Positions 1 to 59,888 of a DNA stretch of 59,888 bases are shown here, one piece after another. The position numbers were made by a program, and so were the translations under genes. Each line of letters begins with the position of its first letter. Positions within the stretch are counted from its first letter, which is position 1. Below the pieces are notes generated by a model. It was not told the origin of the DNA and did no database searches. It saw only the letters and a list, made by a program, of their open reading frames with translations. Source of the DNA: Clostridia bacterium (lineage in GTDB: Bacteria; Bacillota; Clostridia; Oscillospirales; Acutalibacteraceae); NCBI GenBank assembly GCA_017550105.1, contig JAFYLQ010000060.1, positions 1 through 59,888 of the forward strand. The letters are read 5' to 3'.

Positions 1-117
1 GTAGAAATAGCTATGGAAGTAGAGCCGGACAGAGGTATGGATTCAGATTCTGTGCTTCAGAAAAAATTTTTTCACTCTATCGATTTTCAACAAATGTCGC
101 ATAGCTTGTTTAGGTAA
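1..117 (+). CDS. 3' end of an unidentified gene (partial)
   Basis: The first reading frame is open from base 1 to a TAA at 115-117 and encodes 38 residues ending in SHSLFR. It is the only forward open frame before the promoter at 142. I do not recognise the C-terminal sequence. It could be a real gene tail cut by the window edge or a chance open frame; no terminator follows it. Confidence 0.35.
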   Translation, partial: VEIAMEVEPDRGMDSDSVLQKKFFHSIDFQQMSHSLFR

Positions 118-141
118 TAATAACAAAAAAATTGCCGTTGG

Positions 142-171
142 TTGACAAACGACAAATCAGGGGAATATAAT
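142..171 (+). promoter_or_regulatory. Sigma-A type promoter of the antiporter gene
   Basis: TTGACA (142-147) and TATAAT (166-171) are separated by 18 bases. The start codon of the antiporter lies about 30 bases downstream. Confidence 0.75.
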
Positions 172-203
172 AAAGCCATTATATATGGAAAAGGATGTTT
201 TTT

Positions 204-2024
204 ATGCAAAACAGAAGAAAACGCAGATTTTTTGCTGTTCTGGTTATGTGCATATTTATGTTCACCGTTGGCACCATCTGTTCCTTTGCAGGTAACGATG
301 CTGCTCCGGTTGAAGCACCCGCACAGTCAGACACAAGCTTCACCGTGGTTTACGACGCAGAAGACCCCGATAGCGCTGTTGAATACGATTTAACAGATGG
401 TGATTCGGCTCTTGCTTACGTTGAAAGCTACGCCGACAACCTTGAAGCAGATAAGGAGAACTTTGAAGCTCACACCGACACTGCTATTGACAAGGTTCGC
501 GAAACCATTCCTACATACGCTACCTTTGCAGCACTTCTTGCTCCCATTATTGCTATTGTTCTTGCACTTATAACAAAAGAGGTTTATTCCTCACTTGTTA
601 TCGGTATCATCGTTGGTGGTGCTATTTATGCAGGCGGCAACTTTGAGGGTACACTTACTCACGTGGTACAGGACGGCTTTATTGCAAGTATTTCCGACTC
701 CTGGAACGTAGGTATTATTATATTCCTCATCCTCTTGGGTGCTATTGTTGCTATGATGAACAAGGCAGGCGGTTCTGCTGCATTCGGCAGATGGGCTGCC
801 TCCAAAATCAAATCAAGAATCGGTGCTCAGCTCGCAACCATCGCACTTGGTGTTCTTATTTTCATCGACGACTATTTCAACTGTCTTACAGTTGGTTCCG
901 TTATGCGTCCCGTTACAGACTCAAACAAGATTTCACGTGCAAAGCTTTCATACCTTATTGATGCTACTGCCGCACCCGTTTGTATCATCGCTCCCATTTC
1001 ATCATGGGCTGCTGCAGTTGCAGGCTTTGCAAGAGGCGCAGGTGCAGAAAGCGGTATCAGTCTTTTCATTAACGCTATCCCCTACAACTTCTATGCACTT
1101 CTTACCATCGTTATGATGATTTTCCTTGCTATCACAGGTCTTAACTACGGTCCTATGAAGCGCCACGAGGAAAATGCTAAGGAAGGCGACCTTTTCACAA
1201 GCGGTACAAGACAGGCTATTGAAGAAATGACAGTAAACGAAAAGGGTAAGGTTATTGACCTTATTTTCCCCATTGTTGTGCTTATCATCAGCTGTGTTAT
1301 CGGTATGATTTACACAGGCGGCTTCTTCGAAGGCGCAAACTTTGTTGATGCATTCTCAGGCAGTGACGCTTCCGTTGGTCTTGCATTAGGTGCATTCGTA
1401 TCCGTAATTATCATTATCATTTACTTCCTTATCAGACGTGTTCTCAAATTCAAGGACCTTATGGAATGTGTGCCCGAAGGTTTCAAGGCTATGGTTCCCG
1501 CTATTATGATTCTTGCTTGCGCATGGACTCTTAAGGCTATGACCGACTCTCTCGGTGCAAAAATCTTCATTTCACAGCTTGTTGAAGGTAGTGCAGGTGC
1601 ATTCCAGGCATTCCTTCCTGCTATTATCTTCCTTGTTGCTGTTGGTCTTTCCTTCGCTACAGGTACATCCTGGGGTACATTCGGTATTCTTATCCCCATC
1701 GTACTCAGCGTATTCTCTGCAGACAATCCCCTTACAATCGTTTCAATTTCCGCTTGTATGGCAGGTGCCGTTTGCGGTGACCACTGCTCACCCATTTCCG
1801 ACACAACAATTATGGCTTCCGCAGGTGCTCAGTGCGACCACATCAACCACGTTTCAACTCAGTTACCCTATGCATTAACCGTTGCAGGTGTTTCCGCAGT
1901 CAGCTACGTAATAGCAGGCTTCATCCCCTCATGGTATATTGCACTTCCCATTTCATTGGCACTTATGATTGGTACCTTGGTTGTAATTATGTTGGTTACA
2001 AAGGCAAAACAGAAAAAAGCATAA
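204..2024 (+). CDS. NhaC-family Na+/H+ antiporter
   Basis: Predicted polytopic membrane antiporter of 606 residues that exchanges Na+ for H+ across the cytoplasmic membrane. The family signature is visible in the C-terminal half: GTSWGTFGILIP, then GDHCSPISDTTIMAS followed by CDHINHVSTQLPYAL. Many hydrophobic segments run from about residue 105 to the end. Before them lies a signal-like segment (about residues 8-30) and about 75 acidic, soluble residues, an uncommon extension. The second ATG (204) was chosen because GGAAAAGG at 187-194 gives it correct spacing; the ATG at 195 touches that ribosome binding site. Monocistronic, with its own promoter and terminator. The transported ion cannot be proved from sequence; amino-acid/H+ exchange is possible in this superfamily. 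Confidence 0.88.
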   Translation: MQNRRKRRFFAVLVMCIFMFTVGTICSFAGNDAAPVEAPAQSDTSFTVVYDAEDPDSAVEYDLTDGDSALAYVESYADNLEADKENFEAHTDTAIDKVRETIPTYATFAALLAPIIAIVLALITKEVYSSLVIGIIVGGAIYAGGNFEGTLTHVVQDGFIASISDSWNVGIIIFLILLGAIVAMMNKAGGSAAFGRWAASKIKSRIGAQLATIALGVLIFIDDYFNCLTVGSVMRPVTDSNKISRAKLSYLIDATAAPVCIIAPISSWAAAVAGFARGAGAESGISLFINAIPYNFYALLTIVMMIFLAITGLNYGPMKRHEENAKEGDLFTSGTRQAIEEMTVNEKGKVIDLIFPIVVLIISCVIGMIYTGGFFEGANFVDAFSGSDASVGLALGAFVSVIIIIIYFLIRRVLKFKDLMECVPEGFKAMVPAIMILACAWTLKAMTDSLGAKIFISQLVEGSAGAFQAFLPAIIFLVAVGLSFATGTSWGTFGILIPIVLSVFSADNPLTIVSISACMAGAVCGDHCSPISDTTIMASAGAQCDHINHVSTQLPYALTVAGVSAVSYVIAGFIPSWYIALPISLALMIGTLVVIMLVTKAKQKKA

Positions 2025-2027
2025 GTT

Positions 2028-2057
2028 AAAAACCTCCGCTTTGGCGGAGGTTTTTTT
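2028..2057 (+). terminator. Intrinsic terminator after the antiporter
   Basis: The 7-bp stem CCTCCGC/GCGGAGG with a short loop is followed by TTTTTTT. Confidence 0.9.
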
Positions 2058-2095
2058 ATTTATATTTATTTAACTAATTCATAGTTAATATATGA

Positions 2096-2101
2096 TATAA
2101 T
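2096..2101 (+). promoter_or_regulatory. Extended -10 promoter of the YitT-family gene
   Basis: TGATATAAT (2093-2101) is a good extended -10 element about 30 bases before the ATG. The -35 region is poor, as is common for extended -10 promoters. Confidence 0.5.
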
Positions 2102-2130
2102 GTAGAAAAATTTATTTCATCGGAGATGCT

Positions 2131-3042
2131 ATGAATAAGAATAAAAAAGACATAATTATAAAAAATCTTAAAAAATTCAAGATAACTAATTTTCTTATGC
2201 TTACGGTGGCGGGTATTATCAACGCTATTGGTGTTACAATGTTTCTTAGTCCCGTTAAGCTTTACGACAGCGGTATTTCGGGCACCTCTATGCTTCTGGC
2301 AAAGGTAACACCCGAATTTTTCACCCTTTCAATTTTCCTTTTAATTTTAAATATTCCCCTTTTCCTTTACGGACTTAAAAAGCAGGGTGTTCATTTTACC
2401 GTATACGCCATATACACCGTCGGCATTTACTCCCTTTGTGCATGGCTTATTACGGACGTTTTACCCATTGACGTTAACATAGCCTCGCCCCTTGCAGGTA
2501 CCGACCTTTTATTATGTGCTCTTTTCGGCGGTGCTATTTCGGGTATCGGTAGCGGTCTTGCCATACGCTTTGGCGGTGCAATGGACGGAATTGAAGTTAT
2601 GGCGGTGGTTTTTGCCAAAAAAATCGGTGTCACCGTAGGAAGCTTCGTAATGGTATATAACATAATTCTGTACGTAATATGCGGTATCGTTCTTAAAAGC
2701 TGGATTTTACCCCTTTACTCAATCGTGGCGTACGGTGCGGCACTTAAAACCGTTGACTATATCGTTGAAGGCTTTGACCGAGCCAAATGCGCTATGATAG
2801 TTACCACAAAGCCCGAGGATATCTGCTACATTCTTTCAGAGGTTTTTGAAAGCGGCTCAACTAAAATTGAGGTTCGCGGGGGATATTCAAACAGAGAAAA
2901 AACAATGGTCTACTTTATTGTAAACAGATTTCAGGTTACAAAGCTTAAAGAAATTGTTCACGAAACAGACCCCGGTGCATACATCACCATAAGTGAGGTT
3001 GCAGACGTATTTACGTCAGAGCATCAGGATAAGAAGGAATAA
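2131..3042 (+). CDS. YitT family membrane protein (DUF161/DUF2179)
   Basis: Protein of 303 residues. The N-terminal two thirds contain five or six membrane segments typical of the YitT/DUF161 family, with glycine-rich helices such as LFGGAISGIGSGLAIRFGGAMDG (about residues 131-153). The last about 80 residues form the soluble DUF2179 domain (EVRGGYSNREKTMVYFIVNR, then EIVHETDPGAYITISE). Length and domain order fit the family. Transport function is presumed but not established for the family. The ATG follows CGGAG at good spacing. Single-gene unit between two terminators. Confidence 0.88.
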   Translation: MNKNKKDIIIKNLKKFKITNFLMLTVAGIINAIGVTMFLSPVKLYDSGISGTSMLLAKVTPEFFTLSIFLLILNIPLFLYGLKKQGVHFTVYAIYTVGIYSLCAWLITDVLPIDVNIASPLAGTDLLLCALFGGAISGIGSGLAIRFGGAMDGIEVMAVVFAKKIGVTVGSFVMVYNIILYVICGIVLKSWILPLYSIVAYGAALKTVDYIVEGFDRAKCAMIVTTKPEDICYILSEVFESGSTKIEVRGGYSNREKTMVYFIVNRFQVTKLKEIVHETDPGAYITISEVADVFTSEHQDKKE

Positions 3043-3078
3043 AAAAAGCTCCTTGCATTTCTGCGAGGAGCAATTTTT
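3042..3078. terminator. Bidirectional terminator between convergent genes
   Basis: The stem GCTCCT/AGGAGC carries A-runs on the left and T-runs on the right, so it can end both the YitT-family gene and the convergent isomerase gene. Confidence 0.8.
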
Positions 3079-3079
3079 A

Positions 3080-3925
3080 TTATTTCATTGCATTTTTAAG
3101 GAAGTCAACTGCCGCACGGATGTCAACCTCGGGCTTGTCGCCAACCTCACGCTCGATTGTGAGGAAGCCGTTATAGCCGATTTCCTCAAGAGCCGCAAGA
3201 TAGTTTTGCCAATTTACACTACCCTCACCAAGGGGAACCTCAAGGAAGGAATCATCTGTAACAATAACGTCCTTTTTAATTCCGTAAACGATTTCGGGGT
3301 CACGGTAGAAAATCTGCTTACCGTCCTTAGCGTGGGTATGAACGATGTATTTTTTAAGGTTATGTACTGCACCAACGGGGTCGTCACCTGTAACCATAAC
3401 AAGGTTTGCAGGGTCAAGGTTAACACCAACGCCTGTGGAATTAAGGCTATCAAGGAAGCCCTTGAGCACTGCACTTGTTTCGGGACCTGTTTCAACTGCA
3501 AAATGTGCATCGATTGAATCTGCATATTCTGCAAGCTCGTGGCAAGCCTCCTGCATAATTTTATATCTGTCGTGATTGGGGTCTGAGGGAACAACACCGA
3601 TATGGGTTGTAACTATATCTGTTTCAAGCTCCTTTGCAAGGTCAAGAATTCTTTTAGATTTTTCCACTCTTTCCTCATTAAGGTCCTTGTGAATAAATCC
3701 GCCGCCGCCAAGGTCACCGCAAAGAGCAGAAATAACAAGACCGTTTGATTTTACAAGGTCAAGAAATTCCTTTCTTTTTGCGCCTACAAGGTTTTCGGGA
3801 GCCATTTCGCCCCTTGTTGCGTAAACCTGAATACCCTGTGCACCGCATTCTGCAGCCTTTTTAACTGACGTGGGAATATCAGTTCTGAAGGAGTTGATTA
3901 TAATACCTATGGGAAACTGCTTCAT
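3080..3925 (-). CDS. Sugar phosphate isomerase/epimerase (AP endonuclease 2-type TIM barrel)
   Basis: Protein of 281 residues with the xylose-isomerase-like/AP endonuclease family 2 fold. Metal-site residues are recognisable in order: Glu in VETGPE (about 144), Asp and Asn in NLDPAN (about 170), His in HTHAKD (about 198) and Glu in TIEREV near the end. The substrate is unknown; members interconvert ketoses or inositol derivatives. It is the last gene of the minus-strand group with rarA, 49 bases behind it. A good site (AGAGGT) precedes the ATG. A weak hairpin in the gap may partly separate it from rarA. Confidence 0.85.
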   Translation of the reverse strand: MKQFPIGIIINSFRTDIPTSVKKAAECGAQGIQVYATRGEMAPENLVGAKRKEFLDLVKSNGLVISALCGDLGGGGFIHKDLNEERVEKSKRILDLAKELETDIVTTHIGVVPSDPNHDRYKIMQEACHELAEYADSIDAHFAVETGPETSAVLKGFLDSLNSTGVGVNLDPANLVMVTGDDPVGAVHNLKKYIVHTHAKDGKQIFYRDPEIVYGIKKDVIVTDDSFLEVPLGEGSVNWQNYLAALEEIGYNGFLTIEREVGDKPEVDIRAAVDFLKNAMK

Positions 3926-3974
3926 AATAATACCTCTTATTTTTTATTTTTAGATTCAAACGAATCAAATTAAC

Positions 3975-5249
3975 TTATTTTTTGCCCTTTATTTTATTCC
4001 AATATTCCTTTGCGGCTTGCTCCTGCTTATTATCGCCGTAAAAATAATATTGCTTAGTTTTAAGTGCATCGGGCAAATACTGCTGCTCCACCCAACGATT
4101 GGGGTAATCGTGTGGGTACATATAAAACTGACCCTTTACCGCCGCATCGTCACCGTCGTAATGCATATTCTGAAGCTGACGGGGTATGGGGCCGCTTTTT
4201 CCCCTTTTAAGGTCATCCATTGCCTCTATAACCGCATTATGGGCAGTATTTGACTTAGGGGAGTTACAAACTAAAACAACCGCATCTGCAAGGGGAAGAC
4301 GTGCCTCGGGCATACCAACCTGCAGGGCAATGTCCGTTGCCGCCTTGACTATTGGTAAAATCATGGGGTAGGCAAGTCCTACGTCCTCGGCGGCACACAC
4401 AAGAAGCCTTCTTATGGCAGAGGTCATATCCCCTGCTTCAAGAAGCCTTGCAAGGTAATGAATTGCAGCATCCGGGTCGGAGCCTCGCATTGATTTTTGA
4501 AAAGCGGATAAAATATCGTAATGCTCGTCACCCTCTCTGTCGTACTTCATAGCACTTTTTTGGGTGAGTGATTTTGCACTTTCAAGAGTGATTACTCTTT
4601 TTTCGCCTTCTTGGGGCTTTTTTGCGGCTAAAACGCAGAGTTCCACCGCATTGAGGGATTTACGTACGTCACCGCCACAAGCGTTTGCTATGTGCCTTGT
4701 AACGCCCGTTTCTACGTCGAAGACTTCATTTTTCTCTTCTGCAAGAAGCTTAAAGCCCCTGATAACTGCATTTTCAACCTCATCGGGTGAAACGTATTTG
4801 AATTCAAACACGGAGGAACGGCTTAAAATTGCGCTGTAAACGTAGAAATAGGGATTCTCAGTTGTGGAGGCTATAAGTGTAATTGAGCCGTCCTCTATGT
4901 ACTCTAAAAGAGTCTGCTGCTGCTTTTTATTAAAATACTGAATCTCGTCAAGATACAAAAGAATACCGTTGGGTGCGGTAAATGAATTTAAATCATTCAC
5001 AATATCCCTAATATCCTGTGTACCTGCAGTAGTACAGTTGAGCTTACGAAGTGTACGGTCAGTCTTTTTGGCTATCATTCGGGCAAGGGTGGTTTTACCC
5101 GTTCCCGAGGGACCGTAAAATATCATATTGGGAAGCTCACCCGACTCAATGATATTACGAAGGGGCATATTTTCACCTATAAGGTGCTTCTGCCCTACAA
5201 TATCATCAAGGGAAACGGGTCTTATTCTGTCTGCTAAGGGTGTATGCAT
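3975..5249 (-). CDS. rarA: Replication-associated recombination protein A (RarA/MgsA AAA+ ATPase)
   Basis: Clamp-loader-like AAA+ ATPase of 424 residues acting at stalled replication forks. Walker A is GPSGTGKTT (about residues 46-54), Walker B LYLDEIQYF (about 98-106), sensor 1 TENPYF, and the C-terminal tetramerisation region contains SDPDAAIHYLARLLEAG. The start LADRIRP..LDDIVGQKHL is diagnostic of the family. Length is normal. It begins 4 bases after the zinc-ribbon gene, so they are almost certainly cotranscribed. Site AGGTGA precedes the ATG. Confidence 0.95.
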   Translation of the reverse strand: MHTPLADRIRPVSLDDIVGQKHLIGENMPLRNIIESGELPNMIFYGPSGTGKTTLARMIAKKTDRTLRKLNCTTAGTQDIRDIVNDLNSFTAPNGILLYLDEIQYFNKKQQQTLLEYIEDGSITLIASTTENPYFYVYSAILSRSSVFEFKYVSPDEVENAVIRGFKLLAEEKNEVFDVETGVTRHIANACGGDVRKSLNAVELCVLAAKKPQEGEKRVITLESAKSLTQKSAMKYDREGDEHYDILSAFQKSMRGSDPDAAIHYLARLLEAGDMTSAIRRLLVCAAEDVGLAYPMILPIVKAATDIALQVGMPEARLPLADAVVLVCNSPKSNTAHNAVIEAMDDLKRGKSGPIPRQLQNMHYDGDDAAVKGQFYMYPHDYPNRWVEQQYLPDALKTKQYYFYGDNKQEQAAKEYWNKIKGKK

Positions 5250-5253
5250 TATA

Positions 5254-6189
5254 TCACCTGAATAAACTTATTTCGATTAATCCTACAATTATAGCTAAAA
5301 TTAGGGGAAGAGTGCCGTAGCGCTTAAATAAATAAAGCTTCAGCTTGTCCCCTTCAAGTCCCTTTTTTTCTGCATCCTCAATGTTTTTACGTAGTTTTTT
5401 AAGGTAAATTTTATTGCCAAAAATACACAATAAAACCTTGGGAGCATAGCGTATTGCATAAGTAAGAACGGTAAGATACATAGGTACGGAAAAGTTATTT
5501 AATGCTACAATCAGACGCTTTTGAGCATCGGTTAAATCCTCACCCATTTCTTCGTACATTAACCATTCATAATCTGCATAAGCTTCGGGATTTTCGGTTA
5601 TTTCAACACTGCAATCGTTGACTGCAGTAATTAAATCGGTATTACTGTAAATATTGTAAAAGCTGAGACCGAAAAAGAGTAAATATCCTGCAAAAATTAA
5701 TGCGGAAATCTTATACATTTTACGGTAAAGTGACCATGCAAAGGGGAATAAAAACGCTATTGCGTTAAGTGATAAGCCCTTACTTAATGAGCTGATAACT
5801 GCAAATCTCGGCATATAATAATTTTGGTTTTTGCCAACTGCAGCCTCAAAAAGTGAGGAATGCTTGCCCTCAATTAAATGGTCCTGAACTGCACTGAATT
5901 TTATGAAGCCGGGAAGCCCTTTTTCGTTGATTTTAAAGGGGTTTTCGGCTTTTTGATTATTTGAATCCGACTCGTCGGAATGAGAAATTTTTTCAGTTTT
6001 TTCCTCAGGATTTTTATAATTTTCGGCTACGCTGTTATCAGTACCGTGCAACGCCTCGTTAAAGCATTTGCCCAGACTCTTGTAGCATTCGCGATGGTGT
6101 GGAGTACCACATTCGGGACATACCACAACGTCATCATTTTCAGTAAAGGTTTTGTTACAAACAGGGCAATGAAATTTAGTAAAATCCAT
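5254..6189 (-). CDS. Zinc-ribbon/prokaryotic RING finger membrane protein
   Basis: Protein of 311 residues. Residues about 7-45 hold a CPVC..CPECGTPHHRECY..C pattern (Cys4-His-Cys type), matching the prokaryotic RING finger/zinc-ribbon family. A charged linker (about 60-100) follows, then a membrane domain with two hydrophobic segments in the middle (about 142-185) and two more near 235-310, as in DUF2628-like proteins. Function unknown; a membrane-tethered zinc-binding adaptor is the most that can be said. It is the first gene of the rarA group and is divergent from dnaA, sharing a 240-bp intergenic region. Confidence 0.75.
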   Translation of the reverse strand: MDFTKFHCPVCNKTFTENDDVVVCPECGTPHHRECYKSLGKCFNEALHGTDNSVAENYKNPEEKTEKISHSDESDSNNQKAENPFKINEKGLPGFIKFSAVQDHLIEGKHSSLFEAAVGKNQNYYMPRFAVISSLSKGLSLNAIAFLFPFAWSLYRKMYKISALIFAGYLLFFGLSFYNIYSNTDLITAVNDCSVEITENPEAYADYEWLMYEEMGEDLTDAQKRLIVALNNFSVPMYLTVLTYAIRYAPKVLLCIFGNKIYLKKLRKNIEDAEKKGLEGDKLKLYLFKRYGTLPLILAIIVGLIEISLFR

Positions 6190-6210
6190 TTTTTATCTCT
6201 TTTCTTTTAA

Positions 6211-6239
6211 CGGATATTCTTCCAAAAATAGGATATCCG
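6211..6239 (-). promoter_or_regulatory. Leader hairpin upstream of the zinc-ribbon gene
   Basis: CGGATAT (6211-6217) and ATATCCG (6233-6239) can form a 7-bp stem in the 5' leader of the minus-strand transcript, about 20 bases before the start codon. Function unknown. Confidence 0.35.
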
Positions 6240-6251
6240 AATTCATTTTAA

Positions 6252-6280
6252 ATTTTACAGTATTACCATATAAATTGCAA
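6252..6280 (-). promoter_or_regulatory. Promoter of the zinc-ribbon/rarA operon
   Basis: Read on the minus strand: TTGCAA (6280-6275) and TAAAAT (6257-6252) with a 17-base spacer. Confidence 0.6.
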
Positions 6281-6344
6281 TACGAAAAGCTGTTAATTTT
6301 TTAAAAATTTTGAACAATTTTTGTCAGTTATTTTTGATTTTAGG

Positions 6345-6373
6345 TTGAAATGCATATATATATATGTTATAAT
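6345..6373 (+). promoter_or_regulatory. Promoter of dnaA with extended -10
   Basis: TTGAAA (6345-6350), 17-base spacer, TATAAT (6368-6373) preceded by TGT, giving an extended -10. The leader to the dnaA start is about 60 bases and very AT-rich. Confidence 0.75.
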
Positions 6374-6437
6374 TTAATGGAATATATTATAGTTATTTAT
6401 ATATACATTATAAATGTAAAATTTTGGGGTGAATTTA

Positions 6438-7787
6438 TTGGATAATATCTACTCTTTATGGGAGGAAATTTTAAAAGAACTTTCAAACTCCGTTTCCTCT
6501 GCAATAATGACAAAGTGGATTACGGCTTTGGTTCCTGTTTCCTTTGATGACGATTGTCTTACTCTTGAAACGTCAACGGAATTTACAAGGGGAATCGTAA
6601 AACGTTTTGTTCCTCAGATACAGATTGCGGCAGAAAACGTGCTTGGATTTGAAATTAAGGTTAATTTAATTGTGGACGAAAAAACGGCTCAGACTCAGGA
6701 TAAGCCCGACGGTAAAACTTTTGCCTCCGGCTTTAGTGAGGTTCACGGCGAAACTGCTTCAAGAAATTTTGAGCCCACCTTCTCAAACTTCATTGTTGGT
6801 AACACTAACCAGTTTGCATACGTTGCGGCAGTTGCGGTTACAAACAATCCCGGTAGCGTACATAACCCCCTTTTCATTTACGGTGAATCGGGTCTCGGTA
6901 AAACCCACCTTTTAAAGGCTATTCGTGCCGAGCTCAAAAGCACCCGTCCCAATATGAATATTCTTTACACAAGCGGTGAAAATTTCCTTAACGAAATGAT
7001 TAACCACATGGGCGAAAAAAATATGGGTGAGTTCCACAACAAATACAGAAACGCTGATATTTTACTTATGGACGATATTCAGTTCATCGGTAAAACAAGC
7101 GTCGCACAGGAGGAATTCTTCTACACCTTCGAGGCTCTTATAAATCAAGGCAAACAGATTGTTCTTACATCTGACCGTCCGCCCAAGGATATTCCCACAC
7201 TTGAGGAAAGATTAAGAAGCCGTTTTGTGCAGGGTCTTTTAGCGGATATTCAACCACCCATGCTTGAAACACGAATTGCAATTATACGTCGCAAGGCTCA
7301 AGCATTTGAAATGAATATTGCCGATGACGTAGTTGAGTTTATTGCAGAAAGGCTTAAAAACAACGTTCGTCAGATTGAGGGTGTTGTTAATAAGCTTTAT
7401 GCCGTTTATTCAATTGACGGTAATCCTCCCACAATAGGCGTGGCAAACGACATCATAAAGGACATTATTTACTACGCTCAGCCCACGGAAGTTACCATAA
7501 ATAACATCATTGATAAGGTTGCCGCTTCATTCGGTGTTACACCAGAAGATATACGTTCCGAAAAGAAAAAGGCTGAAATTTCCAACGCCAGACAATTCGC
7601 AATGTATATTATGCGTGAGGTTACAAACCTTACTTATGAAGAAATAGGTGCTCAGTTCGGCGGTAAAAAACACTCAACAGTTATTTACTCAATTGAAGCC
7701 TCCGAAAGTAAAATGGAGGACAACCCCCAGCTTAAAACCACCGTTTACGATATTATGAAGAGTATCAAAGACGAAAAGAACGATTAA
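6438..7787 (+). CDS. dnaA: Chromosomal replication initiator DnaA
   Basis: AAA+ initiator of 449 residues that binds and opens oriC. Domain I starts MDNIYSLWEEIL, domain III has Walker A GESGLGKTH (about residues 150-158) and Walker B LLMDDIQF, and domain IV ends with the DNA-binding signature. That signature reads GGKKHSTV where most DnaA proteins have GGRDHTTV (see findings). TTG at 6438 is chosen as start because GGGGTGA (6426-6432) is correctly spaced; the in-frame GTG at 6429 lies inside that site. First gene of the origin cluster. Confidence 0.97.
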   Translation: MDNIYSLWEEILKELSNSVSSAIMTKWITALVPVSFDDDCLTLETSTEFTRGIVKRFVPQIQIAAENVLGFEIKVNLIVDEKTAQTQDKPDGKTFASGFSEVHGETASRNFEPTFSNFIVGNTNQFAYVAAVAVTNNPGSVHNPLFIYGESGLGKTHLLKAIRAELKSTRPNMNILYTSGENFLNEMINHMGEKNMGEFHNKYRNADILLMDDIQFIGKTSVAQEEFFYTFEALINQGKQIVLTSDRPPKDIPTLEERLRSRFVQGLLADIQPPMLETRIAIIRRKAQAFEMNIADDVVEFIAERLKNNVRQIEGVVNKLYAVYSIDGNPPTIGVANDIIKDIIYYAQPTEVTINNIIDKVAASFGVTPEDIRSEKKKAEISNARQFAMYIMREVTNLTYEEIGAQFGGKKHSTVIYSIEASESKMEDNPQLKTTVYDIMKSIKDEKND

Positions 7788-7799
7788 ATAAAAACCAAT

Positions 7800-7850
7800 T
7801 TATAAACAATTTAAACACTAATGTTCAAAAAGTTATCTACATTATAAACA
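7800..7850 (+). promoter_or_regulatory. oriC: Cluster of variant DnaA boxes (probable oriC)
   Basis: Three 9-mers of form TTATNNACA lie in 51 bases: TTATAAACA (7800-7808), TTATCTACA (7833-7841) and TTATAAACA (7842-7850), the last two end to end. The classical box is TTATCCACA, so all three differ only at positions 5-6. No perfect classical box was found in either dnaA-flanking gap. Confidence 0.6.
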
Positions 7851-7967
7851 TTGACTTTTTAAGGCTTAAATTTACTGACATAAGCTAACATTTTTCCTAC
7901 ATTGGAAAATAATTGAATAACCCTTGAAAAATAAAGGAAAATTCAAGCTTTCTACAAATTAACAATC

Positions 7968-8001
7968 ACTACTACTGCTACTGTTTAATTAATTATTTTT
8001 G
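7968..8001 (+). promoter_or_regulatory. DnaA-trio-like repeat and AT-rich unwinding element
   Basis: ACTACTACTGCTACTG (7968-7983) reads on the lower strand, 3' to 5', as GAT GAT GAC GAT GAC, the pattern of the DnaA-trio that loads DnaA on one strand. It is followed directly by an A/T-only stretch (7984-8001). A box-like CTTTCTACA ends 11 bases before it. Order and polarity match the Bacillus subtilis basal unwinding system in the dnaA-dnaN gap. Confidence 0.55.
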
Positions 8002-8041
8002 CCGTAAAAAATCATTTTATTCTCACACAGGAGGTTAAATT

Positions 8042-9157
8042 ATGAAATTTACTTGTAACACATCAATTCTTGCCGAGGCTTGTAACATAGTTCAGAGAGG
8101 CGTTCCTCAGAAAAGCACAATCCCTGCAACTGAAGGTATTTATATTCAGGCTAAAAATTCAAGACTCAACCTTACAGGCTACGACCTTGAGGTAGGTATC
8201 ACAACATCAATTGACTGCTCAACTGAAACAGAGGGTAGCATAGTACTTAATGCTCGTCTTCTTTGCGATATTTTAAGAAGATTACCCGGTGCCGCAGTTA
8301 CAATTAACGTAGATTCACATAATCTTTGTAAAATCACTTCCGGTGAGGCAGAATTTTCACTTGTGGGTATTCCTGCAAACGATTATCCCGAGCTTCCCAC
8401 AGTATCCGGTGGTCTCCCCTTCGCAATTAAACAAAAAGTTTTACGCGATATGGTAAAGCAGACAATCTTCGGTGTAGCAGTTCAGGATATTAAGCCTGTT
8501 CACAAGGGTATTAAATTTGAGGTTGAAAATAACAATTTAAGACTTATTTCCTGCGACGGCTTCAGACTTGCAATCAGAAATGAAACAATCGAATATGCAG
8601 GTGACGATATGACCTTTGTTGTTCCTGCAAAAACTCTTTCAGAGGTTATTAAGCTTGCTGATAACGATGATGAAAACGTTACCTTCTCCATCGGCAAAAA
8701 GTTTATTCTTTTTGAAATCGGTAATTACAGAATAATTTCAAGACTTCTTGAAGGTGAGTTCTTCAACTATAAAAACGCAATTCCCGCTCAAAGCACAACT
8801 AAGGCAAGAGTAAACGTTAAGCTTATTCTTGACAGCGTTGACAGAACCTCTCTTCTTATTACAAGTAAAATTAAGAGCCCCATTCGTTGTGTATTTGATG
8901 AGAATACAATTAAAATTTCAAGTGCAACCGCTCTTGGTGCAGCTAATGATAAAATTCCTGCCGCAATTGAAGGCAAAAGAGTTGAAATCGGCTTCAATAA
9001 CACATATCTTACAGACTGCTTAAGAACAGTTGATGCAGATGAAGTAAATATTGAGCTTTCAAGCCCTGTTTCACCCATTATTATTAAACCCATTGAGGGT
9101 GACAGCTTCATTTTCCTTATCATTCCCATGAGATTAAAAAATGAAAATATAAGCTGA
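8042..9157 (+). CDS. dnaN: DNA polymerase III beta sliding clamp
   Basis: Beta clamp of 371 residues that tethers the replicative polymerase to DNA. The three repeated clamp domains can be followed: residues about 1-120 (LNLTGYDLEVGI), 130-245 (GIKFEVENNNLRLISCDGFRLA) and 250-371. The C-terminus keeps the usual I-P-M-R-L motif, followed by six further residues. Preceded by a strong AGGAGG (8030-8035). Located right after oriC, as in most Bacillota. Confidence 0.97.
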   Translation: MKFTCNTSILAEACNIVQRGVPQKSTIPATEGIYIQAKNSRLNLTGYDLEVGITTSIDCSTETEGSIVLNARLLCDILRRLPGAAVTINVDSHNLCKITSGEAEFSLVGIPANDYPELPTVSGGLPFAIKQKVLRDMVKQTIFGVAVQDIKPVHKGIKFEVENNNLRLISCDGFRLAIRNETIEYAGDDMTFVVPAKTLSEVIKLADNDDENVTFSIGKKFILFEIGNYRIISRLLEGEFFNYKNAIPAQSTTKARVNVKLILDSVDRTSLLITSKIKSPIRCVFDENTIKISSATALGAANDKIPAAIEGKRVEIGFNNTYLTDCLRTVDADEVNIELSSPVSPIIIKPIEGDSFIFLIIPMRLKNENIS

Positions 9158-9185
9158 TAAAGTTTTGAACAATTTTTTTGAAAGA

Positions 9186-9437
9186 ATGTCTAAAAATATG
9201 AGAATAAGAGTTAAACCTGTTCAGAAGGAACATCAGGAATTTATTTTAAAAGGTGATTATATAAGACTTGACGACCTTTTAAAAAACGTAAGCGTTGTTA
9301 ACACCGGCGGCCATGCAAAAATAGTAATACAGGACGGCGAGGTTAAGGTAAACGGCGAGGTTTGTACTATGCGAGGCAAAAAATTACGCCGTGGTGACAA
9401 TGCGGAATATGAAAGGATTATATACGATATCGTATGA
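9186..9437 (+). CDS. S4-domain RNA-binding protein (YaaA/RlbA family)
   Basis: Small protein (83 residues from this start) with an S4 RNA-binding fold: LDDLLKNVSVVNTGGHAKIVIQDG, then VKVNGEVCTMRGKKLRRGD. It occupies the conserved slot between dnaN and recF where Bacillus yaaA lies; the family is thought to act in ribosome assembly. Start is uncertain: an in-frame TTG at 9165 has no convincing binding site, the ATG at 9186 follows GAAAGA, and another ATG lies at 9198. Confidence 0.85.
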   Translation: MSKNMRIRVKPVQKEHQEFILKGDYIRLDDLLKNVSVVNTGGHAKIVIQDGEVKVNGEVCTMRGKKLRRGDNAEYERIIYDIV

Positions 9438-9458
9438 TTTCCTTTTTCGGAGGAATGT

Positions 9459-10556
9459 ATGAAAATAAATTCAGTTGAATTGAATAATTTCAGGAATATT
9501 TCCTCCATTAAATTAGAGGCAACGGACGGAGTAAACGTTCTTTACGGAGAAAATGCTCAGGGTAAAACAAATATTCTTGAAGCAATCTGGCTTTTTACAG
9601 GCTGTAAAAGCTTCAGAGGTGCAAAGGACCCTGAGTTTATAAAATTCGGTGAGGATATTGCTAAAATAAAGCTTTCCTTTTCCGATAACGTAAGGGAAAA
9701 AAATTCTAAAATAGTTTTTGGTAACAAAAAAAAGAACGTTTCTCTTAACGGTATTCCATTAAGGTCATCGGCAGAGCTGATAGGTACATTTTACGGTGTA
9801 ATTTTTTCACCCACTCACCTTTCGCTCATTAAAGACGGTCCATCTGAAAGACGTAAATTTTTAGATACCGCACTTTGCCAGTTAAAGCCCTCTTATGCGG
9901 AGCATTTAGCGGGGTATAAACGCTCATTAATGCAAAGAAATGCTCTGTTAAAGGATATTCACTTAAATTCCCAGCTTTACGATATGCTTGATTCTTGGGA
10001 TGACAGTCTTGCAAGGTATTCGGCGGCGGTTATTTTAGAAAGGCTTAAGTACATAGATATACTTTCGCAGTACAGCAAGGAAATTTATTCGGGAATATCC
10101 GAATATAAAGAGGAATTTTCCGTTTCTTATTCAAGAAAGGATATTACCAATATAAACATTTCGGTTCACGATTTATATCTTAACGAGCTTGAAAAAATAA
10201 AAGAAGCAAGAAAAGAAGATATTTTAACAAGAAGCACAACCGTCGGCCCTCACAGAGATGACCTTGATATACGTATAAATGACGTAAGCGCCCGTTCCTT
10301 TGGTTCTCAGGGACAGCAACGCTCCTGTGCTTTGGCTTTAAAATTGGGCGAATCCGAAATAATAAAAAAAATCACGGGCGAAACCCCCGTGGCATTACTT
10401 GATGACGTTATGAGTGAGCTTGACGAAAAACGTCAGGACTACGTTCTTAACCATATAAACGACAGACAGGTATTTTTAACCTGTTGCGACCCGTCACAGG
10501 TGCTAAGGCTTTGTACGGGCAAATCCTTCCTTATAAAAGGGGGAGAATTAAGTTAA
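9459..10556 (+). CDS. recF: DNA replication/repair protein RecF
   Basis: SMC-like ATPase of 365 residues acting in RecFOR recombination repair at gaps. Walker A GENAQGKTN (about residues 29-37), ABC signature SFGSQGQQR (about 280) and Walker B PVALLDDVMSELD (about 311-323) are all present. The end NDRQVFLTCCDP is typical. GGAGGA precedes the ATG. Stop and the next start overlap as TAATG. Confidence 0.97.
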   Translation: MKINSVELNNFRNISSIKLEATDGVNVLYGENAQGKTNILEAIWLFTGCKSFRGAKDPEFIKFGEDIAKIKLSFSDNVREKNSKIVFGNKKKNVSLNGIPLRSSAELIGTFYGVIFSPTHLSLIKDGPSERRKFLDTALCQLKPSYAEHLAGYKRSLMQRNALLKDIHLNSQLYDMLDSWDDSLARYSAAVILERLKYIDILSQYSKEIYSGISEYKEEFSVSYSRKDITNINISVHDLYLNELEKIKEARKEDILTRSTTVGPHRDDLDIRINDVSARSFGSQGQQRSCALALKLGESEIIKKITGETPVALLDDVMSELDEKRQDYVLNHINDRQVFLTCCDPSQVLRLCTGKSFLIKGGELS

Positions 10557-10831
10557 TGTTTATTCATATCGGTCACGATACGGTTATTGTGGATAAAGAA
10601 ATAATAGGTATTTTTGATATGGAAAATACAACCGTTATGAAAAAGACCATTGATTATCTCAATAATGCAGAAAAAAATAAAAGGGTCCGCAACGTTGCGC
10701 CCTTTGAATTACCAAAATCCTTTATAGTTTGTGAGGAACCTAAGGGAACTGTTATTTATATATCCCCTGTTTCCGTCGGAACTATATTAAAACGAATAGA
10801 ATCTGCCAAAAAATCAGATTTTAAATTTTAG
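10556..10831 (+). CDS. remB: Extracellular matrix regulator RemB-like protein (DUF370, YaaB)
   Basis: Protein of 91 residues starting MFIHIGHDTVIVDKEIIGIFD, the YaaB/RemB signature, in the conserved place between recF and gyrB. Homologues are RemA-like DNA-binding regulators of matrix genes in Bacillus. The ATG at 10556 overlaps the recF stop (TAATG) and follows GGGGGAGAA; longer in-frame upstream starts are part of the recF overlap and rejected. Confidence 0.9.
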   Translation: MFIHIGHDTVIVDKEIIGIFDMENTTVMKKTIDYLNNAEKNKRVRNVAPFELPKSFIVCEEPKGTVIYISPVSVGTILKRIESAKKSDFKF

Positions 10832-10857
10832 TAAATAATTATTTTTATATAATTTGA

Positions 10858-12882
<2,025 letters not shown>

Positions 12883-12900
12883 GAAAGGGAGGATTAAAAA

Positions 12901-15504
12901 ATGAGTGAATTCAATGAAAAAAATGAAGGCGTAACTCAGGGCGTTAATAATCTTCCTGACCCTTATGCAAATCAAAAAATTATAAACGTTGAAATCAACA
13001 AGGAAGTAAGAACTGCATTCCTTGACTATTCAATGTCCGTTATTACCGCACGTGCTCTTCCCGACGTACGTGACGGTCTTAAGCCTGTTCACAGACGTAT
13101 TCTTTACACTATGTATGAGAACAGTCTTTATCCCGATAAGCCCCACCGTAAGTGTGCGGATACAGTCGGTTCAGTTCTTGGTAGATACCATCCCCATGGT
13201 GACGCATCTGTTTATGATGCAATGGTACGTCTTGCACAGGATTTCTCAATGAGATATATGCTTGTTGACGGTCACGGTAACTTCGGTTCAATTGACGGTG
13301 ACCCCCCTGCTGCATACCGTTATACTGAGTCACGTATGAGCAAAATGAGCCTTGAAATGCTCACGGATATTGAAAAAAATACCGTTGATTTTGTTCCTAA
13401 CTACGATGACCGTCTTAAAGAGCCCACTGTTTTACCCTCAAGATTCCCCAACCTTCTTGTTAACGGCTCACAGGGTATTGCGGTTGGTATGGCTACCAAC
13501 ATTCCCCCTCACAATCTTGGTGAGGTTTGCGGTGCAATTGAATGCCTTATTGATAACCCCGAGGCAGAGCTTGAGGACCTTATGGAGCATATTCAGGGTC
13601 CCGACTTCCCCACAGGCGGTATTATTATGGGCAGAGCAGGTATCAGAGCCGCTTATGCTACAGGCCGTGCAAAGGTAATTGTACGTGCAAAGACCGATAT
13701 TGTTGAGGCTAAAAACGGTAAATTTAAAATTATCGTTACTGAAATTCCTTATATGGTAAATAAGGCAAGACTTATTGAGTCAATTGCCGACCTTGCCAAG
13801 GAAAAAAGAGTTGAAGGTATCGACGATATCAACGACTATTCATCTGATAAAACAGGTATGCATATTGAAATTGAGCTTAAGCGTGACGCTAACCCTCAGG
13901 TTGTTCTTAACAAGCTCTTTTCATACACTCAGCTTCAATCTACCTGTGGTGTAATTTTACTTGCACTTGATAACGGTCAGCCCAAAATCCTTACTCTTAA
14001 GGAAATTTTAGAAAAATACATTAACCATCAGTGCGAAATTATCGTAAGAAGAACTCAGTTTGACCTTAAAAAGGCTCAGGACAGAGCCCACATTTTAGAT
14101 GGTCTTGCTAAAGCTATTGACATAGTTGACGATATTATTGCCACAATCCGTGCTTGTAAGGGCGGTCAGGCAGAAGCAAAGGTCGCAATTATGGAAAAAT
14201 TTGATTTTGATGAGCCTCAGGCAGCCGCAATTGTTGCCTTCCGTTTAGGTCAGTTGGCAGGTCTTGAAATTCTCAAAATTACAAATGAACTCAACGAATT
14301 AAGGGAAAAAATCAAGGATTACGAGGAAATTCTTGCATCACACAGCCGTGTTCTTGAAATTGTTAAAACAGAGCTTAAGGCTATCAGTGATAAATACTCA
14401 GATGACAGAAGAACCGCTATTGAAAACGTTAGCGGTGAGGTTGATATTGAAGACCTTATTCCTGAAGAGAAGTGCGTTTACACTTACACAAGTATGGGTT
14501 ATATCAAGCGTCAGCCCGTTGATATTTTCTCAATTCAAAATCGTGGCGGCCGTGGTGTTAAGGGTATGACCCGCCGTGAGGATGACGTTGCAGAAACAAT
14601 GTTTATTGCATCATCACACGACATTATTATGTTCTTTACAACCCGAGGCAGAGCCTACAGACTTAAGGGTTATGAAATCCCCGAGGGAAGTAAAACAAGC
14701 AAGGGTACTAATATAGTTAATATTCTTCCCCTTGAAAGCGGCGAAAAGGTTTCCGCTATGCTTCAGATTCCCAAAGAGGACGATGGCTACTATCTTTGTA
14801 TGGTTACCCGTAAGGGTCTTATTAAGCGTTCATCCCTTGATATTTACAGAAATATAAGAAAAAATGGTATTATTGCCGTTACCTTAAGGGAGGATGACGA
14901 GCTTGCATGGGTTAAGCTCACCTCCGGCAACGACGATTTACTTGTTGCTACTAAGAAGGGTATGTGTATCCGCTTTAACGAAAACGATGCAAGACCCTTG
15001 GGCAGAACTGCAAGCGGTGTTAAGGCAATTACTCTCAACAGCGGTGACGAGGTTGTGGGTATGAGTGTTATGAAGGAAGGCGGCAAGCTTCTTACAGTAA
15101 GCAAAACCGGCTACGGCAGAATCAGTGAAAATGACAATTATCGTACTCAGTCAAGAGGCGGTAAGGGTCTTAAGAACTACCACGTTGATAAATACGGCGA
15201 TATTGCCGCAATCAGTGATATTTCCGAGGATGATGACATTATCCTTATTTCACAGGGCGGTATTATCATCAGAATTCCGGCAAGTGCAGTCAGAGTATGT
15301 GCAAGACCTTCAAAGGGCGTTCGTGTAATGAAGCTTGGTGAAGGTGATATAGTAGTTACTCTTTCAACAACCGAGCACGATGAAGCAGAGGTTAACGGAA
15401 CTGTTGAGGATGACGGAACTGCGACTGAAGGAGCAGGGGATACATCCGGCGACAATGAAGACGTGGGCACACCTGAAGACGTAGCAGACACAACGGAGGA
15501 ATAA
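12901..15504 (+). CDS. gyrA: DNA gyrase subunit A
   Basis: Breakage-reunion subunit, 867 residues. Catalytic Tyr sits in [12 protein letters not shown] (about residue 140). The GyrA box in the C-terminal beta-pinwheel is [11 protein letters not shown], which supports true gyrase activity rather than topoisomerase IV. The last about 45 residues are acidic and low-complexity. The quinolone region reads [13 protein letters not shown], with Ala at the position of E. coli Ser83. Preceded by a strong GGGAGG; 18 bases after gyrB. Confidence 0.97.
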
Positions 15505-15507
15505 TTT

Positions 15508-17148
15508 ATGTCTGACAGAAATAATCGTGACATTAATCAGGATTATCTTGATTTGTTAGGTGAATATGCTCAGAGGGAACAGGAAGAAAGCTACCCAACA
15601 GAAAGAATTGATGAAAATTTTTATAATGACGATAAAGAGTTTTCATCAATGGAAACCGAAGCATTGAAAACACGTGTGGATTTAAGTGTTTTTGATGACG
15701 AAAAGCCTTTAACAAGGAAGGTTTCGGCTCCTCCTATGGTAAAAGTGCGTGAGCCTAAGGAAAAAAATCCCTTTAAGCGTTTTGGTAAGTGGTTTAAAAA
15801 TCTTTCTACCGTCAAAAAGGTACTTTTCAGCATACTTGCGGTTATTCTTGCAATTCTTATTGCCTTATTCGGCGCAGGCGGTGTTTTTGTAGCTCAAAAA
15901 TTGTCACTTCTCGGTACTTCCTTTGGTGATGAAGATGATGATGTTATTTATGAGGAACAGGATTTTGCAGATATTGAAATAGATATCGGCTCAGCAGGCT
16001 TTAAGCAATCACTTATAGATTGGGCAACCATCGGCAACGACAGAAAAATGTCCAGCAAGAACGTTATTAACGTGCTTCTTATAGGTGCCGATAGCCGAAA
16101 AGGTAAAAATGAAGGCAATACGGACGTTATGATGTTAATTTCCGTAAACAAAAAGACCAAGGAGCTTAAGCTTGTATCCTTCTTCAGAGATAGCTACCTT
16201 TACGTTGAGGGCAATAAAAATGCATATTGCACCAAATTGAATGCCGCATATTCAATGGGTGGTCCCGAAACACTTATTAAAACCATTGAAAATAACTATA
16301 AAATCGAAATTGATAACTACGTTATGGTTAATTTCGAGTCGTTTACTGAAATAGTTGATGCAATGGGCGGTGTTACGGTTGACGTACAGCAATACGAGGC
16401 AGACTATAACTATAAAAAGTTTAAGGTTGAGCTTCCTGTTGGCGAGGACGTTACACTTAATGGTGAACAGGCGCTTTGCTTTGTTCGTATAAGAAACTGT
16501 GATGCAGACGGTGACGTTAGCCGTACAAGAAGACAGCGTATGGTAATCGAGTCAATGATCAGCCGTATAAAAAGTGCGTCTGTCAGTGATTTGAATAAGT
16601 ACATAGACTTGCTTTTACCCTACGTTGACACGGGTTATAAGAAAACCGAGATTGTTTCAATGGGTATTAAAGCACTTACCGGCGGTTGGGCAAATTATGA
16701 AAGAAAGCAGCTTCAGATGCCACCCGAGGACTGTCGTACAAGCGGTAGTGCTAATATGTGGATTTGGGTTGTTGACTATGAGTTAGCGGCACATAAGCTT
16801 CAGATGGAGCTTTACGGTCAGTCAAATATCGTAATTGCAGAGGATAGGGTATCAATTATTGACGTTTACCGCGGTGCAAACTATACGGGAACAAGCAATT
16901 CGGATAGTAATTCCGCAGAGGTGGTAACAACCACTGGTCCCGTAATTACAACCGAGCCTCAGACAACTGAAGAAAACGTTACGGAAAATAATCAACCCAC
17001 TGAAGACGTTTCAGAGGAGAATTCTGAAAATCTTGAGGTTTCAGATGATATCAATGACACGCCTACCGAGGAAAATACGGAAGAAATAGTTGTTCCGCCT
17101 GAAACGGAGCCCGTTACAACACCACCTGAAACAGAGGTGCTTGTATAA
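15508..17148 (+). CDS. LytR-CpsA-Psr (LCP) family wall-polymer ligase
   Basis: Protein of 546 residues. A charged cytoplasmic N-terminus (about 1-105) is followed by one membrane segment (about 108-132), then an extracellular LCP domain with INVLLIGADSRKG, LKLVSFFRDSYL, KLNAAYSMGGPETLIKTIE and the Arg-rich RTRRQRMVIESM. The last about 90 residues are Thr/Glu/Pro-rich. LCP enzymes move undecaprenyl-linked glycopolymers onto peptidoglycan or proteins, so this enzyme may attach the polymer made by the 22578-37555 cluster. Starts 3 bases after gyrA and overlaps the next gene by TAATG. Confidence 0.92.
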   Translation: MSDRNNRDINQDYLDLLGEYAQREQEESYPTERIDENFYNDDKEFSSMETEALKTRVDLSVFDDEKPLTRKVSAPPMVKVREPKEKNPFKRFGKWFKNLSTVKKVLFSILAVILAILIALFGAGGVFVAQKLSLLGTSFGDEDDDVIYEEQDFADIEIDIGSAGFKQSLIDWATIGNDRKMSSKNVINVLLIGADSRKGKNEGNTDVMMLISVNKKTKELKLVSFFRDSYLYVEGNKNAYCTKLNAAYSMGGPETLIKTIENNYKIEIDNYVMVNFESFTEIVDAMGGVTVDVQQYEADYNYKKFKVELPVGEDVTLNGEQALCFVRIRNCDADGDVSRTRRQRMVIESMISRIKSASVSDLNKYIDLLLPYVDTGYKKTEIVSMGIKALTGGWANYERKQLQMPPEDCRTSGSANMWIWVVDYELAAHKLQMELYGQSNIVIAEDRVSIIDVYRGANYTGTSNSDSNSAEVVTTTGPVITTEPQTTEENVTENNQPTEDVSEENSENLEVSDDINDTPTEENTEEIVVPPETEPVTTPPETEVLV

Positions 17149-17423
17149 TGGGTAAGAAGGAAAGTAATTACGTAAAAAAAAGAAAGGCCTATTACGGCTT
17201 TGCCAAGGATTACCCCGGTAATCTTGGTTCTAATAAATACGTAATAGGTGATAGCCTTACGGTAAGGCGTAATGAAACTATACGAAAAATTATTACGGCA
17301 GTTTTAATTGTATTACTTTTTATAGTAACCTTTGTTACAACAACCGTCTGCCTTGAAATTTCAGAAAAACCAAAAGAAAAAGCATCGTACTCGGAAGAGT
17401 ACGATGCTTTTTTATTAGTTTAA
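17148..17423 (+). CDS. Small single-pass membrane protein, unknown; stop codon lies beyond a terminator
   Basis: Protein of 91 residues: basic N-terminus (KKESNYVKKRKAYYG), then one membrane segment at about residues 46-69 (IRKIITAVLIVLLFIVTFV). No family recognised. It overlaps the LCP gene by one base (TAATG) and is likely translated with it. Its last codons encode both arms of a perfect 14-bp hairpin and the T-run that follows, and TAA (17421-17423) comes after the T-run. Transcripts ending at this terminator would lack a stop codon. Confidence 0.7.
   Translation: MGKKESNYVKKRKAYYGFAKDYPGNLGSNKYVIGDSLTVRRNETIRKIITAVLIVLLFIVTFVTTTVCLEISEKPKEKASYSEEYDAFLLV
17377..17415. terminator. Strong bidirectional terminator inside the 3' end of the small membrane gene
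   Basis: Arms AAAGCATCGTACTC and GAGTACGATGCTTT with loop GGAA form a perfect 14-bp stem. T-run on the right, A-run on the left, so it also terminates the convergent gene starting at 17867. Confidence 0.9.
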
Positions 17424-17867
17424 TTAGTCTTCGTCGCAGCAATCGCAACCGCAATCACAGTCACATTCGCAATCATCAAAATCGATGTCAAGCTCAAGTT
17501 TTTCGCCACAACCGGGACACTCGATGATTTCTTCGTCGAGCATTTCGTCGTCAAGAAGGATTTCTTCGCCGCAAAGAGGGCACTCTACTTCGTAAAGCTC
17601 CTCGTCATCACAGCAGCAGCAATCGTCATCATCATAGAAGTCTTCATCGTCGAAGATGTATTCTTCAAGCTCGTCAAGGTCCTCGTCGATAGCATCAACA
17701 AGGTCTTCGCAAGCGCTGAGGTCTTCGTCAATATCGCTTATTGTGAGAGCCATATCCTCAAGAATGTCGAACATTGCATCGAAGATTTTTGCTTCTTTTG
17801 TATCTTTGTCAAGGTCAAGACCTGCTGCAAGGCCTTTAAGGTATGCAACTTTTTCTGTGAGTGTCAT
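17424..17867 (-). CDS. CD1247-like acidic, cysteine-rich zinc-ribbon protein
   Basis: Protein of 147 residues. The first 65 residues (MTLTEKVAYLKGLAAGLDLD, then KIFDAMFDILEDMA) match the N-terminal domain named after Clostridioides difficile CD1247. A very acidic stretch follows, then CCCC, a zinc-ribbon pair CPLCGEEI (about 97) and CPGCGEKL (about 118), and the tail CECDCDCGCDCCDED. Net charge is extremely negative. Function unknown; metal binding is likely from the cysteines. It lies 40 bases after efp. Confidence 0.75.
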   Translation of the reverse strand: MTLTEKVAYLKGLAAGLDLDKDTKEAKIFDAMFDILEDMALTISDIDEDLSACEDLVDAIDEDLDELEEYIFDDEDFYDDDDCCCCDDEELYEVECPLCGEEILLDDEMLDEEIIECPGCGEKLELDIDFDDCECDCDCGCDCCDED

Positions 17868-17907
17868 AATAAACTCCTCCTGTATAGGAAATTTTTAAGA
17901 TCGGCAA

Positions 17908-18465
17908 TTATGCTCTTGAGAGATATTCGCCTGTTCTTGTATCAATGTTAATCATTTCGCCCTCGTCAATGAAAAGGGGAACCTTGATTTCAGCGCCTGT
18001 CTCAACAGTTGCGGGCTTAGTAGCGTTAGTAGCTGTGTTACCTGCAAAGCCGGGATCAGTTTTTGTAACCTGAAGAGTTACGAATGTGGGGGGTTCAACG
18101 CCGAAAACGTTGCCCTTGTAAGAAAGAATCTTACAAACCATATTTTCCTTAACGAATTTGAAGTTGTCGCTGAGGTTTGCAGCGTCAACGGGAATCATAT
18201 CGTAAGTTTCCTGGTCCATAAAGTAGTAAAGACCACCATCTTCATAAGAATATTCCATATCTTTTCTTTCAATGAAAGCTGTGGGATATTTGTCTGTGGG
18301 GCTGAAGGTTTTTTCTGTAACGCTACCGTTAATTACGTCACGGATTTTTGTACGTACGAAAGCAGCACCTTTACCGGGTTTAACGTGCTGGAATTCGATG
18401 ATTGAATAAACCTTGCCGTCCATTTCAAATGTAACGCCGTTTTTGAAATCGCCTGCTGTTACCAT
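17908..18465 (-). CDS. efp: Translation elongation factor P
   Basis: EF-P of 185 residues, which rescues ribosomes stalled at polyproline. The three domains are complete: KOW-like N-terminus with the tip loop [10 protein letters not shown] (Lys32 at the position modified in other bacteria), the OB domain, and the C-terminal domain ending [15 protein letters not shown]. No dedicated modification enzyme is next to it. Own promoter in the 104-base gap after aspS. Confidence 0.96.
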
Positions 18466-18508
18466 AAATATAATCCTCCGAAAATGAATTTCAATTTAAT
18501 ACATAATA

Positions 18509-18537
18509 ATTTTATACTAATCCGACCTTATTTTCAA
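18509..18537 (-). promoter_or_regulatory. Promoter of efp
   Basis: Minus strand: TTGAAA (18537-18532), 17-base spacer, TAAAAT (18514-18509). Confidence 0.6.
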
Positions 18538-18569
18538 GTGTTTTTTTATATTTTAACACTATAATAGGG

Positions 18570-20348
18570 TCAATTTTCAGCTTTTAAGTCAATTCCGAGT
18601 TCTTCAAGCTGAATTGCATCAACTTTTGAGGGACACTCCGTCATAGGCTCGCTTGCATTCTGAACCTTGGGGAAGGCAATAACGTCACGAAGTGAGTCTG
18701 CCTTAACAAGCTGCATAATGAGTCTGTCAAGACCGATACCCATACCGCCGTGGGGAGGGGGACCGAACTTGAATGCATCAAGAAGATAGCCGAATTTCTG
18801 CTGTGCCTCTTCGTCGGAAAGACCGAGAAGCTTGAACATTCTGTCCTGAAGCTCGGGGTTAGTAATACGGATTGAGCCTGAAGAAAGCTCAATACCGTTA
18901 AGAACAAGGTCATAAGCCTCGGCACGAACGGCAGCCTTGTCTGTTTCAAGATAGGGAAGGCACTCGGGAAGGGGTGAGGTAAAGGGATGGTGCATTGCAA
19001 CAAACTGACCTGCATCCTCGTCCCAATCGAAGAAGGGGAATTCAACAATCCAAAGAAGGTTGAACCCGTCACCGATAATATCAAGCTTCTTTGCAGCCTC
19101 GTTACGAAGTGCACCTAAAACTGAAAGCACACCGCTGTTTTTTGTATCTGCAATAATGAAAACAACGTCGCCCTTTTCGGCACCTGCTCTGTCAAGGATT
19201 GCCTTCATTTCGTCCTCGGTCATAAACTTAGCAAAGCTTGAAGCAATACCGTCGTCGGTAAGTCTTATCCAGGCAAGACCCTTTGCACCGATACCTCTTG
19301 CAAACTCTGTAAGCTTGTCAACTTCTTTTCTTGTGTATGTTGTAACTGCATTTTTAGCAGTAATACCGCGTACTGAACCGCCACCTGCTACTGCACCTGA
19401 GAATACTGAGAAGCCACAGTCCTTAACAATATCGGTAAGGTCAAAAATTTCCATACCGAAGCGGGTGTCGGGCTTATCGGAGCCGTAACGCTCCATAGCC
19501 TCTTTATAGGTAAGACGGGGAAGGGGAAGGGGAATGTCAACACCGAGAGCCTCTTTGAAAACTCGTGCGATGTAGCCTTCACCGATTGAAAGCACGTCCT
19601 CCATTGTAACAAAGGACATTTCAAGGTCAATCTGTGTAAATTCAGGCTGACGGTCCGCTCTTAAGTCCTCGTCACGGAAGCAACGGGCAATCTGCATATA
19701 TCTGTCGAAGCCCGCAACCATTGAAAGCTGCTTGTAAAGCTGGGGTGACTGGGGAAGAGCATAGAATGTGCCCTGATGAATACGGCTGGGTACAAGGAAG
19801 TCACGTGCACCCTCGGGAGTTGATTTGATGAGCATGGGTGTTTCAATTTCAACGAAGCCGTTTTCGTCAAAATAGTCACGGGTAATCTTTGTTACCTTGT
19901 GACGGAAAAGAATATTTTTCTGCAAATCAGGTCTTCTGAGGTCAAGATAACGGTATTTAAGTCTTGTAAGCTCAGCTGTCTGACAGTTTTCAACTATGTC
20001 AAAGGGGGGAGTTTCGCTTTTTGCAAGAACTCTTAAATCCTTAACGTCGATTTCAATGTCGCCCGTGGGAATTTCGGTGTTTTTTGATGAACGCTCACGA
20101 ACAATACCCTTTGCCATAAGCACGTATTCGCTTCTTACACCAAAGGCTTTTTCAAAAATTTCTTTATCTGTATTTTCGTCAAAGGCAAGCTGAACAATGC
20201 CTGTTTTATCACGTAAATCAACGAAAATAAGTGCACCAAGGTCACGCTGCTTTGCAACCCAACCGCACACGGTAACCTCTTCGCCGATATTTGCCGCACG
20301 AAGGTCACCACAGAAAACAGAACGCTTAAGTCCGTTCATATTATCCAT
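18570..20348 (-). CDS. aspS: Aspartyl-tRNA synthetase
   Basis: Class II bacterial-type AspRS of 592 residues. The OB anticodon-binding domain (about 18-110), class II motif 2 (about FRDEDLRADRQPEFTQIDLEMSF), the inserted GAD domain (about 290-410) and motif 3 (GGMGIGLDRLIM) are all present. The anticodon-domain motif RDLGALIF has Leu at the position where non-discriminating AspRS usually has His, suggesting tRNA-Asp-specific charging. AGGAGG precedes the ATG. It sits 20 bases after the ABC permease gene and is probably cotranscribed with it. Confidence 0.96.
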   Translation of the reverse strand: MDNMNGLKRSVFCGDLRAANIGEEVTVCGWVAKQRDLGALIFVDLRDKTGIVQLAFDENTDKEIFEKAFGVRSEYVLMAKGIVRERSSKNTEIPTGDIEIDVKDLRVLAKSETPPFDIVENCQTAELTRLKYRYLDLRRPDLQKNILFRHKVTKITRDYFDENGFVEIETPMLIKSTPEGARDFLVPSRIHQGTFYALPQSPQLYKQLSMVAGFDRYMQIARCFRDEDLRADRQPEFTQIDLEMSFVTMEDVLSIGEGYIARVFKEALGVDIPLPLPRLTYKEAMERYGSDKPDTRFGMEIFDLTDIVKDCGFSVFSGAVAGGGSVRGITAKNAVTTYTRKEVDKLTEFARGIGAKGLAWIRLTDDGIASSFAKFMTEDEMKAILDRAGAEKGDVVFIIADTKNSGVLSVLGALRNEAAKKLDIIGDGFNLLWIVEFPFFDWDEDAGQFVAMHHPFTSPLPECLPYLETDKAAVRAEAYDLVLNGIELSSGSIRITNPELQDRMFKLLGLSDEEAQQKFGYLLDAFKFGPPPHGGMGIGLDRLIMQLVKADSLRDVIAFPKVQNASEPMTECPSKVDAIQLEELGIDLKAEN

Positions 20349-20368
20349 ATTTATACATCCTCCTAAGG

Positions 20369-21223
20369 TTATTTTATATTTGCTTTATGCTTTGTAAGGT
20401 ACGTTATGGGTAAGCTCATAAGCACTGAGCTTAAGAGCATAAACATAGGACCGGAGAAAATAAAGCCGCTACCATGTCTGTATATTTCCTGCTTAGCTCT
20501 GACAACATTTGAAGTAATAGTAACAATGTCATCATGAACTATCATACCAAAGGGTAAGAATTTACCAACAAGCAGGGTTAATCCTATAACTGCACCGAAG
20601 GCTGCGAAGAAAGCAAGCACTGTTGTAACAGGACCAAACTTTGAAAGGGGAGAAACGTGTGCGCAGGTTATGCCAAAATACATACACTGAACCACTAAGA
20701 ACATTGCAATTGCAACCCATACAAGGTAATAAATTGCAAGTGAAAGCATAGTTTTAGTTGATTGACCGAGCAATAACATAAATAACTGATTTGCAAGGTC
20801 CTGAAGGTCACCGCCCATACATTCGCCTGCCTGATAAATAAACAGGAAAAATGAACAGAAGAACAACATATATGTTATATAAGTCCAAACAAGACCTGAA
20901 ATTGTTTTTGACCAAATAAGTGAGCCTGTTTTAACAGGTAAGGTAAGAGTGAGATAGCCCGCTTTACCGAAGGTTGTTTTTGAAAACAACAAGCCTACTG
21001 CAATAAGGATTACTATGCAAGCAAAAAACATTGCAAGGCAAACAACTGCTCCGCCGATTGAGACAAAAATTAACTTATTGCCGTTCCAGATATTAAAAAT
21101 ATCCTTTATGCTGTAAAGAACAAGCAATTCTGCAACTCCGGCAACTATGAAAATGCAAAGAAAAATGGTAGAAATTGAGTGCCACTGGGCTTTAAGGTCA
21201 TTTTTAAGAAGCTTACCAAACAT
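20369..21223 (-). CDS. ABC transporter permease-like membrane protein
   Basis: Protein of 284 residues with about six hydrophobic segments (near 15-38, 53-83, 105-130, 155-178, 195-225, 255-278). It starts MFGKLLKNDLKAQWHSI, typical of ABC-2-like permeases paired with GntR-associated exporters. It overlaps the ATPase gene by 11 bases, so they form one transporter. Substrate unknown; such pairs often export peptides or antibiotics. Confidence 0.82.
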   Translation of the reverse strand: MFGKLLKNDLKAQWHSISTIFLCIFIVAGVAELLVLYSIKDIFNIWNGNKLIFVSIGGAVVCLAMFFACIVILIAVGLLFSKTTFGKAGYLTLTLPVKTGSLIWSKTISGLVWTYITYMLFFCSFFLFIYQAGECMGGDLQDLANQLFMLLLGQSTKTMLSLAIYYLVWVAIAMFLVVQCMYFGITCAHVSPLSKFGPVTTVLAFFAAFGAVIGLTLLVGKFLPFGMIVHDDIVTITSNVVRAKQEIYRHGSGFIFSGPMFMLLSSVLMSLPITYLTKHKANIK

Positions 21224-21920
21224 TATTGAAAACCTCCTTAAACACGTCTTCTATGGACCTTCCGTCCTGCAGGATATTTTCAACACTGTCGTTAAGCAAA
21301 ACCTTACCGTCACCTAAAAATACAGCGTGAGTGAACACGTCCTCAAGGTCGTTTATAAGGTGTGTTGAAATAAGAAGAGTGGACGTTCCCGCATAGTTCT
21401 TCATAATAAAATCAAGAATCTGGCTTCTTGTTGCAGGGTCAACGCCACCCATGGGCTCGTCAAGAATATAAAGTGCCGCATCCCTTGACATAGTGAGGGA
21501 AAGAAGAAGCTTTTCCTGCATACCCTTGGACATTGTTTTTGATTTTTGCTTAAGGTCAAGACCGAAGCGTTCTATCATATCAATAGCTTTAGCTTTGTTG
21601 AAATCATCAAAGAAATCGTTAAAATAATCAACTGCGTCAATGTTACGCATCCAGTCGTGAACAAAGGTCTGCTCGGGCAAATAAGCGGTAACCGCTTTTG
21701 TTTTTTCACCGGGCTTTTCACCACCGATTGTAACAGTACCGCTATAATCGTGAATAAGACCCGTAAGAATTTTCATAAACGTTGATTTACCGCATCCGTT
21801 AGGACCGAAAAGACCTATTACCTCACCACGGGGAAGGGTGAAGCTTATATCATTTAAAACAAGGTGTTTACCGTAGGATTTGCTCAGGTTTTTGGCAACA
21901 ATTATGTTGTTATCAGACAT
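21213..21920 (-). CDS. ABC transporter ATP-binding protein
   Basis: ATPase of 235 residues. Walker A GPNGCGKST (about residues 39-47), a degenerate signature MSKGMQEKLLLSLTMSRD (about 130-147) and Walker B LYILDEPMGGVDP. The signature has KGMQEKL in place of LSGGQ, usual for YtrB/EcsA-like ATPases. No GntR-type regulator gene precedes it here, although a spaced inverted repeat lies over its promoter. Strong AGGAGG before the ATG. Confidence 0.92.
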   Translation of the reverse strand: MSDNNIIVAKNLSKSYGKHLVLNDISFTLPRGEVIGLFGPNGCGKSTFMKILTGLIHDYSGTVTIGGEKPGEKTKAVTAYLPEQTFVHDWMRNIDAVDYFNDFFDDFNKAKAIDMIERFGLDLKQKSKTMSKGMQEKLLLSLTMSRDAALYILDEPMGGVDPATRSQILDFIMKNYAGTSTLLISTHLINDLEDVFTHAVFLGDGKVLLNDSVENILQDGRSIEDVFKEVFNNVW

Positions 21921-21990
21921 AATTTAACCTCCTTTTTGCTTGATTATTTCTGAAAAATTCAGAAAATAGTCGAAACTTAACTAATTATAT

Positions 21991-22046
21991 ATTTTACACT
22001 TATTATAACTTTAAGTCAATATATAAGAATGTAAAAAAGGTGTAAA
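21991..22046 (-). promoter_or_regulatory. Promoter of the ABC operon with flanking inverted repeat
   Basis: Minus strand: TTGACT (22019-22014), 17-base spacer, TAAAAT (21996-21991). TTTACAC (21993-21999) and GTGTAAA (22040-22046) form an inverted repeat that overlaps the -10 and lies just upstream of the -35; a possible operator. Confidence 0.5.
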
Positions 22047-22061
22047 TTTAATTATTAAAAC

Positions 22062-22096
22062 ATAAAAAAATACCCTTCCCTAAAGGGAAGGGTTTG
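22062..22096 (-). terminator. Terminator of the 49-residue gene
   Basis: Perfect 9-bp stem ACCCTTCCC/GGGAAGGGT with loop TAAA. On the minus strand it is followed by TTTTTTT. Confidence 0.9.
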
Positions 22097-22106
22097 TTTA
22101 AAAAAC

Positions 22107-22256
22107 TTATGCGAAAAGTCCGCCGAAGAAGCTTGTAACTGTGTCAAGCACAGCGCTTACGTCGTACTCAACAAGGGAACCTTCGATTGAGCCGAGAATA
22201 GCGTTAAGGTCTGCACCTTCGAAAAGGTTGAAAATAATATCTAAAACAGCTTCCAT
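22107..22256 (-). CDS. Small 49-residue protein of unknown function, strongly expressed
   Basis: A 50-codon gene (including stop). The product starts MEAVLDIIFNLFEGADLNA and ends TVTSFFGGLFA; it is hydrophobic and acidic, with no basic residues, and could form two amphipathic helices. It has a near-consensus promoter, a strong AGGAGG eight bases before the ATG and its own terminator, so it is a real monocistronic gene. It has no signal peptide. I recognise no family. Codon use matches neighbouring genes. Confidence 0.75.
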   Translation of the reverse strand: MEAVLDIIFNLFEGADLNAILGSIEGSLVEYDVSAVLDTVTSFFGGLFA

Positions 22257-22279
22257 TTTATCGCCTCCTATTTATGCAC

Positions 22280-22308
22280 AATATATCACAATTTCTGCAC
22301 TTTGTCAA
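22280..22308 (-). promoter_or_regulatory. Near-consensus promoter of the 49-residue gene
   Basis: Minus strand: TTGACA (22308-22303), 17-base spacer, TATATT (22285-22280) preceded by TGA (extended -10). Confidence 0.8.
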
Positions 22309-22442
22309 GGATTAGTGTGCTTCCCAAAAACGGAAAATGCTCTATTTAGAAAATTTAAAAAACAATAAGAAAAAACCTCTGTTTTTCACAACAAAAACAA
22401 AAAAATATGCAAAATTATACTATCTTAACATACGCCGATTTA

Positions 22443-22471
22443 TTGACTTTATATAATATATATGATATGAT
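22443..22471 (+). promoter_or_regulatory. Promoter of the polysaccharide operon
   Basis: TTGACT (22443-22448), 17-base spacer, TATGAT (22466-22471) with TGA before it. The leader is about 100 bases; the hairpin AAAGTCA-AGCG-TGACTTT (22541-22558) lies just before the ribosome binding site of the first gene. Nothing else is seen in the 300-base gap. Confidence 0.6.
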
Positions 22472-22577
22472 TTCTATATATATGGTTTAATACGGATGTT
22501 GTGCCGTGTTTTCATATATTTAAAAATTGTTAACAACAAAAAGTCAAGCGTGACTTTATTACAACGGAGAGAAGCAA

Positions 22578-23207
22578 ATGTACAAAAATGTAGTGAAAAG
22601 AATGTTGGATTTTGTTCTTTCATTATGCGGAATTATTGCATTAATTATCCCTATGGGAATTATTGCATGTGCCATAAAAATAGACAGTAAGGGACCTGTA
22701 TTTTTCAAACAGAAGCGAGTAGGTCTTAACAAAGAGCATTTTGAAATTCTCAAATTCAGAACAATGTTAACCGAAACACCCAAAGATGTTCCCACACACG
22801 AGCTATCGGATTCTAAAAAGTGGATTACAAGGGTTGGTAAAATATTAAGAAAAACAAGTCTTGACGAATTACCCCAGCTTTTCAATATCTTAAAGGGTGA
22901 AATGAGTATAATAGGTCCGCGACCCGCATTATGGAATCAATTTGACCTTATTGAAGAGCGTGATAAATACGGCGCTAATAACGTTCGTCCCGGTCTTACG
23001 GGTCTTGCACAGATAAGCGGTCGTGATGAGCTTGAAATTCCTGTAAAGGCAAGGCTTGACGGCGAGTACGTTGAAAAAATGAGTTTGGCGTTTGATATTA
23101 AGTGCTTTATAAAAACCATCGGCAGCGTTATCAGGAGCGACGGTTTTGTTGAGGGTAAAGCCGCAGGCGAAAATATAAGCGACGATAAAGAAGAAATAAA
23201 GGATTAA
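22578..23207 (+). CDS. Undecaprenyl-phosphate sugar phosphotransferase (PglC-like, short form)
   Basis: Phosphoglycosyl transferase of 209 residues that starts a repeat unit by moving a sugar-1-phosphate onto undecaprenyl phosphate at the inner membrane face. One N-terminal hydrophobic segment (about 8-32), then KQKRVGLNKEHFEILKFRTM, the catalytic SLDELPQL, MSIIGPRPAL and RPGLTGLAQISGRDEL. It lacks the extra membrane domain of WbaP-type enzymes. First gene of the operon; a second enzyme of the same type lies at 25235. Confidence 0.9.
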   Translation: MYKNVVKRMLDFVLSLCGIIALIIPMGIIACAIKIDSKGPVFFKQKRVGLNKEHFEILKFRTMLTETPKDVPTHELSDSKKWITRVGKILRKTSLDELPQLFNILKGEMSIIGPRPALWNQFDLIEERDKYGANNVRPGLTGLAQISGRDELEIPVKARLDGEYVEKMSLAFDIKCFIKTIGSVIRSDGFVEGKAAGENISDDKEEIKD

Positions 23208-23211
23208 TTTT

Positions 23212-24054
23212 ATGGCTTTGAAATTAATGTACATCACAAATAATCCTCAGGTTGCAGCCCTTGCTCAGAGCAGTGGCGTTGACAGGATTTTTGTGGATAT
23301 GGAATACATCGGTAAAGAGGAACGCCAGGGCGGTCTTGATACGGTTAAAAGCCACCATACGGTAGAGGACGTTAAAAATCTTCGTAAGGTGCTTAATAAA
23401 ACGGAGCTTTTAGTAAGGGTGAACCCAATACACGATGCAGGTGAAAATTGGTGTAGCTCTGAGGAAGAGATTAATCAGGTGGTTGAAGCGGGTGCGGACA
23501 TCATTATGCTCCCCATGGCAAAGACCACTGATGAAATCAAAAGGTTCGTTGAATACGTCGGCGGAAGAGCGAAAACAATGCTTTTGCTTGAAACCGCCGA
23601 GGCAAAAGAGAATATAAAGGAAATGCTTGACGTTGGCGGGCTTGATATGGTTCATATCGGTCTTAACGACCTGCATTTGTCCTACGGAATGAAGTTTATG
23701 TTCCAGCTTCTTACGGACGGAACGGTTGAGGAGCTTTGCGAAATTTTCAAGAGCTACGGCATACCCTACGGCTTCGGCGGTATTGCAAGACTCGGCTTCG
23801 GAATGCTGCCTGCCGAGCACGTTATTGCCGAGCATTACAGACTGGGCTCATCAATGGCGATTTTATCCAGAAGCTTTTGTGACATTCACAAAAACTCGGA
23901 TATGGCGGAGGTTCAAAGATTGTTTGAGCAGGAGCTTAAAAAAATCAGAGATTACGAAGCAGAGCTTACTGAAAAGGACAAGGCGTTTTTCAATGAAAAT
24001 CAAGCGGAAACAGCTCGTCTTGTAAACAACATAGTAGAAGAAATACAGAAATAA
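23212..24054 (+). CDS. HpcH/HpaI-type aldolase/citrate lyase family protein
   Basis: TIM-barrel protein of 280 residues. Family features: VDRIFVDMEYIGKE near the N-terminus, ADIIMLPMAKTTDE (about 100), LLETAEAKENI (about 125) supplying the usual Glu, and GLNDLHLSYG (about 147) supplying the Asp. These enzymes make or cleave C-C bonds with pyruvate, oxaloacetate or acetyl-CoA as the donor. It lies 4 bases after the first transferase gene, deep inside a polysaccharide operon, an unusual place. It may make a keto-acid or ulosonate-like precursor; substrate not known. Confidence 0.82.
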   Translation: MALKLMYITNNPQVAALAQSSGVDRIFVDMEYIGKEERQGGLDTVKSHHTVEDVKNLRKVLNKTELLVRVNPIHDAGENWCSSEEEINQVVEAGADIIMLPMAKTTDEIKRFVEYVGGRAKTMLLLETAEAKENIKEMLDVGGLDMVHIGLNDLHLSYGMKFMFQLLTDGTVEELCEIFKSYGIPYGFGGIARLGFGMLPAEHVIAEHYRLGSSMAILSRSFCDIHKNSDMAEVQRLFEQELKKIRDYEAELTEKDKAFFNENQAETARLVNNIVEEIQK

Positions 24055-24086
24055 ATTAAAGTTTTCAGAAGGGAAGAAACTTTTAA

Positions 24087-25232
24087 ATGACAGATTCAAG
24101 AAAACCCATCCCGCTTGCAACACCTACGATGCACGGGGAAGAGTTAAAGTTTGTGCAGGAGGCATTCGACAGAAACTGGATTGCACCCTTGGGCTTTAAC
24201 TGCGACGGTTTAGAAAAAGAAATGAATGAATACCTGTGCCGAAACGGCGGTAAGAGTCAGGAGGCACTTTCACTTGTTTCCTGTACCTCCGCCTTACACC
24301 TTGCAATTAAGCTTGCGGGAGTTAAAAGGGGCGATAAGGTTTTTTGCTCCGATATGACCTTTGCGGCTACGGTTAATCCCGTAAGCTACGAGGGTGGCGA
24401 ACAGATTTACATAGATTCCGAATATGAAACCTGGAATATGGACCCCAAGGCTCTTGAAAAGGCTTTTGAAAAATATCCTGATACAAGGGTAGTAGTGCTG
24501 GCACATCTTTACGGCACACCCGCTAAAATGGATGAAATAATCGAAATATGCAAAAAGCACAACGCAATTCTCATTGAAGATGCGGCAGAGGCCCTCGGTG
24601 CTACATATAAGGGTGTTGCCTGTGGTACCTTTGGTAAATATAACGCTATAAGCTTTAACGGTAACAAGATTATTACTACCTCAGGTGGCGGTATGCTGTT
24701 TACCGAAACAAAGGAAGAGCGTGAAAAAGCGTTTTTCTGGGCAACTCAGTCAAGAGAACCGGAGCTCTGGTATCAGCATGAGGAAATCGGCTACAATTAC
24801 CGTATGTCAAACATTGTTGCAGGTGTGGGCAGAGGTCAGCTTTTACATCTTGATGAGCACGTGGCTGCAAAGGAAGCAGTTTACAGACGTTATGAAGAAG
24901 GGTTAAAGGGTCTTCCCGTTAAAATGAATCCTTACCTTTCCGATACAAAGCCCAACTTTTGGCTTTCCTGTATGATTATTGATGAGGGCTGTGACGTTGA
25001 CCCCATTTCAGTTATCAAAAAACTTGCAGAGGAAAAAATAGATTCCCGTCCTATCTGGAAGCCCATGCATATGCAACCCATATTTAAGAATAACGATTTT
25101 ATAACCGCAGGCGAAAAAGCGGTTGGCGAAGATGTTTTCAGCAGGGGCTTGTGCCTTCCTTCGGATATCAAAATGACCGAAGAAGAACAGAATTTTGTTA
25201 TTTCCGTAATTAAATCTTGTTTTGAGGGATAA
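24087..25232 (+). CDS. DegT/DnrJ/EryC1-type sugar aminotransferase (PglE-like)
   Basis: PLP-dependent aminotransferase of 381 residues that converts a nucleotide-4-keto-sugar to a 4-amino sugar. ILIEDAAEALGA (about 161-172) carries the PLP Asp, and Lys194 in ISFNGNKIITTSGGG is the Schiff-base lysine. Followed 2 bases later by a PglC-like and then a PglD-like gene, the layout of diacetylbacillosamine pathways. The 4,6-dehydratase that should precede it is not in the window. Confidence 0.92.
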   Translation: MTDSRKPIPLATPTMHGEELKFVQEAFDRNWIAPLGFNCDGLEKEMNEYLCRNGGKSQEALSLVSCTSALHLAIKLAGVKRGDKVFCSDMTFAATVNPVSYEGGEQIYIDSEYETWNMDPKALEKAFEKYPDTRVVVLAHLYGTPAKMDEIIEICKKHNAILIEDAAEALGATYKGVACGTFGKYNAISFNGNKIITTSGGGMLFTETKEEREKAFFWATQSREPELWYQHEEIGYNYRMSNIVAGVGRGQLLHLDEHVAAKEAVYRRYEEGLKGLPVKMNPYLSDTKPNFWLSCMIIDEGCDVDPISVIKKLAEEKIDSRPIWKPMHMQPIFKNNDFITAGEKAVGEDVFSRGLCLPSDIKMTEEEQNFVISVIKSCFEG

Positions 25233-25234
25233 AA

Positions 25235-25864
25235 ATGTACGCTAAATTCTTTAAACGTTTTTTTGATTTTTGCCTGTCGCTTGGCGCAATAATCTTTTTA
25301 TCACCCATTCTGTCGGTGCTGATGCTTTTAGGTGCAATATTTATGAGAGGCAATCCCTTCTTCTGCCAACAGCGTCCCGGTAAAATAAATCCCGAAACAG
25401 AGGAAGAAAAAATATTCAAGCTCATTAAATTCAGAACAATGGACAACCGCAAGGATGCAGAGGGTAATTTGCTTCCCGACGAGGTAAGGCTTAATGCATA
25501 CGGTAAATTCTTAAGGTCAACCTCTCTTGACGAGCTCCCCGAGCTTATAAATATTTTAAAGGGTGATATGTCAATTGTTGGTCCACGTCCCTTGCTTGTG
25601 AAATACATTCCCCTTTATTCTGAAGAGCAAAGACATCGTCACGACGTACGCCCCGGACTTACAGGTTATGCACAGGTCAACGGCAGAAACAGTATTTCTT
25701 GGGAAGAAAAGTTCAGACTTGACGTTGAGTACGTAAACAACATCACTTTAATCGGTGATATTAAGATTATTTTCGGTACCGTTTTTTCGGTGCTTAAGCG
25801 TGAGGGTATTTCTCAGGAAAATAACGCTACAATGGAAGAATTTAAAGGTAGTGAAATAAAATGA
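25235..25864 (+). CDS. Second undecaprenyl-phosphate sugar phosphotransferase (PglC/EpsL-like)
   Basis: Protein of 209 residues with the same plan as the first: membrane segment (about 8-33), IKFRTMDNRKDAEG, catalytic STSLDELPELINILKGDMS, VGPRPLL and RPGLTGYAQVNGRN. The DNRKDAEGNLLPD insertion is typical of PglC-like enzymes acting on diamino-trideoxy sugars. It lies between the matching aminotransferase and acetyltransferase, so it likely uses the sugar they make. Overlaps the next gene by 4 bases (ATGA). Confidence 0.92.
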   Translation: MYAKFFKRFFDFCLSLGAIIFLSPILSVLMLLGAIFMRGNPFFCQQRPGKINPETEEEKIFKLIKFRTMDNRKDAEGNLLPDEVRLNAYGKFLRSTSLDELPELINILKGDMSIVGPRPLLVKYIPLYSEEQRHRHDVRPGLTGYAQVNGRNSISWEEKFRLDVEYVNNITLIGDIKIIFGTVFSVLKREGISQENNATMEEFKGSEIK

Positions 25865-26469
25865 GCAAATTGGTTATTTTCGGTGCAGGCGGCCATGCCA
25901 AGGTTGTTGCCGATATAGCTTTAAAAAACGGCTTCGAAATAGAAGGCTTTTTAGATGATAATTGTGCGGGTTCAACCGTTATAGGCTATCCCGTGCTCGG
26001 TAAAATTGATGACTGTGTTAAGTTTAAAGAAACCTGTGTTTTTGCAATGGGTATCGGAAACAACGCAGTAAGAAAAATGATTTTTGATAAATATCCTGAT
26101 TTGGATTACCCCGTGCTTGTTCACCCGACGGCAAGCATAGGTATAGAAGCAAAAATCGGCAGAGGTACGGTTGTTATGCCCTACGTTGTAGTTAATGCCT
26201 GTGCCGAGGTTGGCGAATTCAGCATTCTTAATACCGCAAGCGTTGTTGAGCATGATTGCAGAGTGGGTGACTTTTGTCTTGTTGCTCCCAACGTTACCCT
26301 TTGCGGTATGTCTGCAATCGGTAGCTTTGTATGGATGGGTGCCGGTAGCGTTGTTAATCAGACTGTTAAAATCTGCAGCAACGTAACGGTTGGCTCCGGC
26401 GCAGTGGTTACTAAGGAAATCACAGAGGGCGGAACCTACGTGGGTGTGCCCGCAACAAAAATTAACTGA
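25861..26469 (+). CDS. Sugar O/N-acetyltransferase, NeuD/PglD family
   Basis: Protein of 202 residues: a Rossmann-like N-terminal domain with FGAGGHAKVVAD (about residues 7-18), then a left-handed beta-helix of hexapeptide repeats (from about 85). The catalytic His is in SVVEHDCRVGDF (about 135). It would acetylate the 4-amino group made by the upstream aminotransferase. The end GGTYVGVPATKIN is typical. Confidence 0.92.
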   Translation: MSKLVIFGAGGHAKVVADIALKNGFEIEGFLDDNCAGSTVIGYPVLGKIDDCVKFKETCVFAMGIGNNAVRKMIFDKYPDLDYPVLVHPTASIGIEAKIGRGTVVMPYVVVNACAEVGEFSILNTASVVEHDCRVGDFCLVAPNVTLCGMSAIGSFVWMGAGSVVNQTVKICSNVTVGSGAVVTKEITEGGTYVGVPATKIN

Positions 26470-26482
26470 GAAGGTAAACGGG

Positions 26483-27631
26483 ATGAAAAAAATTTGTTTT
26501 GTAACAACGGTTTCATTAACAATGAAGGCTTTTGTTCTTGAAAGTGCAAAGTATCTGCATAACGAGGGCGGCTATGACGTTACGCTTATTTGTAATAATG
26601 ATGATGAGTTTGCCGCATCACTGCCCGATTACATAAAATTCATCCCCGTTTCAATGGCAAGGGGTGTTGACCTTTCTGCAATTTCATCGGTACTGCAATT
26701 TATTAAAATTTTCAGAAAAGAAAAGTTTGATATTATTCAGTATTCAACCCCCAACGCTTCACTTTATGCTTCAATTGCTGCCTTCCTTACAAGAGCTAAG
26801 GTCAGGAGATATAGCCAGTGCGGTATCAGATACGTGGCATTTGAGGGCTTTAGCAGAAAATTCTTTAAGATATTTGAAAAAATCACCTGCAGGCTTTCAA
26901 CGCAGGTTAAGGCACAGAGTCCCAAGAATATGCAGTTTGCTATTGACGAGGGTCTTTGCAAAAAAGACAAAATATCAGTTATCGGTATCGGCGGTACAAT
27001 CGGTGTTGATTTAGCTCAATGCAGAAGCTTTGATAACGCCCAAGCAAAAAAAGAACTTCGTGAGAAATATGGTATTCCTCAGGATGCCTTTGTTTACGGC
27101 TACGTTGGAAGAGTCAACGTGGATAAGGGCACAAACGAGCTTATAACCGCTTTTAATAAAAATTCTCAGAATGACGAGAATATTTACCTTGCTCTTGTGG
27201 GTATGCTTGACGACGCTAACCCCATCAGTGCCGAAAATCTTGAAATTGCCCAAAGCCATCCCCGAATCGTTATGACGGGTAACGTTGATTTCAACGAGGT
27301 TTATCCCCATATGGCAATGTTTGACGTTTTAGTGCATCCCACTTATCGTGAGGGCTTCGGCAAGGTATTGCAGGAGGCAATGGGCGTTGGTCTTCCCATA
27401 ATCACAACAAACGTGCCGGGTCCATCCGAGGTTGTTGAAAACAACGTGTCGGGTATTCTTTGCGAGGTTAAGGATTCGGACGACCTTGCTCAAAAAATGC
27501 TTCTTCTCAGAAATGACGGCGAGCTTCTTGCAAGAATTGCTCAGGCGGGCAGCGAGCGAGCCGAAAAATATTTCGACAGGCCCATAATGCTTAAAAATAT
27601 TCTTGATGATATGAACGAAACTGCGAATTGA
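26483..27631 (+). CDS. Glycosyltransferase family 4
   Basis: Cytoplasmic GT-B glycosyltransferase of 382 residues. The C-terminal half shows YGYVGRVNVDKGTNELITAF and the nucleotide-sugar site HPTYREGFGKVLQEAMGVGLPII followed by PGPSEVVENNVSGILC. ATG at 26483 (site AAGGTAAACGGG) is preferred; the longer frame upstream lies inside the acetyltransferase gene. Donor and acceptor unknown. Confidence 0.9.
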   Translation: MKKICFVTTVSLTMKAFVLESAKYLHNEGGYDVTLICNNDDEFAASLPDYIKFIPVSMARGVDLSAISSVLQFIKIFRKEKFDIIQYSTPNASLYASIAAFLTRAKVRRYSQCGIRYVAFEGFSRKFFKIFEKITCRLSTQVKAQSPKNMQFAIDEGLCKKDKISVIGIGGTIGVDLAQCRSFDNAQAKKELREKYGIPQDAFVYGYVGRVNVDKGTNELITAFNKNSQNDENIYLALVGMLDDANPISAENLEIAQSHPRIVMTGNVDFNEVYPHMAMFDVLVHPTYREGFGKVLQEAMGVGLPIITTNVPGPSEVVENNVSGILCEVKDSDDLAQKMLLLRNDGELLARIAQAGSERAEKYFDRPIMLKNILDDMNETAN

Positions 27632-27642
27632 GGTTGAATTAT

Positions 27643-28617
27643 ATGTTTTTCAGTATCATTTTACCTATCTATAACGTTGAAAAATACCTTAAAGAATGTG
27701 TTGACTCCATTCAGGCACAGACCTTTAAGGATTATGAAATTATTCTTGTTGACGACGGCTCAAAGGATTCAAGTCCTGCTATTTGTGACGAATTAGCCGA
27801 AAAGGACAGTAGAATTAAAGTAATTCATAAGCCCAACGGCGGTCAGTCCACCGCAAGAAATATGGGTCTTGAAAGGGCAGAGGGTAAATACGTTATTTAT
27901 CTTGACAGTGACGATTTCATCACCTCCGACAGCTTCTTTCAGGATATTTACGATAAAATTCAGGAAACTGACAGTGATATCGTTTTATATAAATATTCCA
28001 AATACTTTGACGATAGCAAAACCCTTGATAAATGTACCTTTACCCTGGATTTTGCTGAAAATATAACCGATAGCGAGGAAATGCTTGAAACCCTTGTTAA
28101 AAAGGACGCATATTATGGTATGGCGTGGGTTAAGGCATTCCGCCGTGAAATGGCAATAGAAAACGGCGTTGTTTTTGACACCAACCTTGTTTGCGAGGAT
28201 ATGGACTGGTACTTTAACCTTGTTCTTTGTGCGCAAAAAATAACCGCTATTGATAAATCATATATCGCTTACAGACAAAGGGCGGGCTCAGTTACCTCTA
28301 CACTGAAGCTCAGAAACCTTACGGACTATATTTTCACTATGGAAAAGTGGAATGAAAAAATACAGTCCTCGGATATGAATGAAAAAAAGAAAAATGCTTT
28401 GATGGGTGCTCTTGCTAAGTATTATTCCAATATGTTTATTACGTACATCAGGGTAAAGGACCCTGAAAAGAAAAAACACGTTAAGCGCATCAAGGCTATT
28501 TCAGATATCCTCAATTACAGTCAGAGCACACGTCCCCAACAGATTAAAAAAGTTTATAAGCTTGTAGGTTTTAAGGGCGTTACCTTGATGCTTACAGTAT
28601 TAGATAAGATTAAATGA
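27643..28617 (+). CDS. Glycosyltransferase family 2
   Basis: GT-A transferase of 324 residues beginning FSIILPIYNVEKYLKECVDS, with VDDGSKDSS, GGQSTARNMGLE and the metal site YLDSDDF (about residues 87-93). ATG at 27643 is chosen; GAGGT lies 8 bases upstream. It follows the previous gene by 11 bases. Confidence 0.92.
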   Translation: MFFSIILPIYNVEKYLKECVDSIQAQTFKDYEIILVDDGSKDSSPAICDELAEKDSRIKVIHKPNGGQSTARNMGLERAEGKYVIYLDSDDFITSDSFFQDIYDKIQETDSDIVLYKYSKYFDDSKTLDKCTFTLDFAENITDSEEMLETLVKKDAYYGMAWVKAFRREMAIENGVVFDTNLVCEDMDWYFNLVLCAQKITAIDKSYIAYRQRAGSVTSTLKLRNLTDYIFTMEKWNEKIQSSDMNEKKKNALMGALAKYYSNMFITYIRVKDPEKKKHVKRIKAISDILNYSQSTRPQQIKKVYKLVGFKGVTLMLTVLDKIK

Positions 28618-28627
28618 GGCTTTTAAA

Positions 28628-29935
28628 ATGAGTGAAAAATTACCAAAGGTATTATCAATTTCCTTAAGCACCTGGCATAAGGACAGCGGTATTCACACAC
28701 AGACCGATTTGTTCAAGCATTACGATCCCGACAGAGTGGCACAGATTTATACAAAATCAGGTCTGCCCAATACACCCGTGTGCAATAGCTTTTTCAGAAT
28801 AAGTGAAAACGAGATTATCAGAAGCGTTATAAAACGCAATCCCGTTGGCTGCAGGGTAGAGAATGGTGCCGAGGCGGATGCCTCAACGCAGAAGGCGATG
28901 GATGCGGAAAAAGCCCTTTATACTCAGGCACATAAGAAAAAATCATGGCTTATGACCGTTATGCGCGAATTTGTATGGATGTTCGGCAGATGGAAAACCA
29001 AAGCACTTGATAAATTTATTGAAGAAGAAAATCCGGACGTTTACTTTGTGCCTATTTACCCGGTAGCATATATGGGCTGGCTTCAGTTACATATTCTTAA
29101 AAAGTATCCCAGACCCTATGTATGCTATCTTGCGGATGATAACTATTCATACAAGCCCTGTGGCAGAAATCCCTTTGCGTATTTTCACCGCTTTATGTTA
29201 AGGCGTGTTGTTAAAAAGCTTGCGGTTAATTGTACCGAGATGTTTACAATCACAAAAACCGAAGCAATTGACACGGATAACCTTTTCGGTACAAAAAGCA
29301 TAGTACTTACTAAGGGTATTAATTACGATAACCTTGAGTTTAAAGAAAAAGAGGTTTCAACACCTATCAGAATGGTTTACACCGGTAACCTTTTTATCGG
29401 CAGACACGCTTCATTGGTTGAAATTTCAAAGGCTCTTAAGGAAATTAACAAGGACGGCGAAAAAATCACCCTTGATATTTATTCCCCCACCGTTATGGAC
29501 GATAAAACTATGGAATACCTCAATTCCAATGGTTGTCATTTTAACGGTGCCGTTCCCAAGAGCGAGGTTGACGCAATTCAGCAGGGTGCCGATATGGTTG
29601 TTTTTGTTGAGTCACTTGAAAAGGAGCATAGATTCGACGCTCGTCTTTCCTTCTCAACAAAGCTTACGGACTATTTCAAAAACGGCAAATGTATTTTCGC
29701 AATAGGTGATAAAACAATTGCCCCAATTGAATACTTAAGAGAGAATGACTGTGCAATTATTGCCAACGAATATGACGAAATTGCACCTCAGCTCAGAAAA
29801 ATCATCGAAAATCCCGAAATGATTAAAAAATACAGCCGTCAGGCGTACGATACGGGTAAGAAAAATCACAATGAAAACGATATCAAGAGGATTTTCGTTG
29901 ATACGTTTGTGAAAGCGGCTAATAAAGGAAAATAA
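28628..29935 (+). CDS. Glycosyltransferase family 4-like protein
   Basis: Protein of 435 residues with a GT-B-like layout: N-terminal half with EENPDVYFVPIYPVAYMGWL, then RMVYTGNLFIGRHASLVEISKAL and FDARLSFSTKLTDYFKNGKCIFAIG in the donor-binding half. No membrane segment. Donor unknown. Two bases separate it from the next gene. Confidence 0.82.
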   Translation: MSEKLPKVLSISLSTWHKDSGIHTQTDLFKHYDPDRVAQIYTKSGLPNTPVCNSFFRISENEIIRSVIKRNPVGCRVENGAEADASTQKAMDAEKALYTQAHKKKSWLMTVMREFVWMFGRWKTKALDKFIEEENPDVYFVPIYPVAYMGWLQLHILKKYPRPYVCYLADDNYSYKPCGRNPFAYFHRFMLRRVVKKLAVNCTEMFTITKTEAIDTDNLFGTKSIVLTKGINYDNLEFKEKEVSTPIRMVYTGNLFIGRHASLVEISKALKEINKDGEKITLDIYSPTVMDDKTMEYLNSNGCHFNGAVPKSEVDAIQQGADMVVFVESLEKEHRFDARLSFSTKLTDYFKNGKCIFAIGDKTIAPIEYLRENDCAIIANEYDEIAPQLRKIIENPEMIKKYSRQAYDTGKKNHNENDIKRIFVDTFVKAANKGK

Positions 29936-29936
29936 T

Positions 29937-30893
29937 ATGTCAAAAATTGACTTTTCAAAAGAAAAAGAGCATGTTAAGAAACTTCTTACGGAGAAGGGCG
30001 TTAAGGAAAATCACGCTGAGATAGTTGCAGACTGCTTTGTTACTGCGGATATGTATGGTGTTACAAGCCACGGTGCGGCAATTTTACCGTCACACATTCA
30101 AAGAATTGAGCGTGGCGGATATAACCTTGACCCAAAATTCAACGTAATAAGAGAAACTGCGGCATTCGCAATAATTGACGGTGATAATTCCATGGGTCCC
30201 GTGTGTGCATCCTTCTGTATGGACTATGCGGTAGAAAAATCCCGTGAAAGTGGTATCTTCACAGTGCTCAGCAGAAATAACAATACCTTCGGCCCCGCAT
30301 TTTATTATCCCCTTAAGGCTGCTGAAAAAGGTTGCATCGGAATTACCTTCAGCAACAGTCCCGCGCAGATGGCACCCTTTGGCGGTAAGGAAAAAATGCT
30401 TGGCACAAATCCCTTTTCAATGGTAATACCTTGCGGAGATAAGGACCCTATTATTGTTGATATGGCAACAAGCGTTGTTGCAAAGTCAAAGTTCAAAGAA
30501 TATAAGGCGCAGAACAAACCCTTACCCGAGGGCTGGGCTCTTGATATAAACGGTAAACCCACCACCGACCCTGACGAGGGTATGGCAGGGCTCGTGCTTC
30601 CCATGGCAGGATTTAAGGGCTACGGAATCGCTATGATGATTGATATTTTATCGGGCGTGCTTTCCGGTGCCTCCTACCTTAATAATGTGGGCAGATTTTA
30701 CAGTGAAAACAATGCCTGTATGGATGTTGGTTTCACCTTTATAGCAATTGACCCCAAAATTGTTTTTGGCGACGATTACGAAAAAATTATGGAGGAGTAT
30801 GTTGATGCTCTTCGCAATTCCGAGCCTGCGGAGGGCGCAATAATTGCCCTTCCCGGTGATGACAGAATTAAAAAGTTTAAAGAAAATAACTAA
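29937..30893 (+). CDS. Ldh2/malate-L-sulfolactate dehydrogenase family oxidoreductase
   Basis: NAD(P)-dependent 2-hydroxyacid dehydrogenase of 318 residues, not related to classical LDH. Landmarks: ADMYGVTSHGAAILP (catalytic His, about residue 45), GPVCASFCMDYA, MLGTNPFSMVIP, IIVDMATSVVAKSKF and GFKGYGIAMMIDILSG. Slightly shorter than the usual 330-360 residues. Finding it between two glycosyltransferase genes suggests that it reduces a keto-acid used in the polymer, perhaps together with the aldolase at 23212. Substrate unknown. Confidence 0.88.
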   Translation: MSKIDFSKEKEHVKKLLTEKGVKENHAEIVADCFVTADMYGVTSHGAAILPSHIQRIERGGYNLDPKFNVIRETAAFAIIDGDNSMGPVCASFCMDYAVEKSRESGIFTVLSRNNNTFGPAFYYPLKAAEKGCIGITFSNSPAQMAPFGGKEKMLGTNPFSMVIPCGDKDPIIVDMATSVVAKSKFKEYKAQNKPLPEGWALDINGKPTTDPDEGMAGLVLPMAGFKGYGIAMMIDILSGVLSGASYLNNVGRFYSENNACMDVGFTFIAIDPKIVFGDDYEKIMEEYVDALRNSEPAEGAIIALPGDDRIKKFKENN

Positions 30894-30907
30894 AAGGATG
30901 TGAGAAT

Positions 30908-32122
30908 ATGAAAGTTATGCAAATAAACGCCGTTTACGGTGTTGGCAGTACAGGTGTTATTGTTGAGGATTTACATAATTTATCATTAAAAAACGGTATT
31001 GAGTCCTATGTTTCATATTCTACAACCAATAAAAATCCCAACGAAATTAAAAATGGCTACGTAATAGGGGATACCTTAGGTAAGAAAATGCACGCTGTTC
31101 TTTCCCGAATAGGGGGCAAGCAAGCGTATTTTTCATCCTTTGCAACTAAAAAATTAATTAAGCATATAGAAAACGTGAAGCCGGACATAGTTCATCTTCA
31201 TAATCTTCACAGCAATTACGTTAATCTTAATAGGCTTTTAGATTATTTGGGTGAAAGAGAAATCAAAACCGTTGTTACGCTCCATGACTGTTGGTTTTAT
31301 ACGGGAGGTTGCTTCCATTACACCGCCGTTGGGTGTGACAAGTGGCAGAAGTCCTGCGGTAACTGTCCTAAAAAAAATCAGGATACACCCGCACTTTTAA
31401 GGGATAATTCGGCAAAAATCCTTGCAGACAGAAAAAAATACTTCGGTAAGATGAAAAACCTTACAATGACGGGCGTTTCCGGTTGGATGACTGATGAAGG
31501 CGAAAAAACAGTTTTCAAAGGTAAAAAAACGGAGGTTATCTACAACGGCATAGACACTGAGTTTTTTGTACCGACTCCATCGGATTTCAGAAAAAAACAT
31601 AAATTAGAAGATAAATTCCTTATACTCGCACTTGCAAATAAATGGTTCAGACCAATAAACAAAAAGACCTTTGATTACGTTTGTGAGAATTTACCGGATG
31701 ATTCGGTTATTGTAATGCTCGGTTGTACCGAGTCTCAGAGGCAGGGCTTACCCGCAAACGTACTACCCCTTGACTTTATAAAAGACAGGGACGAGCTCAG
31801 AAAGGTTTATTCCGCCTGTGACGTTTTTGCTAACTGCACCCGTGAAGAATCCTTTTCACTTGTAAACGTTGAAGCCCAAAGTTGCGGTACACCCGTTGTT
31901 ACCTACCGAAACACAGGAGCACAGGAAACGGTGGATAATAAGTGTAGCTTCAGTATTGAAAACGGAAATGAAAAAGAATTTTTTGAAGCAATTATGAAGA
32001 TTAAAGAGCTTGGTAAAAAAGAGCTTTCAAATGATTGTGTTAAATGGGTTAAAGAAAACTTTGACCGAGACGAAAATTATATGAAGTATATTGAGCTATA
32101 TAGAATGTCAAAAGAGGGATGA
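30908..32122 (+). CDS. Glycosyltransferase family 4 (WcaC-like)
   Basis: Protein of 404 residues. The N-terminal half has IVHLHNLHSNYVNL and the cysteine-rich element LHDCWFYTGGCFHY..CGNCP, typical of colanic-acid-type GT4 enzymes. The C-terminal half has VIYNGIDTEFF and NCTREESFSLVNVEAQSCGTPVV. Overlaps or nearly abuts the polymerase gene. Confidence 0.9.
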   Translation: MKVMQINAVYGVGSTGVIVEDLHNLSLKNGIESYVSYSTTNKNPNEIKNGYVIGDTLGKKMHAVLSRIGGKQAYFSSFATKKLIKHIENVKPDIVHLHNLHSNYVNLNRLLDYLGEREIKTVVTLHDCWFYTGGCFHYTAVGCDKWQKSCGNCPKKNQDTPALLRDNSAKILADRKKYFGKMKNLTMTGVSGWMTDEGEKTVFKGKKTEVIYNGIDTEFFVPTPSDFRKKHKLEDKFLILALANKWFRPINKKTFDYVCENLPDDSVIVMLGCTESQRQGLPANVLPLDFIKDRDELRKVYSACDVFANCTREESFSLVNVEAQSCGTPVVTYRNTGAQETVDNKCSFSIENGNEKEFFEAIMKIKELGKKELSNDCVKWVKENFDRDENYMKYIELYRMSKEG

Positions 32123-32123
32123 A

Positions 32124-33353
32124 ATGAAACTAAAAAAAATAATCGGAAAAGAGGGCTTACCGCTTATAGATTTGGCGGCGGTAATATTCTTTTCGGCATA
32201 TTATATTCTGCCATCATTCAGCAGCTCGTTTAACAGATGGTTGGTTTTGTTTGCGGGTATCGGTTACTTCGGTTATATTTTAATAAAAGACCGTAGAGTC
32301 GGTGTGTCATTTATAAGTATATTTTCGGCGGTAACAGTAATAGCCTTCGCCTTCTTGATATTGACGGATACAAAGACTATTTCTGCTGATGCAAGTAACC
32401 GACTTCTGAAAGTATTTTTATCAAAATTCAGCCAGTATTACTTTATGTATCTGCCGGGACTTTTACTCATAAGGGTTTTAAAAACGGCTAACAAGGAGCA
32501 AAAAAGTTTCTTACTTTTCTTGTTGGTAATTTTTAACCTTATTGTTCTTTACAATACCTTTACGGTAATATTAAATGACCCGGATGCTATCCGACATTGG
32601 GAAGAATTTGCCGATATGGAAGACGAAAATATCGGTAACTACTACTACGTTTATTCGGTTCCCATTATCATAGTCGGTCTTTCCGTATGTATGGCAAAGC
32701 TTAAGGGCTACAGAAAGCTTATTTGCCTTGGTATGATTGGTGTTTTATTTGTTTTCCTTTTAGTAGCCTCGTATACCCTTGCTCTTCTTATTGCGGCACT
32801 CGGCCTTGCAATGCAGATATTCTTATCCCTCAAAAGTCCCGTTACAAAAATTCTTTTTGTAGTGGTGGCGGTTATCGGATTGTTCTTTGTACCCGATTTA
32901 CTTTTATTTATTTCAGAAAACGCACCTTCTGAAAATATGGCAGTTCGTATGAAGGAGGTTTATAACTTCTTCACCGCCGGTGACTCAAGCGGTTATAACC
33001 TTAGTGGTCGTTTAACACTTTATAAAATGTCAATTGAGGCATTTTTAAGAAGTCCCATTATAGGTAACAGAAACCTTTCTTTTGACGGCCATGCAACCTG
33101 CCTTACGGTTCTTTCGGATACGGGTATTATAGGCGGTATTCCCTTCTATTATCTTTTATTCTCAATGAATAAGCGAATGAAAGCATTTTTAAACGAAAAC
33201 GCTAAGAACTTTTTACCTGCCTTTTTCTGTCTGTTGTGTATGGGCTTTTCGAATCCAATTCATAACTCCTTACCCCTGGCGTTTTCCGTATGGTTTATTG
33301 TTCCGCTGATAATAGATACCCTCATAAATAAAGAAGGAGAAAGAGTAAAATGA
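32124..33353 (+). CDS. O-antigen polymerase/ligase-like membrane protein (Wzy-like)
   Basis: Polytopic membrane protein of 409 residues with about ten to eleven hydrophobic segments and a large outside loop (about 285-335) containing GYNLSGRLTLYKMSIEAF and GHATCLTVLSDTGIIGGI, the Wzy_C-type pattern. It probably polymerises lipid-linked repeat units outside the membrane. ATG at 32124 (site GAGGGATGAA) is chosen over an in-frame start within the preceding gene. Confidence 0.85.
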   Translation: MKLKKIIGKEGLPLIDLAAVIFFSAYYILPSFSSSFNRWLVLFAGIGYFGYILIKDRRVGVSFISIFSAVTVIAFAFLILTDTKTISADASNRLLKVFLSKFSQYYFMYLPGLLLIRVLKTANKEQKSFLLFLLVIFNLIVLYNTFTVILNDPDAIRHWEEFADMEDENIGNYYYVYSVPIIIVGLSVCMAKLKGYRKLICLGMIGVLFVFLLVASYTLALLIAALGLAMQIFLSLKSPVTKILFVVVAVIGLFFVPDLLLFISENAPSENMAVRMKEVYNFFTAGDSSGYNLSGRLTLYKMSIEAFLRSPIIGNRNLSFDGHATCLTVLSDTGIIGGIPFYYLLFSMNKRMKAFLNENAKNFLPAFFCLLCMGFSNPIHNSLPLAFSVWFIVPLIIDTLINKEGERVK

Positions 33354-34345
33354 AAAAAGAATGGAAAATCGATGTTCCCGTCTTACTTATATTTTTTGCA
33401 AGACCCGATACTCTTGAAAAGGTTTTCGAATCTATAAGAGAGGCAAGACCCAGCACACTTCTTTTATGGCAGGATGGTCCCCGTGAGGGAAGACCCGATG
33501 ATATAGAAAATATTGAGAAATGCCGTAAAATAGTCGAAAACATTGACTGGGAATGTACAGTTTACAGAAAATACAACGAGAAAAACTACGGCTGCGACCC
33601 TTCTACCTTCTATTCACACAAATGGGCGTTTTCACACGTGGATAAGTGTATTATTCTTGAGGATGACCGTATTCCTACTCAGAGCTTCTATCCCTACTGT
33701 AAATACCTTCTTGATAAATATGAAAATGACGAAAGAATTAACCATATCTGCGGAACAAATCTTTTCGACGTTTATGAGGATTGCCCCGAGGATTATTTCT
33801 TTGCTCCCTGTGGCTCTACAGCTTGGGCAACTTGGAAAAGGGTTGCCGATAGCTGGGATGAAGAATATCTTTTCCTTGATGATGAATATAAATTAAATTG
33901 TCTTAAAGCTCTTTATGGTAAGGCTTGGGCGGATGAATGGTATAAAACCGCTTGTCGTCACAAGGCTAAAGGGGTACCATATTGGGAATCTGTTCTCGGT
34001 ATGGATGCTCTTCTTAACTCACGTCTTGCTATTATCCCCAAGAAGAATATGGTATGTGATATCGGTCTTACAGAAAATGCAACCCATGCTCACTCTCACG
34101 CTGAGTGCCTTCCTAAAGAATTCAGAAATATGTTCAATATGAAGGTTCACGACGTTGAATTTCCGATGAACGAGCCCAAGCATATAGTTGCAGATATGAA
34201 TTATATGCACAGACTTACGGATATAAACGGTATAGGCAGACCTTGGATCAGATTCAAGCGAAAAGTTGTCTATCTTGCTAAGTGTGTACGTTACGGTAAG
34301 CTTAAGCTTATACTTGCAAGTGTTAAACGTAAATTGAAAAAATGA
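33350..34345 (+). CDS. Glycosyltransferase, GT-A fold
   Basis: Protein of 331 residues starting DVPVLLIFFARPDTLEKVFE, with LLWQDGPREG, CIILEDDRIPT (metal-binding acidic motif, about residues 101-111) and SHKWAFSHVDKC. It resembles glycosyltransferases annotated as hemolysin-like in surface-polymer clusters. Overlaps the polymerase gene by 4 bases (ATGA). Confidence 0.82.
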   Translation: MKKEWKIDVPVLLIFFARPDTLEKVFESIREARPSTLLLWQDGPREGRPDDIENIEKCRKIVENIDWECTVYRKYNEKNYGCDPSTFYSHKWAFSHVDKCIILEDDRIPTQSFYPYCKYLLDKYENDERINHICGTNLFDVYEDCPEDYFFAPCGSTAWATWKRVADSWDEEYLFLDDEYKLNCLKALYGKAWADEWYKTACRHKAKGVPYWESVLGMDALLNSRLAIIPKKNMVCDIGLTENATHAHSHAECLPKEFRNMFNMKVHDVEFPMNEPKHIVADMNYMHRLTDINGIGRPWIRFKRKVVYLAKCVRYGKLKLILASVKRKLKK

Positions 34346-34353
34346 GGTAAATT

Positions 34354-35160
34354 ATGAGCAAATATACTGTCAAAGGGTATGATATGGATATTGTTCACGA
34401 CAGAATGCTGCAGATTGCAACAGAGGTTGACAGAATCTGCCGTGAGCAGGGCTTTAAATGCTCACTTTACGGCGGTTCCGTAATCGGTGCGGTGCGTCAT
34501 AACGGCTTTATTCCCTGGGACCACGATATTGATATGTGTATGCCCCGTAAGGATTACGATAAATTCGTAAAATATATGAAAAAGCACCCTAACGAAAAAA
34601 TCTTTTTCAGCAACTATTCTGCCGAAAAAAGATATCCCAACAGCTGGGGTAAGGTACGTCTTAACGGAACTGTCTTTTTAGAGCAGGAATTAGCTCCTAT
34701 TACGGAGCTTCATAAGGGTGTTTTTATTGATTTACATCCTATTGATAATATTATTCCGAAACTTTTGCCCTTACAGGTTAAGCTTGCAATGTTCTGGTCA
34801 AGCGTTGGTAAGGTGAAAAGCGGTATTTACAATGGCTCTGCTAAAAAAAGAAGTGTATATAAGCTCTTTTCCTGGCTTCCCTATGGTGTGATTAATTTCT
34901 ATCGTGGTTTCGCTATGAAAATGTTCAAGTATCTTCCTACAAAGTACGTTTATAAGGTCGCTCACCCTAATAATGGCATTTATCCCATACCCAGATGTAC
35001 CTTTGAGGAATTAATTGACCATCAGTTTGAGGACAAGACCTTCCTCATTCCTAAAAATTATGATGAATTTTTAACTAAGCGTTACGGCAATTATATGGAG
35101 ATTCCTCCCGAATCCGAGGTTTATGAATGCTGTACATCTATTATAGAGTGTAAATTATAA
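34354..35160 (+). CDS. LicD family phosphotransferase
   Basis: Protein of 268 residues with the LicD/nucleotidyltransferase-like motif YGGSVIGAVRHNGFIPWDHDIDMCM (about residues 39-63), including the Asp-X-Asp pair, and RKDYDKFVKYM. LicD proteins add phosphocholine, ribitol phosphate or similar groups to surface glycans. No choline-activation genes are in the window, so the donor is unknown. Confidence 0.9.
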   Translation: MSKYTVKGYDMDIVHDRMLQIATEVDRICREQGFKCSLYGGSVIGAVRHNGFIPWDHDIDMCMPRKDYDKFVKYMKKHPNEKIFFSNYSAEKRYPNSWGKVRLNGTVFLEQELAPITELHKGVFIDLHPIDNIIPKLLPLQVKLAMFWSSVGKVKSGIYNGSAKKRSVYKLFSWLPYGVINFYRGFAMKMFKYLPTKYVYKVAHPNNGIYPIPRCTFEELIDHQFEDKTFLIPKNYDEFLTKRYGNYMEIPPESEVYECCTSIIECKL

Positions 35161-35169
35161 GAGGTTAAA

Positions 35170-36648
35170 ATGAAAGAAAACGGTTCACTAAAAGCAAAAA
35201 CCCTTTCGGGCGTTATATGGAAGTTTGGCGAAAGAGTTTCGGCTCAGGCGGTAAACTTTATAGTTTCAATTATCCTTGCCCGCCTTCTTTTACCCGATGA
35301 TTATGGCTTAATTGCCCTTGTTACGGTATTTATAACTATTTGTAACAAAATTGTTGTAAGCGGCTTTGCCACATCCCTTATTCAGAAAAAGGATGCGGAT
35401 AACCTTGATTTTTCCACCGTATTTTATTTCAGTCTTGCAGTAGCAGTTGTTCTTTATACGGGACTTTTCTTTACTGCACCGTTTATAGCAGATTTTTATT
35501 CTGCCGAAAGCGACCCCGCGCTATTTATTCAGGTTATTCGTGTTATGGGTCTTAACCTTTTTATTATTGCGGTCAACAGCGTTCAGCAGGCATACGTTTC
35601 ACGTACAATGCAGTTCAGAAAATTTTTCTTTTCCACCATTATCGGTACGGTGGTTTCTGCCGTTGCGGGTATTGCCTTAGCCTATATGGGCAAGGGTGTG
35701 TGGGCACTTGTGGCTCAGAATATGATTCTTGCGGTGGTAAACGGAATTGTACTGTGGTTTATGGTTAAGTGGAGACCTCAGCTTGAATTTTCCTTTAAAA
35801 GACTTAAAAGCTTATACTCCTACGGATGGAAAATTTTTGTGGCTTCGTTAATAAAAATTCTTTATACGGATTTACGAAGCCTTGTTATAGGTAAGGTTTA
35901 TACTGCTGCAGATTTAGCTTTTTATAATAAAGCTCAGAGCTTCCCCCAGCTTATTGATACAAACGTTGAGGGTACTATTGACAGCGTTTTGTTCCCCGCT
36001 ATTTCTAAAAAGCAGAGCAACGTTGACGATATGCGAGCAATGCTCCGCCGTGCAATTAAGACCACGTCCTATGTGCTTATGCCCCTTTTAGCAGGTCTTT
36101 CGGCAGTGGCGAAGCCCTTTGTTATAATTCTTCTTACAGATAAATGGGCAGAGAGCATTCCCCTTATGCAGATACTTGCTTTTTCATTTGTCTTTGCACC
36201 CGTTGAGCTTGAAAATTTACAGGCTATTAAGGCAATCGGAAGAAGTGATATTGCCCTTAAGGTAGAAATTATTAAGAAGGTTGTTGGTGTAGCAATACTT
36301 ATTGCATCCATTCCCTTTGGCGTTACTGCAATTGCCGTGGGTATGGTAATAAGTACCACACTTTCTGCAATAATAAATGCAATACCCAACAAAAAGCTTT
36401 TGGGCTACACCTTCAAAATGCAGTTAAAGGATATTTTGCCGAGCCTTATAATGTCCCTTGTGATGTTTGGTGCGGTGTATCCCATATCACTACTTAATAT
36501 AAATGTATGGCTTATGCTCATTATACAGGTTGTTGCAGGTGCAATAATTTACGTAGCACTTTCGGCAATATTTAAGGTTGAAAGCTTTAAGTACATATTA
36601 AATATGATTAAAGGATTTTTAAAGAGAGGTAAAAAGAATGAATCGTGA
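35170..36648 (+). CDS. Polysaccharide flippase (Wzx-like, MOP superfamily)
   Basis: Membrane protein of 492 residues with about 12 to 14 hydrophobic segments. The N-terminus SGVIWKFGERVSAQAVNFIVSIILARLLLPDDYGLIAL is typical of the WzxC/PST family, as is YTAADLAFYNKAQSFPQL. It would move lipid-linked repeats to the outer membrane face. Overlaps the next gene by 11 bases. Confidence 0.93.
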   Translation: MKENGSLKAKTLSGVIWKFGERVSAQAVNFIVSIILARLLLPDDYGLIALVTVFITICNKIVVSGFATSLIQKKDADNLDFSTVFYFSLAVAVVLYTGLFFTAPFIADFYSAESDPALFIQVIRVMGLNLFIIAVNSVQQAYVSRTMQFRKFFFSTIIGTVVSAVAGIALAYMGKGVWALVAQNMILAVVNGIVLWFMVKWRPQLEFSFKRLKSLYSYGWKIFVASLIKILYTDLRSLVIGKVYTAADLAFYNKAQSFPQLIDTNVEGTIDSVLFPAISKKQSNVDDMRAMLRRAIKTTSYVLMPLLAGLSAVAKPFVIILLTDKWAESIPLMQILAFSFVFAPVELENLQAIKAIGRSDIALKVEIIKKVVGVAILIASIPFGVTAIAVGMVISTTLSAIINAIPNKKLLGYTFKMQLKDILPSLIMSLVMFGAVYPISLLNINVWLMLIIQVVAGAIIYVALSAIFKVESFKYILNMIKGFLKRGKKNES

Positions 36649-37555
36649 ATTTCTTGAAGCATTAAAAATCCCCGAAACCATAAGAATTCCTTTTTTCGGT
36701 GGTAAGTGGTACCAATTTTTGACAAAATTAGAAAATAAAAGCATAAGACAAGAGATTTTGCCCGAAAATCCCTTGAATACAGAAAAAAGAGAAAAAAAGA
36801 TTATTGCAACCCTTACTACATACCCCGCACGAATCGGTTGTGTGCACCTTGCAATAAAATCAATTATGCTTCAGACCTATAAGCCCGACAGAATTATTCT
36901 GTGGTTGGCTGACTCACAGTTCCCCGGCAGGGTTCTGCCCGAAGAGCTCAGAGCTTTGGAAAAATATGGTCTTGAAATTCTTTGGATGCACGACCTTCAC
37001 AGTAACAAAAAGTTCTTTTATCCCGTGCTTAATCAAAAAGAGGATGAGCTTGTTATTACATTTGATGATGATATCATCTATTCTACAAAAACAATCGAAA
37101 GATTGATGAAAACTCACGCTCAGTTCCCCGATTGTATGATTTGCGAAAGGGCTCAAGCATATGATGCCAATAACCCCTATCAGCCCGGACGTTGGATAAC
37201 AATTTCCGACAAAGGTGTTAAAACCCCCAGCTACAGCCTTAATCCCTCACCGGGCGGAGGATGCCTTATTCCCTATGGGCTTTTCTGCGAGGACGTTTGC
37301 AATGAGGAAAAAATAAATACTCTCGCACACCATCACGACGACGTGTGGTTTATGTTTATGTGTGTGCAGAACAACAGCAAAATAAAGAAAACAAGAAAAT
37401 ATCATAAAACCTTTTCTGTTATTACCGATTCACAGGTTGAGGCAATAGCTCAGGATAACGTGCAGGGTAACAGCAACCTTGGAGTTGTTAAAAAGCTCAG
37501 CGAGGTTTATCCCGATGCATGGTACAGAATTGTGCATGACGAGGATGTAAAATAA
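36638..37555 (+). CDS. Glycosyltransferase of GT-A type
   Basis: Protein of 305 residues with IATLTTYPARIGCVHLAIKSIMLQTYKPDRIILWLAD, then ELVITFDDDIIYS (metal-binding acidic cluster, about residues 143-153) and HHHDDVWFMFMCVQN. Similar proteins are common in capsule clusters, without known specificity. Last gene of the glycan operon; no clear terminator before the next gene. Confidence 0.8.
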   Translation: MNREFLEALKIPETIRIPFFGGKWYQFLTKLENKSIRQEILPENPLNTEKREKKIIATLTTYPARIGCVHLAIKSIMLQTYKPDRIILWLADSQFPGRVLPEELRALEKYGLEILWMHDLHSNKKFFYPVLNQKEDELVITFDDDIIYSTKTIERLMKTHAQFPDCMICERAQAYDANNPYQPGRWITISDKGVKTPSYSLNPSPGGGCLIPYGLFCEDVCNEEKINTLAHHHDDVWFMFMCVQNNSKIKKTRKYHKTFSVITDSQVEAIAQDNVQGNSNLGVVKKLSEVYPDAWYRIVHDEDVK

Positions 37556-37578
37556 AAAATAAAAAGGTGTGATTGTTT

Positions 37579-39026
37579 TTGTCGACCAAAATAAATAATC
37601 CTTTAGAGCAGAAGCACGTCAGGAACGTGGAGTTTGGCTTCTACCTTGCGGCAATATTCTTCTACACTATGATGACGGGTATTGTGGGTAGCTACCGTCA
37701 GGCATATTTAGTTAATATACTCCATCTTTCTGAGGATGCCGTTTCATTCTATAATGGATTTCTGAGCGTTGCGGGTTTCATAATGAGCTTTGTTTACGCT
37801 ATGATTATTGACAACCGCAAAATCGGCAAAAAGGGTAAGTTCATACCCATTGTAAATGCCGTGGCAATTCCCATCGGTATTGTTACAATTCTTCTTTTCT
37901 ACACACCCGACGGACTTACGGGTACGCTTCTTATGATATACCTTATTACAATAGGTATGCTTCACGGTGCGTGTACGAGCTTCGGTAACGCAATTAACCT
38001 TGTGTCGTACGTTGTTTCACCCAATAACAAAGAACGTGACAAGGTTATTTCATTCCGCAGTATTTCAAGTGCTGTCGGTAACTCTGCACCCCTTGTTGTT
38101 GTATTGGTTATCGGTCTTATTATTGACAAGGTTTCACCCGATAACCCAAATAAAGAGTACATCGAATACATTATCGGTGCATCACTTATTAGTGTTGTGG
38201 GTACCATAATCACCCTTATGGGTATGCGATTCTTAAAGGAAAGAATTACATACACCGAGGAGAAGAAAAACCCCTTCAAGGGCTTCCTTGATATTGTTAA
38301 AAACAAATATGCATGGACCATTATTGTCAGCGAAACCCTTAAGAACTTACGTGGTATTGCAAACTATATGGGGCCCTTCCTTGCGGCGGCACTACTTGGT
38401 GGTACCGACAAATTCCTGCTTTTCGGTCTGCCCACGGGTATCGGTACTGCGGTTGGTATCTTGTAATTAACTTCTTGCTTAAGAAGTTCAATGCAAAGGT
38501 TCTTTACATCGCCTCGGGCATTTACTCCGTAACGGTGAACGTTATTGCTTTCTTGGTGGGTTACACCTACTTCACCACCGAGGCAAAGGCTTTGCAGGTT
38601 GTGTTCATCATCTGTCTTTTCCTTATTGGTCTTCAGTTTGGTGCATCGAACCTCTTGCCATCAATGTTCCAGGCAGACGTGCTCGAAAGCATTGAGCTTC
38701 AGACAAAGGGCAAGCGCCTTGATGCGGCACTTCCCACGGTTATCGGTATAGGCACTATGATAACGGGTACAATTGCTCAGTCCCTTTCACCCCAGATTCT
38801 TTACGGTGACGGTTCAGTTATCGGTTATATTCAGCCCACGGATGCTGAGCCCAATCCCGCACAGAGTCTTGAAACAAAAATAATGATGCTTTTCTTCTAT
38901 ACCATTTTCCACGGAATTATGATGTTCCTTGCGGGTGTTCCTTTCTTCTTCTATAAGCTCACAGGCAAAAAGAAAGAGGAAATACACAATGCAGTTCTTG
39001 CACAACGTGAAGAATTAGCTGAATAA
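37579..39026 (+). pseudogene. GPH-family sugar:cation symporter, interrupted by a -1 frameshift
   Basis: Two adjacent frames give the two parts of one transporter of about 482 residues. Part one (37579-38466) runs to GIGTAVGIL and hits TAA at 38464. Part two continues in another frame from VINFLLKKFNAKVLYIA (38463 on) to TAA at 39026. One extra G at about 38463 would restore ILVINF without gap. The family (glycoside-pentoside-hexuronide symporters) takes up sugars with Na+ or H+; an intact paralogue lies convergently at 39078-40583. Start: TTG at 37579 behind AAGGTG. May be a real mutation or an assembly error. Confidence 0.8.
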
Positions 39027-39030
39027 AAAT

Positions 39031-39062
39031 TATGACCACTACTCGATTGAGTAGTGGTCAAT
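39031..39062. terminator. Bidirectional terminator between the two GPH symporter genes
   Basis: GACCACTACTC (39034-39044), loop GATT, GAGTAGTGGTC (39049-39059): perfect 11-bp stem with A/T runs on each side. Confidence 0.9.
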
Positions 39063-39077
39063 TTTATATTTTGAATT

Positions 39078-40583
39078 TTATTCGTCGATTTCAATTCCGC
39101 GTTCTTTACGGAGTTCTGCCAATTCTTTGAATACCATTTCCTTCTTTTTGCCTGTAAGGTCGTAGAAGAAAAGAGGAATTGCACAAAGAAGAAGGCTGAG
39201 ACCGGGAACGATGGTTACAAGTGAGAACATACCGAAGTTCTGAACCGCATCAAGGTTCATTGCAACGTCAACAATGCTTTCGGCTTTACTGTTAAGTGTT
39301 GCAACGTCAAGGTCGATAATAAGGTACATACCGATAATCATAACTGTTGCAAAGGCATTACCGATTTTGTTAACAAAGGATTGACAAGCGGAGCCGAGAC
39401 CTGTGTTTCTGAAGCCTGTATTCCACTCCATAAAGTCAAGACAGTCGCAAACCATTGCGAATGAAACGTTGTTGATAACACCAAGGGGAATGCTTGAAAT
39501 AAGCATAAAGGGAATGCAAAGAAGAAGGTTCTTTGTAGTCCAGCCCACAACAATTGTAACACAGCTTGCCACAAAACCGCCGAGGCAGGAAACAATCATA
39601 ATATGCTTATATTCAAATTTCTTATAAAGCTTGGGAAGGAAGAGCATTGCACCAAACATACCCACTGCGGCACAAATCTGAATAACAAGTGCAACCGTTG
39701 AAATGTTGGAGTTGTATTCCGCAAGAGTTTCGGGCTTTTTACCTACGTAAAGACCGGAGTAACGTGCTACGTGAGGAGCCGCCGCCTGAAGCATATATCT
39801 GCCGAAGGAAAGCACACCTGAAAGAACAACCAACATAAGGGGCTTGCAGGTGAATATTCTTTTAAGAGTACCTGCTTCGCCGGGGGCTTTTTTCTGAGCG
39901 TCGGGAATCTGAATTCTCTCTTTAGTTTTAAAGGTTGAAAGAGTGAACAGGGGCATTCCGATTACTGCCATTGAAATAGCCATAACAGCATATTTTACGA
40001 TGTCGGCATTTTCCAAATCAGCAACGAAGTAGCCAACAATAATGGGAAGTGCAACCGTAACAGCCGAGCCGATACCGCCAACGGTTTTACCGTAGGAGAT
40101 AATGTTACCCCTTTCCTTGGGGTTGGGGGTCATTACGTTGGGCATACTCCAAAAGGGAACGTCACTTACGGTGTAGGTCATACCCCATAACACGTAAACT
40201 GCCGCCACGAAAACGTAAAGCCAGATTGACTTGTTCTGAGTATCAAAGCCGGGGTTTACAAACATAAGGATTGTAAGTGCGGCAATGGGAATTGCGGTAA
40301 TTAAGGGATAAGGACGCATTCTGCCGAATTTGGAAGAACGTCTGTCAACAATCATACCCATCATAGGGTCGTTGATAGCATCCCACACACGGGCAAGAAG
40401 CATAAGCATAATAACGAACATTGCGTTAAGGGAAAGCACGTTCATATAGTAGTCGGTTATGTAACTCGACATACAGCTATAAACAAGGCCCTGTCCCAAA
40501 GCGGCAATGGCATAGGCTTTTACTTCGTTTTTAGGAACGTATTTTTTACCGATTGTATCGGTAGCAGGTTTAGTTTTAGCCAT
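39078..40583 (-). CDS. GPH-family sugar:cation symporter (MFS)
   Basis: Complete transporter of 501 residues with 12 predicted membrane segments. The start KAYAIAALGQGLVYSCMSSYITDYY and MLLARVWDAINDPMMGMIVDRRSSKFGRMRPYPL (about residues 62-95) carry the family signature, including the conserved loop D-P-x-x-G. It probably imports oligosaccharides; the Fic and alpha-mannosidase genes upstream on the same strand suggest mannosides, but each has its own promoter. AGGAGG precedes the ATG. Confidence 0.92.
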   Translation of the reverse strand: MAKTKPATDTIGKKYVPKNEVKAYAIAALGQGLVYSCMSSYITDYYMNVLSLNAMFVIMLMLLARVWDAINDPMMGMIVDRRSSKFGRMRPYPLITAIPIAALTILMFVNPGFDTQNKSIWLYVFVAAVYVLWGMTYTVSDVPFWSMPNVMTPNPKERGNIISYGKTVGGIGSAVTVALPIIVGYFVADLENADIVKYAVMAISMAVIGMPLFTLSTFKTKERIQIPDAQKKAPGEAGTLKRIFTCKPLMLVVLSGVLSFGRYMLQAAAPHVARYSGLYVGKKPETLAEYNSNISTVALVIQICAAVGMFGAMLFLPKLYKKFEYKHIMIVSCLGGFVASCVTIVVGWTTKNLLLCIPFMLISSIPLGVINNVSFAMVCDCLDFMEWNTGFRNTGLGSACQSFVNKIGNAFATVMIIGMYLIIDLDVATLNSKAESIVDVAMNLDAVQNFGMFSLVTIVPGLSLLLCAIPLFFYDLTGKKKEMVFKELAELRKERGIEIDE

Positions 40584-40656
40584 ATTAACCTCCTGAAAAA
40601 TTTATAAACTAAGATTAACATAAATCCAAGTGTTTTGCAATAAAAAATAAAGGCAA

Positions 40657-41649
40657 TTATCTTTTAATATATCGTTGATTTCGGCTATTGGGTTTATCGG
40701 GTTCGGTCATAACAACAAAACCGTCGTTGATTGCGGGATTAAGATAATTTTTTCGCAGGGTTTCTTTTGATTTTAATCCTAAAAGAAAAAGGATTTCATT
40801 AGCAGTATACGGTGTATCATATTCCATTACATTCAAAAGCCTTGTGACGTATTCGGAAACGTTATTGCCGGGTGAAGTGATAGAACTGCCGACCTCATCA
40901 AGAATTGCATTTATCTGTTCTAATATAAATTCAATAAATGCTGTACTTGTTCCGTCAATATGGCATTTTGAAATTGCATCATAATAACCGTTTTGAAATT
41001 TTTCTATCTGACTTTCAATAGGGATAAATTCAAAAATCGGTTGCCATTTTGCAAGAATTGCAGAATGCCAGAGCCTTGCCATTCTGCCGTTGCCATCTGC
41101 AAAGGGATGAATAAAAACAAATTCATAGTGAAAGACTGCAGAAAGAATTAAAGGATGAACTGTTTTAGTGTTTTTCTTCATCCAAGTGAACAGGTTCTCC
41201 ATTTGCTCGGGAACAAATTTTGCGGGCGGTGCCATAAAAATGCACTTATCACCTGCAAAAACACCCTCTTCGCCAAGTCGGAAATCACCGCTTATATCCG
41301 TAAGATATTTTGTCATAATCCCGTGAAGACGCTTTAATTCCGCAATGCTGTACACGTCAACAGTTGAAATTTCCTCATAAGCGGCATAGGCATTTTTTAC
41401 TTCTTGGATTTCTTTTTCGGCACCAAGCACCGTTTTGCCGTTGATAACGTCCTTAACCTCACCCAAGGAAAGAGAGTTAGCCTCAATTGCAAGGGAAGAA
41501 TGAATGGATTTAATTTTATTGTTTTTTCTAAGATGTGGTTTTGAGTCAAGATTGCTACGCTCCGTAACCCTGCCGACTTTTTCTGAAATTGATGCAACAA
41601 GGCTTAGAATTTTATTTGTAATTTCATAAGGTGGTGTGTAACCTGACAT
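40657..41649 (-). CDS. Fic family AMP-transferase-like protein
   Basis: Protein of 330 residues. The Fic motif is complete: HPFADGNGRMAR (about residues 195-206), so AMP transfer to a target hydroxyl is possible. An N-terminal inhibitory-helix-like motif SSLAIEANSLS (about 51-61) places it with class II (self-inhibited) Fic proteins, although Ala replaces the usual Gly after the inhibitory Glu. The C-terminal about 70 residues form a winged-helix-like domain (TANEILFLLGLKSKETLRKNYL). Single gene with its own promoter. Confidence 0.92.
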   Translation of the reverse strand: MSGYTPPYEITNKILSLVASISEKVGRVTERSNLDSKPHLRKNNKIKSIHSSLAIEANSLSLGEVKDVINGKTVLGAEKEIQEVKNAYAAYEEISTVDVYSIAELKRLHGIMTKYLTDISGDFRLGEEGVFAGDKCIFMAPPAKFVPEQMENLFTWMKKNTKTVHPLILSAVFHYEFVFIHPFADGNGRMARLWHSAILAKWQPIFEFIPIESQIEKFQNGYYDAISKCHIDGTSTAFIEFILEQINAILDEVGSSITSPGNNVSEYVTRLLNVMEYDTPYTANEILFLLGLKSKETLRKNYLNPAINDGFVVMTEPDKPNSRNQRYIKR

Positions 41650-41665
41650 AAAATTCCTCCGTTAA

Positions 41666-41716
41666 CTTGCTTATTATCTTGCTTATTATCTTACCACATT
41701 TAGCGTGAAATATCAA
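41666..41716 (-). promoter_or_regulatory. Promoter of the fic gene with 12-bp tandem repeat
   Basis: Minus strand: TTGATA (41716-41711), 17-base spacer, TAAGAT (41693-41688). Two perfect copies of a 12-bp unit (plus strand CTTGCTTATTAT at 41666-41677 and 41678-41689) begin in the -10 element and cover the transcription start. Confidence 0.6.
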
Positions 41717-41735
41717 TAAATAAATTTTTGAAAAT

Positions 41736-41778
41736 AAAAAATGACGAAATCACTTTTGGTGGTTTCGTCATTTTAATG
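41736..41778. terminator. Terminator after the alpha-mannosidase gene
   Basis: AAAATGACGAAA and TTTCGTCATTTT form the outer stem; TCAC/GGTG may extend it. T/A runs on both sides. Confidence 0.8.
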
Positions 41779-41797
41779 CGGGGGAGTTGCCGTTTGA

Positions 41798-44700
41798 TTA
41801 AACTATGCGGAAGGTTCGGAATTCAAAGGGCTTGTATGCAATTTCGCCCGAGCAATCGTCGATATAATCCTCAAGAGGTGAAACCTCCGTGATTTTCATA
41901 CCCTCTGCAACACGAAGTGTTGTTTTGCCGGGGACGCCGTAGGGCTCGTACATACGGACGATGTAGCCGTTTCCGTCTTCTGCGGGCTTGATACAATCCA
42001 CGATCATACCCTCGTTTGAAAGAGAGATGATGGGCGCTTCGTGACTTTCACCGTCAAATACAATGAAGGGTGAGTTAAACAGATATGCCTCTTGCGCAAC
42101 CTTGCCCGAATACATACTGCCAATATGGGGATAAATTGAGTATGCAAAATCGTGTTCGCCCGTGTCACGGAAATATGAGGGACTGTCCGTATTACGCATA
42201 AGAGTTATAATCATATCGTTGTCGATAACGTTATGACCGTATTTGCAGTCGTTGATAAGTGCGACACCGTAAATATCATCGGACAAATCAGTAAAGCGGT
42301 GAGCGGCAAATTCGTGCTTCCATTTTTCAGCAGGTGTGTTGGGATGAGTACCGCGCTTTGTAAGACCGTATGCGATTTCATAGCTTGCCTGAGTTGCAAA
42401 CACGTTAACGGGGAAGGAGACCTGAAGAATCTTGTATTTTTCCTGCCAGTCGATATGTGAAATAAAGTCAACCCTTGCAATATTAGAGTATGCCACAATG
42501 TCCTGAGTGAGAACGGTGTTATTGTGCTTTTTGGTAACCCTTACAGTTACACGCTCGTCATTCACATCAAGAAGGGTGATAGCATTTTCCCAGTTCATAT
42601 CAACGGGGCGTGATTTGTATCCGTCTTCGATGTTCCATGCGTCCTCGTGCTCGGGGCCATCCTTATACGTAAGGATATTATTAATTCTGTCACCAACAAT
42701 TCTGTCGGCACGCTTGTCGTAGAATTCGCCGAGAGTACCGTCTTCGTATACGTTAAACGTAAAGAAGGGTGTTTCAATGCGGATTTTACCGTCCTCATTG
42801 TTTGCAGAAATTTTGCTTTCGTTTTCAACAACGGATGCTTTGTAATAGGTTCTTGTGCTGAAGCCTGCAAGATTTTTTACGTATACAATACAATTTCCGT
42901 TTGCATCGGTGATAACGTTTGCGGTATTTTCACCGTCTGTGAGTGCTAAGCCCTTGTATTTATTATCGACCTTTACATAGGCACTGCATACGAATGAGTT
43001 GGGGTTATAAACGGTAACCTTGTCCTGAGCCTCGTTGTAAAGGGTGTCGGCAATAAGCTCCTTCTCTTTCTTTTCTGCAAAAGCGAAAAGCTCCTTGTAG
43101 ATTTTCTCGGCATCATCGTAAACGGGGTCTATTGAGCTACCGGGAAGAACGTCGTGGAACTGACAAAGAAGAAGGTTCTTCCAATGCTTGACGGTTTCAT
43201 CATATCCTGCATCCTTACCCTTAAGCTTTGCAAGAGCTGAAAGAAGGTCAAGTCTGCGGAAAGCCATTTCGGCATAGCGGTTATTACGCTTAACGTCGGC
43301 TATTGTGGTGTAGGTTCCCTGATGAGTTTCAACACAAAGCTCACCCTTCCATACGGGAAGCTGCTCACGTTTTTCGTGCAGGGCAGTAAAGTAATCCTCA
43401 GCCTTTTTAATTTTAACCTCGGGCACACCTGGAACATTCTGAAGAAGACGGTAGTTCTTGAGCATTTCGTCAGTTACACCGCCACCGCCGTCACCGTAGC
43501 CGTAGGACATAAGCACGTGGTTCCAGGTTTCCTTCTGCTGAAGGTTGTTGGAAACAAGGCTGATGTTTTCATTGTCGATTGCATTGTTGTAGCAATCCTT
43601 GGTAATGGGAACCGTTGCATAAAGATTGCTTCCGTCAATACCCTCCCAGATAAAGGCGTTATAGGGGAATTCATTTGCATTCTGCCAACGGACCTTGGTT
43701 GTGTAGAAGCTCTTCATTCCGCATTTTGTGAAAATCTGAGGAAGTGAAGCGGGGAAACCGAAGGAGTCGGGAATCCAACAAACACCACTTGTTTTGCCGA
43801 ATTCCTTTTTGAAAAATTCGTGTCCGTAAAGGAACTCCCTTACAAGGGATTCTGCCCCTGAAATGTTAAGGTCGGATTCAACCCACATAGGACCTACAAG
43901 ACGCCATTTATCTTCCTTTACACGCTGACGAATCTGCTCGAAGATGTCGGGATAAACCTCTTTTATGTAATTGTAGACAGAGGGCTGTGAAAGTGAAAAT
44001 TCGAACTCATCGTATCTGTCCATAAGTCGGAGCTGATTAAGTGCAGAACGACCTGATTTGCGGATTGTATCCTTGAAACGCCACAACCATGCAACGTCAA
44101 TATGAGTTGATGCGACACAGTCGATAATACAATCGTCGTTTGCAACCTTAAGCTCCTTTAATCCGTCAAGAAGCTCCTTGTGGATTGCGATGATATTTTC
44201 ACGGAAGTCCTCGTAATCAAGTGAAACGTCACTTTTGCGGATTGTGTTTTCGAATAAAGAGTTAACCTTGTTCTTTGTATAATCATTTTTAATGTATTTT
44301 AAAAGGTCGCGGACGAAATCCATAGTATATGAGAAATCATAAATTGCCTTATCTGCAATAACGTACTGAGGATTTTCAATGGGTCGCACCTTTCTGAAAT
44401 CCCTGCCGAAGGAGCAAGCATAAATTTCAAGCTCAAGGGTGAGCTCCTTGCCGTACATTGAGTCTTCAAGGAAAACCTTGCAACGCTGAGTGTCGTTGTC
44501 AACACCGGCAAAGGGTTTGCCGTTAATTGAAACAAATGCTTCGCAGTTACGGGGGAGTCTCAGTTCAAGATAAGCCACCTGATGAGGGGAGGGCTTAACG
44601 GGTGTAAAAACAGTTTTCATCATACAGGTTTTATTGTCACAGAATAAAACGTTTTCACTGTAATCTGCCCAGTCGGTCAGGGGGGTATAGGTTTCCCTGT

Positions 44701-44806
44701 CCTCATACTCGAATATCCTGTACTGCCAATTGTCCAAGGGATTTGCCTGAATAATTGCCCTTGTGCGGTACAACCATAAGTTTTTGTCAATCATCTGTTC
44801 AACCAT
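41798..44806 (-). CDS. Alpha-mannosidase, glycoside hydrolase family 38
   Basis: Retaining alpha-mannosidase of 1002 residues. Active-site motifs: STHIDVAWLWRF (zinc-binding His and Asp, about 231), GPMWVESDLNISG (nucleophile Asp, about 310), CWIPDSFGFPASLPQ and SYGYGDGGGG. The C-terminal half is the beta-sandwich region usual for GH38. There is no signal peptide, so it acts inside on imported mannosides. ATG at 44806 is chosen because AAGGAGTG lies 7 bases upstream; an in-frame GTG three codons earlier lies within that site. Confidence 0.95.
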   Translation of the reverse strand: MVEQMIDKNLWLYRTRAIIQANPLDNWQYRIFEYEDRETYTPLTDWADYSENVLFCDNKTCMMKTVFTPVKPSPHQVAYLELRLPRNCEAFVSINGKPFAGVDNDTQRCKVFLEDSMYGKELTLELEIYACSFGRDFRKVRPIENPQYVIADKAIYDFSYTMDFVRDLLKYIKNDYTKNKVNSLFENTIRKSDVSLDYEDFRENIIAIHKELLDGLKELKVANDDCIIDCVASTHIDVAWLWRFKDTIRKSGRSALNQLRLMDRYDEFEFSLSQPSVYNYIKEVYPDIFEQIRQRVKEDKWRLVGPMWVESDLNISGAESLVREFLYGHEFFKKEFGKTSGVCWIPDSFGFPASLPQIFTKCGMKSFYTTKVRWQNANEFPYNAFIWEGIDGSNLYATVPITKDCYNNAIDNENISLVSNNLQQKETWNHVLMSYGYGDGGGGVTDEMLKNYRLLQNVPGVPEVKIKKAEDYFTALHEKREQLPVWKGELCVETHQGTYTTIADVKRNNRYAEMAFRRLDLLSALAKLKGKDAGYDETVKHWKNLLLCQFHDVLPGSSIDPVYDDAEKIYKELFAFAEKKEKELIADTLYNEAQDKVTVYNPNSFVCSAYVKVDNKYKGLALTDGENTANVITDANGNCIVYVKNLAGFSTRTYYKASVVENESKISANNEDGKIRIETPFFTFNVYEDGTLGEFYDKRADRIVGDRINNILTYKDGPEHEDAWNIEDGYKSRPVDMNWENAITLLDVNDERVTVRVTKKHNNTVLTQDIVAYSNIARVDFISHIDWQEKYKILQVSFPVNVFATQASYEIAYGLTKRGTHPNTPAEKWKHEFAAHRFTDLSDDIYGVALINDCKYGHNVIDNDMIITLMRNTDSPSYFRDTGEHDFAYSIYPHIGSMYSGKVAQEAYLFNSPFIVFDGESHEAPIISLSNEGMIVDCIKPAEDGNGYIVRMYEPYGVPGKTTLRVAEGMKITEVSPLEDYIDDCSGEIAYKPFEFRTFRIV

Positions 44807-44891
44807 AGGTATCACTCCTTGTTTTCAGAAAAACATTGTCTGCTAAATTGTGCCGGTTAGAAAACGAGCACATCAGCATTTCAATAAATCG

Positions 44892-44920
44892 ATTATATAG
44901 TAAATTAAAATAAAAATCAA
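44892..44920 (-). promoter_or_regulatory. Promoter of the alpha-mannosidase gene
   Basis: Minus strand: TTGATT (44920-44915), 17-base spacer, TATAAT (44897-44892). Confidence 0.7.
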
Positions 44921-44926
44921 CAGAAG

Positions 44927-44964
44927 AAAAAACAGAGTCCACATAAAAGTGTGAACTCTGTTTT
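44927..44964 (-). terminator. Terminator directly after tRNA-Leu
   Basis: On the minus strand AAACAGAGT..CACA and TGTG..ACTCTGTTT pair over 13 positions with one mismatch, followed by TTTTTT. It starts right at the CCA end of the tRNA. Confidence 0.85.
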
Positions 44965-45050
44965 GGTGCGGGAAAAGGGACTTGAACCCTCAAGAACTTA
45001 CGTTCATATGAACCTGAATCATACGCGTCTGCCAGTTCCGCCATTCCCGC
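44964..45050 (-). tRNA. tRNA-Leu (anticodon CAG)
   Basis: 87 bases including encoded CCA. Acceptor GCGGGAA/TTCCCGC with discriminator A; D arm GCGGAACTGGCAGACGC; anticodon stem TATGA/TCATA with loop TTCAGGT (CAG); long variable arm GAACGTAAGTTC, typical of class II tRNA; T arm GAGGG TTCAAGT CCCTT. It is preceded by a related tRNA-like element and probably transcribed from the promoter at 45192-45220. Confidence 0.95.
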
Positions 45051-45095
45051 ATATTTTATTGTGTCACTCAACGGTTTTGTTGAGAAAATAACTTT

Positions 45096-45177
45096 ACGGG
45101 AAGGACTCTTGCGGTGCCCAAAATCGTTGGTCGCTTCTGCTCGTCGCTAACGATTTTGACCGCTGCGCCATTCCCGC
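45096..45177 (-). pseudogene. tRNA-like element upstream of tRNA-Leu (degenerate or hairpin-invaded tRNA)
   Basis: Starts with the same 11 bases as tRNA-Leu (GCGGGAATGGC) and ends TTCCCGT, so an acceptor stem of 7 pairs can form. The interior does not fold as a cloverleaf. It carries a long hairpin instead: GCGGTCAAAATCGTT against AACGATTTTG plus ACCGC, with GGC bulged. No T-loop TTCAA. A near-consensus promoter lies just upstream. Either a broken tRNA gene or a small tRNA-mimic RNA. Confidence 0.55.
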
Positions 45178-45191
45178 ATATTGCATTATGC

Positions 45192-45220
45192 ATTCTATCA
45201 CATAAATCCGTTTGTGTCAA
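45192..45220 (-). promoter_or_regulatory. Promoter of the tRNA-like element and tRNA-Leu
   Basis: Minus strand: TTGACA (45220-45215), 17-base spacer, TAGAAT (45197-45192) preceded by TGA. Start of transcription is expected about 8 bases before the tRNA-like element. Confidence 0.8.
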
Positions 45221-45235
45221 CAAAGCAGACGGCAA

Positions 45236-45889
45236 TCAGCCGTTAAGCTGGGCTTCGAATTCGGGCATTATATATTTTGTGGTTGAAATAAACATTACCT
45301 TCATTTCGCCGTAGGAATACTCGTTGAGTGAAGAGTTTTCACTTGCTCGTTTAGAGTTAAGGCTCTTATCAACGGAATATATGGAAATGAGCGTATCCTT
45401 GGTGCGTATAAGCTTACCGTTATTATCCCTTGAACCGTCAAATTCAAGGACAATATTGCCGTTATTGTCGGGTACTGTGTAAAGTGCAACAAGATTTTCG
45501 GCATTTACACCGTACTTATTCACAACGGCTTTAATATATTTATTATTTGCATCGTCGCTGAATGCCATTTCGCCCGTTTTTTCGTAAACCTTTTCGGTAG
45601 TGGCAGGGGCATCGGTGGGTGTAACGACAGGGTTTTGTTGGGTTACGTTGAAAATTGTCGTTGCCTGTGAGGATGTGGTGGCAGCTGAGGAGTCAGGAGT
45701 GCTCTGAGTATAATAATAAACCTCCGACTCTTTTGTTTCATATACGTAGGGGGCAGTGGTAGAGGGTGTTTTGTAGCTGTAGCTTTCCTCGGTAGTGCCG
45801 AAAATATCGGCTTTTTCCGATTTACCGCAGGAGCATAATAATACAATTATCCCTAATATAACAATAAGTTGCACACTGCGTTTTTTCAT
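45236..45889 (-). CDS. Lipoprotein of unknown function
   Basis: Protein of 217 residues starting MKKRSVQLIVILGIIVLLCSCGK; Cys20 or nearby is the likely lipidated residue. Residues about 30-105 are rich in Thr, Ser, Tyr and Pro (a surface linker). The last about 100 residues form a small soluble domain (ANNKYIKAVVNKYGVNAENLVALYTVPDNNGNIVLEF) of no family I recognise. ATG at 45889 follows AGAGGTGAGG; upstream in-frame starts would bury the signal peptide. Confidence 0.75.
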   Translation of the reverse strand: MKKRSVQLIVILGIIVLLCSCGKSEKADIFGTTEESYSYKTPSTTAPYVYETKESEVYYYTQSTPDSSAATTSSQATTIFNVTQQNPVVTPTDAPATTEKVYEKTGEMAFSDDANNKYIKAVVNKYGVNAENLVALYTVPDNNGNIVLEFDGSRDNNGKLIRTKDTLISIYSVDKSLNSKRASENSSLNEYSYGEMKVMFISTTKYIMPEFEAQLNG

Positions 45890-46024
45890 CTGCCTCACCT
45901 CTCTAATTAATGTACCATTTACGTAAAAACACAAGATTATGATACCATACAATTAAAAAAGAAACAAGATAAAAACAAATTAAAGTTACATTTTATTATG
46001 TATACTTACAGTTACAAAGATATC

Positions 46025-46053
46025 TTGATTAAACTTGCAGTTTGTGATACACT
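46025..46053 (+). promoter_or_regulatory. Promoter of the structured RNA
   Basis: TTGATT (46025-46030), 17-base spacer, TACACT (46048-46053) preceded by TGA (extended -10). The predicted start, about 46060, falls exactly where helix P1 begins. Confidence 0.6.
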
Positions 46054-46059
46054 AATACT

Positions 46060-46266
46060 TGCCAAACAAAGTTTAATAATGAAAAGGAAGTCAATTTATG
46101 AAGGGGGTATTATACCCCTTAGTTTGTCGTTCAATTTGAATTCGGTAAAAACGCAATTCCACTTGGATGGCAATAAGGGTTTCCTTTTCTATTCAAACTT
46201 TGTTTGGCGACAATTGGGGTTGCGTTTTCGGTGCGTTAACTTCGGTTGGCGCACTTTTTTATTTTT
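46060..46266 (+). ncRNA. Candidate structured RNA of about 207 nt with its own terminator
   Basis: Between a promoter and an intrinsic terminator lie several long, mutually consistent helices. P1: GCCAAACAAAGTTT (46061-46074) with AAACTTTGTTTGGC (46195-46208), 14 perfect pairs. P2 nested in P1: GAAAAGGAA (46081-46089) with TTCCTTTTC (46181-46189). Hairpin AAGGGG/CCCCTT (46101-46120). Hairpin GAATT/AATTC (46138-46159), whose loop sequence AAAACGC can pair with GCGTTTT (46222-46228), a possible pseudoknot; a full 13-pair alternative is 46148-46160 with 46216-46228. The terminator stem at 46231-46254 ends the RNA. Size and layout recall large Clostridia RNAs such as the raiA class or a riboswitch; I cannot assign a class. 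Confidence 0.65.
46231..46266 (+). terminator. Intrinsic terminator ending the structured RNA, just before a gene
   Basis: GTGCGTTAAC pairs with GTTGGCGCAC (10 pairs, two G-T) around a TTCG tetraloop, followed by TTTTTTATTTTT. It lies 22 bases before the start of the lipoprotein gene, so it could act as an attenuator. Confidence 0.85.
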
Positions 46267-46288
46267 ATGTTTAATTGGAGGAATGAAA

Positions 46289-47197
46289 ATGTTAAAAAAG
46301 CTATGCTGGATTTTGCCCATCGCAATTATACTGGTTTGTACAACAGGATGTATATTTCTTATAGGAACGAAAGCAGAAAAAGACCCATTTGCAAATTTTA
46401 CAATAACCGAAAATGCTAAATTAGCTTACGACCTTTCATTTAATGAGTATTATTCGCCGGAAGAATATGTGAATTTAATTTCCAACTTAATAACTCTAAC
46501 AAATGAAAAAAGTATCGAGCCCGTTTATGCTATTAACGATAATTTGCTCTTTGTGAAACGAACAATTGATACATATGATAGTTTTGAAGAATCAATTGCA
46601 ATAGTAGATGTTAATGGTAATTTTACAACAGACTGGAATGCTAACTGGGGAGATTATGATATACAATTTCGAGCTAAGTGTGGTGATTACTTTTTCATCA
46701 TAACTGAAGCACATAGTTACAATTATTATAATTGCGATGTTGTTAACCAAGAAGGTGAAGTGATTACAAATGTTTATTGCAAGGAAAATCGATATGATTT
46801 AGGCGATGGATATGTTTTCTTTTCTCTTGGCGCGGATTTTGGCAATATAATGAACAGTAAGGGTGAAGTTATTGAGCTTCAATACAAATCTGTGGTGCCT
46901 TCATATGGAGAAAAAGGAGCAGGAGCTTTAGAAGAGGATCAAGAAATTGGAAAAATTAGTGAAGGCTTGTTCTATGGATTTTCAAAAGGAAACGTGAATA
47001 CGGTGGCTTACTATTACAATACAAAAGGCGAGGTTGTAATTGATCTTTCTACACAAGCAGTAAATTATGAAGTAACAAAATTGTCAGATTTTTCAAACGG
47101 ACAAGCACGTATTGAATTTATTGGCGCAAATGGTAAAAATTACTATGTCAATATTGATAAAACGGGAGACTTTATCGGAGAGCCAATAGAATATTAA
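46289..47197 (+). CDS. WG-repeat-like lipoprotein, unknown function
   Basis: Protein of 302 residues. MLKKLCWILPIAIILVCTTGC is a lipoprotein-type signal with Cys21 as the likely lipid site, although TTGC is not an ideal lipobox. The body has repeated short units of the form VDVNGNFTTDW, VNQEGEVITN, MNSKGEVIEL and YNTKGEVVIDL, resembling degenerate WG (KWG) repeats that form a beta structure. The gene is more AT-rich than its neighbours, suggesting a different origin. ATG at 46289 has GGAGG 7 bases upstream; the ATG at 46283 is too close to that site. Expression may depend on reading through the terminator in front of it. Confidence 0.75.
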   Translation: MLKKLCWILPIAIILVCTTGCIFLIGTKAEKDPFANFTITENAKLAYDLSFNEYYSPEEYVNLISNLITLTNEKSIEPVYAINDNLLFVKRTIDTYDSFEESIAIVDVNGNFTTDWNANWGDYDIQFRAKCGDYFFIITEAHSYNYYNCDVVNQEGEVITNVYCKENRYDLGDGYVFFSLGADFGNIMNSKGEVIELQYKSVVPSYGEKGAGALEEDQEIGKISEGLFYGFSKGNVNTVAYYYNTKGEVVIDLSTQAVNYEVTKLSDFSNGQARIEFIGANGKNYYVNIDKTGDFIGEPIEY

Positions 47198-47201
47198 CAT
47201 T

Positions 47202-47243
47202 ATGTACGCTACTGCAATGAATTTACAGTAGCGTACATTTTTG
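47202..47243 (+). terminator. Terminator after the WG-repeat-like lipoprotein gene
   Basis: ATGTACGCTACTG (47202-47214) and CAGTAGCGTACAT (47226-47238), a perfect 13-bp stem, followed by TTTTT. Confidence 0.88.
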
Positions 47244-47361
47244 GTCTCTATTATAGTGTAAGGATACTATAAAAACTTTTGAATTGAAATTAAACTTCTT
47301 GCATTTTTCTTTTATAAATAGTATCATTAATATGTATAATTATGTAATGGGAGGTTTGTGT

Positions 47362-48831
47362 ATGTATCTTTGTCCCGAGCCCAAGAAAGTAGAGCTTAAA
47401 GGTGGTTATTACCGTTTTGAAGTTGGTACTGAACCCGTTGTTAATACAGTTATTACCCCTTTACTTTCTCAAAAAGAGAGTTATCGCATTACAATTGATG
47501 ATAATGGTGTTTCAATTGAGGCGGCAGACAAGGCGGGGGTATATTATGCAAACGTCACTCTCAGACAGCTTCTTATGAATTACAGGGGCTGCTTACCCTG
47601 TTTGTACATATATGACGAGCCCGAATTTTATTATCGAGGATTTATGATTGATTCCTGCCGTCACTTTTTTAGTGTTGATGAAATCAAAAAGATGGTAAAT
47701 GCTGCGGCACTTTTCAAATTCAATAAATTTCATTTCCATTTATCCGACGACCAGGGCTTCAGGGTTGAAATTGATTCATACCCAAATCTTACCACAATCG
47801 GCTCCGTAAGACCCTCATCGGATTTCGGCAGGGGCGAGAATGACAAAACTCCCTACGCCCATTATTATACTAAACAAGAGCTTAAGGAAATTGTTGAATA
47901 TTGCCGTGAAAGACATATTGAGGTTATTCCCGAGTTCGATATACCCGGGCACACTACGGCGGTTATAGCGTCGTATCCTGAGTTTTCCTGCACAGGCGAA
48001 AAAATTGAACCCAAAACCACCGCAGGTGTGTTTAACGATATTCTTTGTGCGGGTAATCCCGAAGCCTTAAAAATGATATATTCCGTAATCGATGAATTAT
48101 GTGAAATTTTCCCGAGTAAATATTTCCACATCGGCGGTGACGAAGCACCTAAGAATAAATGGAACGTTTGCCCCAAATGTCAGGCTAAGGTAAAGGAATT
48201 AAATCTAAAAAATACCGAGGAGCTTCACGGTTGGCTTGTAAACGAGGTGTCGCTTTACCTTAAAAAGAACGGTAAGAAAACCATTTGCTGGAACGAGGCA
48301 ATCAGAGGCGGTAACGTAGAAAAGGATAACGTTACTGTTGCATGGTGGCTTGACAGAACCAAGGCAACCCTTGATTGGGCAAATGCGGGTAACCCCGTTA
48401 TAGTGGAAAGCTTCACTCCCTACTATGCGGACTATCCCTACGGTATGCACTCACTCAAAGCAGTTTACACCTATAATCCCCGCAATATAAAGGGCTTGAC
48501 CTCTTTGGGAGCATCGTCTGTTGTGGGCATTGAGACCCCTATATGGACGGAATACGTAAGGGATTTTGATACTCTTACAAAAATGTGCTTCCCCCGTTGG
48601 CTTGCAGTTGCAGATACCGGGTGGAACGGTAATGACAACAAGAATTTTGCAAGATTCCTTAAAAACACGGTATTCTTCTGCGAGATTTTGAAGGAATACG
48701 GCATTAATGCGGCAAATGAAAGTGAATGGAATATTTTACCCCATAGCAGGGCTACTCAGACTGTTCGCTTTTTAAAAAATATGCTGTCAAAGGATTTTGT
48801 AAATCAACTTATGAAAAAGGACGATAATTAA
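47362..48831 (+). CDS. Beta-N-acetylhexosaminidase, glycoside hydrolase family 20
   Basis: Protein of 489 residues. An N-terminal GH20b-like domain (about 1-85) is followed by the TIM barrel: YRGFMIDSCRHFF, FHFHLSDDQGFRVEIDSYP, EFDIPGHTTAVIASYP and the catalytic pair in HIGGDEAPKNKW (Asp-Glu, about residues 260-270). It removes terminal GlcNAc or GalNAc. No signal peptide, so cytoplasmic. ATG at 47362 has GGGAGGT at good spacing; the longer upstream frame was rejected. Overlaps the next gene by one base (TAATG). Confidence 0.94.
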   Translation: MYLCPEPKKVELKGGYYRFEVGTEPVVNTVITPLLSQKESYRITIDDNGVSIEAADKAGVYYANVTLRQLLMNYRGCLPCLYIYDEPEFYYRGFMIDSCRHFFSVDEIKKMVNAAALFKFNKFHFHLSDDQGFRVEIDSYPNLTTIGSVRPSSDFGRGENDKTPYAHYYTKQELKEIVEYCRERHIEVIPEFDIPGHTTAVIASYPEFSCTGEKIEPKTTAGVFNDILCAGNPEALKMIYSVIDELCEIFPSKYFHIGGDEAPKNKWNVCPKCQAKVKELNLKNTEELHGWLVNEVSLYLKKNGKKTICWNEAIRGGNVEKDNVTVAWWLDRTKATLDWANAGNPVIVESFTPYYADYPYGMHSLKAVYTYNPRNIKGLTSLGASSVVGIETPIWTEYVRDFDTLTKMCFPRWLAVADTGWNGNDNKNFARFLKNTVFFCEILKEYGINAANESEWNILPHSRATQTVRFLKNMLSKDFVNQLMKKDDN

Positions 48832-49799
48832 TGATTAAGTATTCCGTTATAGGAACGTCTTGGATAACAGAATCATTTATACAGGGTGCAAGGCTTGTAG
48901 ATGACCTTGTGTTGGACGGAGTATATTCCCGTTCTGTAGAAAAGGGCGGGGCTTTTGCCGAAAAGACAGGTGCAAAAAGAGTTTTTAGCGATTTTTCTGA
49001 GCTTCTTTCTTCTGATACGGATTTAGTTTACGTGGCAAGTCCCAACTCCTGCCATTACGACCAATGCAAGGCGCTTCTTAAAAATAAAAAGCACGTAATA
49101 TGCGAAAAGCCCATTACCATTACCCTTGACGAGTACAAGGAGCTTTGTGCACTTGCAGACGAAAATGGCGTAATTTATTTTGAAGCCATTATGTATATGC
49201 ACTCACCTGCACGCAAGGTGCTGAAGGAAGCGGTTGAAAAGCTTGGTGTTATAAGGAGCGTTACCTTTGATTTTTCACAGCTTTCCTCAAAATATGCCGC
49301 ACTTAAAAGGGGCGATTTACCCAATATTTTCAATCCCGAAATGAAAACGGGGGCACTTAACGATTTGGGTATATACTGTGTTTATCCTGCAGTTGATTTA
49401 TTCGGAATGCCCGAAAAAATAGTACCCGTACAACACTTTCTTCATATGGGTGCCGACGGTAACGGCAGTGCCGCTTTTGTGTATGCTGACAAGGTTGTGA
49501 CAATTGTTTATTCAAAAACAGGTCAGAGCCGTGCGCCGTCACAGATAATGGGCGATGAGGGTACGATTACAATAGGCAGTATTTCTCAGACGGATAATAT
49601 ATATATGTATAATAACCAGGGTGAAAAAACCGAGCTTGTTCCCGATATTGATAAAAAGCACCATATGGGAAACGAGGCTCAGAGTGCCTGTAACTTTATA
49701 ACAAGCTTAAAAGACAATCGTTGTTTTTATGACGAGTGTCGAAAAACTAACGAGATGGTCCTTCAGTGTATGGAAAAAATGAGGGTTGAAAATGCTTGA
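48831..49799 (+). CDS. Gfo/Idh/MocA family oxidoreductase
   Basis: NAD(P)-dependent sugar dehydrogenase-like protein of 322 residues. The Rossmann N-terminus KYSVIGTSWITESFIQGA is followed by VYVASPNSCHYDQCKALL and the family motif CEKPITITLDEYKEL (Lys of EKP, about residue 94). GALNDLGIYCVYP carries the usual D-x-G/A-x-H-like region, with Tyr-Cys where His often stands. Translationally linked to the hexosaminidase gene, which suggests that it processes the released amino sugar or a related glycan product. Confidence 0.9.
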   Translation: MIKYSVIGTSWITESFIQGARLVDDLVLDGVYSRSVEKGGAFAEKTGAKRVFSDFSELLSSDTDLVYVASPNSCHYDQCKALLKNKKHVICEKPITITLDEYKELCALADENGVIYFEAIMYMHSPARKVLKEAVEKLGVIRSVTFDFSQLSSKYAALKRGDLPNIFNPEMKTGALNDLGIYCVYPAVDLFGMPEKIVPVQHFLHMGADGNGSAAFVYADKVVTIVYSKTGQSRAPSQIMGDEGTITIGSISQTDNIYMYNNQGEKTELVPDIDKKHHMGNEAQSACNFITSLKDNRCFYDECRKTNEMVLQCMEKMRVENA

Positions 49800-50451
49800 A
49801 CAAGAGATAAGAAGCTTTTTGCTTTCCAAGGGTGTCAGTGACGTGGGCTTTGCCCGTATAGATAACTCGGACACAGGGGAGTTGAAAAATGCTATAAGCA
49901 TTGTGGTGAGATTAAGTGATGCCATAATCGACGAGATTGACGGTGCACCTACCCCCACGTACTTTAATCATTACAGGACGGTTAATGCTTTTATTGACCG
50001 TATGCTCCTTGAAACGGGCTTATTTTTACAAAGCAAGGGCTACAATTACATAACCGTTGCCGCTTCACAGAGTATGCCCGGCACACCATACAACGGCAGG
50101 TATTCTCACAAGGAGGCCGCACATAAGGCGGGTCTTGGAGGAATAGGCAAAAACTCACTTTTTATTCATAAAAAATACGGTGCAAGGGTAAGGCTTGGCA
50201 CTATTTTTACCGATTGTCCCCTTGAGGGCGAGGGTGAGTTTACCGATAATATATGTACGGGCTGTGACAGATGTGTCAAAGCCTGTCCCTCAGGTGCAAT
50301 AAGCGGTAAAGCCTATGAGGACGGAATTAAAAGAGAAGATATTTTCAGTCCTGCAGTGTGCAGTGAATATATGAAAAAACAATTTCAGCATATTGGCAGG
50401 GGTGCCGTGTGCGGAATATGTATAAAGGTATGTCCCTATAACAAGGAGTGA
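49792..50451 (+). CDS. 4Fe-4S double-cluster protein related to epoxyqueuosine reductase QueG
   Basis: Protein of 219 residues. The C-terminus holds two ferredoxin-like clusters: CTGCDRCVKACPSGAI (about residues 161-176) and CGICIKVCPYNKE at the end. The middle part (SHKEAAHKAGLGGIGKNSLFIHKKYGARVRLGTIFTD) matches QueG. It is much shorter than QueG (about 350-390 residues) and lacks the long N-terminal part and any HEAT-like tail, so queuosine synthesis is uncertain. Start overlaps the preceding stop (ATGCTTGA). Confidence 0.82.
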   Translation: MLEQEIRSFLLSKGVSDVGFARIDNSDTGELKNAISIVVRLSDAIIDEIDGAPTPTYFNHYRTVNAFIDRMLLETGLFLQSKGYNYITVAASQSMPGTPYNGRYSHKEAAHKAGLGGIGKNSLFIHKKYGARVRLGTIFTDCPLEGEGEFTDNICTGCDRCVKACPSGAISGKAYEDGIKREDIFSPAVCSEYMKKQFQHIGRGAVCGICIKVCPYNKE

Positions 50452-50455
50452 TATT

Positions 50456-51148
50456 ATGGCAAAAATACTTGTTGCAGATGATGAGGAGCTTATAAGAAAG
50501 CTGATTGGCGATTGCCTTACCAAAAACGGTCACACCGTGCTTGAGGCTCAGGACGGCGAGGAAGCCATAAAAATTTTTGAAGCCGAGCCCGATATTGAGC
50601 TTGCTATGCTTGATATTATGATGCCCGAGGTTGACGGTTGGCAGGTCTGCCGCAAAATTCGCGAAACAAGTGGTATTCCCGTTATGCTGGTTTCGGCTCG
50701 TTCGCAGGATTTTGACCAGATAATGGGCTTTGAAAGCGGTGCGGATGATTACGTTACCAAGCCCTTTTCACTTGCGGTTTTATCCCGAAGGGTAGAAACA
50801 CTGTTGCAAAGAGGTGCGGTGCAGATACCTAAAAAAGAAAAAACCGACGATGAAGATATTGTAATAAAAAATCTTTTACTTAAAAAAGGTGCTCACGAGG
50901 TATATCTTGACGGCAAGGTGGTTGATTTAACTCAGAAGGAGTTCAAGCTTTTATATAAGCTTTGCAAATCTCCCGGCAGGGTATATTCCCGCGATAAGCT
51001 TCTTGACCAGATATGGGGCGCGGATTACGTGGGCGATATCAGAACCGTTGACTCACACGTAGCACGTATACGTACTAAATTAGGTGAATGGGGAAACAAA
51101 AATATAGTTACCGTTTACGGAACAGGCTATAAGGTCAACAAAAATTAA
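50456..51148 (+). CDS. Response regulator, OmpR/PhoB family
   Basis: Protein of 230 residues. The receiver domain has acidic DDEE (8-11), phospho-acceptor Asp53 in MLDIMMPEVDGW, and Lys near 105 in GADDYVTKPFS. The winged-helix DNA-binding domain (about 130-228) contains LTQKEFKLLYKLCKSPGRVYSRDKLLDQIWG and VDSHVARIRTKLG. It pairs with the kinase 26 bases downstream. Confidence 0.96.
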   Translation: MAKILVADDEELIRKLIGDCLTKNGHTVLEAQDGEEAIKIFEAEPDIELAMLDIMMPEVDGWQVCRKIRETSGIPVMLVSARSQDFDQIMGFESGADDYVTKPFSLAVLSRRVETLLQRGAVQIPKKEKTDDEDIVIKNLLLKKGAHEVYLDGKVVDLTQKEFKLLYKLCKSPGRVYSRDKLLDQIWGADYVGDIRTVDSHVARIRTKLGEWGNKNIVTVYGTGYKVNKN

Positions 51149-51174
51149 GCAGAACACAAGGCAGGTGACAGAAC

Positions 51175-52602
51175 GTGAAGCAACGTAAATTTGGTATAAG
51201 ACTGCGCTTTTTCCTCGAGGTGGGCGCAATAATGGCGGTATGTCTGATAGGTATTTCCGTTGTTAACTCACAGCTTCTTGAATCTGTTTATATTTGGAAT
51301 ATTGAACGTGATTTACGCTCTATGGCACAACAGGCGGAGCAGGCAGGGGATAATTACTTCCTGCTTCTTTCGGAATTTGAAAGAGAAGAGGGCGTTAGCA
51401 TAGATCTTTACGATCAGGTTGATAATTATCTTTACGAGGGCGGCGGCTCGTTCGTTTCGGGTAATAAGCTTAACATTATCAGCAGAAAAGAAAATTCTGA
51501 CGGAAGTTATTTTAACGTTGTAAGTGCCGAGGGTAGCTCTACACAATATATTTTGTACGGTAAAACCTTCAAAAACGGCTATCATATTGAAATTACCACT
51601 CAAAAGGACCCGATTCAGGAAAATGCAACTCTTGCCACAAGGGTTACCACAACTATTACGGTTGTTACCCTTTTATTGGCTTTGATATTTATTTTTGACT
51701 ATTCAAGGCGTTTTACAAAGCCGCTTATTCAGATGAACGAGGTTATGGAGAGAATAGCGAACCTTGACTTTTCTTCTGAAACAACCATTGACCGTAAGGA
51801 TGAAATCGGAACACTTGCAAAAAATATCAACAAGGTTTCCGAATCTTTGGATAACGCTCTTACCGAGCTTCGTGAGAAGAATGCTCAGTTGGAGGCGGAT
51901 ATTGAAAAAGAACGTCAACTTGAAAGGCTGCGACGTGATTTTGTGTCTTCTGCATCTCACGAGCTTAAAACGCCCATAGCAATAATCAGGGGTTACGCCG
52001 AAGGGCTTAAAATGAACCTTGACGGTGAAAATGAAGGTGCCTCGGAATATTGCGATATTATAATGGGCGAGTCGGACAAAATGAACGACCTTGTTATAAA
52101 TATGCTTGAGCAGTCCCTTTATGCATCGGGAAGTAAAATGCCCGACAAAACGGAATTTGACGTAAATGCCTACATCAAGGATTTCCTTAAGGGTATGACA
52201 CCTATATTTGAGGAAAAGGGAATCACCCTTATTTATGACGAGACTGAATTTATTGCTTTTGCTGACCGCAAGCAGATGACAACAGTTCTTTCGAATATTG
52301 TTAATAATGCCTGCTCTCACGCAAAGGATGAAAAAATAATAAAAATTTCTACAGAAAAAATTCACAATCATCTTAAGATAAATGTATTTAATACAGGAAG
52401 CAAAATCGACGATAAGGATAAGGACGGAATTTTCACGTCATTTTATCGTGCGGATAAAGCCCACTCCCGTAAGGAAGGACGCTTTGGCTTGGGCCTTTCC
52501 ATTGTTAAATCAATTATCGACAATCACGACTGTGAATGCGGTTTTGAAAACAAAGAAAACGGCGTGGAATTTTGGTTTACCATGGAATTGAAAGGACTTT
52601 GA
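51175..52602 (+). CDS. Sensor histidine kinase
   Basis: Membrane kinase of 475 residues. Membrane segments at about 12-32 and 156-176 enclose an extracellular sensor domain of about 120 residues without a known ligand motif. Then a HAMP domain (about 178-230), HisKA with SSASHELKTPIAIIRGYAEG (phosphorylated His262) and a HATPase domain (NIVNNACSHAKDEK, GRFGLGLSIVKSI). GTG start at 51175 with AGGTGA upstream. Acts on the adjacent response regulator. Confidence 0.95.
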   Translation: MKQRKFGIRLRFFLEVGAIMAVCLIGISVVNSQLLESVYIWNIERDLRSMAQQAEQAGDNYFLLLSEFEREEGVSIDLYDQVDNYLYEGGGSFVSGNKLNIISRKENSDGSYFNVVSAEGSSTQYILYGKTFKNGYHIEITTQKDPIQENATLATRVTTTITVVTLLLALIFIFDYSRRFTKPLIQMNEVMERIANLDFSSETTIDRKDEIGTLAKNINKVSESLDNALTELREKNAQLEADIEKERQLERLRRDFVSSASHELKTPIAIIRGYAEGLKMNLDGENEGASEYCDIIMGESDKMNDLVINMLEQSLYASGSKMPDKTEFDVNAYIKDFLKGMTPIFEEKGITLIYDETEFIAFADRKQMTTVLSNIVNNACSHAKDEKIIKISTEKIHNHLKINVFNTGSKIDDKDKDGIFTSFYRADKAHSRKEGRFGLGLSIVKSIIDNHDCECGFENKENGVEFWFTMELKGL

Positions 52603-52603
52603 A

Positions 52604-53719
52604 ATGAAAATTAATTTTGTAATACCCTGCCTTTTAGGCGTTGAAGGAATAATTGCCGACGAGCTCCGCTTTTTAGGTGCCGAGAACGTAAATGCACAAA
52701 ACGGCAGAGTGCTCTTTTCAGGCGACGAAAATATGTTGGCAAGAGTTAATATATGCTCCCATTTTGCAGAGCGTGTGCAGATACACATAGGCTCCTTTAC
52801 TGCAAAAACCTTTGAGGAGCTTTTTCAGGGAGTTAAAAATCTTCCTTGGGAAGAATGGATTGGCAAGGACGACGCCTTCCCCGTAAAGGGCTATTCCCTT
52901 AAATCAACTCTTTTTAGCGTTAGTGACTGTCAGGCAATTATCAAAAAAGCGGTTGTTGAAAGACTTAAGTCAAAATACGGCATTTCATGGTTCAACGAAA
53001 CAGGACCCGTTCATCAGATTCAGTTTGCTATTATGAATGATGAGGCAACCCTTCTTATTGATACAACAGGTGCAGGTCTTCACAAACGCGGATACAGGCT
53101 TTCACAGAACGGTGCGCCTATTAAGGAAACCCTTGCGGCATCAATTTGTGCACTTGCAAAGCTTCGTCATTATCACACACTTTACGACCCAATGTGCGGT
53201 AGCGGTACCTTACTTATTGAGGGTGCCTTGTATGCTCACAACATTGCTCCGGGACTTAACAGACATTTTGCCGCCGAGCGTTTTGACGTTCTGCCCAAAA
53301 ACATCTGGAAAGAGGAAAAGGAAAGAGCCATAAGTCTTGAAAAAGTTGATACGGACTTTGTGGGCTACGGCTCCGATATAGATGAACAGGCAATCAGAAT
53401 TGCTATGGAAAATGCTTCCCGACTTCCCATCGGCAAAAAGCTTCACTTTGAAAAGCGTGATATCAAGGATTTCAGAAAATATAGCGAAAGGGGTACGGTT
53501 ATATGTAACCCGCCCTATGGTGAAAGACTTCTTGATTTGCAGGAGGCGGAAAACATTTATCGCCAGATGGGTAGAGTTTTTGACAAGCAGCACGGCTGGA
53601 GCTATTACGTAATCACTCCCGACGAGGAGTTTGAAAACTGCTTTGGTAGAAAGGCAGATAAGAGCAGAAAGCTTTATAACGGTATGATTAAATGCCGACT
53701 TTATATGTATTTTAAATAA
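52604..53719 (+). CDS. THUMP-domain RNA methyltransferase (YpsC/RlmL-N family)
   Basis: Class I SAM-dependent RNA methyltransferase of 371 residues. The THUMP domain spans about 55-160; the methyltransferase domain has the SAM motif LYDPMCGSGTLLIEGAL (about residues 189-205) and the catalytic NPPYGERLLD (about 304-313). It corresponds to the guanine-N2 methyltransferase half of RlmL that acts on 23S rRNA. Length normal for Bacillota. One base after the kinase gene. Confidence 0.93.
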   Translation: MKINFVIPCLLGVEGIIADELRFLGAENVNAQNGRVLFSGDENMLARVNICSHFAERVQIHIGSFTAKTFEELFQGVKNLPWEEWIGKDDAFPVKGYSLKSTLFSVSDCQAIIKKAVVERLKSKYGISWFNETGPVHQIQFAIMNDEATLLIDTTGAGLHKRGYRLSQNGAPIKETLAASICALAKLRHYHTLYDPMCGSGTLLIEGALYAHNIAPGLNRHFAAERFDVLPKNIWKEEKERAISLEKVDTDFVGYGSDIDEQAIRIAMENASRLPIGKKLHFEKRDIKDFRKYSERGTVICNPPYGERLLDLQEAENIYRQMGRVFDKQHGWSYYVITPDEEFENCFGRKADKSRKLYNGMIKCRLYMYFK

Positions 53720-53739
53720 TCCGAAACGGAGAATTTTTT

Positions 53740-54675
53740 ATGAAACACCTTTTTATTATTAACCCCAAATGCGGTAAGGGTATTTCTTACGAACGATGTG
53801 CAGAAACTATAACCGAAACAATGACGGCAATGGGTATCGGGAATTACGAAATTCACGTTACCGAAGGTCCTCGCGACGGCTACGAGTACACAAAAAAGGA
53901 AGTGGATAAGGGCGAGCATATCCGTGTGTACGCCTGCGGCGGCGACGGCACTCTTTACGAGGTTGTTAATGCTTGTGCCTGCAAGAAAAATGCAGAGGTT
54001 GCGGCGTTCCCCTTAGGAAGCGGCAATGACTTTATACGTATTTTCGGAGATAAAAAAGACCTGCGTAACGTAGCGGACCACGTGAACGGCACGGTTATGG
54101 ACTTTGACGTTATTAAATGCGGTGACGAATATGCTATAAATCAGTGCTCAATGGGTCTTGATGCAGAGGTTTGTGCAAAACAGGCATACTTCAAAAAATT
54201 CCCGTTCCTTTCGGGTGAGTTAGCATACACGGTTTCGTTGCTTTATTGCTTTATCGGTAAAATGAAAAGCAGATTTACAATTACAATTGATGATGGTGAG
54301 CCCTTCACTCAGAACGTTCTTTTCTGTGTAGGTGCAAACTCCCGTTGGTACGGCGGTGGCTACAAGGCGGCGCCCACAGCGCTTACTTACGACGGACTTC
54401 TTGATTTTGTTATACTCGAAAAAAGAGGTATAAGATTAAAACTTCTTCCGCTTATAAGCAAGTACAAAAAGGGTGAGCATCTTGATTGGGATATCACCAC
54501 ATTCAAGAGGGGCAAAAAGATTAATATTAAAAGTGAAAAACCCGCCGCGGTTAATGTTGACGGCGAGTGTCAGTACGTAACTGAAAGTACATTTGAAATT
54601 ATCGAAAAGGGTATTAAATTTGTAGTCCCCGCTTGTTCTGATTTTATGGAGAGGGTCAAGAACAATAACGTTTAA
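53740..54675 (+). CDS. YegS/DgkB-like lipid kinase (diacylglycerol kinase catalytic domain)
   Basis: Protein of 311 residues. FIINPKCGKG (about residues 4-13), the nucleotide-binding CGGDGTLYEVVNA (about 66-78) and PLGSGNDFIRIFG (about 93-105) are all present. The C-terminal beta-rich domain ends KPAAVNVDGECQ..IIEKGIKFVVP. It probably phosphorylates diacylglycerol or a related lipid during phospholipid turnover. Confidence 0.93.
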   Translation: MKHLFIINPKCGKGISYERCAETITETMTAMGIGNYEIHVTEGPRDGYEYTKKEVDKGEHIRVYACGGDGTLYEVVNACACKKNAEVAAFPLGSGNDFIRIFGDKKDLRNVADHVNGTVMDFDVIKCGDEYAINQCSMGLDAEVCAKQAYFKKFPFLSGELAYTVSLLYCFIGKMKSRFTITIDDGEPFTQNVLFCVGANSRWYGGGYKAAPTALTYDGLLDFVILEKRGIRLKLLPLISKYKKGEHLDWDITTFKRGKKINIKSEKPAAVNVDGECQYVTESTFEIIEKGIKFVVPACSDFMERVKNNNV

Positions 54676-54688
54676 TTAAATAGTAAAT

Positions 54689-54732
54689 AAAAAAGATGTT
54701 CTGAGCAATTACTGTTCAGAACATCTTTTAGT
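54689..54732. terminator. Bidirectional terminator between the lipid kinase and OadB genes
   Basis: AAAAGATGTTCTGA and TCAGAACATCTTTT form a perfect 14-bp stem with an 11-base loop. Confidence 0.9.
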
Positions 54733-54733
54733 T

Positions 54734-55933
54734 TTAAAGTATTCCGCCGGGGCCAAATGCGGCAAGTAAGAAACCTGCGGCAACGGCAGAGCCGATAACA
54801 CCCGCAACGTTGGGACCCATAGCGTGCATAAGAAGGAAGTTGGTAGGATTATACTTTCTACCTTCATTCTGAGCAACGCGAGCCGCCATAGGTACTGCAG
54901 AAACACCTGCGGCACCAATAAGGGGATTGATTTTTCCCTTGGTAACAACATAAAGAATTTTACCGAAAAGAACACCGCCGACAGTTGACAAGCAGAAAGC
55001 AGCAAGACCTAAACCAACAATAAGTAATGTCTTGAGCTGGAGGAAATCTTCGCCGTTTGCGGTAGCACCAACTGAAATACCTAAAAGAATTGTAACTATA
55101 TTCATAAGGGCATTCTGTGCAGTATCGCTGAGTCTGTCAACAACGCCGCATTCGCGGAAAAGGTTACCGAGCATCAACATACCGAGAAGAGGAGCAACCG
55201 AGGGGAGAAGAAGGGCACAAACAATGAGAACGGCAACGGGGAAGATAATCTTCTCTGTTTTAGATACCTTTCTTAACTGTTTCATCTCAACCGCACGTTC
55301 TTTTTTAGTTGTGAGAACTTTCATTATGGGCGGTTGGATAATGGGAATAAGTGCCATATAAGAATATGCCGCCAACGCAATGGGAGCAAGAAGGTGGGGT
55401 GCGAGCTTTGATGTCAGGAAAATGGCTGTGGGGCCGTCTGCACCACCGATAATGGCAATGGAAGCCGCCTCCTGAGCGTTAAACTGACCTGAGCCTATAG
55501 CAATAAGGAATGCGGCGTATACACCAAGCTGGGCTGCAGCACCTAAAAGAAGGCTCACGGGATTTGAAAGGAGGGGACCGAAGTCCGTCATAGCTCCGAC
55601 ACCAAGGAAAATAAGACAGGGGAAAAGACCGGATTTAACGCCTACGTAAATAATTCGTAAAACACCCGAGTCATACCAATGTGTACCTGCCACGGCTTCT
55701 GCGCCTATGGCACCCAACTCACCGCCCGTAGTGTCCAGCATAAGGTCTGCACCGGGAAGGTTAGCAAGAACAATACCGAAAGCTATGGGTACGAGAAGGA
55801 GGGGTTCAAACTTGAATTTGATGGCAAGCACAAGGAAAACGATTGCCACGCCAATCATAACGAAGTTTTCCCACTGCAAAAGGTGGAAGCCTGACTGCTC
55901 CCAAAGATTTAATAAAATTGCACTAATATCCAT
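54734..55933 (-). CDS. oadB: Na+-translocating decarboxylase beta subunit (OadB/GcdB)
   Basis: Integral membrane subunit of 399 residues that couples decarboxylation of carboxybiotin to Na+ export. About eleven hydrophobic segments. The conserved [13 protein letters not shown] (about residues 179-191) contains the essential Asp; also DFGPLLSNP and [20 protein letters not shown]. Last gene of the four-gene pump operon. Confidence 0.95.
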
Positions 55934-55949
55934 TTTGAGGCACCCTCAA

Positions 55950-56360
55950 TTAGATAACTGCAAGAACGTCGTCAGTGTTTACTGTAGAGCCCTTAGGAGC
56001 GTTAATTGATTTAACAGTACCATCACAGGGAGCAACGATATCATTTTCCATTTTCATAGCTTCAAGAACTACAACAACGTCGCCTGCCTTAACTGCATCG
56101 CCAACGTTTTTCTTAACTGCAAGAACAGTACCGGGCATGGGAGCCTTAATCTGTGTGCCATCTGCAACTGCAACAGGTGCAGCGGGAGCGGCAGGAGCCT
56201 CGGGTGCTGCTTCAACAGCAGGAGCTGCAACAGGTGCTGCAACGGGAGCAACAGGAGCTGCTGCCATTACGGGAACCTGTGAAATGCCTGTAACAATAGC
56301 GTCTGTTTCTGTAACGTCTACTTCGTAAATTTTTCCGTTTAAAGTAACATTGTATTTCAT
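55950..56360 (-). CDS. Biotin carboxyl carrier protein of the Na+ pump (GcdC-like)
   Basis: Protein of 136 residues. A short N-terminal segment (about 1-25), a flexible Ala/Pro/Val linker (about 30-68), then a biotinyl domain with [20 protein letters not shown] and the biotin site EAMKMEN (Lys about 101). It carries CO2 from the alpha subunit to OadB. The alpha subunit here has no biotin domain of its own, so this protein supplies it. Confidence 0.95.
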
Positions 56361-56364
56361 TATA

Positions 56365-56877
56365 TTATTCCTCCACTAATTTGATTGAGTTAAAAGCAAG
56401 ATTTTCAAGAGGGATACCTGTTTTATTAGATGTAATAGCCATAATAACTGCGGCATCCTGTTCGCTTACGTTTTCAAGCACAGGGTCCTGATTAAGACGT
56501 TTAATGCTTCTGAAAGCAAGTCTTTCAAGGTCGATACCTGTTTTGAATGATGTAATAGCCATAATAACTGCGGCATCCTGTTCGGAAATACCATCAAGTG
56601 TTACGTATCCGGGTGTGTAGGGATATTCGGGCTCTTCTGCTGTTTCTTCAATTACTTCAGAGGTTTCTTTAACCTCGGGTGCAGCAGCGGGCTCACTTGT
56701 CTGAGCAACGCTTTCGGGCTTTTTATCTGTCTTTTTGATTTTTGAAAAGATTTTTGAAAAGCCTAAAACAAGAATTGCAAGAAAAGCAAGAACTGCAAGA
56801 ACAAGAAGGAAGCCTAACCCTGAAATGCCGGAAGCATCAAAAAAGGTGAAATCCTTTGCTAAGGAAAGAAGTGTCAT
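56365..56877 (-). CDS. OadG-like gamma subunit with duplicated C-terminal motif
   Basis: Protein of 170 residues. One membrane segment (about 18-44) and a charged linker (about 45-90) resemble OadG/GcdD gamma subunits, which hold the pump together. The C-terminus holds two copies of a 29-residue unit, residues 98-126 and 138-166: [25 protein letters not shown]. Family members usually have one such helical motif. About 35 bases are identical between the copies, so the duplication looks recent. Confidence 0.85.
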
Positions 56878-56889
56878 ATATATTCCTCC

Positions 56890-58272
56890 TTAGTCAATAG
56901 CCTTGAATTCGTAGTCGTAAATTTTACCTGCCATTTCTTCGCGGTAGTCGAAGAAGCTTTCTGCCTGAGTGGGGAAGGCGATGTATGAAAGAACATCCTC
57001 GTCACTCTTAGCCTTATCGCCGATTTCAGCCTTTGCAGCCTCAAACTGGGGAGCAAGAGTGTCAGCATATCTGCCTTCAATACCCTTTTCGTCACCGAGA
57101 ATCTGCTTTTTAACATCCTCGTTAACTTTACCGGGAGCGTTGCCGTATTCACCCATAAGGTAGGATTTAACTTCCTTGGATACCATCTTGTAGCGTTCAC
57201 CTGCAAGCACATTGTTTGTAGCCTGAACACCAACCATCTGGCTCATAGGTGTAACAAGGGGAGGATAACCTAAATCCTCACGAACTCTGGGAGTTTCAAG
57301 AAGAACCTCGTCAAATTTGTCCATCTTACCCTGTGCAGTAAGCTGAGCAACAAGGTTTGAAAGCATACCGCCGGGAACCTGATAATCAAGTGCCTTTGTA
57401 TCTGTTGTAAGAACTGTGGGATTAAGAAGACCGCTTTCAAGCGCCTTTGCTCTGATAGGCTTGAAGAAATCTGCAACGCCCTGTAATACCTTGCCGTCAA
57501 GACCTGTTTCGTAGCCCAACTCCTGAAGAGTGTAGTTAAGGGTTTCTGTTGCGGGCTGAGATGTACCGCCAGACATTGAAGAAATAGCGGTGTCAAGTAC
57601 GTCCACACCTGCTTCAACTGCCTTAAGGCAGGTCATAAAGCCAAGACCTGTTGTGCAGTGAGTATGAAGCACAATGGGAAGGTCAACAGCGTCTTTAAGT
57701 GATGAAACAAGCTTGTATGCCTCTGCAGGGCTGAGAATACCTGCCATATCCTTAATGGCAATTGTCTGACAACCGAGTGACTGCATATTCTTTGCAAGCT
57801 CAACGTAAGCTTCAAGAGTATGAATGGGGCTGATGGTGTAGCAGATGGCACCGGAAGCAATAGCGCCGTTCTTAACTGTTTCATCAACAGCAACCTCAAT
57901 ATTTTTAACGTCGTTAAGCGCATCAAAAATTCTGATGATATCAATGCCGTTTTCTACGCTCTTTTTAACGAACATACGAACAACGTCATCGGGATAGTGA
58001 TGATATCCTAAAAGGTTCTGTCCTCTCAAGAGCATCTGAAGCTTTGTGTTGGGACAAGCCTTTTTAATTTTTCTGAGTCTTTCCCACGGATCTTCCTTAA
58101 GGTAACGAAGACATGAGTCGAATGTTGCACCGCCCCAGCACTCGAGTGAGTAGTAGCCTGCTTTGTCGAGCTCTGAAAGGATGGGCTGAAATTCATTGAA
58201 TTTCATACGTGTTGCAATTAATGACTGGTTGGCATCACGCAACACGGTTTCGGTAAATTGTACCTTTTGCAT
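56890..58272 (-). CDS. oadA: Oxaloacetate decarboxylase alpha subunit (carboxyltransferase)
   Basis: Protein of 460 residues that removes the carboxyl group of oxaloacetate and passes it to biotin. DANQSLIATRM (about residues 14-24), ECWGGATFDSCLRYL, LLRGQNLLGYHHYPDD, IAIKDMAGILSP (catalytic Lys region) and VLHTHCTTGLG (metal His) follow the OadA/pyruvate carboxylase 5S pattern. It ends where others continue into a biotin domain, which here is a separate protein. First gene of the pump operon; AAAGGAG precedes the ATG. Confidence 0.95.
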   Translation of the reverse strand: MQKVQFTETVLRDANQSLIATRMKFNEFQPILSELDKAGYYSLECWGGATFDSCLRYLKEDPWERLRKIKKACPNTKLQMLLRGQNLLGYHHYPDDVVRMFVKKSVENGIDIIRIFDALNDVKNIEVAVDETVKNGAIASGAICYTISPIHTLEAYVELAKNMQSLGCQTIAIKDMAGILSPAEAYKLVSSLKDAVDLPIVLHTHCTTGLGFMTCLKAVEAGVDVLDTAISSMSGGTSQPATETLNYTLQELGYETGLDGKVLQGVADFFKPIRAKALESGLLNPTVLTTDTKALDYQVPGGMLSNLVAQLTAQGKMDKFDEVLLETPRVREDLGYPPLVTPMSQMVGVQATNNVLAGERYKMVSKEVKSYLMGEYGNAPGKVNEDVKKQILGDEKGIEGRYADTLAPQFEAAKAEIGDKAKSDEDVLSYIAFPTQAESFFDYREEMAGKIYDYEFKAID

Positions 58273-58367
58273 TTTACTTTTCTCCTTTGTTTTTTATTAA
58301 GGAATGTATATATGAATGGAGGGAGAGTCGTTTCACTTAATTCTCGCCTACCAATTTTCCCCACTAT

Positions 58368-58396
58368 AGAATACACTAAATCGCTTATTTTATCAA
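58368..58396 (-). promoter_or_regulatory. Promoter of the Na+ pump operon
   Basis: Minus strand: TTGATA (58396-58391), 17-base spacer, TATTCT (58373-58368). The leader to oadA is about 85 bases and contains a weak GAGA/TCTC stem. Confidence 0.6.
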
Positions 58397-58487
58397 GTGG
58401 ATTGATATAAATTTGTCAAATTGTGGTAATAATTTTACGCAATAAGAGACTTTTTTTATATTTTGCCAATAGAATATTCAGATTGCA

Positions 58488-58530
58488 AAGCAAAACCCTG
58501 TTTATATCCGAAAAACAGGGTTTTTGCTAT
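58488..58530 (-). terminator. Terminator after the sleB-like gene
   Basis: AAAACCCTGTTT and AAACAGGGTTTT form a 12-bp stem with an 8-base loop and T/A runs on both sides. Confidence 0.88.
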
Positions 58531-58546
58531 ACTATTATATATAGTG

Positions 58547-59275
58547 TCATTTGCAGAAGACGTGTGCACCTATTGTAGTTACCACGGGTCGGGTTCGTAT
58601 CCATTTGTTGGAGGTTTTGGCGGGGTTGTAGTAATAAAGAGCACCGCCCGAGGGGTCCCAACCGTTTATAGCGTCCTGTGCCGCCTTTCGGGATGTGGCG
58701 TCGGGACTTACTGACCAGTTGCTATCCGTAACGGCAGAAAAAGCTCCCTTTTGATAAACCACACCTGAAACGGTGTCGGGGAATGAGGAGGAGTCAACAC
58801 GGTTAAGAACTACCGCACCCACTGCAACCTGACCTACGTAGCTTTCTCCGCGAGCCTCAGCTGCAATAACCTTCGCCAACAAATATACGTCCGACGAGCT
58901 ATAGCCTCCTGAAGAAACGGATGATGCATCACCTAAACCCAAATATAAAAGCGTTTTCTTACCGGCGATACCGTCGGCGGTTATGCCAACGGACTTCTGA
59001 AACTGTCGCACGGCACTCTGTGTTTTCACTCCGTATATACCATCTATGCTACCGTTAAAGAAGCCAAGTGAGCGAAGCTTGGTCTGGATACGTCGCACCT
59101 CGTCACCCCGTGAGCCTAATTTTGAAAGAACCTGAGTGGCTTCCTGCTTGGTTTCGGTTGCTTTTATAACCCCTGCGGTACAGATTATAATAGTAATGCA
59201 TAGAATAATACATATTGTTTTAAATGCTTTTGAATGCAAAAAGTTAATCGTGTTGCTGGTTTTAAATCTAAGCAT
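58547..59275 (-). CDS. sleB: Spore cortex-lytic enzyme, SleB-like cell wall hydrolase
   Basis: Protein of 242 residues. Signal/anchor segment at about 20-38, a peptidoglycan-binding type 1 domain (about 52-107: GSRGDEVRRIQTKLRSLGFFNGSIDGIYG), then the hydrolase domain (about 127-242) with the catalytic Glu in KVIAAEARGESYVGQVAVGAVVLNRV and GAFSAVTDSNW. It opens the spore cortex during germination, marking the host as a spore former. The stop is 17 bases from its terminator. No YpeB partner gene is adjacent within the window. Confidence 0.9.
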   Translation of the reverse strand: MLRFKTSNTINFLHSKAFKTICIILCITIIICTAGVIKATETKQEATQVLSKLGSRGDEVRRIQTKLRSLGFFNGSIDGIYGVKTQSAVRQFQKSVGITADGIAGKKTLLYLGLGDASSVSSGGYSSSDVYLLAKVIAAEARGESYVGQVAVGAVVLNRVDSSSFPDTVSGVVYQKGAFSAVTDSNWSVSPDATSRKAAQDAINGWDPSGGALYYYNPAKTSNKWIRTRPVVTTIGAHVFCK

Positions 59276-59447
59276 AAAGGTCTCCTTGAAATTGTGTTTT
59301 ATAATAGGTTTTTCTTAATTTTTGAGTTTATACATTGTTTATACAAAGTTTTGAACAAGAAAATTGTGGTGCAAAAAGACCCAAAACACAACATCTTGTG
59401 ACCGAAAAATTTTTCTTAAAAATAATTAAAAAAGTTTAAAAAAAGTG

Positions 59448-59476
59448 TTGACTTTTCAGAAATCCTTTAGTATAAT
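59448..59476 (+). promoter_or_regulatory. rRNA operon promoter P1
   Basis: TTGACT (59448-59453), 17-base spacer, TATAAT (59471-59476). A/T-rich UP-like tract (59400-59445) lies directly upstream. Confidence 0.85.
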
Positions 59477-59477
59477 A

Positions 59478-59600
59478 CCCGAGCACTCACACGAAAGAGC
59501 TGTGAGCCGCAAGGAGGCTCCGATAGGACGAACCAAGCGGACGTCTTTTGAAATCCACGGCATCGCAACACCCGGGAGGGTGGAAAAGATTGCGAAAAAA
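59478..59600 (+). other. rRNA leader between P1 and P2 with tandem hairpins
   Basis: CTCACA/TGTGAG and GAGCC/GGCTC can form two consecutive hairpins just downstream of the P1 start. The segment is G/C-rich in an otherwise A/T-rich region. No open frame of note. Confidence 0.5.
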
Positions 59601-59614
59601 GATTAAAAAAGATG

Positions 59615-59643
59615 TTGACAAGAGAAGATGATTGTGATATTAT
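59615..59643 (+). promoter_or_regulatory. rRNA operon promoter P2
   Basis: TTGACA (59615-59620), 17-base spacer, TATTAT (59638-59643) preceded by TGA. Consensus -35, A-rich upstream sequence. Confidence 0.85.
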
Positions 59644-59689
59644 CTTAAGGCACTCTTGAGAGGGGAGCTTCGAAAGAGGGCAAACGAAC

Positions 59690-59863
59690 CTTGAAAATTA
59701 AACAACGATTAAAGAAAAAACCCTTGAGATTTTTTTGAGCGCAAATAATTGCGAAAGTAAACCGGACTTAGAAATAAGTTAAACGGAAAAGATACGTCAG
59801 TATCGAAAAGAGCTAAGAAGCTTTAAAAAAGGTTTGAACATCGAAAGATGTTTAGATATAATT
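59690..59863 (+). other. 16S rRNA precursor leader
   Basis: CTTGAAAATTAAACAA (from 59691) resembles the antitermination-type boxA region usual before Bacillota 16S genes. GATAC/GTATC and AACATC-GAAA-GATGTT are small hairpins in the last 80 bases, likely part of the processing stem. Confidence 0.5.
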
Positions 59864-59888
59864 TTTTAGAGAGTTTGATCCTGGCTCA
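59864..59888 (+). rRNA. rrs: 16S ribosomal RNA (5' end only)
   Basis: AGAGTTTGATCCTGGCTCA at 59870-59888 is the universal start of bacterial 16S rRNA. The gene is cut by the window edge. The exact mature 5' end is estimated. Confidence 0.95.

Follow-up and report, generated by a model that had tools for sequence, protein, structure and literature searches.

A candidate transcription attenuator with a pseudoknot-gated design in a Clostridia bacterium and its relatives

Introduction

Transcription attenuators of the trp type are built from four consecutive RNA strands whose pairings are mutually exclusive, and the choice among these pairings leads either to a terminator or to read-through. Transcriptional riboswitches may contain pseudoknots, as the fluoride and preQ1 riboswitches do. 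The raiA RNA of Clostridia is similar in size to the RNA described below. Termination is also governed from upstream by the EAR and HK022 put leader RNAs, and the HK022 put RNA is reported to bind the elongation complex and so to suppress both pausing and termination (PMC9378689).

The RNA considered here lies in a window of 59,888 nucleotides from an uncultured bacterium of the gut, the whole stretch of DNA that was analysed, and all of its features are on the forward strand. Judged from its sequence and that of its relatives, it probably functions as a four-strand transcription attenuator, forming the 5′ leader of the predicted lipoprotein gene at 46289. Like the trp-type attenuators, it has four strands whose exclusive pairings would decide termination. 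It differs from them in that no leader peptide was found, in that strands 2 and 3 pair as a long-range pseudoknot spanning a rod of about 35 bp, and in that the roles of the alternate pairings in forming the terminator or the antiterminator are reversed. With the fluoride and preQ1 riboswitches it shares a leader position, a pseudoknot, an intrinsic terminator and a covarying alternative pairing, but it has no Rfam match and no recognised ligand core, and its regulon would be a diverse set of accessory genes, with up to 27 copies of the RNA per genome. Unlike the EAR and put RNAs, it has a specific antiterminator that covaries with the adjacent terminator. It resembles raiA RNA in size and in occurring in Clostridia but, unlike raiA, matches no Rfam family at gathering score.

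The RNA unit in the window

Positions 46060–46255 form a promoter-to-terminator RNA unit 5′ of the gene at 46289, as the initial annotation had proposed. The minimum free energy of 46058–46266 (209 nt) is −75.1 kcal/mol, compared to −44.3 ± 4.2 kcal/mol in 200 dinucleotide-preserving shuffles, none of which was as stable (z −7.4); the fold is beyond chance.

The predicted promoter (46025–46053), read by eye, consists of TTGATT at 46025–46030, a 17-bp spacer and TACACT at 46048–46053, with TG before the −10 element (an extended −10, TG-A-TACACT). It was not among the 7 sites returned by a sigma-70 consensus scan, for which 8.4 were expected in shuffles. Among the 217 relatives with enough upstream sequence, a promoter score of at least 9 of 12 was reached in 154, compared to 9 of 202 control windows. 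Of these relatives, 170 have a 17-bp spacer and 170 have TG before the −10 element, which in 178 ends 3–6 nt 5′ of the closing helix P1. Because this layout is common to most relatives, it is a well supported prediction that the transcript begins with the first P1 base pair (about 46060), as had been suggested from the window alone.

The unit ends in an intrinsic terminator with the expected TTCG loop, followed by a T run (46230–46255), and this hairpin is 99.3% paired in 140 aligned copies. A Shine-Dalgarno sequence, GGAGG, was read at 46277–46281, and the gene that would be controlled (46289–47197) encodes a predicted lipoprotein of 302 amino acids without a Pfam match. No homologue of this gene was found in 21 other genomes of the genus, in which the RNA does have relatives, suggesting that the leader is shared while the genes behind it change.

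Helices and pseudoknot

The closing helix P1 pairs 46061–46074 with 46195–46208 over 14 bp, and the lower rod, P2, pairs 46081–46089 with 46181–46189 over 9 bp; P1 was confirmed in the sequence, and P2 in the sequence and the fold. P1 was found by rule in 218 of 224 distinct copies (exact duplicates dropped) and in this way not in the other 6. Its stem reaches at least 12 bp in 205 of the 218, compared to 56 of 631 controls in which the upstream sequence was shuffled. Compensating changes were present in the first P1 alignment, and P1 covariation was seen again in a systematic swap test. The rod above P1 is variable in sequence across copies, and two subtypes can be distinguished. The long subtype, to which the window's copy belongs, carries an extra local hairpin (46102–46120), one of those expected earlier and found in the sequence, the fold and the alignment, while the short subtype has a U-tract, a loop and an A-tract at its tip. 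That the rod sequence varies while its pairing is kept indicates that selection acts on the RNA, and a mobile element with terminal inverted repeats was rejected on this ground.

Within the apical loop lies strand 2, or the A-strand (46148–46160), with the consensus AAAAAYGCAnnYUCC. It pairs with the linker 3′ of P1 (strand 3, 46216–46228), forming the 13-pair helix, G-U pairs included, that was predicted to cross the closing helix. In 28 copies gathered by plain DNA similarity, without any model, 92.1% of the cells in the pseudoknot and terminator are paired, and 43 cells carry double changes compared to 13.9 in shuffles; double-sided changes in the pseudoknot fall at pairs 14-104, 15-103, 18-100, 22-94 and others. 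Homologues with compensating changes, whose absence would have spoken against a structured RNA, therefore exist.

Complementarity also links the A-strand to its own apical loop, on the 5′ side, and the hairpin that results, P5, competes with the pseudoknot. It is only 5 bp long in the window's copy, where strand 1 (46138–46142) pairs with 46155–46159, and it had been missed in the initial annotation. Evidence for both pairings comes from swap tests, in which the pairing energy with a copy's own partner is compared to that with partners exchanged between copies. In the short-loop subtype (n=126), P5 scored −10.77 with its own partner compared to −7.53 swapped (sd 0.21), and the pseudoknot −16.21 compared to −12.37. 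In the long subtype (n=29), P5 scored −5.49 compared to −4.36 (sd 0.31).

The A-strand pairs with its own linker at −16.1 kcal/mol, compared to −12.0 kcal/mol for linkers of other copies in the same genome, and its own linker is its best partner in 29 of 46 cases. This preference argues that the pseudoknot evolved as a pairing in cis; cross-pairing between copies, at about −12 kcal/mol, stays possible. The geometry is demanding. In 178 of 215 copies, P1 and the pseudoknot are only 3–6 nt apart, while the median number of enclosed base pairs is 35, so that the pseudoknot could not form if the rod were straight. It would take a sharp bend, an open P1, or pairing between molecules. The motif AATA occurs near the P1/P2 junction, at about mid-rod, in 162 of 218 copies compared to 86 in shuffles, and we would guess that it could mark a bend. 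Few letters are conserved overall, and those that are invariant in the apical loop are a G and AAAA.

The antiterminator

A second alternative pairing, likewise missing from the initial annotation, joins the linker to the terminator. The antiterminator pairs 46211–46222 with 46237–46248, of which the latter overlaps the terminator arm and loop, and it competes both with the pseudoknot, since the 5′ part of the linker strand also belongs to the antiterminator, and with the terminator. Across 215 copies, its energy is −14.72 kcal/mol with the own partner and −12.41 kcal/mol swapped (sd 0.16), and none of 200 swaps reached the own value. In a 140-sequence alignment, 86.6% of its cells are paired, with 63 double-change cells compared to 23.5 in shuffles, while slid versions are at most 45% paired. 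By one measure, the number of antiterminator pairs in which both sides change, 23 of 500 shuffles did as well; the strand of the antiterminator coincides for the most part with that of the pseudoknot, and it has letters in common with conserved parts of the terminator. In the window, the antiterminator (−13.5 kcal/mol) and the terminator (−14.8 kcal/mol) are nearly balanced, and the antiterminator can form before the 3′ arm of the terminator is made.

Coordinated changes of linker and terminator can also be seen by eye. In the third copy of the window's own genome (L067), the linker has changed in step with a terminator loop that departs from TTCG (AAUGAGGGAA with UUCCUUUAUU). Other such changes pair AUGAGA with UCUCAU in L063, AAUGAG with CUCAUU in L065, and GAGGGAA with UUCCUUC in L011. 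Taken as a whole, the leader's pairing with the 5′ arm of the terminator was no better than in swapped combinations; it is the linker that pairs with the terminator better than swapped, and this identified the antiterminator. The linker paired with the Shine-Dalgarno region no better than swapped, and for the terminator 3′ arm against the Shine-Dalgarno the own value was reached by 3 of 60 swaps. The whole leader did pair slightly better with the Shine-Dalgarno region than swapped (−11.11 compared to −10.84), which the attenuator model leaves unexplained.

Distribution and copy number

A DNA search in the genus returned 28 matches in 11 of 22 genomes, the window's own included. From these matches a model termed R1 was built, comprising the pseudoknot and the terminator and leaving P5 and the antiterminator out, so that copies found with R1 lean towards the pseudoknot. 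At a threshold of E ≤ 0.001, R1 matched in 54 of 150 genomes of the family, 103 of 295 of the order and 75 of 291 of the class, these draws and a phylum-wide one overlapping and each containing the own genome. In the phylum-wide draw, it matched in the own genome only (1 of 299; none of the 298 others). The class draw includes relatives in other orders, so that the RNA extends beyond its own order; the class is inferred to be Clostridia. Twelve genomes chosen for high counts carry 12–27 copies each, compared to 3 in the window's own genome. Four weak or cut matches (L062 at 2751, L064 at 2720, L125, and L164 at 1-95) were set aside by choice before the 224 distinct copies were counted.

The copies from other orders (n=36, 14 genomes) show the same preferences. 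P5 scored −7.47 with its own partner compared to −5.51 swapped, the antiterminator −14.23 compared to −10.84, and the pseudoknot −17.32 compared to −14.47, the last test being biased because R1, with which the copies were found, contains the pseudoknot. For all three, the own value was better than in every one of 300 swaps.

In named genomes, 113 contigs matched an exact terminator pattern, a set that is biased in the terminator for this reason. Among the 80 titles listed, all are of uncultured or metagenome-assembled bacteria, many from ruminant gut, with labels such as Clostridia, Oscillospiraceae, Ruminococcus, Eubacterium and similar. A DNA search found a copy in 1 of 50,697 phage records, and two exact patterns matched 0 and 3 viral contigs. 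In phage record MT835503.1 (L029, 420-532), the copy stands near one end of the record, and the gene that follows it falls in one cluster with the gene behind the copy at L005. Copies also occur head to tail (L060 at 1913-2834, L063, L173, L061, L217 and others), and in 15 such neighbouring pairs, with spacings of 206–404 nt, every copy has a separate terminator.

Downstream genes

Among 216 copies with at least 250 nt of downstream sequence, a Shine-Dalgarno and start codon lie within 50 nt of the match end in 143, compared to 153 of 1080 random positions. The start is most often 15–19 nt away and is within 120 nt in 170 copies, while 46 have no Shine-Dalgarno-plus-start within that distance. 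The close cases leave no space for a second promoter, so that transcription of the gene would require read-through of the terminator. In other orders, an ATG lies within 50 nt in only 13 of 36 copies. Among 15 inspected copies that lack a close ATG, the start lies at 80–98 nt in 8, behind a structured-looking spacer, and in the rest the start is absent, further off, or another codon. A conserved-looking spacer of about 80–100 nt, with AATTTG...CGCAAATT ends, stands between terminator and gene in L228, L232, L233, L235 and L244, and it is perhaps a second hairpin module.

The downstream genes are diverse and, by their predicted products, enriched for secreted or surface proteins. A hydrophobic N-terminus was found in 82 of 123 distinct downstream proteins of at least 80 amino acids, compared to 223 of 924 other open reading frames from the same loci, and a lipobox-like motif in 21 compared to 32, the 924 being unverified open reading frames. 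A domain scan of 134 downstream proteins (those of at least 60 amino acids, cut at 380) returned 26 with BspA-type leucine-rich repeats, 6 with a zinc ribbon, 3 with a dockerin and 2 with an EcoRI methylase domain, and a scan of the same 134 for defence genes gave scattered matches only. A family of proteins of about 50 amino acids (KMYxxLFNxxTDA...TEEMYI) forms a cluster of 15 behind copies of the RNA, at L008, L009, L011, L016, L024, L026-L028 and others; the two members tested have no clear Pfam or PHROG match.

Proposed mechanism and its alternatives

The RNA is a leader with an intrinsic terminator 5′ of a gene, and its antiterminator and terminator exclude each other, as is expected of a transcription attenuator. 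In the proposed mechanism, the apical loop provides strand 1 on its 5′ side, the A-strand (46148–46160) is strand 2, the linker (46211–46228) is strand 3, and the 5′ arm of the terminator with its loop is strand 4. The alternative pairings would be 1:2 (P5), 2:3 (the pseudoknot), 3:4 (the antiterminator) and 4:5 (the terminator). In the ON state, strand 2 would be kept in P5, leaving the linker free as it leaves the polymerase to capture strand 4 and permit read-through into the gene. In the OFF state, strand 2 would capture the linker as the pseudoknot, strand 4 would stay free, and the terminator would form and stop transcription. The RNA family itself, its promoter, terminator, P1, pseudoknot, P5 and antiterminator, and its position ahead of genes are all supported by comparative sequence data. 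We infer from them that the states exchange during transcription, that P5 corresponds to on and the pseudoknot to off, that a ligand, a protein, another RNA or pausing of the polymerase tips the balance, and that the RNA acts mainly on accessory genes for surface proteins.

The suggestion that the RNA is a riboswitch or attenuator for the lipoprotein gene is thus supported in its attenuator part, by the exclusive, covarying terminator and antiterminator and by the nearby start codons. Its riboswitch part corresponds to an appreciable though less probable reading, in which a conventional aptamer for a protein or metabolite uses the four strands as its expression platform. Such an aptamer is compatible with the whole anatomy, and the invariant G and AAAA of the apical loop and the excess of AATA could belong to it. 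Against it, conservation outside the switching strands does not amount to a large core, and the downstream genes have no metabolic pathway in common.

An independent small RNA acting in trans, with neighbouring genes that are incidental or read by leakage, is unlikely. The complete promoter-to-terminator unit would suit it, as would the 15 neighbouring pairs of separately terminated copies less than 450 nt apart, the many other-order copies without a close gene, and the good pairing of A-strands with the linkers of other copies. However, close Shine-Dalgarno and start sequences far exceed the control and leave no space for another promoter, the starts at 80–98 nt account for 8 of the 15 inspected copies that lacked a close gene, and a covarying antiterminator would serve no purpose if the RNA were purely a small RNA.

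A put- or EAR-like RNA, which would modify RNA polymerase to read through the terminator, is quite improbable. It has a precedent in the HK022 put RNA (PMC9378689), and the leader with a terminator directly after it would fit. A specific covarying antiterminator is not needed by processive antitermination, and LoaP is not the helper, since it was over the NF033641 cut-off in 0 of 30 genomes with the RNA and 1 of 30 without; LoaP-dependent antitermination was rejected accordingly. A leader-peptide attenuator or T-box is very improbable. The 1:2, 2:3 and 3:4 logic does recall the trp leader, but a Shine-Dalgarno with a short open reading frame occurs in 95 of 218 leaders, fewer than in shuffled leaders (140), and no Rfam T-box fell on any tested copy.

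Beyond the four-strand attenuator itself, a wider reading can be offered only tentatively. Of the cis-regulatory RNA classes known in these gut bacteria, the pseudoknot-gated attenuator may be one of the most often repeated, perhaps sensing one cell-wide signal or the terminated leaders themselves, switching a large and rapidly changing repertoire of genes for surface and accessory functions, and travelling with them, also on phages. If this holds, many accessory genes, prominently those for surface proteins, are governed by one RNA design across a wide range of gut bacteria that are mostly uncultured and whose gene regulation has hardly been described. The four-strand switch, with a pseudoknot that stops antitermination, would also be open to testing.

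Relation to described RNA families

No Rfam family was found at gathering score on the window's copy or on copies in 20 other loci, and neither a T-box nor raiA on the copies tested, which speaks against the earlier idea of a known large, raiA-like RNA. With loosened thresholds, the window's copy gave weak matches far below the cut-offs, the best being RsaF (E 0.75; 18 bits compared to 60). Up to E 1, no family fell on the RNA copies in 4 loci, 3 of which overlap the 20-locus set or the window's own locus. The RNA was not described in the literature searched, which included PMC8040213, PMC11109978, PMC8632094 and PMC9378689, although an earlier unnamed prediction may exist. These negatives and the breadth of the family favour the option of a new class that had been raised at the outset. 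On the evidence of sequence comparison, it is filed as a new class of a known kind, a putative transcription attenuator with an unusual pseudoknot-gated design.

Some other elements were observed beside the copies. In the window, the short sequence gccattcccgcatatt stands beside a tRNA-Leu gene (44964–45050, minus strand) and is repeated about 130 bases on (45039–45186), with an inverted repeat between the two copies; it is perhaps the trace of an insertion. A T-box-like leader at L177 (3529-3741) scores just under the gathering score (80.8 of 93 bits). At L173, a locus with three copies of the RNA, Rfam identifies a type II hammerhead ribozyme on the minus strand (833-906).
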